Of a DNA stretch of 39,012 nucleotides, positions 1 to 39,012 are shown in pieces. Numbering within the stretch: the first letter of the stretch is position 1; each line of letters begins with the position of its first letter. The stretch lies in the IMG/VR virus record IMGVR_UViG_3300033148_003855, positions 1-39,012 of that record; one strand, given 5' to 3'. The notes under the pieces were generated by a model that was not told where the DNA came from, made no database searches, and saw nothing but the letters and a program-made list of their open reading frames with translations. The DNA is from a virus. The translations under genes were made by a program, and so were the position numbers.

Positions 1-165
1 CTGGCTATGCAGATGGAGAAAGAGTGGCAAAAGTCATGGATTGGAGGCATGGAGGTTATGTGTGAGAGGAGATACAACAAGGTTAGAAATGTTTTAAGAA
101 AGCAAATACTATCGGAGCTTACTAGCAAACCCAAATTATTAGTTAAAAAGGAAGTAAGAAGATGA
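1..165 (+). CDS. Partial hypothetical protein, C-terminal part
   Basis: An open frame runs from the window edge to a TGA at 163-165. The first internal ATG is at 7, so the gene may start there or upstream of the window. The visible residues are basic and rich in Lys, Arg and Glu, ending in KKEVRR. The stop overlaps the ATG of the next gene (ATGA at 162-165), the usual translational-coupling layout here. No family was recognised. The frame is believed because of the overlap and its in-frame continuity. Confidence 0.5.
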   Translation: MAMQMEKEWQKSWIGGMEVMCERRYNKVRNVLRKQILSELTSKPKLLVKKEVRR

Positions 166-395
166 AGAAATATATTGAAGGTACTAAAATGAATCAGTTT
201 AAAAGAATACCAAAAATAAGTGCCTATAACTGGAACTACTATGTGGGCTTTGGTAAAGATTTATTATTTGGTAAGTCAGATGACGACAACACAACAGAGT
301 GGTGGATTATAGTAGGGAGTTCTTCCAAGCACATTGGCTACTCTTTAACTACAGAGGGTGAGGTGTTAATTTTGCGTGATGAGGTATTAAGTTAA
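162..395 (+). CDS. Hypothetical protein, 77 aa
   Basis: A 77-residue protein that begins at an ATG overlapping the stop of the preceding frame and ends at TAA 393-395, directly before another small ORF. A second in-frame ATG lies at 189 (residue 10). The sequence is rich in Tyr and Trp in the middle (NWNYY, EWWIIV), with a short acidic stretch KSDDDN. This suggests a small folded domain rather than a membrane protein. No known family was recognised. Its place in a co-directional run beside a nuclease gene suggests an accessory early protein, which is inference only. Confidence 0.55.
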   Translation: MKKYIEGTKMNQFKRIPKISAYNWNYYVGFGKDLLFGKSDDDNTTEWWIIVGSSSKHIGYSLTTEGEVLILRDEVLS

Positions 396-452
396 ATGAC
401 TCAATCAAACAAAGATAGGCTAAAGGAATTAAAATTTAAAAAGGAAATATGA
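396..452 (+). CDS. Very small ORF, 18 aa, possible coupling peptide
   Basis: ATG at 396 follows directly on the TAA of the previous gene, and its TGA (450-452) overlaps the ATG of the nuclease gene at 449. The 18-residue product (MTQSNKDRLK... ending KKEI) is charged and has no recognisable domain. The perfect overlap on both sides is the only evidence for translation. It may simply couple translation into the downstream gene. Confidence 0.3.
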   Translation: MTQSNKDRLKELKFKKEI

Positions 453-757
453 AAGAGCAAGATATTCAAAACCAAATAATTGAATACTTACATCTTAGAC
501 GCATTAAGGCATATAGGATTAACTCTGGCATGATTAGAACCGACAAGGGTTACATGGTTAAATTGGCACCAAGAGGATTTAGTGATATTGTTGGTGTTTT
601 GGAGGGGGGAAGAGCTTTGTTTATAGAGGTTAAGATGGGTAAGAACAAACCAACCGCATTACAAAAGATGTTTTTAGAAGAGATGAGAGAACAAGGGGCG
701 TTAGCCTTTGTGGCGTGGGGAATTGAAGATGTTGAAAGGGAGCTAAGCAAACTATGA
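449..757 (+). CDS. VRR-NUC domain nuclease
   Basis: A 102-residue protein matching the small stand-alone VRR-NUC proteins of phages, members of the PD-(D/E)XK nuclease superfamily. The core is visible: GFSD at residues 43-46 supplies the first acidic metal ligand (Asp46), EVK at 60-62 gives the Glu-x-Lys signature, and Gln72 follows in the LQ helix. Free-standing VRR-NUC proteins can cut structured DNA such as junctions, so a role in replication, recombination or resolving branched DNA before packaging is likely. Length is normal for the family. The start codon overlaps the tiny ORF upstream and the stop overlaps the ATG at 754. Family assignment is confident; the exact substrate is inference. 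Confidence 0.88.
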   Translation: MKEQDIQNQIIEYLHLRRIKAYRINSGMIRTDKGYMVKLAPRGFSDIVGVLEGGRALFIEVKMGKNKPTALQKMFLEEMREQGALAFVAWGIEDVERELSKL

Positions 758-918
758 ATATACACAACTTTGCAAAACTAATACGCCAATCAGAGAAGAC
801 AGTCCGTAAAAGATGTAGTCGTGGGGAAATACCTGCCAAAAAATTAATGAAAAGGGTGTGGGGAGGATACGGTAGGTGGGAAATAGATGATGATTATATT
901 AAAAATTTATTAGGATAA
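754..918 (+). CDS. Small MerR/excisionase-type DNA-binding protein
   Basis: A 54-residue protein with ATG at 754 overlapping the stop of the nuclease gene (ATGA) and TAA at 916-918. The N-terminal part reads as a winged helix-turn-helix of the HTH_17/excisionase kind: NFAKLIRQSEKTVRKRCSRG, then EIPAKKL, then GGYGRWEIDDDYI as the wing and final helix. Such proteins are small regulators or DNA architectural factors. A very similar arrangement occurs in the 58-aa protein at 37901. No integrase is visible, so I do not call it a true excisionase. Confidence is good for a DNA-binding fold, low for a precise role. Confidence 0.6.
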   Translation: MNIHNFAKLIRQSEKTVRKRCSRGEIPAKKLMKRVWGGYGRWEIDDDYIKNLLG

Positions 919-940
919 AAATGAAAATCAGCCTCACTAT

Positions 941-1552
941 GTGCTAAGATTAATGAATATGGACAATAATGTTTTAGAGATTTTGGATGTTAGAACTCCA
1001 GCAGAGGCTAGTAAAAATTTTAAGGTGGCCATTCATAATGAAGCGGAGGCCATGCGGGGATTGGTAACGGTTACCTCTGCAAGTGTCGGGCTAGAGAATG
1101 TTTGGAGTGAGAAGATTGAAATGGACGAAAAATGGGAACCGGGGAAAAAGCTACACATTAAGCCTGATTATTTTTTATACGTTAGACGAAAAGGAAAAAT
1201 TAAGAAGTGGACGATTGAAGTGAAAACAACTTGGTACGATACTTTTGAAAGCGATGTTATTTTAAAAGCTCCGCAAGTGTGGACGTGTAAAAATAATCCA
1301 AAAGATTATCCCAATCCTTATGTTTTGATGGCCACTTATTTATCTTTTGCCTTAGTCCCGATGGGGAGTTTTTGGAATGGCCGGGTGCAAGACATTAGGT
1401 TTGGAGATTTTATTAAAAAGGGTTTTTTGTTGAATTGTGATGATTATGATTGGCATGCTTTTGTAAATCCGTTAAAGTTTATACTGAAAAAAAATGATGG
1501 GATTATAAGTGGGGGGTTGACAGGAGATATAAAGGGGAGTAAAGTATGGTAA
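941..1552 (+). CDS. PD-(D/E)XK nuclease-like protein
   Basis: The open frame begins at a GTG (941). In-frame ATGs at 953 and 959 are equally plausible starts because no clear Shine-Dalgarno site marks any of them. The roughly 200-residue product carries the core of a PD-(D/E)XK fold: IKPDYFLYV with PD at residues 75-76, then WTIEVKTTW with Glu-Val-Lys at 93-95. An upstream helix containing AIHNEAEAMRG could supply the first acidic residue. This suggests an endonuclease or a catalytically similar enzyme of DNA metabolism. The stop overlaps the next gene. I do not recognise a specific named family. Confidence 0.55.
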   Translation: MLRLMNMDNNVLEILDVRTPAEASKNFKVAIHNEAEAMRGLVTVTSASVGLENVWSEKIEMDEKWEPGKKLHIKPDYFLYVRRKGKIKKWTIEVKTTWYDTFESDVILKAPQVWTCKNNPKDYPNPYVLMATYLSFALVPMGSFWNGRVQDIRFGDFIKKGFLLNCDDYDWHAFVNPLKFILKKNDGIISGGLTGDIKGSKVW

Positions 1553-1746
1553 TGAAAAAAAGAACTAGGGCTGAATTAGATATAAAAATACAAAGAGAGA
1601 GGGACGATGCAGTGATTAAGGACTATTATATTCGGGCTGAGGGTAAGAGAAGCTGGAAGTATACAATAACGGAACTTTGTGATTTACACAACATAACCAG
1701 ACCCACATTTTATGCCATCCTTAAGCGGAACGGCATAAAGCGTTAA
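1546..1746 (+). CDS. Small helix-turn-helix protein
   Basis: A 66-residue basic protein. The C-terminal half reads ITELCDLHNITRPTFYAIL, a helix-turn-helix of the kind found in resolvase C-termini and small phage regulators, preceded by a charged helix of Arg, Glu and Asp residues. It may start at ATG 1546 or at ATG 1552, which overlaps the stop of the nuclease-like gene (taATG). It is probably a DNA-binding regulator or a Sigma70-region-4-like adaptor. Function is not further resolved. Confidence 0.55.
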   Translation: MVMKKRTRAELDIKIQRERDDAVIKDYYIRAEGKRSWKYTITELCDLHNITRPTFYAILKRNGIKR

Positions 1747-1760
1747 TAATTTAAATAATA

Positions 1761-1820
1761 ATGAAAATAAAAATACTGAAGTTTGAGGCGTGGCATAATA
1801 GTTATCACAAGGTTAAATGA
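1761..1820 (+). CDS. Tiny ORF, 19 aa
   Basis: ATG 1761 to TGA 1818-1820, encoding a 19-residue peptide starting MKIKILKFEAW. Its TGA overlaps the ATG of the following membrane peptide. It is listed because of this overlap and because nothing else occupies the stretch; it may not be translated as a functional protein. Confidence 0.25.
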   Translation: MKIKILKFEAWHNSYHKVK

Positions 1821-1912
1821 AATTCCGCCGTATATTATTAGCTATTTTGATTTTCCCCTTTTGGTTGGTTGCGTGGACGATTATTAATATAATGTCGCAT
1901 TTAGCAAGATGA
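1817..1912 (+). CDS. Small single-span membrane peptide, 31 aa
   Basis: A 31-residue peptide with a basic start (MKFRR) followed by a hydrophobic segment of about 20 residues (ILLAILIFPFWLVAWTIINI) and a short polar tail. ATG 1817 overlaps the stop upstream and its TGA overlaps the ATG at 1909. The composition fits a single-pass inner-membrane peptide. Small phage membrane peptides of this sort may affect host membrane or exclusion functions, but none is recognised here. Confidence 0.45.
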   Translation: MKFRRILLAILIFPFWLVAWTIINIMSHLAR

Positions 1913-2037
1913 AAGTAAAAGAGTTAAAGAAAAAATTGATTAATGGATGGGCTTTTCCTGATGGCATTATTGAGATTGATGATTTTAATATAGATGAATT
2001 TTGTAGGTGGTTGATTAAAGTTTTTAAGAGAAAATAA
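1909..2037 (+). CDS. Small hypothetical protein, 42 aa
   Basis: A 42-residue product from ATG 1909, overlapping the stop of the membrane peptide, to TAA 2035-2037, whose last base is the first base of the glycosyltransferase ATG. It has a basic N-terminus (MKVKELKKKL), an acidic middle (IIEIDDFNIDEF) and a short amphipathic end. No family was recognised. The tight overlaps on both sides make translation likely and place it at the head of the glycan island. Confidence 0.45.
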   Translation: MKVKELKKKLINGWAFPDGIIEIDDFNIDEFCRWLIKVFKRK

Positions 2038-2924
2038 TGAAAGTTTATTTGCCTTGTGATTCCAAAATGAGTTTAGGGGGTGGCTGGAGGTTTAGAGAGA
2101 ACCTGATTAAAGGTGCTGAGAGCATGGTTGATATGGATATCGTAGATAGTTTAGAGGAGGCCGATATTTCATTGATTGCGGGAGCAACCATGATACTTCC
2201 CGAAACTTTTACCAAGTTGAAAGAGCATGGAAAAGTTGTGTTGAGACTTGATGGTATACCAGAGGGTTGGAGAAATGAGGGCATGCGTACTTGGGGAAGA
2301 TTTAAGCATTATTTTAAGGAAAGTGATGGGGTGGTTTGCCAAAGTGAGTTTGTGAGAAAAACAACTTTTAATTGGCTGTATTCCATAATGGGCAACCATC
2401 CAGTAATGAATGTAATTATGAACGGGGTTGACAAATCAATTTTTAAGCCTGATGGGGATAAGCTGAGTTTTGGTTGTCGGAATGTTGTGTTAAATGTTAA
2501 TAGCCGAAAGGATGAGAATAAGCGGATTGAGGAGGTTATCGCTAGATATAGGTTTGAGAAATTAAAGGATAATAGGCTATTTTTATTGTTGGCTGGTAAA
2601 TACCCTACCTATTTAAGAGAGAATGATTTTGGATTGTATGATTATCAGAAAGGTCAAGATTGGGATTATCTGGGGATGATTGAGAGCAAAGAAAAATTAG
2701 CGGAGTTAATGCGATCTTGTGATGAGTTTTGGTTTCCTAGCTTTGCTGATCCTTGTCCAAATGTTTTAATTGAGGCGTTGCATTGTGGAGTAGAGGCTTG
2801 CTTTTTGGATGGTTTTGGCGGATCAAGAGAAATATATAATTTATTTGAAGGTGGTTATGATTTTGGTCTAAAAAATATGGCTAAGAAATATTATGAATTT
2901 TTTAAAGAGGTGCTAAATGGTTAA
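2037..2924 (+). CDS. Glycosyltransferase, GT4-like
   Basis: A 295-residue GT-B fold glycosyltransferase. The C-terminal half carries the family 4 donor-binding signature: FPSFADPCPNVLIEALHCG (about residues 233-251), with the acidic pair spaced as in retaining GT4 enzymes. A helix around VVLNVNSRKDENKRIEEVI resembles the first part of the nucleotide-sugar-binding domain. At 295 residues it is shorter than typical 350-400 aa GT4 enzymes, with an abbreviated N-terminal acceptor domain. No signal peptide or membrane span, so cytoplasmic. It opens an island of similar genes. Donor and acceptor are unknown. Confidence 0.8.
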   Translation: MKVYLPCDSKMSLGGGWRFRENLIKGAESMVDMDIVDSLEEADISLIAGATMILPETFTKLKEHGKVVLRLDGIPEGWRNEGMRTWGRFKHYFKESDGVVCQSEFVRKTTFNWLYSIMGNHPVMNVIMNGVDKSIFKPDGDKLSFGCRNVVLNVNSRKDENKRIEEVIARYRFEKLKDNRLFLLLAGKYPTYLRENDFGLYDYQKGQDWDYLGMIESKEKLAELMRSCDEFWFPSFADPCPNVLIEALHCGVEACFLDGFGGSREIYNLFEGGYDFGLKNMAKKYYEFFKEVLNG

Positions 2925-3084
2925 AATGTTAAAAGTAGATTATAAAAATAGCGGTTTTGAGTTATTGTTTAGATTCCTTGGTTGGATTTTGGGTTTTATG
3001 TTAATAATTACTATCCCCTGGGTGATAAACGACATGATTAGTTATTTTGCCAAAGGGTTCAGGATATTCTATGTCAAAAAGTAA
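2917..3084 (+). CDS. Small membrane protein, 55 aa
   Basis: ATG 2917 lies inside the last codons of the glycosyltransferase and the frame ends at TAA 3082-3084. Residues about 16-38 (LLFRFLGWILGFMLIITIPWV) form one clear transmembrane segment with a short charged start and a basic C-terminus (FYVKK). It sits between glycosyltransferases and could anchor or organise them at the membrane, though this is inference. No family was recognised. Confidence 0.5.
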   Translation: MVKMLKVDYKNSGFELLFRFLGWILGFMLIITIPWVINDMISYFAKGFRIFYVKK

Positions 3085-3292
3085 ATGTCAACATTCTAGT
3101 TCTATGGCCTGTACTTTTGTGTATCCTGAAAATAAAGAGGTGGCTGTGTGTCCTGATTGTTGTCGGTTACATTGGTTAGAGACTGGCGAAGATGTAAAGG
3201 ATAAAAGCGTTATTAGGAGATGGATACATTCTAGTGATCGTAATCTTCAAGAGGCTCAGAATTTTAATTTATGGAGACTGTTAGATGAGTAA
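3071..3292 (+). CDS. Small zinc-ribbon-like protein
   Basis: A 73-residue protein starting at ATG 3071 (MSKSKCQH); a longer in-frame start upstream at 3047 would add 8 residues. It has a Cys/His pattern suited to a metal-binding knuckle: CQHSSSMAC near the N-terminus and CPDCCRLHWLE about 20 residues later. The remainder is a charged helix ending in WRLLDE. The stop overlaps the methyltransferase start at 3285. A related pattern (CEHLH and CTDCG) occurs in the 5440 gene, so both may belong to a small zinc-binding accessory family of this island. The function is unknown. Confidence 0.5.
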   Translation: MSKSKCQHSSSMACTFVYPENKEVAVCPDCCRLHWLETGEDVKDKSVIRRWIHSSDRNLQEAQNFNLWRLLDE

Positions 3293-3863
3293 ATCAAGAG
3301 AGCAAATTAACCAATATCTAAGCCAGATAGATATTACTGGTAAAACCGTTTTAGATGTTGGGGTACAGAATAATCCGGCCAGGAAATATACAAAAGGGAA
3401 ACCAGAAAAATATATGACTTTAGATATTGATAAGGAATGGAAGCCCGACGTGATTTGTGATCTGAACTTTTTGATGTCGGATTTATTAAGAAAGGAAACT
3501 ATAAAATTTGATGTAGTTTTCTGTCTAGAGGTTATGGAGCATTGTTGGGATCCGTTTAGCGTAATAAGAAATTTATTTGATTGGACTAAGAAAGGTGGCG
3601 TTTGTTATATCTCCGTTCCGTTTATTAATCCTTTGCATGACAAGTGGGATTATCTCCGTTATACCCCCGAATGGTTTGAAAAAGTCTTGCCTCTTGTTGG
3701 CTTTAAGAAAGTTGTGGTAAAAAAGAGAATGGCTACTGTTGGGATGTTGGATCTAATGAATTTTTACAGAAGTGAGGGGTTGCGGATGAGCAAGATTAGA
3801 TTAAAAGCAGGTCAGGCTAAAGATCAAGCATTGATTGGTTTATTTGTTTGTGCTTATAAATGA
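3285..3863 (+). CDS. SAM-dependent class I methyltransferase
   Basis: A 192-residue protein with Rossmann methyltransferase motifs: TVLDVGVQ (residues 21-28) as the glycine-rich SAM loop, TLDID (45-49) with the acidic ribose-binding position, and FDVVFCLEVMEH (75-86), which closely matches the motif of small-molecule/glycan methyltransferases (FD.V.....LEH). Motif I is weakened, with VQNN replacing the usual GxG. It may methylate sugars or another small substrate rather than DNA, since no DPPY-type motif is present. It overlaps genes on both sides, including ATGA with the next glycosyltransferase. Confidence 0.78.
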   Translation: MSKSREQINQYLSQIDITGKTVLDVGVQNNPARKYTKGKPEKYMTLDIDKEWKPDVICDLNFLMSDLLRKETIKFDVVFCLEVMEHCWDPFSVIRNLFDWTKKGGVCYISVPFINPLHDKWDYLRYTPEWFEKVLPLVGFKKVVVKKRMATVGMLDLMNFYRSEGLRMSKIRLKAGQAKDQALIGLFVCAYK

Positions 3864-5443
3864 GAGTATTAATAGTAGTTGACAAAATCCCCTCCGCCAT
3901 ATGGGTGTGTGGTGCCAGACCCATGGAGAGGCTTAGAAAGTGGTGTGACGTGGATATTGTAGCAGTTCATCCCAAACGGCCGTCTAATGAGCAACTAGAT
4001 GATTTTAAGGCGAAAGCTGAAAAGGCCGATATAATTGATTTTCAGTATTGGAAAAGTGCCGAAATGTTGTTGAGTACGTTTCCGTTTTTGAAAGATAAAC
4101 CCAAGGTGCTTACTCATCATAATCCCTATGATGTGGACAGAGAAGATTGGTTTAAGAAGTATGACAAGGTGATAGTCAAAAATCAAACCCAAAAGAAAAC
4201 AATGGTTAAGGCTTTTCGAAAAGAGCCTTTGGTTATACCGCATACGACTAACTTGGGGTTCTTTGAATTTCAAAGAGAATATCCAAAAGGAAGATTTAAG
4301 GTTTTGATGGTGGTGGCTAGAATCGAAGGGAAAAAGGGTGTGTTAGAGGTGGCTCAAGCGTGTCGGAAGACTAAGACGGATTTTATATTAGTCGGGCGTA
4401 TTTCTGATATGAACTATGTTAGGGAGATTATGGGAGTTGCTGGGGATTATATTGATTTTAGGCAGGATATAACCGACGAAGATTTAAAAAAAGCTTATTA
4501 TGAGGCTCACCTTTTAGTAAATAATTCCGTTGATAGTTTTGAGAGTGGGACGTTACCTCATTTGGAGGCGATGGCTTGTGGTGTGCCTGTCTTGACTAGA
4601 AATGTTGGACTGGTGCCTGACATGTTTAATGGCAAAAATATGGTTGTTAGGCAGGGTACAAAAGATAATATCAAGGAATTGGCTAGTTATATTGAATTGT
4701 TAAAAAACGACAGAGCCAAATGTATGCAACTAAGAGAGGAGGGATTTAAATCTGTTTTGAGCAGGGATGATGAATATTGTGCTTTGAGATATTATAGAGT
4801 TTATCGGGAAGTATTAGGGAAAAAGCCTTTGGTATCGGTGATCGTTCCTACCTATAACAGAGCTAAAATATTAATCACTTCTTTGGTGGGGTTGGCTAGA
4901 CAGGATTATCCGAATATTGAGATTATTGTTGTGGATGATGGGTCGGATGATGATACGGAAAGTGCTGTTATGGGTTTTAAGAAAATGGCGGATATCCCAA
5001 TTAGATATATTAAACAAGTTAAAATGGGATATGGACTAGCTAGAGCCAGAAATATGGGTGTGGTAGAAGCCAATGGGGATATCCTTGTATTTCAGGACGA
5101 TAGGTATTTAATGAACAAAAACGCAATTAGTGAATTAGTAAAGGCATTGAAACCCAAGACTTGGATATTTGGAGACAAAGGGGCTCAAAAGAAGTCTTTT
5201 GTGGAGAATTTTAGTTGTGTTTATAAAAAAGATTTAGTAGATATTGGAATGTTTAATGAGAGGATTATTTACTATGGTGCGATGACCAGGGAGATGATTA
5301 ATAGAATGGGTGGTAAGATAAAATACGAATATTGTCCTAGTGCCAAATGTACAGTATTATTGGACAGTAAAAGTAAATTCAAGAAAAAATCTGAAATTGT
5401 TAAAGCTAAATTATTATTATGGAAATTAAGAGGAAACAAATGA
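3860..5443 (+). CDS. Bifunctional glycosyltransferase, GT4-GT2 fusion
   Basis: A 527-residue, two-domain enzyme. Residues 1 to about 310 form a GT-B, GT4-like domain: VLMVVARIEGKKGVLEV opens the donor-binding half and ESGTLPHLEAMACGVPVLTR (near 227-245) is the family signature. From about residue 320 a GT-A, GT2 domain begins with SVIVPTYNRAKIL, followed by IIVVDDGSDDDT (near 358) and a DDR metal-site motif in LVFQDDRYL (near 412). Two activities in one chain suggest successive transfer of two sugars. The GT2 half is short, about 205 residues. No membrane span is visible. The start overlaps the methyltransferase stop (ATGA). Confidence 0.87.
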   Translation: MRVLIVVDKIPSAIWVCGARPMERLRKWCDVDIVAVHPKRPSNEQLDDFKAKAEKADIIDFQYWKSAEMLLSTFPFLKDKPKVLTHHNPYDVDREDWFKKYDKVIVKNQTQKKTMVKAFRKEPLVIPHTTNLGFFEFQREYPKGRFKVLMVVARIEGKKGVLEVAQACRKTKTDFILVGRISDMNYVREIMGVAGDYIDFRQDITDEDLKKAYYEAHLLVNNSVDSFESGTLPHLEAMACGVPVLTRNVGLVPDMFNGKNMVVRQGTKDNIKELASYIELLKNDRAKCMQLREEGFKSVLSRDDEYCALRYYRVYREVLGKKPLVSVIVPTYNRAKILITSLVGLARQDYPNIEIIVVDDGSDDDTESAVMGFKKMADIPIRYIKQVKMGYGLARARNMGVVEANGDILVFQDDRYLMNKNAISELVKALKPKTWIFGDKGAQKKSFVENFSCVYKKDLVDIGMFNERIIYYGAMTREMINRMGGKIKYEYCPSAKCTVLLDSKSKFKKKSEIVKAKLLLWKLRGNK

Positions 5444-5766
5444 AAAAAAAAGAACATACAGTCAGTTATGAATATAAACAATGTGAACATTTACATTTAC
5501 GGAAAATAGCACCGATGTGGTTTTATTGTACGGATTGCGGTCGGGTTTTTTACTTCATGTTTTCCATACAGTATTCATTTGAGGAGGCTGTTAAGTATTG
5601 GGCTGGGGTTATTGAGAGTTTGGATAAAGTAAAGCAGGCTGTTCAAAAATGTGAGAGAAAAGAAATGCGTAGAGAAAAAAAGGCCGATAGGGAGGCTATT
5701 AAAAATTATGTGGAGAAACATGATCCCCTTCAAAAAAATAAACATAACAAGAAAGCTAATTGCTAG
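5440..5766 (+). CDS. Small zinc-ribbon protein with basic coiled tail
   Basis: A 108-residue protein. I chose ATG 5440 because it overlaps the previous stop (ATGA) and has AGAGG about 8 bases upstream; an in-frame ATG at 5419 would extend it. The N-terminal part has CEHLHL then CTDCGRVF, a probable four-ligand zinc knuckle. The rest is a strongly charged helix rich in Lys, Glu and Arg. Its 3' end overlaps the aminotransferase start by 47 bases in another frame. Function unknown; it may be an accessory or nucleic-acid-binding factor. Confidence 0.55.
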   Translation: MKKKEHTVSYEYKQCEHLHLRKIAPMWFYCTDCGRVFYFMFSIQYSFEEAVKYWAGVIESLDKVKQAVQKCERKEMRREKKADREAIKNYVEKHDPLQKNKHNKKANC

Positions 5767-6682
5767 GGTTTCAAACTTGTTGGCGACAGGAATGATTGGG
5801 TTGGGAAGTGAGGTTTTTGAGTTTGAAAAGAACTTAGCGGAGTATGTCGGAAGTAAATATTGTGTGGCAACCGACAGTTGTACTTCTGCCTTGTTTATGT
5901 CTTTACGTTATGAGGCCAAAGAAAGCAAATTGAGGGTAGGCGTGCCATCGATGACTGTTCCTCTTGTTGGAGACGCAGTAATTGAGGCGGGTTGTGAGTT
6001 GTATTTTACTGATAAAACAAATTGGGTTGGTTCTGTTTACAGACTAGAGGGGACTGATGTTTGGGATTCTGCCCATGAACTGGAAAGAAATATGTTTAAA
6101 AAGTTTGGTAAAAAGGCCAAAGTTTGTTTTAGCTTTTATCCGACTAAAAGTATCGGTAGTGCTGATGGTGGAGCTATTTGCACTAACGACAAAGAGTTTG
6201 CGGATTGGGCTAGGTGTGCGGTTACTTACGGTCGGGATCAGGGGCAGAAATACAAGAACAGTTGGGAATATGAGATTAAAATGAAGGGCTGGAAACGCCA
6301 CTATACTAATTTACAAGCTGTTATTTGTGATGAGCAGTTAAAAAAACTGGATCAGGTTAATAAACGTCGTAAAGAAATTAAAAATAAATTTAATTCTGCT
6401 TTTCAGCTTAATAACAAAAGCTTATACATTTACAGACTGAAGGTTAAAAATAGAGACAAATTTGTTGACCAAATGACAAAAGAGGGGATACAGTGTGGGG
6501 TTCATTATAGACCCCTGCATACCATGAAAGCATTTGAAGGGATTGATTTTGAGGGGGATAAGGCAAAAACTGAAAGAGATTATCGACATACGGTTAGTAT
6601 TCCATTTTACAACCGACTGACCGATGATGAAGTAAGATATATAATTAAAAAGGTTAAGAAATATGCCCACTTCGTTAGATAA
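5720..6682 (+). CDS. DegT/DnrJ/EryC1-type sugar aminotransferase
   Basis: A PLP-dependent aminotransferase of the family that makes amino-sugar nucleotides. I chose ATG 5720 because the typical N-terminus (MIPFKKINIT) begins there, giving 320 residues, shorter than the usual 360-400. Visible motifs include DSCTSALF in the phosphate-binding region, the DSAHE pair (Asp116 and His119) that contacts the PLP ring, and SFYPTKSIGSADGGA with the Schiff-base Lys143. The C-terminus keeps GVHYRPLH and SIPFYNRLTDDEV, both characteristic. It converts a keto-sugar nucleotide to an amino sugar, probably on a host-made donor. It is the only sugar-biosynthesis gene seen here. Confidence 0.88.
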   Translation: MIPFKKINITRKLIARVSNLLATGMIGLGSEVFEFEKNLAEYVGSKYCVATDSCTSALFMSLRYEAKESKLRVGVPSMTVPLVGDAVIEAGCELYFTDKTNWVGSVYRLEGTDVWDSAHELERNMFKKFGKKAKVCFSFYPTKSIGSADGGAICTNDKEFADWARCAVTYGRDQGQKYKNSWEYEIKMKGWKRHYTNLQAVICDEQLKKLDQVNKRRKEIKNKFNSAFQLNNKSLYIYRLKVKNRDKFVDQMTKEGIQCGVHYRPLHTMKAFEGIDFEGDKAKTERDYRHTVSIPFYNRLTDDEVRYIIKKVKKYAHFVR

Positions 6683-7187
6683 TCACAGAGAGAACATTAG
6701 AAGGTTGGTTGAGAAGTATAAGATTAAAACTGTTTTAGAGTTAGGATTGGGGAAGGGAATTGCTACAGTAGAATTTTTGAAGTGTGGTGTTGAGGTTACA
6801 ACAATTGACATTAAAAGGTCGGTTGATACAGAAAAATATATCAAAACTATGTTGCCAGATGAAAAATGGACTTTTATTTTGGGTGACGTAAAGGATGTTT
6901 TACCTGAAATTGGGAAGAAATACGATTTAGTTTATATGGATATTGCCTATTATGACAAGCTTGAGTATGGTTCAAAGAAGGCTTTTGAATATGGGAAAGA
7001 ATGTTGGAGGAGGGATATTGAAATTTGTTGGAAGTTAGCTGAAAAGGTTTTGGTTGTTAATGATTATATTAATGATGTGCAAAAAAGAACTGCTCCAAGT
7101 GTTGCATTTAATGAGTTTGCGTGTAGGCTGAATAAACCCTTTACTGTTTACCCTACTAGAGGGGGGATGGCGGTGTTATGCAAGTAG
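6663..7187 (+). CDS. Class I SAM-dependent methyltransferase-like protein
   Basis: A 174-residue protein whose ATG lies within the end of the aminotransferase. VLELGLGKGIATVEFL (about residues 20-35) is a good SAM-binding motif I, VTTIDIKRS supplies the acidic residue of motif II, and YDLVYMDIAYYDK marks the motif IV strand. This matches the Methyltransf_24-like group, which modifies small molecules or sugars. It may methylate a sugar in the glycan made by the neighbouring enzymes. The C-terminus has no known extra domain. Confidence 0.7.
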   Translation: MPTSLDNHRENIRRLVEKYKIKTVLELGLGKGIATVEFLKCGVEVTTIDIKRSVDTEKYIKTMLPDEKWTFILGDVKDVLPEIGKKYDLVYMDIAYYDKLEYGSKKAFEYGKECWRRDIEICWKLAEKVLVVNDYINDVQKRTAPSVAFNEFACRLNKPFTVYPTRGGMAVLCK

Positions 7188-7771
7188 CGATTGTTATTGC
7201 TCAGTCTTATCGGACGATTAAGAAACAGACCTTTAAGTGTTTAGATAAAACAGAGGGTAACTGGAAATTGTTTACCAAGGACGGAATGGAGGACGGAGAG
7301 ATGAAAACCGTCAACTCACTTATAGATAGCATTGATTTTGATTGGGATTTTTTGGTGAGGATGGATGACGATATGTGGCTAAGTCCTGATTGGTTGAGGT
7401 GTATGTTGGCGATATATAAGAAAAACCCCGATGTTTGGTTATTGGGGGGCTGTAAGTACCCAACCCACAAGGTTTTAGAGGTCAGAGATGATTGTTTTGT
7501 TATGGATATTTGTGCAGGTAATCATTGGTTAATTTCTAAGGAGAGATATGAAAAGGTCGGTAGGTTTTTTGAGGACAAGGGTCAGATAGCAGAGGATGTT
7601 AGGTATTGCCGTCGTATTCAGGAAATGGGAGGAAAGGTGGCTTGTTTAAAAGACTTAACTAAAGTGGTTCATTGTGGCTTGGTGGGTACGAACGGTAAAG
7701 GCAGAAGTCCTTATGTTACTGGTTATTGTCAGGCACTTTGTGACGTTGTGGGGGCAAAATGCGTAAAATAG
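7178..7771 (+). CDS. Glycosyltransferase, GT2-like (GT-A fold)
   Basis: A 197-residue protein starting at ATG 7178, inside the end of the previous gene. It has the GT-A core: FLVRMDDDMWLSPDWL with the DDD metal/nucleotide-binding motif, GGCKYP, then CAGNHWLISKERYEKVG and AEDVRYCRRIQEMGGKVACL, the usual end of a GT2 catalytic domain where the ED motif provides the base. It is compact for the family and lacks a C-terminal membrane region, so it is probably soluble. Acceptor and sugar are unknown. Confidence 0.75.
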   Translation: MQVAIVIAQSYRTIKKQTFKCLDKTEGNWKLFTKDGMEDGEMKTVNSLIDSIDFDWDFLVRMDDDMWLSPDWLRCMLAIYKKNPDVWLLGGCKYPTHKVLEVRDDCFVMDICAGNHWLISKERYEKVGRFFEDKGQIAEDVRYCRRIQEMGGKVACLKDLTKVVHCGLVGTNGKGRSPYVTGYCQALCDVVGAKCVK

Positions 7772-8637
7772 TTTATTTTGATCATACTACTGGGGGGAAG
7801 CATAGAATTGATACTCTTGCTGAGGCTATGGGTTTGCAGAGAATCAGGGTGTTTGATGACAGTAGGTTTGGTGAGAATGATATTTGTTTTTGTGAGGGGT
7901 TGAATTTAAATGCTATCGCTTCCAGCCAAACGGGGAAAGGCAAGGTTGTTTTGAGATTAAATGCCATGGAGTTATACAAAGGGACTGGAATAGATAGAAT
8001 TAACTGGGGGAATGTCAAGGCGTTATTTGTGCATGGCCAACACTTAAAAGATTATTTTTTGGAAATTCATAAAAAGCTACCTGCGGATAAAATTCACGCT
8101 ACTGGATTGATAATTGATTTAGATAAGTTTAAGTTTTCAGAGCATGGGGGTAAGAAAATAGCTGTTAATAGTGAGGTTCATTGGCGAAAGGGGGTACAGA
8201 GAATACCTGATTTATTAGAGAGACTACCTGCGGAGTATGAGATTTATCACATAGGCCAGATTATTAATTACGACGCCATGAATTATGTTAATTGGAGACT
8301 GAAGGAACTGGGGCTGGAGGATAGATACCACTATCAGGGGACAACAAAAGACGTTGTGGGGTGGTTAAGGGATAAAGACTATATCTTTCACCCATCGGGG
8401 ACTGAGGGCTGTCCTAGAGCCGTAGGTGAAGCCATGGCGGTTGGTTTGATACCTGTTGTTTTTAATTACAGAGGGGCTACAAATCAACAGCCTTATGCGT
8501 GGGAGACTATCGGTAAGGCTGTTGAAAGTATCTTGAGGCCTACCATAACTCCCCAAGAGTGTCGCCAATGGGTGGTTGATCATTATTCTAAGGAAGTGGT
8601 TGTTAAAAAGTTTAATGATGTTTTATGTACAATTTAG
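7759..8637 (+). CDS. Glycosyltransferase, GT4-like
   Basis: A 292-residue GT-B protein that starts 13 bases before the previous stop. It shows the GT4 donor-site pattern FHPSGTEGCPRAVGEAMAVG followed by LIPVVFNYRGA, and a strand-turn NSEVHWRKGVQRIPDLLERL at the beginning of the C-terminal domain. The N-terminal half is short (KIVYFDHTTGGKHRIDTL). It is similar in size and plan to the 2037, 9771 and 10733 genes, suggesting duplication and divergence inside the island. Confidence 0.78.
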   Translation: MRKIVYFDHTTGGKHRIDTLAEAMGLQRIRVFDDSRFGENDICFCEGLNLNAIASSQTGKGKVVLRLNAMELYKGTGIDRINWGNVKALFVHGQHLKDYFLEIHKKLPADKIHATGLIIDLDKFKFSEHGGKKIAVNSEVHWRKGVQRIPDLLERLPAEYEIYHIGQIINYDAMNYVNWRLKELGLEDRYHYQGTTKDVVGWLRDKDYIFHPSGTEGCPRAVGEAMAVGLIPVVFNYRGATNQQPYAWETIGKAVESILRPTITPQECRQWVVDHYSKEVVVKKFNDVLCTI

Positions 8638-9731
8638 ACCATATCAAATATAAGTTTGACGAAGGTAGGGGGAAAGTTCCGCCAGAGATTAGGGGGAAGT
8701 GTTGTTTTATTTTAACTGAAGGAATAGATAAAATTAGGAAAGATTTTGGTAGACCGAAAGCTGTTTTGAAAGTATTTTTCACCGAAGAAACCACTACTTG
8801 GGGTGATCCAGATTGGGGTGGGTACGGATTAGATAGAAATAGAGAAATAGGCAGGGTAAGCACATTACGTGAGGCAACAATTATTCAGAATTTAGCTTGG
8901 ATGAATGGTCATGCTCCTAGAATTTATGGGCTGGTGAAGGTTGAAAGAAACGGAAAAATTTATCCAGCTCAAGTCACTGAGTTTATAGATGGTGAAATTG
9001 GGATGAGAGGTGTTGTCAAGAAGTTGGAGGAGATAGAAACTCCGTTAGTTAAGTTTGGAGTTAGGACTTGTCATAATAACTTAGTTAGCCAGAGGGATTT
9101 CATTGACGGGAAGTTGATTGACTTTCAAGGGTTTACTTTTAGAAACGGTGCCAAAGAGAAGATTGTGGCATATATTAGAGAGACGGGGAAATATGGTAAG
9201 GCTCACTATCAGTCTATTCCTGAATTGGGTGTGAGTGCCAAACCTAGAGACACGGAGAAAAGAATTAAAACAATGGGCTTAGACAAGGTAGACTTCAAGG
9301 GAAAGAATGTTTTAGACATAGGGTGTAATTCTGGGGTGTTTTGCAATTACGCCTCTAAGAGAGGCGCTAAGAGGGTGCTAGGTGTAGATATGCCGAACAA
9401 TGTAAAGGCGGCGCAAGTCTTGGCGTTTTATCTGGGTTATCATAATAACGATTATTTGCCGTTTGATTTAAGTGTTGGGCAACCCCCCGTGGATTTTGAT
9501 ATTGATATTACTCTTTTTTTATCAATGGTTTGTCATATTGGATTGCCTGATTGGATAGGTGAGATAACGAAGGAATTATTGGTGATGGAGGAGAACGCTA
9601 GGGGGAGCAAATACGTTACTGACAAATGGTGCAAAGAACTGTTAAAATGGTTTAATGATGTTTATATCTTTGGGTACACTAATGACCATAATAAAAATTT
9701 TCCCAAACCAGTAATATGGGCGAAAAAGTAA
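8625..9731 (+). CDS. Kinase-like domain fused to a SAM methyltransferase
   Basis: A 368-residue two-part protein. Residues 1 to about 185 resemble a minimal protein-kinase-like fold of the LPS-kinase or aminoglycoside-phosphotransferase kind: AVLKVFF with Lys49, LREATIIQN with Glu83, HNNL (150-153) at the catalytic-loop position and LIDFQGF (164-170) at the DFG position. The usual catalytic Asp of HGD is replaced by Asn, so activity is uncertain. From about 220, KNVLDIGCNSGVFCNYA and RVLGVDM form a class I methyltransferase. The pairing suggests modification of one glycan substrate by phosphorylation and methylation, which is inference. It overlaps the upstream gene by 13 bases. Confidence 0.68.
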   Translation: MYNLDHIKYKFDEGRGKVPPEIRGKCCFILTEGIDKIRKDFGRPKAVLKVFFTEETTTWGDPDWGGYGLDRNREIGRVSTLREATIIQNLAWMNGHAPRIYGLVKVERNGKIYPAQVTEFIDGEIGMRGVVKKLEEIETPLVKFGVRTCHNNLVSQRDFIDGKLIDFQGFTFRNGAKEKIVAYIRETGKYGKAHYQSIPELGVSAKPRDTEKRIKTMGLDKVDFKGKNVLDIGCNSGVFCNYASKRGAKRVLGVDMPNNVKAAQVLAFYLGYHNNDYLPFDLSVGQPPVDFDIDITLFLSMVCHIGLPDWIGEITKELLVMEENARGSKYVTDKWCKELLKWFNDVYIFGYTNDHNKNFPKPVIWAKK

Positions 9732-9756
9732 ATATTTCCTATCTACAAGTTATTAT

Positions 9757-9763
9757 AAGGAGG
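9757..9763 (+). promoter_or_regulatory. Strong Shine-Dalgarno site
   Basis: AAGGAGG lies 7 bases before the ATG at 9771. It is one of the strongest ribosome-binding sites in the window and follows the only sizeable gap (about 40 bases) in the second half of the island. It fixes the start of the next glycosyltransferase and shows that the host ribosome uses a conventional anti-Shine-Dalgarno sequence. Confidence 0.85.
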
Positions 9764-9770
9764 AATAGCC

Positions 9771-10736
9771 ATGGGCAAATCTAAATTACGCCAAGGGTAT
9801 CGGGTAATTGGAATCCCATGGCATGTCGGCCACCAGTATGAAATTGCCAATATGTCTTTTATTGAGCAGTATGATTTGCTTATAAATCCTTATAGAAAGT
9901 GGGGGACTAAATCCAGACCATTTCCTGATAAGTGTAATTGGGTAACTCATTATGAACCAGGGAAATATGATTTTGCTATTCTTCATTTAGATCAACAGTG
10001 TGTTAATTCACGTGTAGGTAAAGGGGAATTATATAAGCAGGTCAATGAGGTTATTCAGGATATTCCCAAAATTGTTATTAATCACATGACCCCACTACAT
10101 GACAGTTTGCCTGATGATGAGGTAATTAAAAGAGTAAAAGAATTGGTTGGCAAGAATTTTATGATTGTTAACACCTATGAAGCCAGAAAAATGTGGGGAT
10201 GGGGACATACGATTATTCATGGAATGAATGTAGATGACTGGAGGTCTAACCCCAAAGAACCTAGGGCTACCATTTATGTTTCACCTGCTGGAATGGACAA
10301 GGCTTATAGAAGAGAGATTTTAAGAAATACAGTCAATTTGTTAAATGAATGGGGTTTTAAATTTTACTGGATTGGGATTGATGTTAAGTTTTCTAAATTT
10401 AATGAATATAGAGACTGGTTGAGTAGAAGCCTTGTGTATCTTAATTTAACCCATCAATCGCCACGACCTAGAGCAAGAACCGAAGCCATGTTGTCTGGAT
10501 GTTGTATTGTTACCAATAAACATCAAGATGCCGATACCTATATCAAAGACGGGATTAATGGATTTTTGGTTGATGAAGATCCTGTACAGATAGCCACATT
10601 AGTATCTGAATTATTGACTAGTCGTACCAGAGAGGCATTAAGGGTTGGAAAAGCTGGTAGAGAATTTGCCCGTAAAGAATTTAGTAGAGAGAATTTTGAA
10701 AAACAGTGGTTGGAAGTTATAAAGGAAGTATTATGA
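9771..10736 (+). CDS. Glycosyltransferase, GT4-like
   Basis: A 321-residue protein with a canonical ribosome-binding site. The N-terminal part (GIPWHVGHQYEIANM) differs from its neighbours, and an ATIYVSPAGMDKAYRREIL strand-helix starts the donor domain. The C-terminal half has PRPRARTEAMLSGCCIVTNK and DTYIKDGINGFLVDEDPVQIA, the GT4 signature followed by the typical nucleotide-sugar loop and final helix. There are no membrane segments. Acceptor is unknown. The stop overlaps the next ATG (ATGA). Confidence 0.8.
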   Translation: MGKSKLRQGYRVIGIPWHVGHQYEIANMSFIEQYDLLINPYRKWGTKSRPFPDKCNWVTHYEPGKYDFAILHLDQQCVNSRVGKGELYKQVNEVIQDIPKIVINHMTPLHDSLPDDEVIKRVKELVGKNFMIVNTYEARKMWGWGHTIIHGMNVDDWRSNPKEPRATIYVSPAGMDKAYRREILRNTVNLLNEWGFKFYWIGIDVKFSKFNEYRDWLSRSLVYLNLTHQSPRPRARTEAMLSGCCIVTNKHQDADTYIKDGINGFLVDEDPVQIATLVSELLTSRTREALRVGKAGREFARKEFSRENFEKQWLEVIKEVL

Positions 10737-11572
10737 AAGTAGGGCTAATTAGCATGCAATTTTATGACAACCGTCCAAAGGGTTCTGTTGGTAGTTCTAG
10801 GATTAGGGGTGATTGGATTGCTAAATACTGGGATGAGTGTGAATTGTATTCTACTGGCAAGAGGTATGACGTGCTTATATTTCAAAAAGCCTATTGGGAG
10901 GAGATGGTTAAGAGGTTCAAGGGGATTAAAGTTTTCGACGCCTGCGATCCTGATTGGCTGGAACATAGGCCAGTTATTGAGGTTATCCGAAATTGTGACG
11001 GGGTGGTCACCTCATCTGAGGCGTTGGCCAAACAAATCCGAAAATTTGATATAGGAGGGAAACCTGTTATGTGTATTCCTGATAGAGTGGATTTGGAGTG
11101 GTCTAAACCTGTTCATGGGGTACACACTGGAGAGGCTAAGAGTTGTGTTTATTTTGGCTATTCGGGCAACGCTAGGGTTGTGCTGGATTCGGCGATTGAT
11201 TCATTGAGGAAGTATGGTATTGAGTTGACGGTTATTAGTGACCAGCCATATCATTCGGCAGATCATTTTGTTAGGTATGACGTTGAAACCGTGAATGAGG
11301 AGATAGTTAATCATGATTTTGTTTTGTTACCGCCAGCACCATCTAATAATTATCGGTTTAAGTTTAAGAGCAATAACAAGACCATACAATCAAAAGCACT
11401 TGGAATGCCCGTAGTACATCGGGGGGACGATTTAAAAAAATATATGAGTGGTAAAGAAAGAGAAAAAGCCAGAAAACAAGGATTAGAGGAAGTTAAAAAA
11501 CTGTGGGATGTGCGACTAAGTGTCGTTGCCTACAAAAAATTTATTAAACGGCTTATTGACAAAAGGCGTTAA
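10733..11572 (+). CDS. Glycosyltransferase-like protein
   Basis: ATG 10733 overlaps the previous TGA and gives 279 residues; an alternative in-frame start at 10706 is unlikely because it lies deep in the upstream gene. The N-terminus (MKVGLISMQFYDNRPKGSVGSSRIRGDWIAKYW) is typical of the acceptor domain of GT4-like enzymes that open with a strand and an S-S-R/RG loop. FDACDPDWLEH and DGVVTSSEALAKQIRKF match the middle of such proteins. The C-terminal signature is weak (SKALGMPVVHRGDD). It closes the island. Confidence 0.65.
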   Translation: MKVGLISMQFYDNRPKGSVGSSRIRGDWIAKYWDECELYSTGKRYDVLIFQKAYWEEMVKRFKGIKVFDACDPDWLEHRPVIEVIRNCDGVVTSSEALAKQIRKFDIGGKPVMCIPDRVDLEWSKPVHGVHTGEAKSCVYFGYSGNARVVLDSAIDSLRKYGIELTVISDQPYHSADHFVRYDVETVNEEIVNHDFVLLPPAPSNNYRFKFKSNNKTIQSKALGMPVVHRGDDLKKYMSGKEREKARKQGLEEVKKLWDVRLSVVAYKKFIKRLIDKRR

Positions 11573-11591
11573 AGAGTGGTATAGTATAAAT
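11556..11591 (+). promoter_or_regulatory. Sigma70-type promoter, leaderless spacing
   Basis: TTGACA (11556-11561), 18 bases, then TATAGT (11580-11585), and only 6 bases before the ATG at 11592. A transcript starting about 7 bases after the -10 would begin at the start codon. The promoter lies within the last codons of the glycosyltransferase and would drive the HNH endonuclease independently of the island. Confidence 0.65.
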
Positions 11592-12218
11592 ATGTTAAGC
11601 GGAAGATTGTCAAATGGGAGGTTTGCTAAGGGGCATCCTGACTATAGAACGGGAGAGAGCCTTAAAAAGCTTTCTGAGACATTGAAAAGGAGATGGGCTA
11701 ATGGAGAGATAAAGTGCCCATTTAAAGGAAAAGAAATTCCTCATCTTAAAAAATATCAATTTAGCAATGGTCATATTCCTTGGAATAAGGGGTTAAGTGG
11801 CTATAAGAGAGATTCAAGTTATTTAAACGATCCTGATTTTAAGAAGAGGCATTCAAGGGCCATCTCTAAAGCTACAACAGGAATGATACGGTTATATAAA
11901 AGGGGGGTAAATAGTAATTTTTGGAAGGGCGGAGTAAGTAAATTATCAGATAGAATAAGAAGGCATACTAAATATAAAAGGTGGAGAGATAGTGTTTTTG
12001 GGCGTGATAATTATACTTGCCAGAAATGTGGTAAAAGAGGAGGATATCTGGAGGCGCATCATATTAAGCCGTTTTTCCAAATGCTTGAAGAGAATAATAT
12101 CAAGACCTTAGATGATGCGTTGACGTGTGGGGAATTGTGGAATGTAGATAATGGGATTACTTTGTGTTTGGATTGTCATCATAGAAATGGCAGGTCTAAT
12201 AAAGCAATAAAAAATTAG
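11592..12218 (+). CDS. NUMOD3-HNH homing-type endonuclease
   Basis: A 208-residue protein from ATG 11592. An in-frame upstream start (11520) is disfavoured because the promoter lies between. The N-terminal region has NUMOD3-like DNA-binding repeats (GHPDYRTGESLKKLSETLK near 14-32 and FKKRHSRAISKATTGMI near 83-99). The HNH domain has CQKC (143-146), EAHHIKPF (154-161), WNVDNGITL (183-191) and CLDCHH (192-197), covering the zinc ligands and catalytic His. Such freestanding enzymes spread by cutting phage genomes lacking them. It sits between the glycan island and the terminase genes. Confidence 0.9.
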   Translation: MLSGRLSNGRFAKGHPDYRTGESLKKLSETLKRRWANGEIKCPFKGKEIPHLKKYQFSNGHIPWNKGLSGYKRDSSYLNDPDFKKRHSRAISKATTGMIRLYKRGVNSNFWKGGVSKLSDRIRRHTKYKRWRDSVFGRDNYTCQKCGKRGGYLEAHHIKPFFQMLEENNIKTLDDALTCGELWNVDNGITLCLDCHHRNGRSNKAIKN

Positions 12219-12256
12219 TGTAGACGATTGGAAATTATTTATTAAAAAACTACAAG

Positions 12257-12517
12257 ATGGAAAAAAGGGTTAAGAGACCAAAAGGTATAAATTGGGGCTG
12301 GGATGTTAGACCAGACGGTACTATGCTTGATCCACAAGAGGTTGTTAAGATAGCCAGAGACGGACAAGAGGCAATAGCCTTGATTGAAGCAATGGGAGAT
12401 GTCCTTAAAAGACCTATTTGTATTAGATGTGGTCGGAGAATGAACCTTAAGGGTGATAGGTGGGAATGTCCCAATGGAGATTATACGATTAGCTCATCGT
12501 TAATAAGGAGAAAATGA
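12257..12517 (+). CDS. Small zinc-ribbon protein, 86 aa
   Basis: An 86-residue protein with a C-terminal zinc-ribbon-like segment: CIRCGRRMNLKGDRWECPNGDY, giving CxxC and one further Cys with a nearby Asn-Gly turn. The N-terminal half (RPKGINWGWDVRPDGTMLDPQEVV) is of unknown kind. ATG 12257 has no strong Shine-Dalgarno site. The stop overlaps the small ORF at 12514. Its place just before the terminase gene suggests a late or packaging-linked accessory role, but no family was recognised. Confidence 0.55.
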   Translation: MEKRVKRPKGINWGWDVRPDGTMLDPQEVVKIARDGQEAIALIEAMGDVLKRPICIRCGRRMNLKGDRWECPNGDYTISSSLIRRK

Positions 12518-12600
12518 CTATATCAAACAGTATCAATAATAATGTCTTTTCGGTAGGGGAGTGGTATTACAGGCTTAAAATAGAGGGACATGGCAAATAG
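12514..12600 (+). CDS. Small ORF, 28 aa
   Basis: ATG 12514 overlaps the TGA of the zinc-ribbon gene and is preceded by AAGGAG at 12505-12510. The product MTISNSINNNVFSVGEWYYR is 28 residues, with no membrane segment or recognised domain. The ribosome-binding site and overlap support translation; the function is unknown. Confidence 0.4.
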   Translation: MTISNSINNNVFSVGEWYYRLKIEGHGK

Positions 12601-12655
12601 GGGAGGGGACTACTTGCAGTTAATAATGCGGTAATAATAAATGTTAAGATAACTT

Positions 12656-13156
12656 ATGGGAAGACCAACAAAATATAAACCAGAATATTGTAAAACAATA
12701 ATAGAGTACTTTGATGTACCTGCCAGTTTTGAGACTCCAGTTGAAAAACAAAACAAAGATGGCACGGTAGAAACAAGTGTTAAATTTATTCCATCCGACT
12801 TGCCACTATTAAGTGGTTTTGCTGCAAGTATAGGTGTTTGTAGAGATACTGTTTATGAATGGGCCACTGGTAGGGACAAAGATGGAGAACTAAAACATCC
12901 TGATTTTTCCTACGCCTTAAAAATGGCTAAAGATTTACAAGAGAAACTGTTAGTTACTAATGCCATGAAGGGTTTGTATAATTCTACCTTTGCAATATTT
13001 ACGGCTAAGAATATATTGGGATGGAGAGACAAAAGAGAGGTTGAGAGTATTCACTCCGGTGAGGTGAGATTCAATATTAGCGATTTGGTTAAAAAAGCAA
13101 AAGATGAATTATCAAAAGAAAGCCAAGACAATAATCAAGGCGATTCAGAGCTTTAA
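12656..13156 (+). CDS. terS: Terminase small subunit
   Basis: A 166-residue protein with a start (MGRPTKYKPEYC) typical of phage small terminase subunits, which often open with this GRPTKY motif. A helix-turn-helix region (LSGFAASIGVCRDTVYEWATG) follows and recognises the packaging site. The middle (ALKMAKDLQEKLLVTNAMKGLYN and AIFTAKNILGWRDK) is the oligomerisation helix region, and the C-terminus is acidic. It pairs with the large subunit directly downstream, with a 53-base overlap in another frame. A TAAGAT -10-like hexamer ends 5 bases before the ATG; no good -35 was seen. Confidence 0.88.
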   Translation: MGRPTKYKPEYCKTIIEYFDVPASFETPVEKQNKDGTVETSVKFIPSDLPLLSGFAASIGVCRDTVYEWATGRDKDGELKHPDFSYALKMAKDLQEKLLVTNAMKGLYNSTFAIFTAKNILGWRDKREVESIHSGEVRFNISDLVKKAKDELSKESQDNNQGDSEL

Positions 13157-14489
13157 TTACTTTATATTTAATATATTCAGTTTAAGTTTTGACAATTTTG
13201 TGGGTGGTGAGTTTCCTGCCAAGACAGCTAACTTCTTACAGAATCATTTAAAAACTTGTCGGGTATCAGCCAAAGATCATTTTAAGTCTACTTCTTTATA
13301 TGCATATGTGATGTGGGATTTGTTAAGGAAAGCGGATAGCAAGTTTGATATGGAGGCTCATTATTTCTCATACAAGGGGGAGATGGCCAGTTATCATATA
13401 GGCAAGATTAAAGATTTAATTAAACTGAATCCTTATTACGAAGACTTAATTGATCTGAAAACTACCGCCGAAGGAATTATCAAATATCGATGGAAAGGTA
13501 AAGAGGCTAATTTTACATTACACCCACAGGGATTATTAGGGTTTAAGAGAGGATTACATTGTGGTTGGGGGGTGTTTGTGGATGATCCGTTTCAAGACCC
13601 TGCCAATAAGTTAGACCCCAAAATCATTCACACTGTTAATTATGTAATGAAAACGCAGATATTGGACATCCCCAACAAAGGGGCGTTCCTGCATATAGTC
13701 GGAACTCCACAGACTAAGGACGACTTCTTTTTTGATAAGAAGTTTTTGGGGAGATTTGAGAGCAGGATATTGCCTGCCGTTGTCAACGCTAAAACTAAAG
13801 AAGTGTTATGGCCAGAGCATTTTGACTATAAGGAACTAATGAAACGGAGAGAAGAACGTGGAGAGAGGGTGTTTAATCAAGAGTATCTTTGCTCACCTGT
13901 TTATTCTGAAAATTCATTCTTTAGTGATGATCAGGTTACCAAGATGATGTTTGATATTTTGAATTATCCATTTAATAAAAAGCGTGAAAATCCGAAGGAG
14001 TATGACATTATTGGCGGATGGGATTTAGGGAAACACAGACATCCTGCCCATTTCTCTGTATTTGAAGTTAGGGGCGACAAGGAAACAGGTGACTGGACAC
14101 AGATACACCAGCACTTCTTTGACAAGGTAGATTACAAAGATCAAATTGCTTATTGTGATATTGCCATTGATAGTTTTGGGATTGACAGACTTTATTATGA
14201 CAATACTAGAGGAGAGATTGAGGTAATAGAGGAAACCGGCAATTTAAAACCCGAATATAGACCTGTTAATTTGGGTCTTAAAAAGAAAAATGGATTGGCG
14301 ACTGAGTTTGATAAAAAGAAAACAACTGGTAAGATTAAGTTGATTGCTGATGATAGGCAAAAGCGGTCGATATTGGCGGTACAGAATGATTTGAAAGCCA
14401 TTGAAACCGTTGATGGCCATGGTGACGCATTTTGGAGTATTGCGTTGGCTATGGAATACTTATTAGAGCCTAGAATTAGTGTATACTAA
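13104..14489 (+). CDS. terL: Terminase large subunit
   Basis: A 461-residue packaging motor protein. The ATPase domain has an atypical Walker A (CRVSAKDHFKSTS, residues 52-64), keeping the Lys-Ser-Thr of PRDHGKS-type terminases but with Phe in place of the last Gly. The Walker B VFVDD is at 157-161. The C-terminal RNase H-like nuclease is marked by IIGGWDLGKHRHPAHF (near 303-318) and by DGHGDAFWSIALA (near 436), which supply the metal-binding acids. Length is normal. The first 20 or so residues overlap terS, so the real start may be slightly later. Confidence 0.92.
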   Translation: MNYQKKAKTIIKAIQSFNYFIFNIFSLSFDNFVGGEFPAKTANFLQNHLKTCRVSAKDHFKSTSLYAYVMWDLLRKADSKFDMEAHYFSYKGEMASYHIGKIKDLIKLNPYYEDLIDLKTTAEGIIKYRWKGKEANFTLHPQGLLGFKRGLHCGWGVFVDDPFQDPANKLDPKIIHTVNYVMKTQILDIPNKGAFLHIVGTPQTKDDFFFDKKFLGRFESRILPAVVNAKTKEVLWPEHFDYKELMKRREERGERVFNQEYLCSPVYSENSFFSDDQVTKMMFDILNYPFNKKRENPKEYDIIGGWDLGKHRHPAHFSVFEVRGDKETGDWTQIHQHFFDKVDYKDQIAYCDIAIDSFGIDRLYYDNTRGEIEVIEETGNLKPEYRPVNLGLKKKNGLATEFDKKKTTGKIKLIADDRQKRSILAVQNDLKAIETVDGHGDAFWSIALAMEYLLEPRISVY

Positions 14490-14493
14490 ATAA

Positions 14494-16971
14494 ATGAGTT
14501 TAATTGATAACCTAAAAGATAATTTGTTTAGTTTGTTTGGCAGGAGTGAAACGGTTTCACACACTAAAGAAGCTCCACGAATGTCTAGCAGAATGGATGT
14601 AATGGGTTTGCCGATTGCTCCCGATAAAAAGGATGAAGACTATTTAGAAGCCATGAGAGGATGGGTTTATAGGGCTGTTGATGCTATTGCCCAGGAAGTA
14701 GCTAAAATAGATTTGGTTTTGTATCGTAAAAAGGGAAATAAGGTTGAAGAGATTACAGAACATCCAGCCATAGACGTTTTGGACAGGGTAAACAACTTTC
14801 AAACTAAGTATGATTTCTTATATGGTATTACGGCCTATCAAGAGCTAGTCGGTGAGGCATTTGCCTTTAAAGATCAGGTCGGTGGTAAAGCCAGAGAGCT
14901 ATGGTTGTTGAGACCTGATTGGGTGAAGATTTTACCTCCTAAAAAGCCAGGGGATTTCATTGGTGGGTATGGTTATAAGGTGCCAAGCTCACAACATACG
15001 GACACCTATTCTATAGAGGAGATTGTTCATTTTAAGTATTTTAATCCGACCAACCCATATAGAGGTTTAGGACCATTGCGGGCTTGTGCCTATGCTTATG
15101 ATACCGACCTGTTTGCTTCAAAGTGGAATAGAAACTTTTTCTATAACAACGCTATACCGAATACAGTTTTAACCACCGATCAGTCATTAAAGCCGAAGGA
15201 GGTTGACCGTATCAGGTCAGAGTTTAAGAATAAGTTTGGTGGTGCTAAAAATGCTCATAAGTTTGCAATATTAACGGGGGGGCTGAAGATTGACAGTGCT
15301 TTAAAGCAGACTATGAGGGATATGGAGTTTTTGAAGTCTAGGACATTTTCAAGAGATGAGATATTTACGATATTCCAAGTACCTAAGACTATAATCGGAA
15401 TAACCGAAGACGTTAACAGAGCTAACGCTAAGGAGGCTAAGGCTGTATGGATAGAGAATGTGATTATCCCTAAGATGACCAAAATGGTTGCTTTCCTTAA
15501 TGAGTTTTATATTACTGATTGGGGTGATGATCTTTACTTTGGATACAAAGACCCCGTGCCCGCAAGCGCAGAGTTTAATTTAAAAATACAAAAAGAGGCC
15601 GGTGATATTTTAACGGTTAATGAGAGGCGTGAGTTATTAAATTATGACACCATTGATGGCGGGGATATTATCCGTATTCCGTTCGGAAATAGAGAAAATC
15701 CCGAAGTTAAATTGATTAAGGTTAAACATTCCAAGAGGAAAGAAAGAAAGGTTTTTGTTAATCATAAGACTACTAAGTTTAAGGAAATAAGTAATCGGAT
15801 TAGAGATGAGATGGAAAGGGACGGGACTAAAGAAATTGTCAAAAGGTTTGTTTATTTGATGATGTCTAAGAAAGCTCACAAGAAAGTTAAGGTTAAAGAC
15901 AAAATGGTTTACATTCCAAGAGATATGGTTGAGGTGTTTTGGAAAAAGATGGTTGGCAGAAGTGATACTCAAGAAGTTACCTTTGCTAAATTAATCCGAA
16001 AATATTGGAAACGCCAAAAGGAAGTTGTAAAAGACAACATAATTAAGATCAAATCTATTAAGCGTATTAAAAAAATTGAGAATTATTTGTTTGACAAGGA
16101 TAGCGAAAATCAGGTTTTAATAGAAATGGTTATTCCTTTGTTAAACAAAATACTGGCTCAAGCTGGAGTTGAGGCTTTAGATTTGTTGGGATTGGCTGAT
16201 TTCAAGTTTACCGATGAGACCGTTGATGTCGTTAATAAGTTTGGATTATTAATGTCGGACAGTGTTAACACGACCACTATGGATTTGTTAAAAAAGGCTA
16301 TTCAGGCTGGTATTAGTGAAAATGAAACTATCGGACAGATAACCAAGAGGATAGACGTGATTTACGATGACAGGCCAAGATCAGAGATGATTGCCAGGTC
16401 GGAGGTTATTAGAGCCAATAATTTAGGCCACGTAGAGGGCTATAAGCAGTCGGGGGTGGTTGACTTTAAGGAATGGGTTACCGCTATGGACGAAAGGACT
16501 TGTGAATTTTGTTTAAGGATGGAACAAGAGTATAAAGTGAAAGGATTGAATGAGAACTTTTTGAATAAAGGTGATGAGTTGCTTGGAATAGAGGGTGGGA
16601 AAATGAAACTTGACTATGCCAACATAGATGTTCCGCCACTACACCCTAGATGTAGATGTATCGTTGTACCCGTTATTAAACTAGGCAAGAGTTTTAACAA
16701 GGATTATGTTTGGAAATTTGATAGTGAAAAGAGGGTTAAGGATCTAAAGGCTAACATAGCCAAAAAGAAGGCCGAAATGCGTAAGGTAAAGAAAGGAATA
16801 CTGAAAGCCAAAAAAGAAATTGCAGAATATAAGGCTACCAAAATAAAGGAGGTTGACAGAAAGGCAAGGGCTAACTTAAAACAAAAATTAAAAATTGCCG
16901 AAAAAAAGAAAGCTAAAATTATCAAGGAAGCGGAGGCAATAAGAGATGAACAAAGAAATTTGGGAAATTAA
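14494..16971 (+). CDS. Portal protein fused to MuF-like minor head domain
   Basis: An 825-residue protein. Residues 1 to about 420 are an HK97-type portal (WVYRAVDAIAQEVAKIDLVL, VHFKYFNPTNPYRGLGPL and the helix FSRDEIFTIFQVPKTIIGI), which forms the dodecamer at the packaging vertex. After a basic linker, about 600-730 is a phage Mu F-like domain: RSEVIRANNLGHVEGYKQSG, ERTCEFCLRM (near 670) and HPRCRCIVVPV (near 717). A lysine- and glutamate-rich coiled coil occupies about 745-825. Portal and MuF are usually separate genes. A TATACT hexamer lies 6 bases before the start. Confidence 0.9.
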   Translation: MSLIDNLKDNLFSLFGRSETVSHTKEAPRMSSRMDVMGLPIAPDKKDEDYLEAMRGWVYRAVDAIAQEVAKIDLVLYRKKGNKVEEITEHPAIDVLDRVNNFQTKYDFLYGITAYQELVGEAFAFKDQVGGKARELWLLRPDWVKILPPKKPGDFIGGYGYKVPSSQHTDTYSIEEIVHFKYFNPTNPYRGLGPLRACAYAYDTDLFASKWNRNFFYNNAIPNTVLTTDQSLKPKEVDRIRSEFKNKFGGAKNAHKFAILTGGLKIDSALKQTMRDMEFLKSRTFSRDEIFTIFQVPKTIIGITEDVNRANAKEAKAVWIENVIIPKMTKMVAFLNEFYITDWGDDLYFGYKDPVPASAEFNLKIQKEAGDILTVNERRELLNYDTIDGGDIIRIPFGNRENPEVKLIKVKHSKRKERKVFVNHKTTKFKEISNRIRDEMERDGTKEIVKRFVYLMMSKKAHKKVKVKDKMVYIPRDMVEVFWKKMVGRSDTQEVTFAKLIRKYWKRQKEVVKDNIIKIKSIKRIKKIENYLFDKDSENQVLIEMVIPLLNKILAQAGVEALDLLGLADFKFTDETVDVVNKFGLLMSDSVNTTTMDLLKKAIQAGISENETIGQITKRIDVIYDDRPRSEMIARSEVIRANNLGHVEGYKQSGVVDFKEWVTAMDERTCEFCLRMEQEYKVKGLNENFLNKGDELLGIEGGKMKLDYANIDVPPLHPRCRCIVVPVIKLGKSFNKDYVWKFDSEKRVKDLKANIAKKKAEMRKVKKGILKAKKEIAEYKATKIKEVDRKARANLKQKLKIAEKKKAKIIKEAEAIRDEQRNLGN

Positions 16972-17587
16972 TGAATCTATAAAAGATGTTATTGCTAAAC
17001 TGGCTGGGGTTATAAAGGGAACAAAAGAAGCAGATCAATCTAGTAAGGAATCAATAGATGCATTGATTGATGTTACTAGGGGTTTAAAGAAAAAGAACAG
17101 AGACAAAGAAATAATTAATGCTATTAGGGGTATTCCTAAGACGGTATTCCCTAAAGTGCAAAAGGTTGAGGTTAAAAACCCAGTAGATAGTGTAGAAGTT
17201 AAAAAACCCAGCTGGTATAAATCGTTTAAGCTGAGTAAGAATTTGTTTGATCCTTTATTGGAAGCTATTGGAAGTTTGGCCAACAGGGTGTTTAATGTCA
17301 ATGTTGAGAATTTTCCCAAGTCTCCGAAAGACTATTTTCCTGTTAGGTTGACTGATGGTAAATTCTTTTTGGGATTGCCTGGTGGTGGTGGGGGTGGTCC
17401 AAAGAATGTTGGAATTATAGACAAGGCACCTACTGATAGTATTAAAAACAACTCTTCTTTTGTCCTGACTTATACTGGGGATGATCTAACTAGCGTGGAT
17501 ATGACCATAAAGGGTGTTACTTATAGAAAAACATTAACTTGGACTGACAGCAACTTAACTGCTGTTTCAGGTTGGGTGGAGGTTTAA
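16946..17587 (+). CDS. Structural-region hypothetical protein, 213 aa
   Basis: A 213-residue protein starting in the 3' end of the portal gene. The N-terminal 70 residues are a charged helical segment, followed by a Lys/Pro/Val-rich linker (FPKVQKVEVKNPV). Around residue 150 a glycine run (LPGGGGGGP) separates the first part from a small beta-rich C-terminal domain (FVLTYTGDDLTSVDMTIKGV). No family was recognised. Gene position between portal and protease suggests a minor virion or head-decoration protein; the Gly-run and beta domain resemble phage virion adaptors. Confidence 0.6.
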   Translation: MNKEIWEINESIKDVIAKLAGVIKGTKEADQSSKESIDALIDVTRGLKKKNRDKEIINAIRGIPKTVFPKVQKVEVKNPVDSVEVKKPSWYKSFKLSKNLFDPLLEAIGSLANRVFNVNVENFPKSPKDYFPVRLTDGKFFLGLPGGGGGGPKNVGIIDKAPTDSIKNNSSFVLTYTGDDLTSVDMTIKGVTYRKTLTWTDSNLTAVSGWVEV

Positions 17588-18822
17588 TGGAAGCTATGGA
17601 GAATTTACCAAACCATATAATAGAGCATGAGGCACTAAAGGTGAAGGGTGTCCCTGTTTTAGATACCCGTTATGTTAATGTAACTGGCGACACGATGACA
17701 GGTGATTTAACAATAGAGGCTAGTTTAATTGTCAATGCACACAATGGAATCTATTTTGGTAGTACACGTGGTTCTAATATTTACTTCGATTCTTTCGGTC
17801 TTAATCTTTATTCGGTAAATGCTGCAGGAGCAGATGATCGAATTGCCTTATGGAACGGAAGTGGTGCGACTATGTTAATGGCCAATCCCTCAGCCAACCA
17901 TACAAATTATTTTCCTGCTACGACTGGAGAAGTTGCCATTTTACCTCAAAATTATGTTATAGCAACGGTAAGTGTTAATGACGGTGGTACTGGGTATGCG
18001 GTTGGTAATGTTTTGATATTAGAAGGTGGAAATGCTGATGGTCGGGTTACTGTATCAACAGTAAATGATGGGGTAATAACTGGTGTAAGCCTAACCACTC
18101 CAGGTACTGGATATCAGGTGCAGAATGTAAACACTCTTGGTGGTAGTGGAAGTGGGGCGATAATAAGTATTGATAGTATTGTAGCTGAAGATCCAAGGAC
18201 AATGGCAATGCTTGAGGTAGAAAATGTTTTTACCGCCATTAATCGTTTCGGAGATGGAACAAACTACACAGAAATAAAGACTGATGGGGAAATTAACCTA
18301 CACGGTACGGCCAGAGTAATCAGAGATTTGTGGATAGATGCGGCAGGGATTAAAGCACCAGGTGCTAAACCGGCTACCGAAGTGTCATTTGGGGCGTTGG
18401 AGACATCGGCTTGGGAGTTTAGCAATGAGGCTGTAGAGGCCAATCAAGAAAGCGTTAGCTGGAGAATTGCTGTTCTTTATGATTTTGATAGAACAGAAGA
18501 AGTGATAATAAGACTTGGCTGGACTTCTGGTTCTACGGGCAACTGTAAGTGGCAGTTGAAATATCGTTGGTTTAGTGAAGATGAAGATATGACTCAAGAT
18601 GGAGAAGAAACGCTAACGGTTACTGATTCCGCTTCTGCTACTGCCAACGGGCTGGTAGTTACCACCATTGAAGGGATAAACGCTCCAGATGCGACTGATG
18701 CCACCATTATATTCAAGTTGACTAGATTATCGGCAGATGAAAATGATACTATTGGGGATACTGTTGAACTTCACGGAGTTTGTTTTAATTACATTAGCAA
18801 TAAATTAGGGGAAGCATTATAA
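17587..18822 (+). CDS. Virion surface or tail-fibre-like protein
   Basis: A 411-residue beta-rich protein. I chose ATG 17587, with GGAGG 6-10 bases upstream and the previous stop at 17585-17587, over a TTG at 17572. YVNVTGDTMTGDLTI near residue 33 is a motif common in phage tail-fibre and baseplate-attached proteins. Two glycine-rich repeats follow (VNDGGTGYAVGNVLILEGG and TTPGTGYQVQNVNTLGG), then a trimer-like region. The C-terminal 130 residues form a beta-sandwich-like domain (WRIAVLYDFDRTEEVIIRLGW). Its location among head genes is odd for a fibre; it may be a capsid decoration or a receptor-binding protein. Confidence 0.65.
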   Translation: MEAMENLPNHIIEHEALKVKGVPVLDTRYVNVTGDTMTGDLTIEASLIVNAHNGIYFGSTRGSNIYFDSFGLNLYSVNAAGADDRIALWNGSGATMLMANPSANHTNYFPATTGEVAILPQNYVIATVSVNDGGTGYAVGNVLILEGGNADGRVTVSTVNDGVITGVSLTTPGTGYQVQNVNTLGGSGSGAIISIDSIVAEDPRTMAMLEVENVFTAINRFGDGTNYTEIKTDGEINLHGTARVIRDLWIDAAGIKAPGAKPATEVSFGALETSAWEFSNEAVEANQESVSWRIAVLYDFDRTEEVIIRLGWTSGSTGNCKWQLKYRWFSEDEDMTQDGEETLTVTDSASATANGLVVTTIEGINAPDATDATIIFKLTRLSADENDTIGDTVELHGVCFNYISNKLGEAL

Positions 18823-18844
18823 TAATGAGGTGTTAAAATAAACT

Positions 18845-19015
18845 ATGCTTACAAAACAAGAATTGCAAAACATAAGCCGCCTTTTATATACAGGTAAATG
18901 GGGTATGAGCTTACAAGAAAGTAGCCAAACGATTACACCCTTAATAAACAAATTAGTCAAGGAAATAGACGGATTGAAACCAAAAGGGGTGATTTCTAAA
19001 AAAAAGGTAAATTGA
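18845..19015 (+). CDS. Small hypothetical protein, 56 aa
   Basis: A 56-residue, mostly helical product (MLTKQELQNISRLLYTGKWG, then ITPLINKLVKEIDGL) with a basic end (ISKKKVN). A TAAAAT hexamer ends 5 bases before the ATG; no convincing -35. The TGA lies inside the TTGACA of the next promoter. No family was recognised, and its position between a virion protein and the prohead protease suggests a small structural or scaffold-associated role. Confidence 0.45.
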   Translation: MLTKQELQNISRLLYTGKWGMSLQESSQTITPLINKLVKEIDGLKPKGVISKKKVN

Positions 19016-19048
19016 CACCAGGATTGTTAGTTTGCTATTATTGATTAG
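19012..19048 (+). promoter_or_regulatory. Promoter of the head-maturation genes, leaderless spacing
   Basis: TTGACA (19012-19017), an 18-base spacer, TATTAT (19036-19041) and 7 bases before the ATG at 19049. The stretch AGTTTGCTATTATT is repeated exactly at the promoter at 23193, which suggests a shared promoter element used twice in the structural region. A transcript would begin almost on the start codon. Confidence 0.75.
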
Positions 19049-20059
19049 ATGCCAGAAGTAACAGATAAATATATTAGAATACCCGTTGCAAAAAAAAAGA
19101 AGGGAGACAGAATAAGGACTATTACGATTTCTGCCAAAGAGGGGATTAAGGCTTTGTATGCTGGGAATAGAAAAAAGATTGTAACTTATTTATTTTTAAG
19201 GTCTAAGGGGTGGACAATGGCTAAGGCTAAAAAATGGATAAAAGATCATAAAAGGTTGGGAATTGTTTATACCAAGGGTTTTGTTAAAAAAATTAATAAA
19301 AGTGCCCAGAGCGTTAAAGAGGGTAGATTGGGACTATGTGTTATTTCTAGTGGTACCGTTGATCGGGATGGGGATATTTTAGAGCCTAGCGGTGCAGACT
19401 TTTCCAATTTTAGAAAAAATCCTAGGTTGCTTTGGTCACATAATAGCGGAGGGGGAGAGGCTAGACCGTCTATCGGCAGGGTTGAAAATGTTGAGATACG
19501 GAACGGAAAGATATTTTTTACTCCTGTTTTTGATTTAAAAGATAGTTTTGCGGCTGAAATATACAGGAAATATAAGGATAGATTTTTAGATGCTTTTTCT
19601 GTTGGATTTTTACCCAAAGAGTGGGATGAAATTGAGGCAGGTTATCACTTTAAAACATGGGAGGGCTTAGAATTTAGTGCTGTTAATGTTCCTGCCAATC
19701 CTGAAGCATTGGTGGTTTTAAGAAGTCAAAAGTTTGACGTTTGTAAAAGTTGGAAAGATTGGAAAAAGAATAAACCCTTGGTTGACGACGATGACGACGA
19801 CGACGATGAGTGGAAAGAAAGCTTTGAGGGCGTGATATCTAAGTCTATTGATTTATACAAAAAGGGTAAGTATCGTATTAAAAAAATGGCTAAACTTTAT
19901 AAGAAGTTTGGTCGATTGGCACCAAACAGGGAACATTTTGAGCTAGCGTTGAGTAAAGTTGCCAAAGGAAAATTGATTGAAGTTAAAAAAGCTGAGCCTG
20001 ATAAAAAGGCATTACTTAAGCAATTAATTAAGATTGCTGATAAACTTGGTAATGAATAG
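19049..20059 (+). CDS. HK97-family prohead protease
   Basis: A 336-residue S78-type prohead protease. The active site is visible: LLWSHNSGGG gives His near residue 130, FLDAFSVGFLPKEW gives the Ser near 183, and EGLEFSAVNVPANPEA near 205 provides the acidic residue and the terminal strand. An unusual 80-residue basic N-terminal extension precedes the core, and a run of eight aspartates follows around residue 246-253, then a basic helical tail. It cleaves the scaffold arm of the capsid protein encoded next. The promoter above suggests the mRNA starts at or next to the ATG. Confidence 0.88.
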   Translation: MPEVTDKYIRIPVAKKKKGDRIRTITISAKEGIKALYAGNRKKIVTYLFLRSKGWTMAKAKKWIKDHKRLGIVYTKGFVKKINKSAQSVKEGRLGLCVISSGTVDRDGDILEPSGADFSNFRKNPRLLWSHNSGGGEARPSIGRVENVEIRNGKIFFTPVFDLKDSFAAEIYRKYKDRFLDAFSVGFLPKEWDEIEAGYHFKTWEGLEFSAVNVPANPEALVVLRSQKFDVCKSWKDWKKNKPLVDDDDDDDDEWKESFEGVISKSIDLYKKGKYRIKKMAKLYKKFGRLAPNREHFELALSKVAKGKLIEVKKAEPDKKALLKQLIKIADKLGNE

Positions 20060-20076
20060 GTTTTCTCCAAACCTAT
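20056..20076 (+). other. Perfect hairpin before the capsid gene
   Basis: ATAGGTTT and AAACCTAT pair perfectly (8 bp) around a 5-base loop, straddling the stop of the protease gene. There is no T-run afterwards, so it is unlikely to be a Rho-independent terminator. It may act as an mRNA processing or stability element upstream of the highly expressed capsid gene. Confidence 0.55.
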
Positions 20077-20116
20077 GCATGGCTTATTAATTACTAAAAA
20101 GGGGGTGAACATATAA

Positions 20117-21202
20117 ATGAAAAAATCTGAATTGAAAAAACTATTAGCTGAGATTGCTAAAGAGAAAAAACTTGAGGTGAAAGCCAAAAAGAAAAAAGAA
20201 TCTGAAGTAAATGAGCTAATGGAAAAATTGGTTAAAAAGACGACAAAAGCAGTTTTGAAAGCTACTAAAGCAGGGGATTCTAAGGCTCCTGATAAAGGTA
20301 AACCGAACAGTAAAAACAAAAAAGAACATGTTGAAAAGTTCTTTAAAGCTTTACTTAAGGGCGATAAATCATCTGACGTTCTAGTTGAGGGTTCTGATGC
20401 CTCTGGAGGCTATTTAGTACCTGATGAATTTAGAGCGGATATTGTTGATTGGGCGCAAGATAAACCTGTTATCAGACGATTTGCAACAGTATGGCCTATG
20501 AAGGGTAAATTGTTAGAAATTCCTACTTTGGCCGCTGATGTTGCTGTGTACTGGGGTAATGAAAATTCCTCACTATCTACAACTTCTGCTGAGTTTGGTA
20601 ACATCCAGCTGACTCCGTACAAGCTTAATGCGATAATTTTCTTATCTGTTGAGTTAGTGGAGGATTCCGCCATCAATATGGTTTCTTATCTAACCGGAAG
20701 ATTTGCGCAAGCAATTTACCGTGAAGAAGATAGGAAATTTGTTGCCGGTACGGGAAGTGGAGAGCCTACGGGTCTTTCGACATATTCACTTGGTACGGTA
20801 AATGCTGGTAACGCTGGTACAGCGGATGAGTTAATTGAGACTTATTGGAGACTTCCACAAGGTCATAGAGAGAATGGTGTTTGGCTAGCGTCAAACATGA
20901 CACTCTTTAATATCAGTAAGTTGAAGAACGATAACGGGGATTATTTGATGATCCAACCTACTTCTGGTGGATTGCCTACGATCATGGGTAAACCTGTTAT
21001 GGAGCAAAACGACTGTGCGAAAAGCGTTTATTTTGGTGACTTGAGATTCTATTACATTGGTGATAGACGGAAAATGACCGTAAAGGTTACTACCGAAGGC
21101 GCTGGTACTTTCTTGAAAGACCAGGTTGCTATCAAGGTTACTGAAAGAGTCGATGGTAAGTTGGCTTTAACCAGAGCGATGCGTAAAATTACTAATTGGT
21201 AA
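20117..21202 (+). CDS. Major capsid protein, HK97 fold
   Basis: A 361-residue capsid protein. The first roughly 80 residues are a Lys/Glu-rich helical delta (scaffold) arm that the protease would remove. The mature HK97-type core then begins with SDASGGYLVPDEF, continues with RRFATVWPMKGKLLEIPTL, the long spine helix region (LVEDSAINMVSYLTGRFAQAIYREEDRKFVAG) and ends with the A-domain strands around KSVYFGDLRFYYIGDRRKMTVKV. A GGGGGTG site lies about 11 bases upstream of ATG 20117. The order protease then capsid is conventional. Recognition is firm from the core pattern. Confidence 0.93.
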   Translation: MKKSELKKLLAEIAKEKKLEVKAKKKKESEVNELMEKLVKKTTKAVLKATKAGDSKAPDKGKPNSKNKKEHVEKFFKALLKGDKSSDVLVEGSDASGGYLVPDEFRADIVDWAQDKPVIRRFATVWPMKGKLLEIPTLAADVAVYWGNENSSLSTTSAEFGNIQLTPYKLNAIIFLSVELVEDSAINMVSYLTGRFAQAIYREEDRKFVAGTGSGEPTGLSTYSLGTVNAGNAGTADELIETYWRLPQGHRENGVWLASNMTLFNISKLKNDNGDYLMIQPTSGGLPTIMGKPVMEQNDCAKSVYFGDLRFYYIGDRRKMTVKVTTEGAGTFLKDQVAIKVTERVDGKLALTRAMRKITNW

Positions 21203-21258
21203 TTTGTTGCCTGCTGGGGATAACTGTGGAGAGCGTTATCCTCAAATGGGAGGAAATT

Positions 21259-21420
21259 ATGATACAAGTAAAATTGACTAGAAAATCTAAATACGGTAGT
21301 CGGAACTCCGTTGTATTGGTGACTAGAAATATTGCCCATGGAATAATTGACAATGGAGATGGGAAAATATTTAAACCAACCAAAAGAGTTTATAATAACC
21401 GTATGATGAGGGGAAAGTAA
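21259..21420 (+). CDS. Small basic hypothetical protein, 53 aa
   Basis: ATG 21259 has GGGAGG upstream at 21248-21253, a good ribosome-binding site; the longer frame starting at 21196 is not favoured. The 53-residue product is basic (LTRKSKYGSRNSVVLVTRNI and NNRMMRGK), with a small beta-type middle. Its final A is the first base of the next gene's ATG. It lies between capsid and connector genes, so a small head-associated role is likely. Confidence 0.5.
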   Translation: MIQVKLTRKSKYGSRNSVVLVTRNIAHGIIDNGDGKIFKPTKRVYNNRMMRGK

Positions 21421-22037
21421 TGAATGCTTACGCTTTAACTACGGTTGCCAGATTAAAATCCTTTTTGGGGATTACCGTTGCCACCCATGATACGTTATTG
21501 GAAACAATTATTGATTCTGTTACGGATTTTGTTGAGAATGAGTGTGGCAGAAGATTTAAGAAAACTGCTTATGACGGAACGATAATTAATGGACTGGGAG
21601 CCAAAGAGTTGTTATTACCTCAGTGGCCTGTTGTGTCGGGAGAAACTTTTAATTTATGGTATAGGGATTCTGGTACTTATGGTGGTACTAGCTGGAAATT
21701 AGTAAGTACCAGTGATTATAGAAAAGATGAGGAGGCTGGAATTATTAGTGCGGTTGGTGAATTTTATAAAGGTTTTCAGAATTACAAAGTGCAGTTTACG
21801 GCTGGATATGATTTTGAGAATGTTGGTGAAACACTAAAAACCCTTGCCGAAGTCGGATTAAGTGATTTGGAATTAGTTGTTTGGAAGTTGGGAGGTAGAG
21901 CTTTTTCCAATAGAAAAGGTGGAGATAATATAAGCAGAATGAAATTGTATAATTATGATGTTACTTTTTCTAAAGAAGCTTATAGCGACGACGAAGTAAA
22001 AGAAATTTTGATGAAGTATAAGCGTTTTGTTGTATGA
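21420..22037 (+). CDS. Head-tail connector, gp6-like adaptor
   Basis: A 205-residue protein with the pattern of a phage head-tail adaptor: the N-terminal helix TTVARLKSFLGI followed by TLLETIIDSVTDFVENECGRRF, a beta segment (VVSGETFNLWYRDSG), and a later helical part with LVVWKLGGRAFSNRKGGDNI. In HK97-like phages such proteins bind the portal and form the first connector ring after packaging. The ATG shares a base with the preceding stop. It lies just after the capsid gene, as expected. Confidence 0.75.
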   Translation: MNAYALTTVARLKSFLGITVATHDTLLETIIDSVTDFVENECGRRFKKTAYDGTIINGLGAKELLLPQWPVVSGETFNLWYRDSGTYGGTSWKLVSTSDYRKDEEAGIISAVGEFYKGFQNYKVQFTAGYDFENVGETLKTLAEVGLSDLELVVWKLGGRAFSNRKGGDNISRMKLYNYDVTFSKEAYSDDEVKEILMKYKRFVV

Positions 22038-22354
22038 GCATTAGACACTTCTTTGACAGTACGGCTGTTATTAAAAGAATGACGCCAATTAATGGTACGG
22101 ATAAGGTACGGTCTAGGTCTACCGCTACGGTTGATGTGAACATTCAGCAACTAGATAGAGATACCATCGAAAAAATGAACGGTGTTTTTGGTGAAGATTA
22201 TGTTTTATATTGTGACTTTGAGGTTAATATTAGAGAGGGAGATACTGTTGAGGCAGGAGATAATCAATATAAGGTAACGGAGGTAATTAAGGCTACGTTG
22301 TTTGGAATTAATCAATTTAAGCAAGTTTATATAACTAAGTTGGATGAAAGTTAA
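22034..22354 (+). CDS. Head closure / stopper protein
   Basis: A 106-residue beta-rich protein that begins in the ATGA overlap with the connector gene. STAVIKRMTPINGTDKVRSRSTATVDVNIQQL and EVNIREGDTVEAGDNQYKVTEVIKATLFGINQFKQVYI suit the small beta-barrel head-closure proteins that form the stopper ring. Size and position (second after the capsid) are typical. Assignment rests on position and fold-like pattern rather than a diagnostic motif. Confidence 0.6.
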   Translation: MSIRHFFDSTAVIKRMTPINGTDKVRSRSTATVDVNIQQLDRDTIEKMNGVFGEDYVLYCDFEVNIREGDTVEAGDNQYKVTEVIKATLFGINQFKQVYITKLDES

Positions 22355-22760
22355 GATTAAGATTAAACCAGATCCTAAAGTCTTGGCTAAACAATTTTTG
22401 GGAGCAGAAAAGAAATTAGCACGCAGGTTATGGGAGGGATTAACGGCCTATGCGTTTTTAATTGAAAGAAATGCGAAACTAGTTACTCCAAGAGATACCA
22501 GTAGCTTGGCTAATAGCATTAAGACGGCTTTTAACCCACGTAAATTTCAGGCTATTATTGAACCCAAGCTTATTTATTCACGATGGATACATGAGGGCTG
22601 GATGAGGCGTGGGGGGAAGATTATTTATTTGTTAGGGATGGGTAGGGCTGGAACTCCTTTTGGGGGCAAGCCTTATATGGATTTAGGGGCAAAAGATTCT
22701 GAGGTACAAGGTAATAGGATAATATCTGCTAAAATTAGTCAAGCAATTAGAGAACTATGA
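22344..22760 (+). CDS. HK97 gp10-like neck/tail component
   Basis: A 138-residue protein starting at ATG 22344 within the previous gene's end. An N-terminal helix (ARRLWEGLTAYAFLIERNAK) and the motif TPRDTSSLANSIKTAF match the HK97 gp10-like family, which acts in tail completion. The C-terminal part (GTPFGGKPYMDLGAKDSE) with the PYM element typical of the family supports this. Gene order between head closure and tail terminator is right. Confidence 0.75.
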   Translation: MKVKIKIKPDPKVLAKQFLGAEKKLARRLWEGLTAYAFLIERNAKLVTPRDTSSLANSIKTAFNPRKFQAIIEPKLIYSRWIHEGWMRRGGKIIYLLGMGRAGTPFGGKPYMDLGAKDSEVQGNRIISAKISQAIREL

Positions 22761-23209
22761 GTTTTAATATACTATCAACCAAAATTAAAAGTATACTGGA
22801 AGGGATAAGTGATATTCAGATTGTATATGACTATCCTTGGTTGAAGTTTAGCGGATATCCGGCCGCTACTGTCACACCTTCGGGATACGACAGCGACTAT
22901 GAGACTAGTTCCGAAAACCAAAGGGTTTATATTTACACACTTAGATTGTTTGTTAATTTAAATGATGTTAATAAAACTACTTATAAGGAAAAGGTTGAGG
23001 ATGGTCATAGAATTATTAGAGAATTGACTGATACGGTAATAGATACTTTTGACAAAGATGAGCTATTAGATGGGGTTAGTTTGCCTACGGGATATACGAT
23101 GATCGGGGTTAAACCCGTGCCTAGTAGTATTGTTTATTTCCCGCAGGAAAAGATGGTTGTATCTGAAATTAAGTTAGAAGTTAAAATTTCGTTTGACACA
23201 AACTCTTAA
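22757..23209 (+). CDS. Tail terminator / completion protein
   Basis: A 150-residue protein starting in an ATGA overlap. The pattern ILSTKIKSILEGISDIQIVYDYPWLKFSGYPAATVTPSG and the strands YIYTLRLFVNLNDVNKTTYKEKVEDGHRIIRELTD fit tail-terminator proteins that cap the tube. Length and position before the tail tube gene are typical. Identification is by gene order and general pattern, not by a unique motif. Confidence 0.65.
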   Translation: MSFNILSTKIKSILEGISDIQIVYDYPWLKFSGYPAATVTPSGYDSDYETSSENQRVYIYTLRLFVNLNDVNKTTYKEKVEDGHRIIRELTDTVIDTFDKDELLDGVSLPTGYTMIGVKPVPSSIVYFPQEKMVVSEIKLEVKISFDTNS

Positions 23210-23228
23210 AGTTTGCTATTATTAATCA
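23193..23228 (+). promoter_or_regulatory. Promoter of the tail genes, leaderless spacing
   Basis: TTGACA (23193-23198), an 18-base spacer, TATTAT (23217-23222) and 6 bases before the ATG at 23229. The AGTTTGCTATTATT block is identical to that at 19027-19042, with the same spacing. It lies partly in the 3' end of the tail terminator gene. Confidence 0.75.
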
Positions 23229-24191
23229 ATGAGTAAAATTGCTGGAAGACTAGTAAGGCTGGGATTAGGCGTTGAAAGTACCAGGGGCGTAGGTGTCGCG
23301 CCAACTATTTGGATGCCCCATGTTAATACAACCCTATTCCCAAAAGTGGATGAGGCCAGAGATATTGGAGCATTGGGATCGTTGGCTGACAGTAACGACA
23401 AACTGGTAACCGAAAAATATGCAGAGGGAGATATTACTGCTGAATTAAGAGATCAATCTATTGGATACTTTTTATATGCTTGGTTGGGTGCTGTAAGTTC
23501 TAGTGGTTCTGGTGATGAATATGAACATTCTTTTTCATTGAGTGAAAGTAACCAACATAAATCTTTAACGATAGTTGAAAAAAGCGATATTGTAACCCAA
23601 ATGTACAAATTGGCCATGCTTTCAAGATTTGAAATAAATGTGACTTTAGACGGATTGGTACAATTTACGGCTGGAATACTTGCTAAGAATCCAGTTACAA
23701 CCACCCAAACTCCTTCGATTACTGCCGAAAACAAATTTACCAAAAAAGGAACCAAGATTTATATTGCTGCTGATTTGGCTAGCTTAGATGCCGCTACTGC
23801 ATTAGAAACTAAGGCCTTGACCTTAACTTCTGATACAGGGGCAGAGAGAGATAGCGCTCATGGTACTGTGCAACCAGTAGATATTCTAAACAAAATGATG
23901 TCTATTGAGGGTTCACTTTCACTTAATTACGAAGATAATACTTTAAGGAATTACATGGTTGATGGTGATACTAAGGCTGTAAGAATAGATATTGAGGATT
24001 TAGATACTACCTTAGATTCCAATACTCCACGACTGAGAATTGAATTACCAAAAGTTGATTTTTCGGAGTGGGAAGGTAACTATGCCTTAGAAGATATCGT
24101 TTCTCAGACTATAAAATTCAAAGCTAATTATGACAATACTAATGGGATAATTTCTACTTGCGCTTTACGCAATGGTATGGCATCCTATTAA
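23229..24191 (+). CDS. Major tail (tube) protein
   Basis: A 320-residue beta-rich protein whose N-terminus (RLVRLGLGVESTRGVGVAPTIWMPH) is characteristic of siphophage tail tube proteins. The body contains the YAEGDITAELRDQSIGYFLYAWLGAV segment and alternating strands (HSFSLSESNQHKSLTIVEK), plus a later domain with QTIKFKANYDNTN. It would polymerise into the tube around the tape measure. Placed immediately before the tail chaperone genes and behind its own promoter, as expected for an abundant protein. Leaderless translation is suggested by the 6-base gap between the -10 and the ATG. Confidence 0.83.
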   Translation: MSKIAGRLVRLGLGVESTRGVGVAPTIWMPHVNTTLFPKVDEARDIGALGSLADSNDKLVTEKYAEGDITAELRDQSIGYFLYAWLGAVSSSGSGDEYEHSFSLSESNQHKSLTIVEKSDIVTQMYKLAMLSRFEINVTLDGLVQFTAGILAKNPVTTTQTPSITAENKFTKKGTKIYIAADLASLDAATALETKALTLTSDTGAERDSAHGTVQPVDILNKMMSIEGSLSLNYEDNTLRNYMVDGDTKAVRIDIEDLDTTLDSNTPRLRIELPKVDFSEWEGNYALEDIVSQTIKFKANYDNTNGIISTCALRNGMASY

Positions 24192-24198
24192 ATAAATT

Positions 24199-24516
24199 AT
24201 GGATCTAATAAATATTAAACTTCCTTCTGGGAAGACTGCTAAACTTATCCCTTATTTCACCAGAGGTGATGACAAGTATATTACTAAGGAAAGGTGGGGT
24301 GGTGCTACGGTTAAGAACAAGGATGACGGTAGTGTAGAAATTCAAAATATTCCCGTGAATCAGGTGGACAAAGAAGATGACGCCATTGTTTTAAGAGGGG
24401 TTAAGTTTATTGGGGATAAAGAATTTACAAAAGAAATGTTAGACCAGGTAGAGAGTAGAGATTTTGCGGTTCTTTTGGCTGAACTGAAGAAAATAAGGGC
24501 AGGTAAAAAAAAATAG
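24199..24516 (+). CDS. Tail assembly chaperone, gpG-like
   Basis: A 105-residue protein placed between the tail tube and tape measure, the conserved site of tail assembly chaperones. It begins with a small beta part (IKLPSGKTAKLIPYFTRGDDKY) and ends in a Lys-rich helix that runs into nine consecutive A bases (24505-24513) before TAG 24514-24516. The run forms the slippery site for the longer gpGT product. A TATTAA hexamer with TTTACG 16 bases upstream lies 7 bases before the ATG, possibly another short-leader promoter, but weaker than the others. Confidence 0.85.
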   Translation: MDLINIKLPSGKTAKLIPYFTRGDDKYITKERWGGATVKNKDDGSVEIQNIPVNQVDKEDDAIVLRGVKFIGDKEFTKEMLDQVESRDFAVLLAELKKIRAGKKK

Positions 24517-24701
24517 AACTACAGGCGATAATTGAGAAGGCAATATTTTATATTAAAGGGCAGGCGGTTAGACCTCCTGAAGAATATTCCGATTACTTAG
24601 TGATGAAAAATATGGGCTGGGATTGGGAGACTTATTTACGGCAACCAAACGAATGGGTTATACTTACTAAAGAGTTTATGAGGATTGAACATGGCCGATA
24701 A
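24199..24701 (+). CDS. gpGT-like frameshift product of the tail chaperone
   Basis: A -1 shift within the A run at 24505-24513 (slippery A AAA AAA) avoids the TAG and opens a frame to TAA 24699-24701, adding 62 residues: it begins KIELQAII-type sequence and contains PPEEYSDYLVMKNMGWDWE and RQPNEWVILTKEFMRI. The total is 167 residues. This parallels the lambda G/GT system, where a small fraction of ribosomes makes the fused form needed to assemble the tail around the tape measure. The T part overlaps the tape measure start by 11 bases. Confidence 0.85.
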
Positions 24702-27000
24702 AAAAATAGCGATTATACTGACTGCTGATAATAAAACCAAGGCAGGATTTAAGGCCGTTGTTAAAAATATCAAAGATTTAGAGTCGGCGACTAAAAAAAC
24801 CACCAAGGGAACAAAAGGATTAAGTTCAAGTTTGGGAAAGTTGGTTGCGGGATTTACGATGGCTAATTTGGCCACTAGGGCCATAACGGCTGCAGTCGGG
24901 GCTTTGAAGAATGGATTTACTGAAAGTATTAATACTGCTAGTGAATATGCTTTGGCGTTGGCAGGGTTAGCGTCTACAGCGGCGGCGTTCGGTGAATCTC
25001 AAGATGAAGCTAGGGCGTCGGCGTTAGATTTGGCCAAGGATGGGTTGGTTTCAGTTGCCACATCAGCTCAAGGCTTAAAGTCGTTAATGTCTACCGGATT
25101 GAGCTTGGATAAGGCTACAGAGTTGATGAGGGCTTATAAAGATGAGGCGGCGTTTGGCAGGGCAAGTACGATTACTTATGAGCAAGCTGTCAGAAATTTG
25201 GCAGATAGTTTTATGACTGAAAGCTCTGTAATTGGTAATTTATCAGGGCAGGCAGAGAATTACAGATTAATTGTTAAGGCCGGTGCTGCAGAAATGGGCA
25301 AATCAGTCAATGAGCTAACTAACGCTGAAAGAGTACAAGCCAAGTATTTAGGGACTTTGATTGTTGCCACTAAAGCAGAGGGAGACGCGGAAAGAATGTC
25401 AAAGACTTATTTGGGTACAGTTAGTGCGTTAAATATCGCTAAAAAGAATTTATATAACACTATTGGTACTGCCTTAATACCTGCGATGAAATATCTTAAT
25501 CAGAGTTTTACTGACATGATAAATTCAATGATGCCCACCCCTGATTTAATGGTAAGAATTGGTAGGACTGCTATTGTAGTTGCTGGTGGAATTAAACAAC
25601 TTGCCATAGCCGTTTCTACGCTAGCCAACGCATGGTTTCAGCTTAGGTGGATTAGTGCTGGTCAAGCTCTTGAAACATTAAAAGGTGGGTGGCAGTCTCT
25701 GAAAGCCAATGTTATTGATGTTGGCAATAGAATGATGGCAGTTACCGAAGAAGGAATGCAGAATATTTTTGATTTTAGCAAAGAAACCGCTAAATCTTTG
25801 GGAGATATTGCTGATACGGCCGCCAAAAAAGCAGCAGATTTAGCCAAAAAAGTTTCTGATGAGATAAAAGATTACGGTAGAGATTTATCAAAGATGGTTA
25901 GTAGCTTTAATGAAAGTTTAAATGATCTAGTATTTGCCCATCGGGATAAGCGTCGAAAACTTGAAAAGGATATCGCCAACGAAAATAAAGCTTTTGAGAA
26001 AAAGGGTAAAGAGAGGAAAGAAGATTTTGATGAGAATATGGCGAAAGAGGAAGATCGACACACGGAGAAGGTGGAAAAGATTAAATCTGATATAAAAGAT
26101 GAACTAGAGGCGGTTAGATTGGCGGAGAATCAGCGTGAGGCATTTCAGGACGACAAATACTTGGTTGACATTAATCGTCATAAGAAGAAGGTTGAGGACT
26201 TAAAGGCTAGTTTGGAAAAAGAAAACAATGAATATGCTAAACAAACCTTAAAATTAAAGACTGAATTGGACAAGCAAACTGCTGACGCATTAGAACAACA
26301 TAAAGACAAATTAACCCTATTACAGGCAGAATTGGCTATTGAGTTGGAAATTGAAAAGAAACATATTGAAGATTTTAACAGAATAAAAGATCAACAAAAA
26401 GAAGATGACATTACTAGATTAAAAAGGAAATTTGCAGAAGAAAGGGCTGAACGTGAGAGAGATCATAATGAGCGATTGGCGGAGTTATACGCACAAGGAG
26501 CAGCGGAAAGAGAGGCTATTAATAAAGGCAGAGAGGGGGCTAGCACCGAAGCAACCACTCAAGCTATTGCCGAAGTCAAAAAGAGGTCTATCGGTGCCAC
26601 TGGAACATGGGAAGCTGCCCCCATCGTTCCCCTAGAACCCATAGGTGTTGGAACAGTAACCCCACCGTCAGATGGCGGAGGGATAATTAGCGGAATTACT
26701 AGCGCTATTTCAGATGTTTGGTCAGGAATTACTAACTTCTTTGGTAGTTTACCTTTCTTTCAGGAGGGTGGTGTCGTGTCGGGACAGCCTAATGAGCCAC
26801 AGTTGGCGGTAGTGCATGGAGGGGAAACGATTATACCTGCAGGACAAACAACGGGAACAAATATTGTACTGAATGTAAACATTGGCACGTTAGTTAATTC
26901 CAGAATTGAAAGAAGAAATTTTGCTGAACAAATATGGTTAGAAATTGGTGAGGTTGCTAGATCACAAAATAGAACCCCACAGGAGTTATTAAGCCTATGA
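24691..27000 (+). CDS. Tape measure protein
   Basis: A 769-residue protein. I chose ATG 24691; an in-frame TTG at 24685 gives two more residues. The N-terminal part (KNIKDLESATKKTTKGTKGLSS) and hydrophobic helix GFTMANLATRAITAAVGAL are typical. The long central coiled coil of Lys/Glu/Asp-rich helices spans about 400-630. The C-terminus has the familiar PFFQEGGVVSGQPNEP and VVHGGETIIPAGQT motif. Using the usual 1.5 angstrom per residue, the tail would be about 115 nm (inference). It fixes tail length and is injected with DNA. Confidence 0.9.
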   Translation: MADKKIAIILTADNKTKAGFKAVVKNIKDLESATKKTTKGTKGLSSSLGKLVAGFTMANLATRAITAAVGALKNGFTESINTASEYALALAGLASTAAAFGESQDEARASALDLAKDGLVSVATSAQGLKSLMSTGLSLDKATELMRAYKDEAAFGRASTITYEQAVRNLADSFMTESSVIGNLSGQAENYRLIVKAGAAEMGKSVNELTNAERVQAKYLGTLIVATKAEGDAERMSKTYLGTVSALNIAKKNLYNTIGTALIPAMKYLNQSFTDMINSMMPTPDLMVRIGRTAIVVAGGIKQLAIAVSTLANAWFQLRWISAGQALETLKGGWQSLKANVIDVGNRMMAVTEEGMQNIFDFSKETAKSLGDIADTAAKKAADLAKKVSDEIKDYGRDLSKMVSSFNESLNDLVFAHRDKRRKLEKDIANENKAFEKKGKERKEDFDENMAKEEDRHTEKVEKIKSDIKDELEAVRLAENQREAFQDDKYLVDINRHKKKVEDLKASLEKENNEYAKQTLKLKTELDKQTADALEQHKDKLTLLQAELAIELEIEKKHIEDFNRIKDQQKEDDITRLKRKFAEERAERERDHNERLAELYAQGAAEREAINKGREGASTEATTQAIAEVKKRSIGATGTWEAAPIVPLEPIGVGTVTPPSDGGGIISGITSAISDVWSGITNFFGSLPFFQEGGVVSGQPNEPQLAVVHGGETIIPAGQTTGTNIVLNVNIGTLVNSRIERRNFAEQIWLEIGEVARSQNRTPQELLSL

Positions 27001-27338
27001 GTTGGACACTAGGAGGAGTTACATTAAAATCACCCGCTACCTTTAATCGGAAACAGGTGGAAGTTGCCAAAAGTAATTTAATGTTAGATGGTACTTCAAA
27101 AAAAGATTTTATTAGACAAAAAGAAATTTATGAGGTTGGGTTGGTTGACCTTACTCAAACTCAAGTTACGGATATTATTAATTTATATGAGGGACAGACT
27201 GCGGTGGCGTTTGAGGTGTCGGAAACTAATTTAACCATAGCCTCAACCCAAGTGTTTATTAAAATCATTGAAAGAAAATATTTAACCAAAGGAGATGAAT
27301 ACAGAGAAAATATTACTTTAAGACTGGAGGAGGTATAA
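26997..27338 (+). CDS. Tail protein, probable distal adaptor
   Basis: A 113-residue protein starting in an ATGA overlap with the tape measure. It opens with WTLGGVTLKSPATFNRKQVEVAKSNLMLDG, resembling the distal-tail/hub adaptors that contain a similar GG-V-L-P start, and has a short beta region (VAFEVSETNLTIASTQVFIKIIERKY). It probably forms part of the ring that joins the tube to the tip. The assignment is mainly positional. Confidence 0.6.
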   Translation: MSWTLGGVTLKSPATFNRKQVEVAKSNLMLDGTSKKDFIRQKEIYEVGLVDLTQTQVTDIINLYEGQTAVAFEVSETNLTIASTQVFIKIIERKYLTKGDEYRENITLRLEEV

Positions 27339-28906
27339 TGCAACCTTTGGCAGATTCTATTTCTACTGCTTTCGACAGTGTTACGACTGCCAATGCCAGG
27401 TCTCTGATATTTCAATTTTATGTCAGCTGGTTGAGAAGGGTAACAGACTATTCTTTTGGTATTGTTGGAACTTCTAAGGTTAACAATGCCTTGGTGAGGG
27501 GAGAAACAACTGTATTAACCCCTATTGACGCCTTTGATTTTACCAATGAAACGGATCAGGTAATTAACCTAGAGTACGATAGATTTATTCAAGAGCCTCT
27601 AGGTGGGATAAGTTTTGGAATTATGAACGTTACCCTGGATAATACCGATAAGAGATTTACACCTGAATTTAACTCTACTATTGGAACTGCTATTTTGCCC
27701 AATAGGCCGACCAAAATGGCCGTTGGATTTAAGGTGCAAGGGGTAAACAAAAACATAATAGTATTTAAAGGCTTGAGCGATACAATTAAGGAAAACAAAG
27801 GTAATCGGACTATAGTATTTTCGGGGTTTGATTACGTTTCTTATTTGAATGAACTGGACATGGATACCGCTATTTATACCGACAAACGGAGCGATGAGAT
27901 AATTGAAGAGATATTAATTGAAGCTGGTTTAGGAACTAGTCAATATAGTTTAGATGAAGGACTTAACACCATAGGTTTTGCCTGGTTTAAGAGTGGTCAG
28001 AAAGCAGGTGATAGGATACGTCAAATATGTGAAGCGGAGGAGGCTAATTTTTATCAAGATGAGCATGGAATTATAAGGTTTGAGAACAGACGAAAGTACA
28101 ATCTAAGTCCCTATAATGCGGTTGTTTGGACAATTAATGATGATGATATAATTACTTGGGAACAAGATAGAAGTGTAAAAATTATTAATAAATGTATGGT
28201 TATCGGTACCCCCAGAGAGCAAGGCGATAAAACAGAAATTTGGAAAGATGGAATTGTTGAGGAGGTGGCCTATAAAGGAGAATCGGAGATTTGGGCTAGA
28301 TTTGATACGCCCGTTGTTAGTATTGATGAGTTAGTTGCTAATACGGATTATAAGGCCAATACGGCTTCCGATGGTACGGGGACAGATATAACTAGCGACG
28401 TGAGTATCGCTCTAGACGCATTTACGGAGACCGCCAAGTTGACGATAACCAATAATGCCGACCAAAAGGCTTATATTACTTTTCTAAGATTAATGGGAAC
28501 TCCTGCGGTAGAGACTTCTAAGGTGGCTCAAGAGTATTCTGATTCACCGTCTATTGAAAAATATGATGAAAAACTTTTGGTGGTAGAGAACGATTTTATT
28601 GATAATGATACTTTTGCTTATTATTTGGCCAGAACCATTGTTAGGAAGTATAAAGACCCCCTAAAGCGTATTAGAATTAGGGTTAGGGGTGTGCCTAGAT
28701 TACAGCTTAAAGATAAGGTAAGTGTTTATGACAGAGATTTGAGTAGTTATAAAAATTACAGAGTGATGAGAATACAAGGTATTATGGCCTTGGGTGGTTT
28801 TGAACAGATTTTAACACTAAGAGAAGTTACAGATGAGGAGTCTGATAGCTGGGCTACAATTGGCACTACTACTATCGGAGAAACACAGGAGGTTGTAGGA
28901 ATATGA
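27338..28906 (+). CDS. Baseplate hub / tail-associated protein
   Basis: A 522-residue protein with GGAGGAGG upstream. It has a hub-like domain: RVTDYSFGIVGTSKVNNALVRGE and a segment FDFTNETDQVINLEYDRFIQEPLGGISFGIMNVTLDN typical of siphophage tail-tip hubs. A middle part contains DKRSDEIIEEILIEAGL, as in Tal/baseplate-J-like proteins, and the C-terminus KYKDPLKRIRIRVRGVPRLQLKDKV. No peptidase or lysozyme motif was found. It probably forms the tail-tip channel. Confidence 0.7.
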   Translation: MQPLADSISTAFDSVTTANARSLIFQFYVSWLRRVTDYSFGIVGTSKVNNALVRGETTVLTPIDAFDFTNETDQVINLEYDRFIQEPLGGISFGIMNVTLDNTDKRFTPEFNSTIGTAILPNRPTKMAVGFKVQGVNKNIIVFKGLSDTIKENKGNRTIVFSGFDYVSYLNELDMDTAIYTDKRSDEIIEEILIEAGLGTSQYSLDEGLNTIGFAWFKSGQKAGDRIRQICEAEEANFYQDEHGIIRFENRRKYNLSPYNAVVWTINDDDIITWEQDRSVKIINKCMVIGTPREQGDKTEIWKDGIVEEVAYKGESEIWARFDTPVVSIDELVANTDYKANTASDGTGTDITSDVSIALDAFTETAKLTITNNADQKAYITFLRLMGTPAVETSKVAQEYSDSPSIEKYDEKLLVVENDFIDNDTFAYYLARTIVRKYKDPLKRIRIRVRGVPRLQLKDKVSVYDRDLSSYKNYRVMRIQGIMALGGFEQILTLREVTDEESDSWATIGTTTIGETQEVVGI

Positions 28907-30219
28907 GTAAAGTAATACGACAGGATTCTAAAATAAGAATTTTGGGTGACAAGTCTTATATTGGAGATCAGGAAATAATTGGTAAGTTTGATATTAGAAA
29001 TGCCGACAACAAATTGATTTTTTCTTTTGATCCCGATACTGGCAAATTGTACATTAAAGATACTTTGGGAAATATTATATTTAATTTCACTATTTCAACT
29101 GGACAACTGTTAATAAACAACGTGCCAGTATCTAGAAGATATACCGCAACTGTGTCTAATGTTGTCTCTGGAGGTGATTACACAGATATACAGAATGCCC
29201 TAGATATTGTTCATAGTAAGGGTGGGGGTATTGTTTTTCTAAAAGGGGAGACCTTTACTTGGTCAGGCGATTTGCGTATTTACTCTAACACGACTCTTAG
29301 GGGGAATGGGGCATTTGGAGGTAATCCTACAATTTTAGATTTTCAGAACAATTCTAATAATAGAATAGAAATAAATACTGGTCATGTTGGGATAGATCCA
29401 GTATACGATATCACGATTGAAGGAATAAAATTTGTTAACGGCAATCCTCCTTCTTCGGGTTATCCCAATTCAGGATGTATAAATCTTATAAATGGTGAAA
29501 ATATTGTTTTTCGGAATAATTGGGTTTATAACTGTGGTGATTCAAGTAGTTATCCCACGATTGACATTGGCGGTACTATGCTTTTTATTGAAATTTATGG
29601 GAATAAGTTTGAAAATTGTAATTATCCCCTTGATTTTGCGGCCACAAATAGCCCCCAAATCTTCAGGAATAGATTCACGAATTGTAATAAAACTTGTATC
29701 AAGTTTTTTGGTATTAGTGAAGGGCAAATATATAGAAATAAATTTGATAATACAGGAGAGAGTCCAGACAATGATAGAAAGGCCGTCCATTTAGATACTT
29801 CTAGTAGTAACAAGATATCTGAAAATATTATTGATGATGGTGGTAATATTTACTTAGAAAATGAGTCTAACGGTAATGGTATAACGTCCAATGATATAAC
29901 TTTAAATGGTCCAACTGATGCAATATACGAAACTGGTTCCAAGGATAATAGATTTAGTGGGAACCATATTCCCGCAGCAAGTTTAAGAATAAACAGTAAC
30001 ACTCCTGGGTCAGTACAAAAAGGTAGTATTATTAATGGAAATGACGCTAAGTATATTTATCTTGTTGCAGCAGATAAATGTTCTGTTGTAGGAAACAGTT
30101 GTGGTGGGGTAATTAATATTGACGGTAATTCTGACAAAAATACCTGTATTGGAAATGTTACTAATTCTTTAGTAAATAATGGTACTAATGGGGAAGTTGC
30201 TCATAATGTCATATATTAA
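28903..30219 (+). CDS. Tailspike, right-handed beta-helix
   Basis: A 438-residue protein starting in an ATGA overlap. The N-terminal 70 residues form a tail-binding domain (GDKSYIGDQEIIGKFDIRNADN). Then GGDYTDIQNALDIVHSKGGGIVFLKGETF is the classic start of a pectate-lyase-like parallel beta-helix, followed by rungs with repeated N-x-F-x-N-C type patterns (RNRFTNCNKTCIKFFGI, YRNKFDN). Such proteins bind or cut surface polysaccharides, consistent with the glycan emphasis of this genome. Catalytic residues cannot be assigned by eye. The end at TAA 30217-30219 is clean. Confidence 0.82.
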   Translation: MSKVIRQDSKIRILGDKSYIGDQEIIGKFDIRNADNKLIFSFDPDTGKLYIKDTLGNIIFNFTISTGQLLINNVPVSRRYTATVSNVVSGGDYTDIQNALDIVHSKGGGIVFLKGETFTWSGDLRIYSNTTLRGNGAFGGNPTILDFQNNSNNRIEINTGHVGIDPVYDITIEGIKFVNGNPPSSGYPNSGCINLINGENIVFRNNWVYNCGDSSSYPTIDIGGTMLFIEIYGNKFENCNYPLDFAATNSPQIFRNRFTNCNKTCIKFFGISEGQIYRNKFDNTGESPDNDRKAVHLDTSSSNKISENIIDDGGNIYLENESNGNGITSNDITLNGPTDAIYETGSKDNRFSGNHIPAASLRINSNTPGSVQKGSIINGNDAKYIYLVAADKCSVVGNSCGGVINIDGNSDKNTCIGNVTNSLVNNGTNGEVAHNVIY

Positions 30220-30232
30220 TTAAAATAAAAAT

Positions 30233-30412
30233 ATGATAACCAAACAATGTATTCAAGAACTATCTACGGACAGAGTTGCTTGTTATGTTCCAATGGACGT
30301 GAAAATGGATGCTTTTACTAAGGGCATTCTTTTGGGAAGTGTTAATACCTTTGTTGTCTTGTTTTTTGCTATAATTATTTACAGTTATATTAAAAAGATA
30401 AAAAAATCATGA
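30233..30412 (+). CDS. Small single-span membrane protein, 59 aa
   Basis: A 59-residue product from ATG 30233 with one membrane span of about 22 residues (ILLGSVNTFVVLFFAIIIYSYI, near 32-53) and a basic tail (KKIKKS). The first 30 residues are polar with two Cys. It could be a holin-like or tail-tip membrane factor, but the single span and location just after the tailspike do not settle it. The stop overlaps the next start at 30409. Confidence 0.5.
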   Translation: MITKQCIQELSTDRVACYVPMDVKMDAFTKGILLGSVNTFVVLFFAIIIYSYIKKIKKS

Positions 30413-31023
30413 ACCCTAGTGTATCTAATGAAGAGTTTGAATATTTGAAGAAAAACAAGGTACGGAAGATTTTAAGTTTTATTCCTTCCGATAAGCCTGA
30501 TTGTGAATGCGCCATGCTTGTAAGAGAATGGGGTGAAAAATTAGGAAAAATGAGTGTTAAGGCCAGATTAGAAATGCAGGAGAAAGCAGAGGTGTTTCAC
30601 TGCCCCAAAGCCAAAGGAATGAAACGATATGAGATTATTTGTGCCAAGTGTGGAGATAAGGTAGCAGAGGTATCGGCCTTGGATAGCAAACTAACCGATT
30701 GGTGTGATTTACATTGTTATTCTGAAAGTAGGTTAGAGAAAACCTTTGAATGGGAAGAAGTACCTTATCAGCTAAAGGGCAAACTAAAAACCAAAAGGGT
30801 TAAGGTTTATAAATCCGTGGGAAAATGGCATGGTTGTAGGTCGATTCAGATTTCCGACAAAGATGGTAAATTAGGAATTGAGTGTGCTTGTGGCCAAGAT
30901 ACCAGGGATTTTAGAGTTAAAAATAATTTGACTGGTCGGGAATTAAAAGCTAAACTGAAAGAGAATATGATTGGTAGAAATTTTGGTGTTAAAAATTCTA
31001 AGTATAAATGTCGGCTGATTTAG
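30409..31023 (+). CDS. Cys-rich probable zinc-binding protein
   Basis: A 204-residue protein with multiple metal-ligand patterns: DCECAMLV near 32, FHCPKAKGM near 64, CAKCGDKV (near 78), WCDLHCYSE near 100 and ECACGQDTRDF near 163. At least two zinc knuckles are likely. It overlaps the fibre gene downstream by 16 bases. The zinc-rich architecture between tailspike and fibre is unusual; it may be a folding factor or a virion accessory protein. No family was recognised. Confidence 0.55.
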   Translation: MNPSVSNEEFEYLKKNKVRKILSFIPSDKPDCECAMLVREWGEKLGKMSVKARLEMQEKAEVFHCPKAKGMKRYEIICAKCGDKVAEVSALDSKLTDWCDLHCYSESRLEKTFEWEEVPYQLKGKLKTKRVKVYKSVGKWHGCRSIQISDKDGKLGIECACGQDTRDFRVKNNLTGRELKAKLKENMIGRNFGVKNSKYKCRLI

Positions 31024-31873
31024 GTGCAACAACTTATTCTGCGGTAACATGGACCGCTGGTGATGTTATTACCGAAGCTAAAATGGACAGTATGGTGGCC
31101 AACGACCAAGCATACGATAGTCATGCGGCTCAAGGTTTATCGTTAAATAATGACAAGGCTTTAGCGGCCAAACAAGCAGGCGGGACACTTATAAATCTTT
31201 GGAAGATTAACAGTGATGATGAGCAAGTCGCAGGCGGATTAAATAGTGGGTGGAATTTAGCTGATCAAGCTTGGACATATGCTTCCGCTACCACAATTGC
31301 CGTACCATTTACCAAAAAGGCGACAAAATTAGACTTAAGCAGGGGGGGGCGTATAAGTATTTCTATATAATTACAGTTGCCGACACTCTACTCACCGTAA
31401 CAGGTGGTTCGGACTATACAGTAGCTGACGCTACTATTACAGATAATTATTATTCTCATGCTTCAAATCCACTAGGATTTCCAACTGAGTTTGCTTTTAC
31501 TGCTGTGGGGTCTGGTAGTACGGGTTCAGCTGGAACTTATGCCCAAGATCAAGACAAGGCATTTTTTCATATAATTGGCAGTCTTTGTTATACAAGAGCA
31601 GTGTTTAGAATAACCAACAAGGGAAGTTGGGCAACTGATTTTCATTCATCTCTCCCGATTACTGCAGCAACAACAGTAAACGGTAATATGTCTATTTGGG
31701 GATGGATATGTGCACAGGGAAGTAACCCCGCTACAGCAGGAAAGGGAGTATCATTGCTTGTAAATAATCAAGCTTACCTTGCTTGGCATGATGCATTTGG
31801 CTCTGCTCCTTTAACTTGGACTGACATTGCCATAAACGATTGGGTACAGTATCAAGGCTTTTATAGAATATAA
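31008..31873 (+). CDS. Tail fibre-like protein, -1 frame change
   Basis: The first frame (ATG 31008) gives 120 residues to TAA 31368-31370. A -1 change at the lysine codons AAA AAG (31314-31319) joins it to the frame ending at TAA 31871-31873, giving one coherent 288-residue chain (VPFTKK then GDKIRLKQGG). The N-terminal part TWTAGDVITEAKMDSMVANDQ matches the start of phage fibre proteins, and the C-terminal part is a beta-rich domain with Ser/Gly/Thr-rich turns. An 8-G run (31342-31349) lies just after. The change may be real programmed frameshifting, a one-base deletion, or an assembly error. Confidence 0.65.
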
Positions 31874-31891
31874 TATGAATGTCAAAAACAA

Positions 31892-32074
31892 ATGACACAA
31901 GTAACACTTAAAACCATCTATGACGCTATCCAAGACTTCAGAGATGAAGTCAGAAATACCTATGTCACCAAAGATGAGTTTAGCCCAGTTAGGTCAATCG
32001 TATATGGAATGGTGGGGTTAATTCTCACAAGTGTAATGGTGGCAATAGTTACGGGTATTGTTAATGCAAAATGA
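31892..32074 (+). CDS. Small membrane protein, holin-like
   Basis: A 60-residue protein. The first 33 residues are a polar helical segment (LKTIYDAIQDFRDEVRNTYVTKDEF) and residues about 38-57 (IVYGMVGLILTSVMVAIVTGIV) form one membrane span. The arrangement resembles XhlA-type lysis proteins and small phage holins. It overlaps the endolysin gene by 4 bases. Role as holin or its partner is inference from position. Confidence 0.6.
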   Translation: MTQVTLKTIYDAIQDFRDEVRNTYVTKDEFSPVRSIVYGMVGLILTSVMVAIVTGIVNAK

Positions 32075-32937
32075 TTTATGGACAAAGAGGCGCTAAGTGG
32101 AAAAATAAGAAAATTGGAAATAGTAATTCTAGCATTGGGGATTATGGTTGTACTATCTGTTGCCTGGCAATGCTGGCTGGTATTACGCCTGATGACGTTA
32201 ATACCCGTCTTGCCGGTGTCAATGGGTATCTAGTAGATAAAATTATTTGGGCAAAAGTTAAGCAAGCTATCCCATGGTTAGAGTTTGAGTGGAGGGGTTA
32301 TCAATACGACAATAACAAGGTTAAAAAAGCAATAGCCGACAACGGGGGTTGTCTAGTTGAGGTCGATTTCGACGGTTCGATTGCGACCCCAAGGGATAGA
32401 CACTGGGTGCTTTTTATCGGCAATCAAAGAATGTGCGACCCATGGACGGGGCGTGAGTGTTCAACTTCTAAATACAAAATTAAAACAGGGTATTCAATTA
32501 TAAAAGTGTATAATAGGCCGGAGGAAAATATGACCAAACAAGAGGAAGCCATATTAAAATTTGTTAAGGAAAGCGGGGCAACAGAGGGGGATATTAGACA
32601 AGGAATTGCCTATGTAAAAGAGGGTACAGTTGCAAAATTAGAAAAAGATGTAGAAGATTTGAAAACGTCCCTAAAGAGTTTGGAAAAATCCGTTAAAAAA
32701 ATAAACCTAAGACTAGGCGAAAAAGAAGATGAACTTGAGATTAGCAATAAGGATTTAGCATCTGCCAACAAAACAAACACAAAACTTTCAGAATCTTTAG
32801 CTTTCTACAAGCCCTACAAAAAAAGGTATGAGGACAAGTGTTTAGAGACTGCCGATAAGCTAAATTCTATTGAACTATTTAAGTTACTAATTACAAAACT
32901 CTTTCCACAAAAAAATGAAACTAAGAAAAAGAATTGA
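32071..32937 (+). CDS. Probable endolysin, C39-like cysteine peptidase
   Basis: A 288-residue protein. The first 150 residues are a papain-like C39 domain: GDYGCTICCLAMLAG gives the nucleophile (Cys27), DRHWVLFIG gives the His (His111) and CDPWTG gives the Asp (Asp123). The order C-H-D and spacing fit. This type would cut peptides in the cell wall and is found among phage lysins. The remainder is a coiled coil (KLEKDVEDLKTSLKSLEKSVKK) and a basic tail. It lies between two small membrane proteins, a lysis-like layout. Peptidoglycan as substrate is inference. Confidence 0.68.
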   Translation: MIYGQRGAKWKNKKIGNSNSSIGDYGCTICCLAMLAGITPDDVNTRLAGVNGYLVDKIIWAKVKQAIPWLEFEWRGYQYDNNKVKKAIADNGGCLVEVDFDGSIATPRDRHWVLFIGNQRMCDPWTGRECSTSKYKIKTGYSIIKVYNRPEENMTKQEEAILKFVKESGATEGDIRQGIAYVKEGTVAKLEKDVEDLKTSLKSLEKSVKKINLRLGEKEDELEISNKDLASANKTNTKLSESLAFYKPYKKRYEDKCLETADKLNSIELFKLLITKLFPQKNETKKKN

Positions 32938-33109
32938 TACTGTCGTTAAGGATGACAGATTTTCAGTAGCTCTCTGGATTGTTGGTGCAAGAGCAGTGAT
33001 GGAGCTTGTCGCTTTCCTGCTAGACCAACCAGAACTAAGGGAGTATGCACAACTACTGAATCTTGTCTCTTACATTGCAGTAAAAACTTATAACAACTAT
33101 AAGAAATAA
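32915..33109 (+). CDS. Small basic protein with hydrophobic middle, 64 aa
   Basis: A 64-residue product overlapping the peptidase's 3' end. The middle (VALWIVGARAVMELVAFLLD) is hydrophobic but interrupted by Arg and Glu, so it may be a membrane-associated helix or a small holin-type protein. The ends are charged (MKLRKRIDTVVKDDR and KTYNNYKK). Its location next to the peptidase supports a lysis-linked role. No family was recognised. Confidence 0.45.
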   Translation: MKLRKRIDTVVKDDRFSVALWIVGARAVMELVAFLLDQPELREYAQLLNLVSYIAVKTYNNYKK

Positions 33110-33152
33110 AAAAAGCCAAGGATTAAAACTCAACAAGTTGGTTTCCTTGGCC
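33108..33152 (-). terminator. Rho-independent terminator for leftward transcripts
   Basis: On the minus strand GCCAAGG and CCTTGGC (plus-strand 33115-33121 and 33145-33151) form a 7-bp stem with an A/T-rich loop, followed by seven T (plus-strand A run 33108-33114). No leftward gene lies immediately right of it; the nearest is the operon ending at 34628, so it may end leftward read-through across the split phosphoesterase. The plus-strand direction lacks a T run. Confidence 0.65.
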
Positions 33153-33160
33153 ATTGATCG

Positions 33161-33181
33161 GTAAGTACCATGAATACTTAC
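33161..33181. promoter_or_regulatory. Perfect 7-bp inverted repeat upstream of the HNH-like gene
   Basis: GTAAGTA (33161-33167) and TACTTAC (33175-33181) flank a 7-base spacer. It could be an operator for the gene starting at 33226 or an RNA hairpin. The stretch between the terminator and the gene otherwise holds only AT-rich sequence, with TATAAC near 33189 as a possible weak -10. Confidence 0.45.
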
Positions 33182-33225
33182 GGTGAATTATAACATATAG
33201 CAGTCTTACGGTCTAATTGCTAACC

Positions 33226-33519
33226 ATGAAAAGCAAAGAAAGATATAAACAAAACAGAAAAAGAGTGTTTGAAATAATGGGTATTGATAACAACGACCCA
33301 AGATATAATTGCCACCACATTATTGAGAGATCAGACTATGGAACTAAGAAACAAAAGGCGTTTTGGGATGCTTCAGTGCCTTCAGGTAAATTTGACATAG
33401 ACGGTAAGGGTAATTTGTTCCCACTAAAAATAGAAGTACACGCCGAACTACACAGAAGAATCGATTTACCACAAACTTCCCCTAAAAAGAAACGTAAAAA
33501 GAAAAGGAGGAGGCGTTAA
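33226..33519 (+). CDS. HNH-like small nuclease
   Basis: A 97-residue protein from ATG 33226; the in-frame TTG at 33217 is a poorer start. It has the HNH pattern YNCHHIIERSDYG (His30-His31), GKGNLFPLKIEVHAELH (Asn63, His72 and His76) and a long basic tail of Lys and Arg (KKKRKKKRRRR). No Cys pairs, so no zinc ribbon. The basic tail suits DNA binding. It could be a small HNH nuclease helping packaging or a freestanding selfish enzyme. Confidence 0.65.
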   Translation: MKSKERYKQNRKRVFEIMGIDNNDPRYNCHHIIERSDYGTKKQKAFWDASVPSGKFDIDGKGNLFPLKIEVHAELHRRIDLPQTSPKKKRKKKRRRR

Positions 33520-33534
33520 TTGTTATACTGAATT

Positions 33535-34191
33535 ATGAAAAGAGAAACTGAAACCATTTATTTACCACATGGCAGAGAACATATTGTTACCATGCCACGC
33601 AGAACAATTACCCCCGAAGAAAATGTAATACAATTTCCTGATAAAAAAGAATATGAAGTAAATTGGCGAAAGAATTTTAAAAGGATAACTGCTATTTCCG
33701 AAGTCATAGATAGTGCTGAAATTGTTCAAGAGGAAGGTACTTACCGAATAAAGTTAGACAATCCAGATCTGGGTTATGCCATGATGGTAATGTTTTCTGA
33801 TGCTCACATAGGTACTTATACTTCTGATCATGAGCTCACCGAAAAAATTATTGATACTGTTTTAACTACACCAAATACTTGTATGTCTGACCTTGGTGAT
33901 ACTTTTAATAATGGAATTTGGGGTGGATTACAATATGAAGATATCTTACCTCCCTACATGCAAACCTTTACTGTTAAAGACATGATGAGAGAGGTTGGAG
34001 ATAAGTGGGCTGCTACAGTTTTGGGTAATCATACAGAGTGGATGTTTAGTGCCTCTGGACAACTACCAGAACAGATATTTGCTAGACAAGTAAAAGGACC
34101 AATCTTTGCAGGAATGGGATTACTTCACTTTCAAGCAGGAGAACAGAAATACGATATTGCAATGACCAACAGAAATACGATATTGCAATGA
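33535..34191 (+). pseudogene. Metallophosphoesterase, N-terminal fragment
   Basis: A 218-residue fragment holding the first three motifs of a calcineurin-type metallophosphoesterase: SDAHIG (Asp89-His91), LGDTFNN (Asp122) and LGNHTEW (Asn165-His166). It ends at TGA 34189-34191 directly after an inserted 26-bp repeat copy. Deleting one copy joins it to the next fragment as a single 323-residue protein with all five motifs. A TATACT hexamer lies 5 bases before the start. It may be inactive, or the two pieces may reassemble; an assembly error is also possible. Confidence 0.75.
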
Positions 34192-34196
34192 CCCAC
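34145..34196 (+). repeat. 26-bp tandem duplication splitting a gene
   Basis: AGAAATACGATATTGCAATG begins at 34145 and again at 34171; each unit is 26 bases (34145-34170 and 34171-34196), differing at one of 26 positions. Because 26 is not a multiple of three it shifts the frame by two and creates the TGA at 34189-34191. Confidence 0.92.
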
Positions 34197-34532
34197 ACTT
34201 ATTGGGGAAAATCTAAGAAGAATATATTTAATTGTTGTGTTAATTTAAGAAACCATGAATATCCAAATGCTGATGTTTTTGCCATTGGACACGAACATAT
34301 ATTAGGATGGGCAACAGAGTTTGTTGATGAAAAACCAAGATTATATATTAGGCCGGGAACATCTAAAACAAAAGATCGTTATGCCAGAATGCATGGTATT
34401 GCTAGACGGGGACAACCAATGGGGGTAGCCGTTATTTTTGGCACTAAAGAAAGAAGTATGGAATGCAGACCCATACATGAAGCGACAGAGTTAATGAATC
34501 TTAGAGATGAAATTTCAAGGAAGGTAAAATGA
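34188..34532 (+). pseudogene. Metallophosphoesterase, C-terminal fragment
   Basis: A 114-residue fragment from ATG 34188, which overlaps the TGA of the first fragment (ATGA), allowing coupled translation. It begins MTHTYWGKSKK, which is the His motif of metallophosphoesterases, and has AIGHEHILGW (GHEH, residues 34-37) and a terminal KPRLYIRPGTSKTKDRYARM. Together with the first fragment it completes the metal site. Whether the two halves function together is unknown. Confidence 0.75.
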
Positions 34533-34635
34533 GGGTTGAACATATGAATCAGCAGAACGTCATAAGAAATTAGCACCAGAGCATAACGTTGTTGTTTATG
34601 ACCAAGCAGAAGCATTAAAACGTAGACCTAACTAA
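34529..34635 (+). pseudogene. Frame-disrupted small gene remnant
   Basis: ATG 34529 overlaps the stop upstream but its frame ends after 14 codons at TAG 34571-34573. Another frame open from 34546 to TAA 34633-34635 encodes the better-looking 29 residues ESAERHKKLAPEHNVVVYDQ and onward, with no start codon of its own. The pattern suggests a small gene broken by an indel. It lies next to the split phosphoesterase and the converging operon end. Confidence 0.4.
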
Positions 34636-34828
34636 TCTTTGTACCATCAAGTCTTAGTCTTGGTTCAGGAAATTCACACCAATCACAAGTATAGTGACCC
34701 TCTACACCTAACGCTCTTAGAACGGCACAACTATCAACCCTTCTTTTTATCCCTAATTCATATTCGTCAAAGGGATGCTGATACCAGTGTTTTTTCTTTT
34801 CTGTACAGCGTTCACCTAGATAGATCAC
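34628..34828 (-). CDS. Small Cys-containing protein, 66 aa
   Basis: A 66-residue protein read leftward from a GTG at 34828-34826, directly following the stop of the transglycosylase gene (TAA at 34831-34829). The C-terminal part has GHYTCDWCEFPEPRLRLDG, a short Cys-x-x-Cys element, and the rest is charged with three aromatic clusters (KHWYQHPFDEYELG). No family was recognised. It is the last gene of the leftward operon and overlaps the end of the rightward remnant by 8 bases. Confidence 0.5.
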   Translation of the reverse strand: MIYLGERCTEKKKHWYQHPFDEYELGIKRRVDSCAVLRALGVEGHYTCDWCEFPEPRLRLDGTKIS

Positions 34829-35428
34829 TTAATACCATCCTTTTACTCTATGGAACGCTAGAGCTTTAGTAATTGTCCCATACTTGTTGGCGACATATTC
34901 CCATTGCCAGTCTAATTGACAGTTGATATCGGCCAAGCTACACCCCATTTTGGTGCAAGGAAGTGCTTGGGCTAGTCCGCACGCTCCACTACTGGGGTTG
35001 ATAGCACCTGGGTCAAACCCACATTCTTTGCCTATTAGTTCGGCTGCGTCTTGCCAGTTTATGTATCTCATTCTTAGTTCAGCAATAATATCATCGTAAT
35101 AAGGCTTATGTGCGTGGTTCATGTAAGTGTATGTAAGTCCGACATCAGTGTTTTCTAACGGCACGATTGGAGTAACTGTTGGCATTAATTTAATATGCTC
35201 ATAAAAGTTCTCAGGTGCTTGTGTATCTATGTAATCTTGTTTAACTTCGTCGGTGTCAAAAATATATTCATTTGCCACCCTAGGGCGGGTAAGAAAAGTA
35301 ACTATTGCACAAGCAAATAACGCACCTAGTAAGATGGCCAGTAAAATGGCTCTTCTCTGTTTTCTATCTCTGGTGTTTCGGTTTTCGGCAAATCTCATGT
35401 CTGGACTGCCGTCTTTGTTTAGTTTCAT
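34829..35428 (-). CDS. Membrane-anchored lytic transglycosylase-like protein
   Basis: A 199-residue protein. I chose ATG 35428-35426 (MKLNKDGSPDMRF), which has AGGA 7-10 bases upstream; a longer frame extends to 35515. Residues 27-46 (AILLAILLGALFACAIVTFL) are one membrane span with a basic, cytoplasmic N-terminus. The C-terminal part is a goose-lysozyme/SLT-like fold: AAELIGKECGFDPGAINPSSG with catalytic-type Glu135 and the GLAQALPC motif at 151-158, then WEYVANKYG and KALAFHRVKGWY. It would cut glycan strands of peptidoglycan, perhaps in superinfection exclusion, DNA entry or lysis. Leftward orientation separates it from the lysis-like genes at 31.9-33.1 kb. Confidence 0.75.
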   Translation of the reverse strand: MKLNKDGSPDMRFAENRNTRDRKQRRAILLAILLGALFACAIVTFLTRPRVANEYIFDTDEVKQDYIDTQAPENFYEHIKLMPTVTPIVPLENTDVGLTYTYMNHAHKPYYDDIIAELRMRYINWQDAAELIGKECGFDPGAINPSSGACGLAQALPCTKMGCSLADINCQLDWQWEYVANKYGTITKALAFHRVKGWY

Positions 35429-35554
35429 ATATCCTTTTAAATTAATAAACGTGTTCCACCTGCATTTACCGGCAATTGTGCGGTCACCTGCAAAAGAGGA
35501 GAAAGTAAAGTTCAAGTTTCTACTTTAAAATTGCCCTACTTTAACCCCTCTCCT

Positions 35555-36106
35555 TCATTCGATCTCCTTAGTATCGATGGGTGTGCCCTCAAAAGGATCA
35601 TCCCCAGTGAATAACGCGTTTAAATAAATGTCACTATCTTCGTATTGTTTAACAATGGCACTATCTAGTTTGGTTTTAGGGTTGGCCGTTACCAGATATT
35701 CGGTTTCTAACTTCTCACCAGTCTTGGTAATAACAAAATCATAGCCGTTAACGCCCTTAGGATCGCCCCAGGCCTTGTTTAGTGCATAAGCCTTAATAGC
35801 TTTCATTATTGTCTTTTGAGTGATTTCTAGGACCTCTAATCGCTTCGTGTTGTAGTTCCAAATAACCATTGCCCAAAAATGTTTTATTTTGTCGGGTTCA
35901 GGCACATTGGCGATGTTAATCTCTTCATTCATTCGACTTCTAACTGGTTGGCGTTTTGGATTGCCGTCTTTATCTTGGCTGTCTATCCAATATTCCATTC
36001 CCATTATTGGGTTGCCCAAAACCCTAATTTTGTTATCACCTTGTTCTAGTTTGGTGTAAGGTTTACCACCTTCAGGTATTTTGTATCCTTTTGGTAAAAA
36101 ACTCAT
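35555..36106 (-). CDS. Probable single-stranded DNA-binding replication protein
   Basis: A 183-residue protein read leftward. MSFLPKGYKIPEGGKPYTKLEQGDNKIRVLGNPIMGMEYW is a start I associate with phage ssDNA-binding proteins of a conserved family of about 180 residues. KHFWAMVIWNYNTKRLEVLEITQKTIMKAIKAY continues the family pattern, an OB-fold-like segment, and the C-terminus is acidic (EDSDIYLNALFTGDDPFEG), as in many ssDNA-binding proteins. It would protect ssDNA during replication or recombination. Family memory, not a database search, supports this; moderately confident. Confidence 0.55.
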   Translation of the reverse strand: MSFLPKGYKIPEGGKPYTKLEQGDNKIRVLGNPIMGMEYWIDSQDKDGNPKRQPVRSRMNEEINIANVPEPDKIKHFWAMVIWNYNTKRLEVLEITQKTIMKAIKAYALNKAWGDPKGVNGYDFVITKTGEKLETEYLVTANPKTKLDSAIVKQYEDSDIYLNALFTGDDPFEGTPIDTKEIE

Positions 36107-36324
36107 TTTAATTCCTTTATTAAACTTTTAAAATCTATGGTTGAATTGACTTCGTTATATAATTCTTCTATTTGTTCGGTAGTACATCTACCGATATTCC
36201 ATTCACCCTTTGAACTAGCCAATCTTTTAACGACCTGTCTTAGTTCATCCCCTATAAAGCCTTTATCTTTTAGGGTGCCATATAGTTTTCTAATGGTGTA
36301 GGAGTGTTTGTGTTCTTCGTTCAT
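36103..36324 (-). CDS. Hypothetical protein, 73 aa
   Basis: A 73-residue, mostly helical, charged protein read leftward (TIRKLYGTLKDKGFIGDELRQVVKRLASSKGEWNIGR). Its end overlaps the start of the ssDNA-binding gene by 4 bases and its start overlaps the small gene upstream, so it is an operon member. The pattern resembles small helical phage replication accessory proteins, but no family was recognised. Confidence 0.5.
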   Translation of the reverse strand: MNEEHKHSYTIRKLYGTLKDKGFIGDELRQVVKRLASSKGEWNIGRCTTEQIEELYNEVNSTIDFKSLIKELK

Positions 36325-36467
36325 AGTACGACACTCCCTTTGTTGTCTTCATCTTTAACACAATTATATTCGGTGCAGGTATCAATTTCGTAGTCTTTGG
36401 GGTTGTAGTCTTTTAGGAATTGGAAGAAGTTTGTAAGCTTCTTGATATCTTCTATTAGTTGTTTCAT
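36321..36467 (-). CDS. Small acidic protein, 48 aa
   Basis: A 48-residue product from ATG at 36467-36465 (reverse) ending at TGA 36323-36321, overlapping the next gene's ATG. The sequence is MKQLIEDIKKLTNFFQFLKD followed by YNPKDYEIDTCTEYNCVKDEDN, a helix then an acidic tail with two Cys. No family was recognised. It is part of the leftward run. Confidence 0.45.
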   Translation of the reverse strand: MKQLIEDIKKLTNFFQFLKDYNPKDYEIDTCTEYNCVKDEDNKGSVVL

Positions 36468-36504
36468 TCGTTTTGTTTAATCTATAATGATTAAGTATTA
36501 CATC

Positions 36505-36666
36505 CTATTTACCTTGTGTCAAGGGGGATGTTTCATTTATCTTTTTTAACCATTGCCATATACGTTGTCGGCTAACTCCAAACTCTTTTACTATTCTACT
36601 CATTTTATAGCCTTCGTTCACCATTGCCCTAGCCTTAATAGCTTTTCGTCTTGTTGATAAGTTCAT
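36505..36666 (-). CDS. Helix-turn-helix regulator, 53 aa
   Basis: A 53-residue DNA-binding protein read leftward from ATG 36666-36664. A longer in-frame start to 36705 is rejected because the promoter lies inside it. The core is RAMVNEGYKMSRIVKEFGVSRQRIWQWLKKI, a helix-turn-helix of the transposase/Hin or small repressor type. It is the promoter-proximal gene of the leftward operon and has an inverted repeat across its promoter, suggesting autoregulation. The target sites are inferred. Confidence 0.72.
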   Translation of the reverse strand: MNLSTRRKAIKARAMVNEGYKMSRIVKEFGVSRQRIWQWLKKINETSPLTQGK

Positions 36667-36706
36667 GGTGTATTGTAATACGGTGTTGACTAAAAAGCAA
36701 TACACC
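36667..36706 (-). promoter_or_regulatory. Leftward promoter with symmetric operator
   Basis: Read on the minus strand: TTGCTT (plus 36700-36695), 17 bases, TACAAT (plus 36677-36672), and 5 bases to the ATG. A perfect 9-bp inverted repeat, GGTGTATTG at 36667-36675 and CAATACACC at 36698-36706, covers the -10 and -35 boxes. A second 5-bp palindrome GTATT-GT-AATAC spans 36670-36681. This looks like an autoregulated repressor promoter. Inference: the HTH protein binds here. Confidence 0.68.
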
Positions 36707-36730
36707 CCCAGACGAATGAAGAACTGGGGG
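36705..36730. other. Hairpin between divergent promoters
   Basis: CCCCCAG (36705-36711) and CTGGGGG (36724-36730) form a 7-bp stem around a 12-base loop. The following sequence is AT-rich but has no T run on the plus strand. It lies between the leftward regulator promoter and the rightward promoter at 36748; it may insulate them or be a protein-binding site. Confidence 0.45.
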
Positions 36731-36747
36731 ATAATTTATTTTATCAC

Positions 36748-36777
36748 TTGACTTCTTAAAAGAAGATGGTGTATAAA
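36748..36777 (+). promoter_or_regulatory. Rightward sigma70-type promoter
   Basis: TTGACT (36748-36753), an 18-base spacer, TATAAA (36772-36777). Predicted transcript start near 36784. It reads into the short transcript ending at the terminator at 36825-36877 and, if that is passed, into the tRNA-like element and HNH gene. Confidence 0.6.
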
Positions 36778-36783
36778 TTGATA

Positions 36784-36877
36784 TATGGAGAATTGTAATG
36801 TTTCACTATATAATATACTCAATCGACCCCTATTTGCGTGCGGTTCTCCATTCAAAAGCAAGTGGGGGTCTTTTTTT
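36784..36877 (+). ncRNA. Short terminated transcript, about 94 nt
   Basis: The promoter at 36748-36777 and the terminator at 36825-36877 bracket a transcript of about 94 nt. It may be a small regulatory RNA or an attenuated leader. A 29-codon frame inside (ATG 36798, GGAG at 36787-36790, TGA 36885-36887) runs through the terminator stem, so translation could open the hairpin. I cannot separate these two roles. The element lies between a repressor and a tRNA-like locus. Confidence 0.45.
36825..36877 (+). terminator. Rho-independent terminator
   Basis: GACCCCTATTTGC (36825-36837) pairs with GCAAGTGGGGGTC (36858-36870) over 13 base pairs, including two G-T pairs, around a 20-base loop. Seven T follow (36871-36877). 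It would stop transcripts from the promoter at 36748 before the tRNA-like region. Confidence 0.85.
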
Positions 36878-36896
36878 GGTACATTGACAATTTGAT

Positions 36897-37055
36897 CTAG
36901 TAGTGGCGGAATAGGTAGACGCTATCAAAGAGCTTGCTATGCAACCCACTATTGAAACACTATATGGATAAAGGTTGGGATAGGGGATAATCTTATTTAT
37001 TTGTAAGTTTATCTCCCAGCCCAACTATGCAAGGTGCAAATCCTTGCCTACTAGA
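36897..37055 (+). tRNA. Atypical tRNA-Leu-like element, no clear anticodon
   Basis: CTAGTAG (36897-36903) pairs perfectly with CTACTAG (37048-37054), with A37055 as discriminator. TG and a D arm follow (GCG at 36906-36908, loop GAATAGGTAGA, CGC at 36920-36922), as in leucine tRNAs. The T arm is GCAAGG, loop TGCAAAT, CCTTGC (37029-37047): 6 bp, with G instead of U at the Psi55 position. Between the D and T arms are 106 bases instead of about 32. A long hairpin (36973-37026, GTTGGG with CCCAAC) sits at the variable-arm position. The anticodon arm could only be TATC/GATA with a loop of about 40 nt. No CCA is encoded. A decayed, intron-containing or specialised tRNA-like RNA is possible. Confidence 0.5.
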
Positions 37056-37114
37056 TTAAGTTGCCAATCTTTAAAATTGGTAGATAGCAGACCGCTTGCC
37101 GGCCGTATAAAAAT

Positions 37115-37579
37115 ATGAAATACAACAATTACTTAAAATCAGGACACTGGAAAAAGACAAGAAGTTCCTATTATCAAAAGAAAGAGAAGGTTTGTCGTAT
37201 ATGTGGAAACGACAAAAACATAAACTTACACCACAGACAATATAGAGACAATGACGGAAATAGTATTCTTTATAAAGAGAAAATCTATCAACTTTATGCA
37301 CTTTGTGGAAGGTGTCATACTCTTTGGCATACATACCACGGCAGGAGAAAAACAAAATTAAGTAATTTGTTACGTGCAAGAAGGTTATACCAAAACGGAG
37401 TGGATATTAACAAGGCTATATTTTTGTGTTGTGGACAAGGAGATGCTTATGCGATGACTTGGAAAGCCATTAAGAAAAAAAAGAAAATTATTAACCACGG
37501 CCTGTATCGTGGGGGCGAAAGCCAAGGGAATACAGGCGACCAAACGACCGACCGACCGAGAGCGTCTCAATTTTTGTGA
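37115..37579 (+). CDS. HNH endonuclease
   Basis: A 154-residue protein with an HNH zinc core: CRICGNDKNINLHHRQY (Cys27, Cys30 and His39-His40) and YALCGRCHTLWH (Cys64, Cys67, His68). TATAAA lies 3 bases before the ATG but no convincing -35. The core ends near residue 72; the remaining 80 residues are basic and low in pattern, and the DNA there has a palindromic hairpin with a GAAA loop (37500-37537). Such freestanding HNH genes are mobile. It lies directly after the tRNA-like element, so its target or origin may involve that locus. Confidence 0.8.
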   Translation: MKYNNYLKSGHWKKTRSSYYQKKEKVCRICGNDKNINLHHRQYRDNDGNSILYKEKIYQLYALCGRCHTLWHTYHGRRKTKLSNLLRARRLYQNGVDINKAIFLCCGQGDAYAMTWKAIKKKKKIINHGLYRGGESQGNTGDQTTDRPRASQFL

Positions 37580-37866
37580 ACCTCTTTGACCCCTACAAGA
37601 TTAGGGGGAGGGATGCAGAGAGCAAGAGAATAGACTGTACCAAGAGTACACGCTTGAGGGAGGGAGAGAGTAAGGGAGTAACCAAGAGATGTAGTTTATA
37701 TAAACGGGACGGGATTATAAAGGGTGTCGCAAAATGTTTTTTAACAATGTTTAAGATAGGCGAAAAATGATTATTTCCATGTCGCAAAATGTTAGAAATA
37801 GAGACTTTGTAGGTTTATCCATGTCGCAAAATCTAAAGTAAGGTAAATTTGACACCTTTTGACCTA
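37580..37866. other. Non-coding gap with iteron-like repeats
   Basis: About 290 bases between the HNH gene and the next promoter. The first 140 bases are purine-rich (G/A blocks), with a GTG-initiated frame of 64 codons that I do not trust. The second part holds three copies of TGTCGCAAAAT. No terminator, tRNA or convincing gene was seen. The combination of repeats and AT-rich flanks would suit a replication origin or regulator-binding site. Confidence 0.5.
37725..37832 (+). repeat. Three TGTCGCAAAAT direct repeats
   Basis: Exact 11-base copies at 37725-37735, 37780-37790 and 37822-37832. The first two extend to TGTCGCAAAATGTT and the last two are preceded by CCA. The spacing is 55 and 42 bases, and a weak fourth match (GGCGAAAAAT) lies near 37759. 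They may bind an initiator or regulator. Confidence 0.75.
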
Positions 37867-37900
37867 TTGTATAACTTCATATCCTTTGTTATCATAGATT
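37867..37900 (+). promoter_or_regulatory. Rightward promoter with leaderless spacing
   Basis: TTGTAT (37867-37872), 17 bases, TATCAT (37890-37895), then 5 bases to the ATG at 37901. The -35 is weak but the spacing is good. An overlapping TTGACA (37849-37854) and TATAAC (37870-37875) are 15 bases apart and could be an alternative promoter. The iteron-like repeats end 34 bases upstream, so they may regulate it. Confidence 0.5.
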
Positions 37901-38077
37901 ATGAATAAAGATTACATAACCTTAAAAGAAGCATTTAACAAATACCACATACCAATACCAACACTAAGGGACTGGATAAAGCGTAGATTATTAACGGCTC
38001 ATCAGATAGCACCTAGAGCCAAGATATACATAGACCCTTTAGAAATACCGTCATGGATTAGAAAGGAGAAACCATGA
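37901..38077 (+). CDS. Small MerR/excisionase-type DNA-binding protein
   Basis: A 58-residue protein whose ATG lies just 5 bases after a -10-like hexamer. It carries a winged helix-turn-helix: MNKDYITLKEAFNKYHIPIPTLRDWIKRRLLTAHQI, then RAKIYIDPLEIPSWI as wing and last helix. The layout parallels the 54-aa protein at 754. It probably regulates early genes and may act on the repeats just upstream. The stop overlaps the next ATG (ATGA). Confidence 0.7.
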   Translation: MNKDYITLKEAFNKYHIPIPTLRDWIKRRLLTAHQIAPRAKIYIDPLEIPSWIRKEKP

Positions 38078-38232
38078 ATATGGGAGAAAAAAAGTATGAA
38101 AAAGCAATGGAGTTAATTTTTCTTGGCTTGAGGCTCACAAAGCCAGACCTTAATCAAAAAGACGCAGAGAACATTATAATAAATGTGGGAAATTATCTTC
38201 AGCTTAAAAAACTAAAAGGAGAACAAAGATGA
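38074..38232 (+). CDS. Small hypothetical protein, 52 aa
   Basis: A 52-residue helical protein (MNMGEKKYEKAMELIFLGLRLTKPDLNQKDAENIIINVGN and onward) read from ATG 38074, overlapping the preceding stop, to TGA 38230-38232, overlapping the next start. Charged and polar, without Cys pairs or membrane spans. No family recognised; an early accessory protein by position. Confidence 0.5.
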   Translation: MNMGEKKYEKAMELIFLGLRLTKPDLNQKDAENIIINVGNYLQLKKLKGEQR

Positions 38233-38546
38233 GTAAATGGGAGAAAAGGTTTGATGAGAGGTTTCCAAATGTAGAAAGTGGTTATCTTAACAGAAAAAAG
38301 GAGAATGTTTGGCTTTTTATGCCAGCAGTGGACGCAAGAGACATTAAACAATTCATCCAATCCATCCTACAAGAATATGCTCAAGAAATTAAAGACAAAA
38401 TTATAGGCAATAAGGTTGAGTTGTTTACAGATGATAAATATTCAGAGGAAAACAAAACCCTACGTTATATAAATGAAATTGTGGAAGATCAAACCGCTAC
38501 TTTTAATTCAATTAACAAACAATTTGGGGTGGAGGAGAAGAAATGA
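38229..38546 (+). CDS. Hypothetical protein, 105 aa
   Basis: A 105-residue, acidic and helical protein from ATG 38229 with AAAGGAG about 8 bases upstream (38215-38221). It begins MSKWEKRFDERFPNVESGYL, with a middle of DARDIKQFIQSILQEYAQEI, and ends in a Glu/Lys-rich stretch. No motif or family was recognised. It is the longest gene in this small early-type run, overlapping both neighbours. Confidence 0.55.
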   Translation: MSKWEKRFDERFPNVESGYLNRKKENVWLFMPAVDARDIKQFIQSILQEYAQEIKDKIIGNKVELFTDDKYSEENKTLRYINEIVEDQTATFNSINKQFGVEEKK

Positions 38547-38629
38547 ACGATTTTGTCAACGGAATGATCGCTGGTATTTTGGCTTATACTTTGGCCATCT
38601 ATTTATGGATTAGAGATAAGAAAAAATGA
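38543..38629 (+). CDS. Tiny membrane peptide, 28 aa
   Basis: A 28-residue peptide, MNDFVNGMIAGILAYTLAIY followed by LWIRDKKK. It has a single hydrophobic stretch of about 17 residues with a basic end, and AGGAG-type purines lie just upstream (GGAGGAG at 38531-38537). The start overlaps the preceding stop and the stop overlaps the next start. A small membrane-active early peptide is a reasonable guess. Confidence 0.5.
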   Translation: MNDFVNGMIAGILAYTLAIYLWIRDKKK

Positions 38630-38805
38630 CACAACAAGACATTAAAACAAAGAAGAAAGGAAGGAAGATATGTGGCGTAATGGATCACGATTTTAAGCAC
38701 TTAGTCCGAAAAGGGAGGGCTGACTGGCGTTGTCCTAAGTGTAATCAAAATGTAATGCTTTTATTGGTATTTGCCCATGAGGCGGGGATAGACTTAACCA
38801 AATGA
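38626..38805 (+). CDS. Small zinc-ribbon protein, 59 aa
   Basis: A 59-residue basic protein. A Cys at residue 16 and the CPKC pair in DWRCPKCNQNVM (near 36-39) suggest a partial zinc ribbon. The C-terminus is a short hydrophobic helix (VMLLLVFAHEAGIDL). It overlaps genes on both sides. Possible nucleic-acid or protein-binding accessory role; no family recognised. Confidence 0.5.
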   Translation: MTQQDIKTKKKGRKICGVMDHDFKHLVRKGRADWRCPKCNQNVMLLLVFAHEAGIDLTK

Positions 38806-38984
38806 CCAGCCTATCTGTTAAAAAACTAAGCAAACAACTTACAAGTCTATTAGCCGACTTTCTTCAAAGCTGGGTTGACAACAACTGGGATGAAGAAAAG
38901 GCTACTCTATTAGACTTTTATTATTGGTTAAGAAGTAAAGATGAAGACCAAAGGGAAAAAAAAAAAAAAAATGAGAAAGTTTAG
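38802..38984 (+). CDS. Small hypothetical protein, 60 aa
   Basis: A 60-residue protein read from ATG 38802, overlapping the previous stop, with MTSLSVKKLSKQLTSLLADF and WDEEKATLLDFYYWLRSKDED. It is helical and charged, ending in a Lys-rich tail that reads through a run of 15 A (38956-38970) in the DNA. Such a run is prone to slippage, so the true C-terminus is uncertain. No family recognised. Confidence 0.5.
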   Translation: MTSLSVKKLSKQLTSLLADFLQSWVDNNWDEEKATLLDFYYWLRSKDEDQREKKKKNEKV

Positions 38985-39012
38985 ACTACATCCAATATGG
39001 AGAATGAATTTT
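38971..39012 (+). CDS. Partial ORF at the right edge
   Basis: ATG 38971 follows the A run and the frame stays open to the window edge (MRKFRLHPIWRMNF). It overlaps the preceding gene by 14 bases. Only 14 codons are visible, so nothing can be said about function. Confidence 0.35.
   Translation, partial: MRKFRLHPIWRMNF

Follow-up and report, generated by a model that had tools for sequence, protein, structure and literature searches.

Evidence for a conserved family of non-decoding tRNA-like RNAs in phages of Bacillota, possible mimics of tRNA

Noncoding RNAs that resemble tRNA are already known, which permits us to place the element described here within an established kind. The Y RNA YrlA is a noncoding RNA with a tRNA-mimicking module consisting of a D and a T arm, and mascRNA, a tRNA-like element located beside MALAT1 in mammals, is processed by cuts of the RNase P/RNase Z type. 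In Staphylococcus, a non-proteinogenic tRNA-Gly, which has an intact anticodon arm and is aminoacylated, contains GUGC in place of GTPsiC in its T loop. The element investigated in this study resides in a 39-kb virus record with tailed-phage genes (39,012 nucleotides, hereafter the window). With class II tRNA-Leu it shares the sequence of the D arm, the order of acceptor and T arm, a large structure at the position of the variable arm and the signature residues of the D and T loops, but it lacks an anticodon arm, contains a T stem of six base pairs and the combination G55/A17, conserves neither N73 nor CCA in its family and there often shows an acceptor helix that is longer by 1–2 bp. The tRNA-like ends that surround a long insert in place of the anticodon arm are reminiscent of tmRNA, from which the element differs by its real D stem; an assignment as tmRNA was rejected, as neither RF00023 nor RF04321 of Rfam matched the window and a tmRNA search with ARAGORN matched just one of 359 elements. 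Genuine tmRNAs adjoin the element in some phages. Like mascRNA, it is a tRNA-like element without functional anticodon arm, presumably within a longer transcript; unlike mascRNA, it is phage-borne, contains a large variable domain and lacks CCA. The GUGC motif of the T loop is shared with the staphylococcal tRNA-Gly, whereas the retention of G18 and G19 and the missing anticodon set the element apart. Finally, ROOL, GOLLD, drum and mcrA are likewise structured phage RNAs found in tRNA islands or beside HNH genes, but their structures and sequences are different and none of them is tRNA-like. Judged from sequence, the notion that the RNA works like a tRNA mimic appears to survive these comparisons, whereas the notion that it is a tRNA, a tmRNA or a Y RNA does not.

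The general architecture of the element, which occupies positions 36897–37055 of the plus strand, had been recognized in a sequence-only reading and is recovered in its predicted fold (Table 1). That reading had described an acceptor stem of seven perfect pairs, a leucine-type D arm, a spacing of 106 nucleotides between D and T arms, a long hairpin at the variable-arm site, G at the position of Psi55 and the lack of any seven-base loop with U33 in the anticodon position, all of which are found in the sequence and its fold. The described T arm is also present, although its stem (GCAAGG-TGCAAAT-CCTTGC) comprises six instead of five pairs. The D arm has the sequence TGGCGGAATAGGTAGACGC. The perfect acceptor pairing CTAGTAG/CTACTAG, as read directly between 36897–36903 and 37048–37054, is in fact part of a helix of 16 pairs (36888–36903 with 37048–37063) that exceeds the standard seven by nine, whereas in most family members the outward extension amounts to just 0–2 pairs. 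At -50.9 kcal/mol, the predicted fold is more stable than that of shuffled sequences (-37.2 kcal/mol, z -3.5), none of 200 of which equalled it. Exactly two nucleotides (AU) separate the 3' end of the long hairpin from the T stem, a spacing shared by most family members, and the central domain of the window element has no relative among 359 elements. At normal thresholds neither ARAGORN nor Rfam, including its tRNA family RF00005, reported anything on the window, and a lax Rfam search of the region returned just short matches to miRNA and plant-virus families that are most likely due to chance. In the surroundings, a promoter-like site followed by a terminator-like hairpin is found just 5' of the element (36786–36876), neither of which is more frequent than in shuffled sequence, and an inverted repeat (CCTGTAT/ATACAGG) followed by ACCGACCGACCGA repeats is located near the end of the HNH reading frame (37497–37560).

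Table 1. Parts of the tRNA-like element and its immediate context in the window.
Feature	Position	Strand	Basis and remarks
Acceptor helix extension, 5' strand	36888–36896	+	Pairs with 37055–37063, G-U included; 9-pair extension, read from sequence
Acceptor-like stem, 5' strand CTAGTAG	36897–36903	+	Direct reading, fold; stem covaries in 61 homologues
U8 G9 and tRNA-Leu-type D arm	36904–36922	+	Stem 36906–36908/36920–36922; loop GAATAGGTAGA with A17 G18 G19
Segment at anticodon-arm position	36923–36972	+	Fold: no 5-bp/7-nt anticodon arm, just short alternative hairpins
Long hairpin at variable-arm position	36973–37026	+	Closing stem 36973–36979/37020–37026; inner stems 36983–36996/37003–37016
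AU linker, central domain to T stem	37027–37028	+	AU in 89% of 359 members
6-bp T arm, loop UGCAAAU (G55)	37029–37047	+	Sequence, fold, family scan, covariation
Acceptor-like stem, 3' strand CTACTAG; position 73 is A	37048–37055	+	Followed by TTA, not CCA
Acceptor helix extension, 3' strand	37056–37063	+	Continues from the 37055–36896 pair
HNH endonuclease ORF (context, outside the RNA)	37115–37579	+	PHROG HNH families, 8.5e-09

The wide distribution of this architecture became evident when viral contigs were scanned for a T loop 28–151 nucleotides past a Leu D arm, with no demand for acceptor pairing and with either G or T allowed at base 55 in the first scan. G55 is present in 390 matches, of which 368 contain at least six of seven acceptor pairs in the register set by a six-pair T stem, compared to four in the neighbouring register, and 365 form all six T-stem pairs. 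In 61 cores with mutually different acceptors, 99.4% of the cells of the acceptor, D and T stems hold standard pairs and two-sided changes are found at 13 of 16 pairs, with 294 cells changed on both sides (77 in shuffles) and a score of 0.78 (0.21 in shuffles), while pairing falls to about 40% if partners are slid by one column. Since these cores were prefiltered at six of seven acceptor pairs, the unfiltered count provides the fairer test of the acceptor. Six of its seven positions show all four Watson-Crick pairs, and the D stem varies in a compensatory manner between GCG/CGC, GUG/CAC and GAG/CUC, the latter two of which were obtained in a scan that barred C at one D-stem position; in the element of phage PSA the first D-stem pair is A-U. 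The conservation of the D arm and the T loop is partly imposed by the search patterns, which is not the case for A17, A57, the AU linker, the acceptor and the outer T stem. A17 accompanies G55 in 215 of 218 cases and A57 is found in about 96% of members, and the core of the family combines a tRNA-Leu D arm, A17 with G55, a T stem of six pairs and the AU linker. Hundreds of independent loci repeat this arrangement and show compensatory changes, which is far beyond chance, and it is almost certain that we are dealing with a conserved family of non-decoding tRNA-like RNAs. The window element is one member of this large and apparently undescribed family, for which neither Rfam nor the literature, as covered by open-licence PMC papers, contained an entry or description. 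No element was found in plasmids or in the three fragments identified as terminase-based relatives of the window phage. In a sister set (L017, L043, L067, L075, L096, L105, L404 and others), U55 is combined with a T stem of five pairs and mostly A73; this set contains 56–118 nucleotides between D and T arms and no obvious anticodon, and many of its members have the acceptor AGTCAGG in common while their centres differ. One viral contig (L355) carries a tRNA-Leu-like gene with about 200 extra nucleotides between the same arms, possibly a group I intron.

The properties that would be required for decoding are largely absent from the family. An anticodon-like arm of five pairs with a seven-nucleotide loop could follow the D stem in five of 359 members, in three of them with U33, and members whose centre has a normal length (26–28 nucleotides) also lack such an arm. 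Position 73, which is A in all 33 ordinary tRNA-Leu of the same loci and in the window element, is A in 53%, U in 29%, C in 9% and G in 8% of members, and CCA is absent in 355 of 359. The 12-bp acceptor/T helix and the U54-U55-C56 sequence of tRNA are replaced by a longer T stem and G55, and the tRNA search of ARAGORN reported four of 359 elements at odd internal positions. Without an anticodon arm, decoding by this RNA would be impossible. The elbow has probably been kept, positions 17 and 55 having changed together (A17-G55 or G17-U55), with few events underlying the rarer states, as members with a six-pair T stem and U55 carry G17 in four of five independent-looking cases. In the version found in A511 and P100, the GG of the D loop and C56 were lost together, and in a reduced form of the Enterococcus phages phiFL2A (L124) and IME197 (L527) the acceptor and the G55 T arm are kept while the D-loop GG and the entire centre are lost. 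The elbow is thus not needed in every member, with the latter two phages containing the acceptor/T helix alone and A511 a version without elbow.

In place of the anticodon and variable arms, the family contains a structured centre without conserved sequence, of which we count 287 independent versions with a size ranging from 12 nucleotides (L571) to about 190; upon clustering, 208 of 264 clusters are singletons. In 73% of elements a stem of at least five pairs ends exactly two nucleotides before the T stem (34% in shuffled sequences), an anchoring that weakens once the anchor is shifted. The 5' strand of the anchored stem mostly begins 9–12 nucleotides past the D stem, which leaves room for a mini-hairpin. 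Complementarity of at least six pairs between the 5' segment of the centre and the interior of the stem is enriched (15% compared to 7%), pointing to a pseudoknot in some of the members. In one subfamily, where 97.7% of all cells are paired, eight pairs of the closing and inner stems have changed on both sides with pairing maintained, as has one pair of the pseudoknot. The variable domain thus appears to be hypervariable and often pseudoknotted. A second, canonical T arm is located inside 18 of 287 centres (0.4 in shuffles), and some centres (L317, L320, L281, L288, L308) hold a tRNA-Ile(GAU)-like sequence nested in the tRNA-like RNA. Antisense targets of the centre are no more frequent within 3 kb than in the control.

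The diversity of the centres contrasts with the distribution of the acceptor sequence. Different prophages in one genome, whose centres are unrelated and whose flanks are at background in most pairs, carry the same acceptor in six of seven pairs, with the seventh being off by one base. Similarly, the acceptor ATACTCG and the T stem GCAAGG are common to the Listeria siphophages PSA, B025 and LP-LmcIH1-8, the homburgvirus LP-114 and the A511/P100 myoviruses, whereas their centres are not, and the acceptor GTGCTTG is combined with 18 different centres. Beyond one or two extra acceptor pairs, the flanks of the element contain no conserved columns; acceptor words are in slight excess in these flanks, partly owing to second copies of the element. 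Since unrelated phages of one host have the acceptor in common but neither flanks nor centres, the shell appears tuned to the host. This tuning is not universal, as tandem copies in big phages share the acceptor in just four of 17 pairs (1.9% by chance) and two different acceptors are in use in phages of B. subtilis. We would therefore describe the link between acceptor and host as a tendency rather than a rule, and one that would be most pronounced for Listeria, lactic acid bacteria and Bacillus. We read shared acceptors as probable signs of selection for interaction with a host component, although they could in part result from old transfers or exchange with later divergence of the flanks. 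Multiple copies with differing centres are found in single phages (L338 with four copies, L505, L517, L518 and L256).

The named hosts of element-bearing phages all belong to the Bacillota. Their element typically resides between the gene of an activator (RinA-, ArpU- or sigma-like) and those encoding HNH, TerS or TerL. Across 422 loci, BLAST-linked regulators are located 5' of the element in 96 and 3' in none, and packaging genes 3' in 91 and 5' in eight, with both sets of counts being lower bounds. In large phages the element is instead found in tRNA islands, including those of herelleviruses, and SPbeta-like phages carry it at a distance from terminase genes. In the window the HNH gene follows at 37115, but the terminase genes are located elsewhere (12656–14489), preceded by a long run of glycosyltransferase- and methyltransferase-like reading frames (2037–11572, as judged from translations). 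In annotated records the element occupies an unannotated gap or lies under or beside short hypothetical reading frames, and it was never labelled as RNA in the records examined. ROOL, mcrA or drum RNAs are close to it in some loci, among them a stretch of Listeria phage LMTA-94 (102000–110500, L588) with drum about 750 nucleotides upstream and genes for DUF2828 and a tRNA-splicing ligase downstream. Terminators within 150 nucleotides are found in just 4% of cases upstream and 11% downstream, and a self-terminated small RNA was rejected on these grounds. A match to rliG (RF02415) in L037 was also dismissed, as it covers sequence upstream of the element and little of the element itself and as phage A118 conserves the matched region yet contains no element.

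Together, these features suggest an RNA whose gene would descend from tRNA-Leu. By its sequence, it has kept as a shell the D arm and the coaxial acceptor/T-arm helix, extended to at least 13 pairs, and its anticodon and variable arms have been swapped for a hypervariable, structured and often pseudoknotted domain. This RNA would be produced at the start of the late transcript, or from tRNA islands, and would work in trans as a tRNA mimic, with the conserved shell binding a host factor that recognizes elbow and acceptor helix of tRNA. The variable domain would serve as effector or block normal use, so that the RNA would become a decoy or an adaptor. We consider the chances of this proposal as a whole to be about even, and those of a mimic acting in trans, irrespective of the remainder, to be slightly below. 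Members without an elbow, the incomplete link between acceptor and host and a location that would suit a cis element just as well speak against it. A specialized tRNA mimic, which the sequence-only reading had regarded as a novelty if confirmed, is a plausible description. The further idea that the host-tuned shell provides a chassis for interchangeable effector domains, and thus a modular mimic that seizes or blocks a host factor of tRNA handling or defence late in infection, is more tentative and may well prove incorrect.

The main rival to a tRNA mimic is a cis-acting processing element, whose tRNA-like helix would attract RNase P, RNase Z or both, so that the late transcript is cleaved between activator and packaging genes, as with mascRNA beside MALAT1, and the small RNA is a by-product. 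A location in the late leader with few terminators nearby suits a cis element equally well, as does the same-strand location between the late activator and HNH or terminase genes, and the reduced form of phiFL2A is close to a minimal acceptor/T-arm substrate of RNase P. Moreover, position 74 is enriched in U (55% of members), and 69% contain U at 74 or 75, compared to 40–48% in controls. However, the excess of U74 largely follows from pairing beyond the acceptor: N-1 pairs with N73 in 62% of members where 42% would be expected, and N-2 with N74 in 55% where 45% would be expected. The 5' end of a tRNA is not paired in this way, and the N-1:N73 pairing argues against canonical RNase P and RNase Z ends. 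A helix of 16 pairs in the window and copies in tRNA islands also do not fit well, and processing in cis would require neither a large structured centre nor a host-linked acceptor; we regard it as unlikely. A role in packaging, either as terminase-associated RNA comparable to the pRNA of phi29 or as signal of a cos or pac region, would agree with the gene neighbourhood, with HNH, TerS or TerL just downstream in at least 91 loci and a location of the element within 1 kb of the genome end in the records of PSA, B025 and Ln-9. This role is made improbable by herellevirus tRNA islands and SPbeta-like phages that contain the element at a distance from terminase genes, by the same shell in Listeria phages of unrelated lineages and by the possibility of several copies in one phage.

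We assign a still slightly lower probability to a bacterial Y RNA of the YrlA type acting in concert with a Ro/Rsr protein of the phage. Y RNAs mimic tRNA and share with the element a noncoding nature and the D and T arms, and in a P100-like Listeria phage, where RNA-seq has revealed very abundant noncoding RNAs near tRNA genes, Y RNAs were proposed from these RNAs and an Rsr-like protein (PMC12282133). In the P100-like LMTA-94, a DUF2828 gene is located 3.3 kb downstream of the element. Nevertheless, TROVE (PF05731) was found in none of 50 and DUF2828 in four of 44 element-bearing records, although the host genome could supply Ro/Rsr; the window phage contains neither gene and no Y RNA family of Rfam matches the element, and a Y RNA with Ro or DUF2828 as partner was thus rejected. 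Finally, the D arm is identical to that of genuine tRNA-Leu of some Bacillota, as might be expected if the element were a regular tRNA-Leu interrupted by a small intron, a suppressor tRNA or a tRNA gene in decay. Of the options initially considered from sequence, the non-translating tRNA-like RNA has turned out to be the right one, and neither of the outcomes named there as refuting it occurred: covariation among homologues extends to the acceptor, D and T stems, and no normal tRNA emerges in another register, ARAGORN staying negative whether or not introns are allowed. The strongly varying length of the centre, the lack of conserved splice sites or intron sequence in it and the normal-length members without anticodon arm exclude a small intron; a group I intron is excluded by the lack of Rfam matches and by inserts that are too short and not conserved. 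A decayed gene conflicts with strong covariation and with the coupling of G55, A17 and the six-pair T stem in hundreds of loci. With 99% of members lacking an anticodon arm and with N73 and CCA not being conserved, we consider this group of explanations as practically eliminated.

Collectively, our study describes an RNA found in hundreds of phages, including A511/P100 and PSA of Listeria, phi3T and SBSphiJ of Bacillus and phages of Enterococcus, and it suggests that many viruses of Firmicutes (Bacillota) carry this unannotated RNA gene. Since the RNA would not decode and the part that reads the code has been replaced by a fast-changing folded domain, it presumably serves another job. If it acts as proposed, tRNA mimicry would have a counterpart in phages, and the link of the acceptor stem to the host suggests a specific partner there that could be searched for directly.
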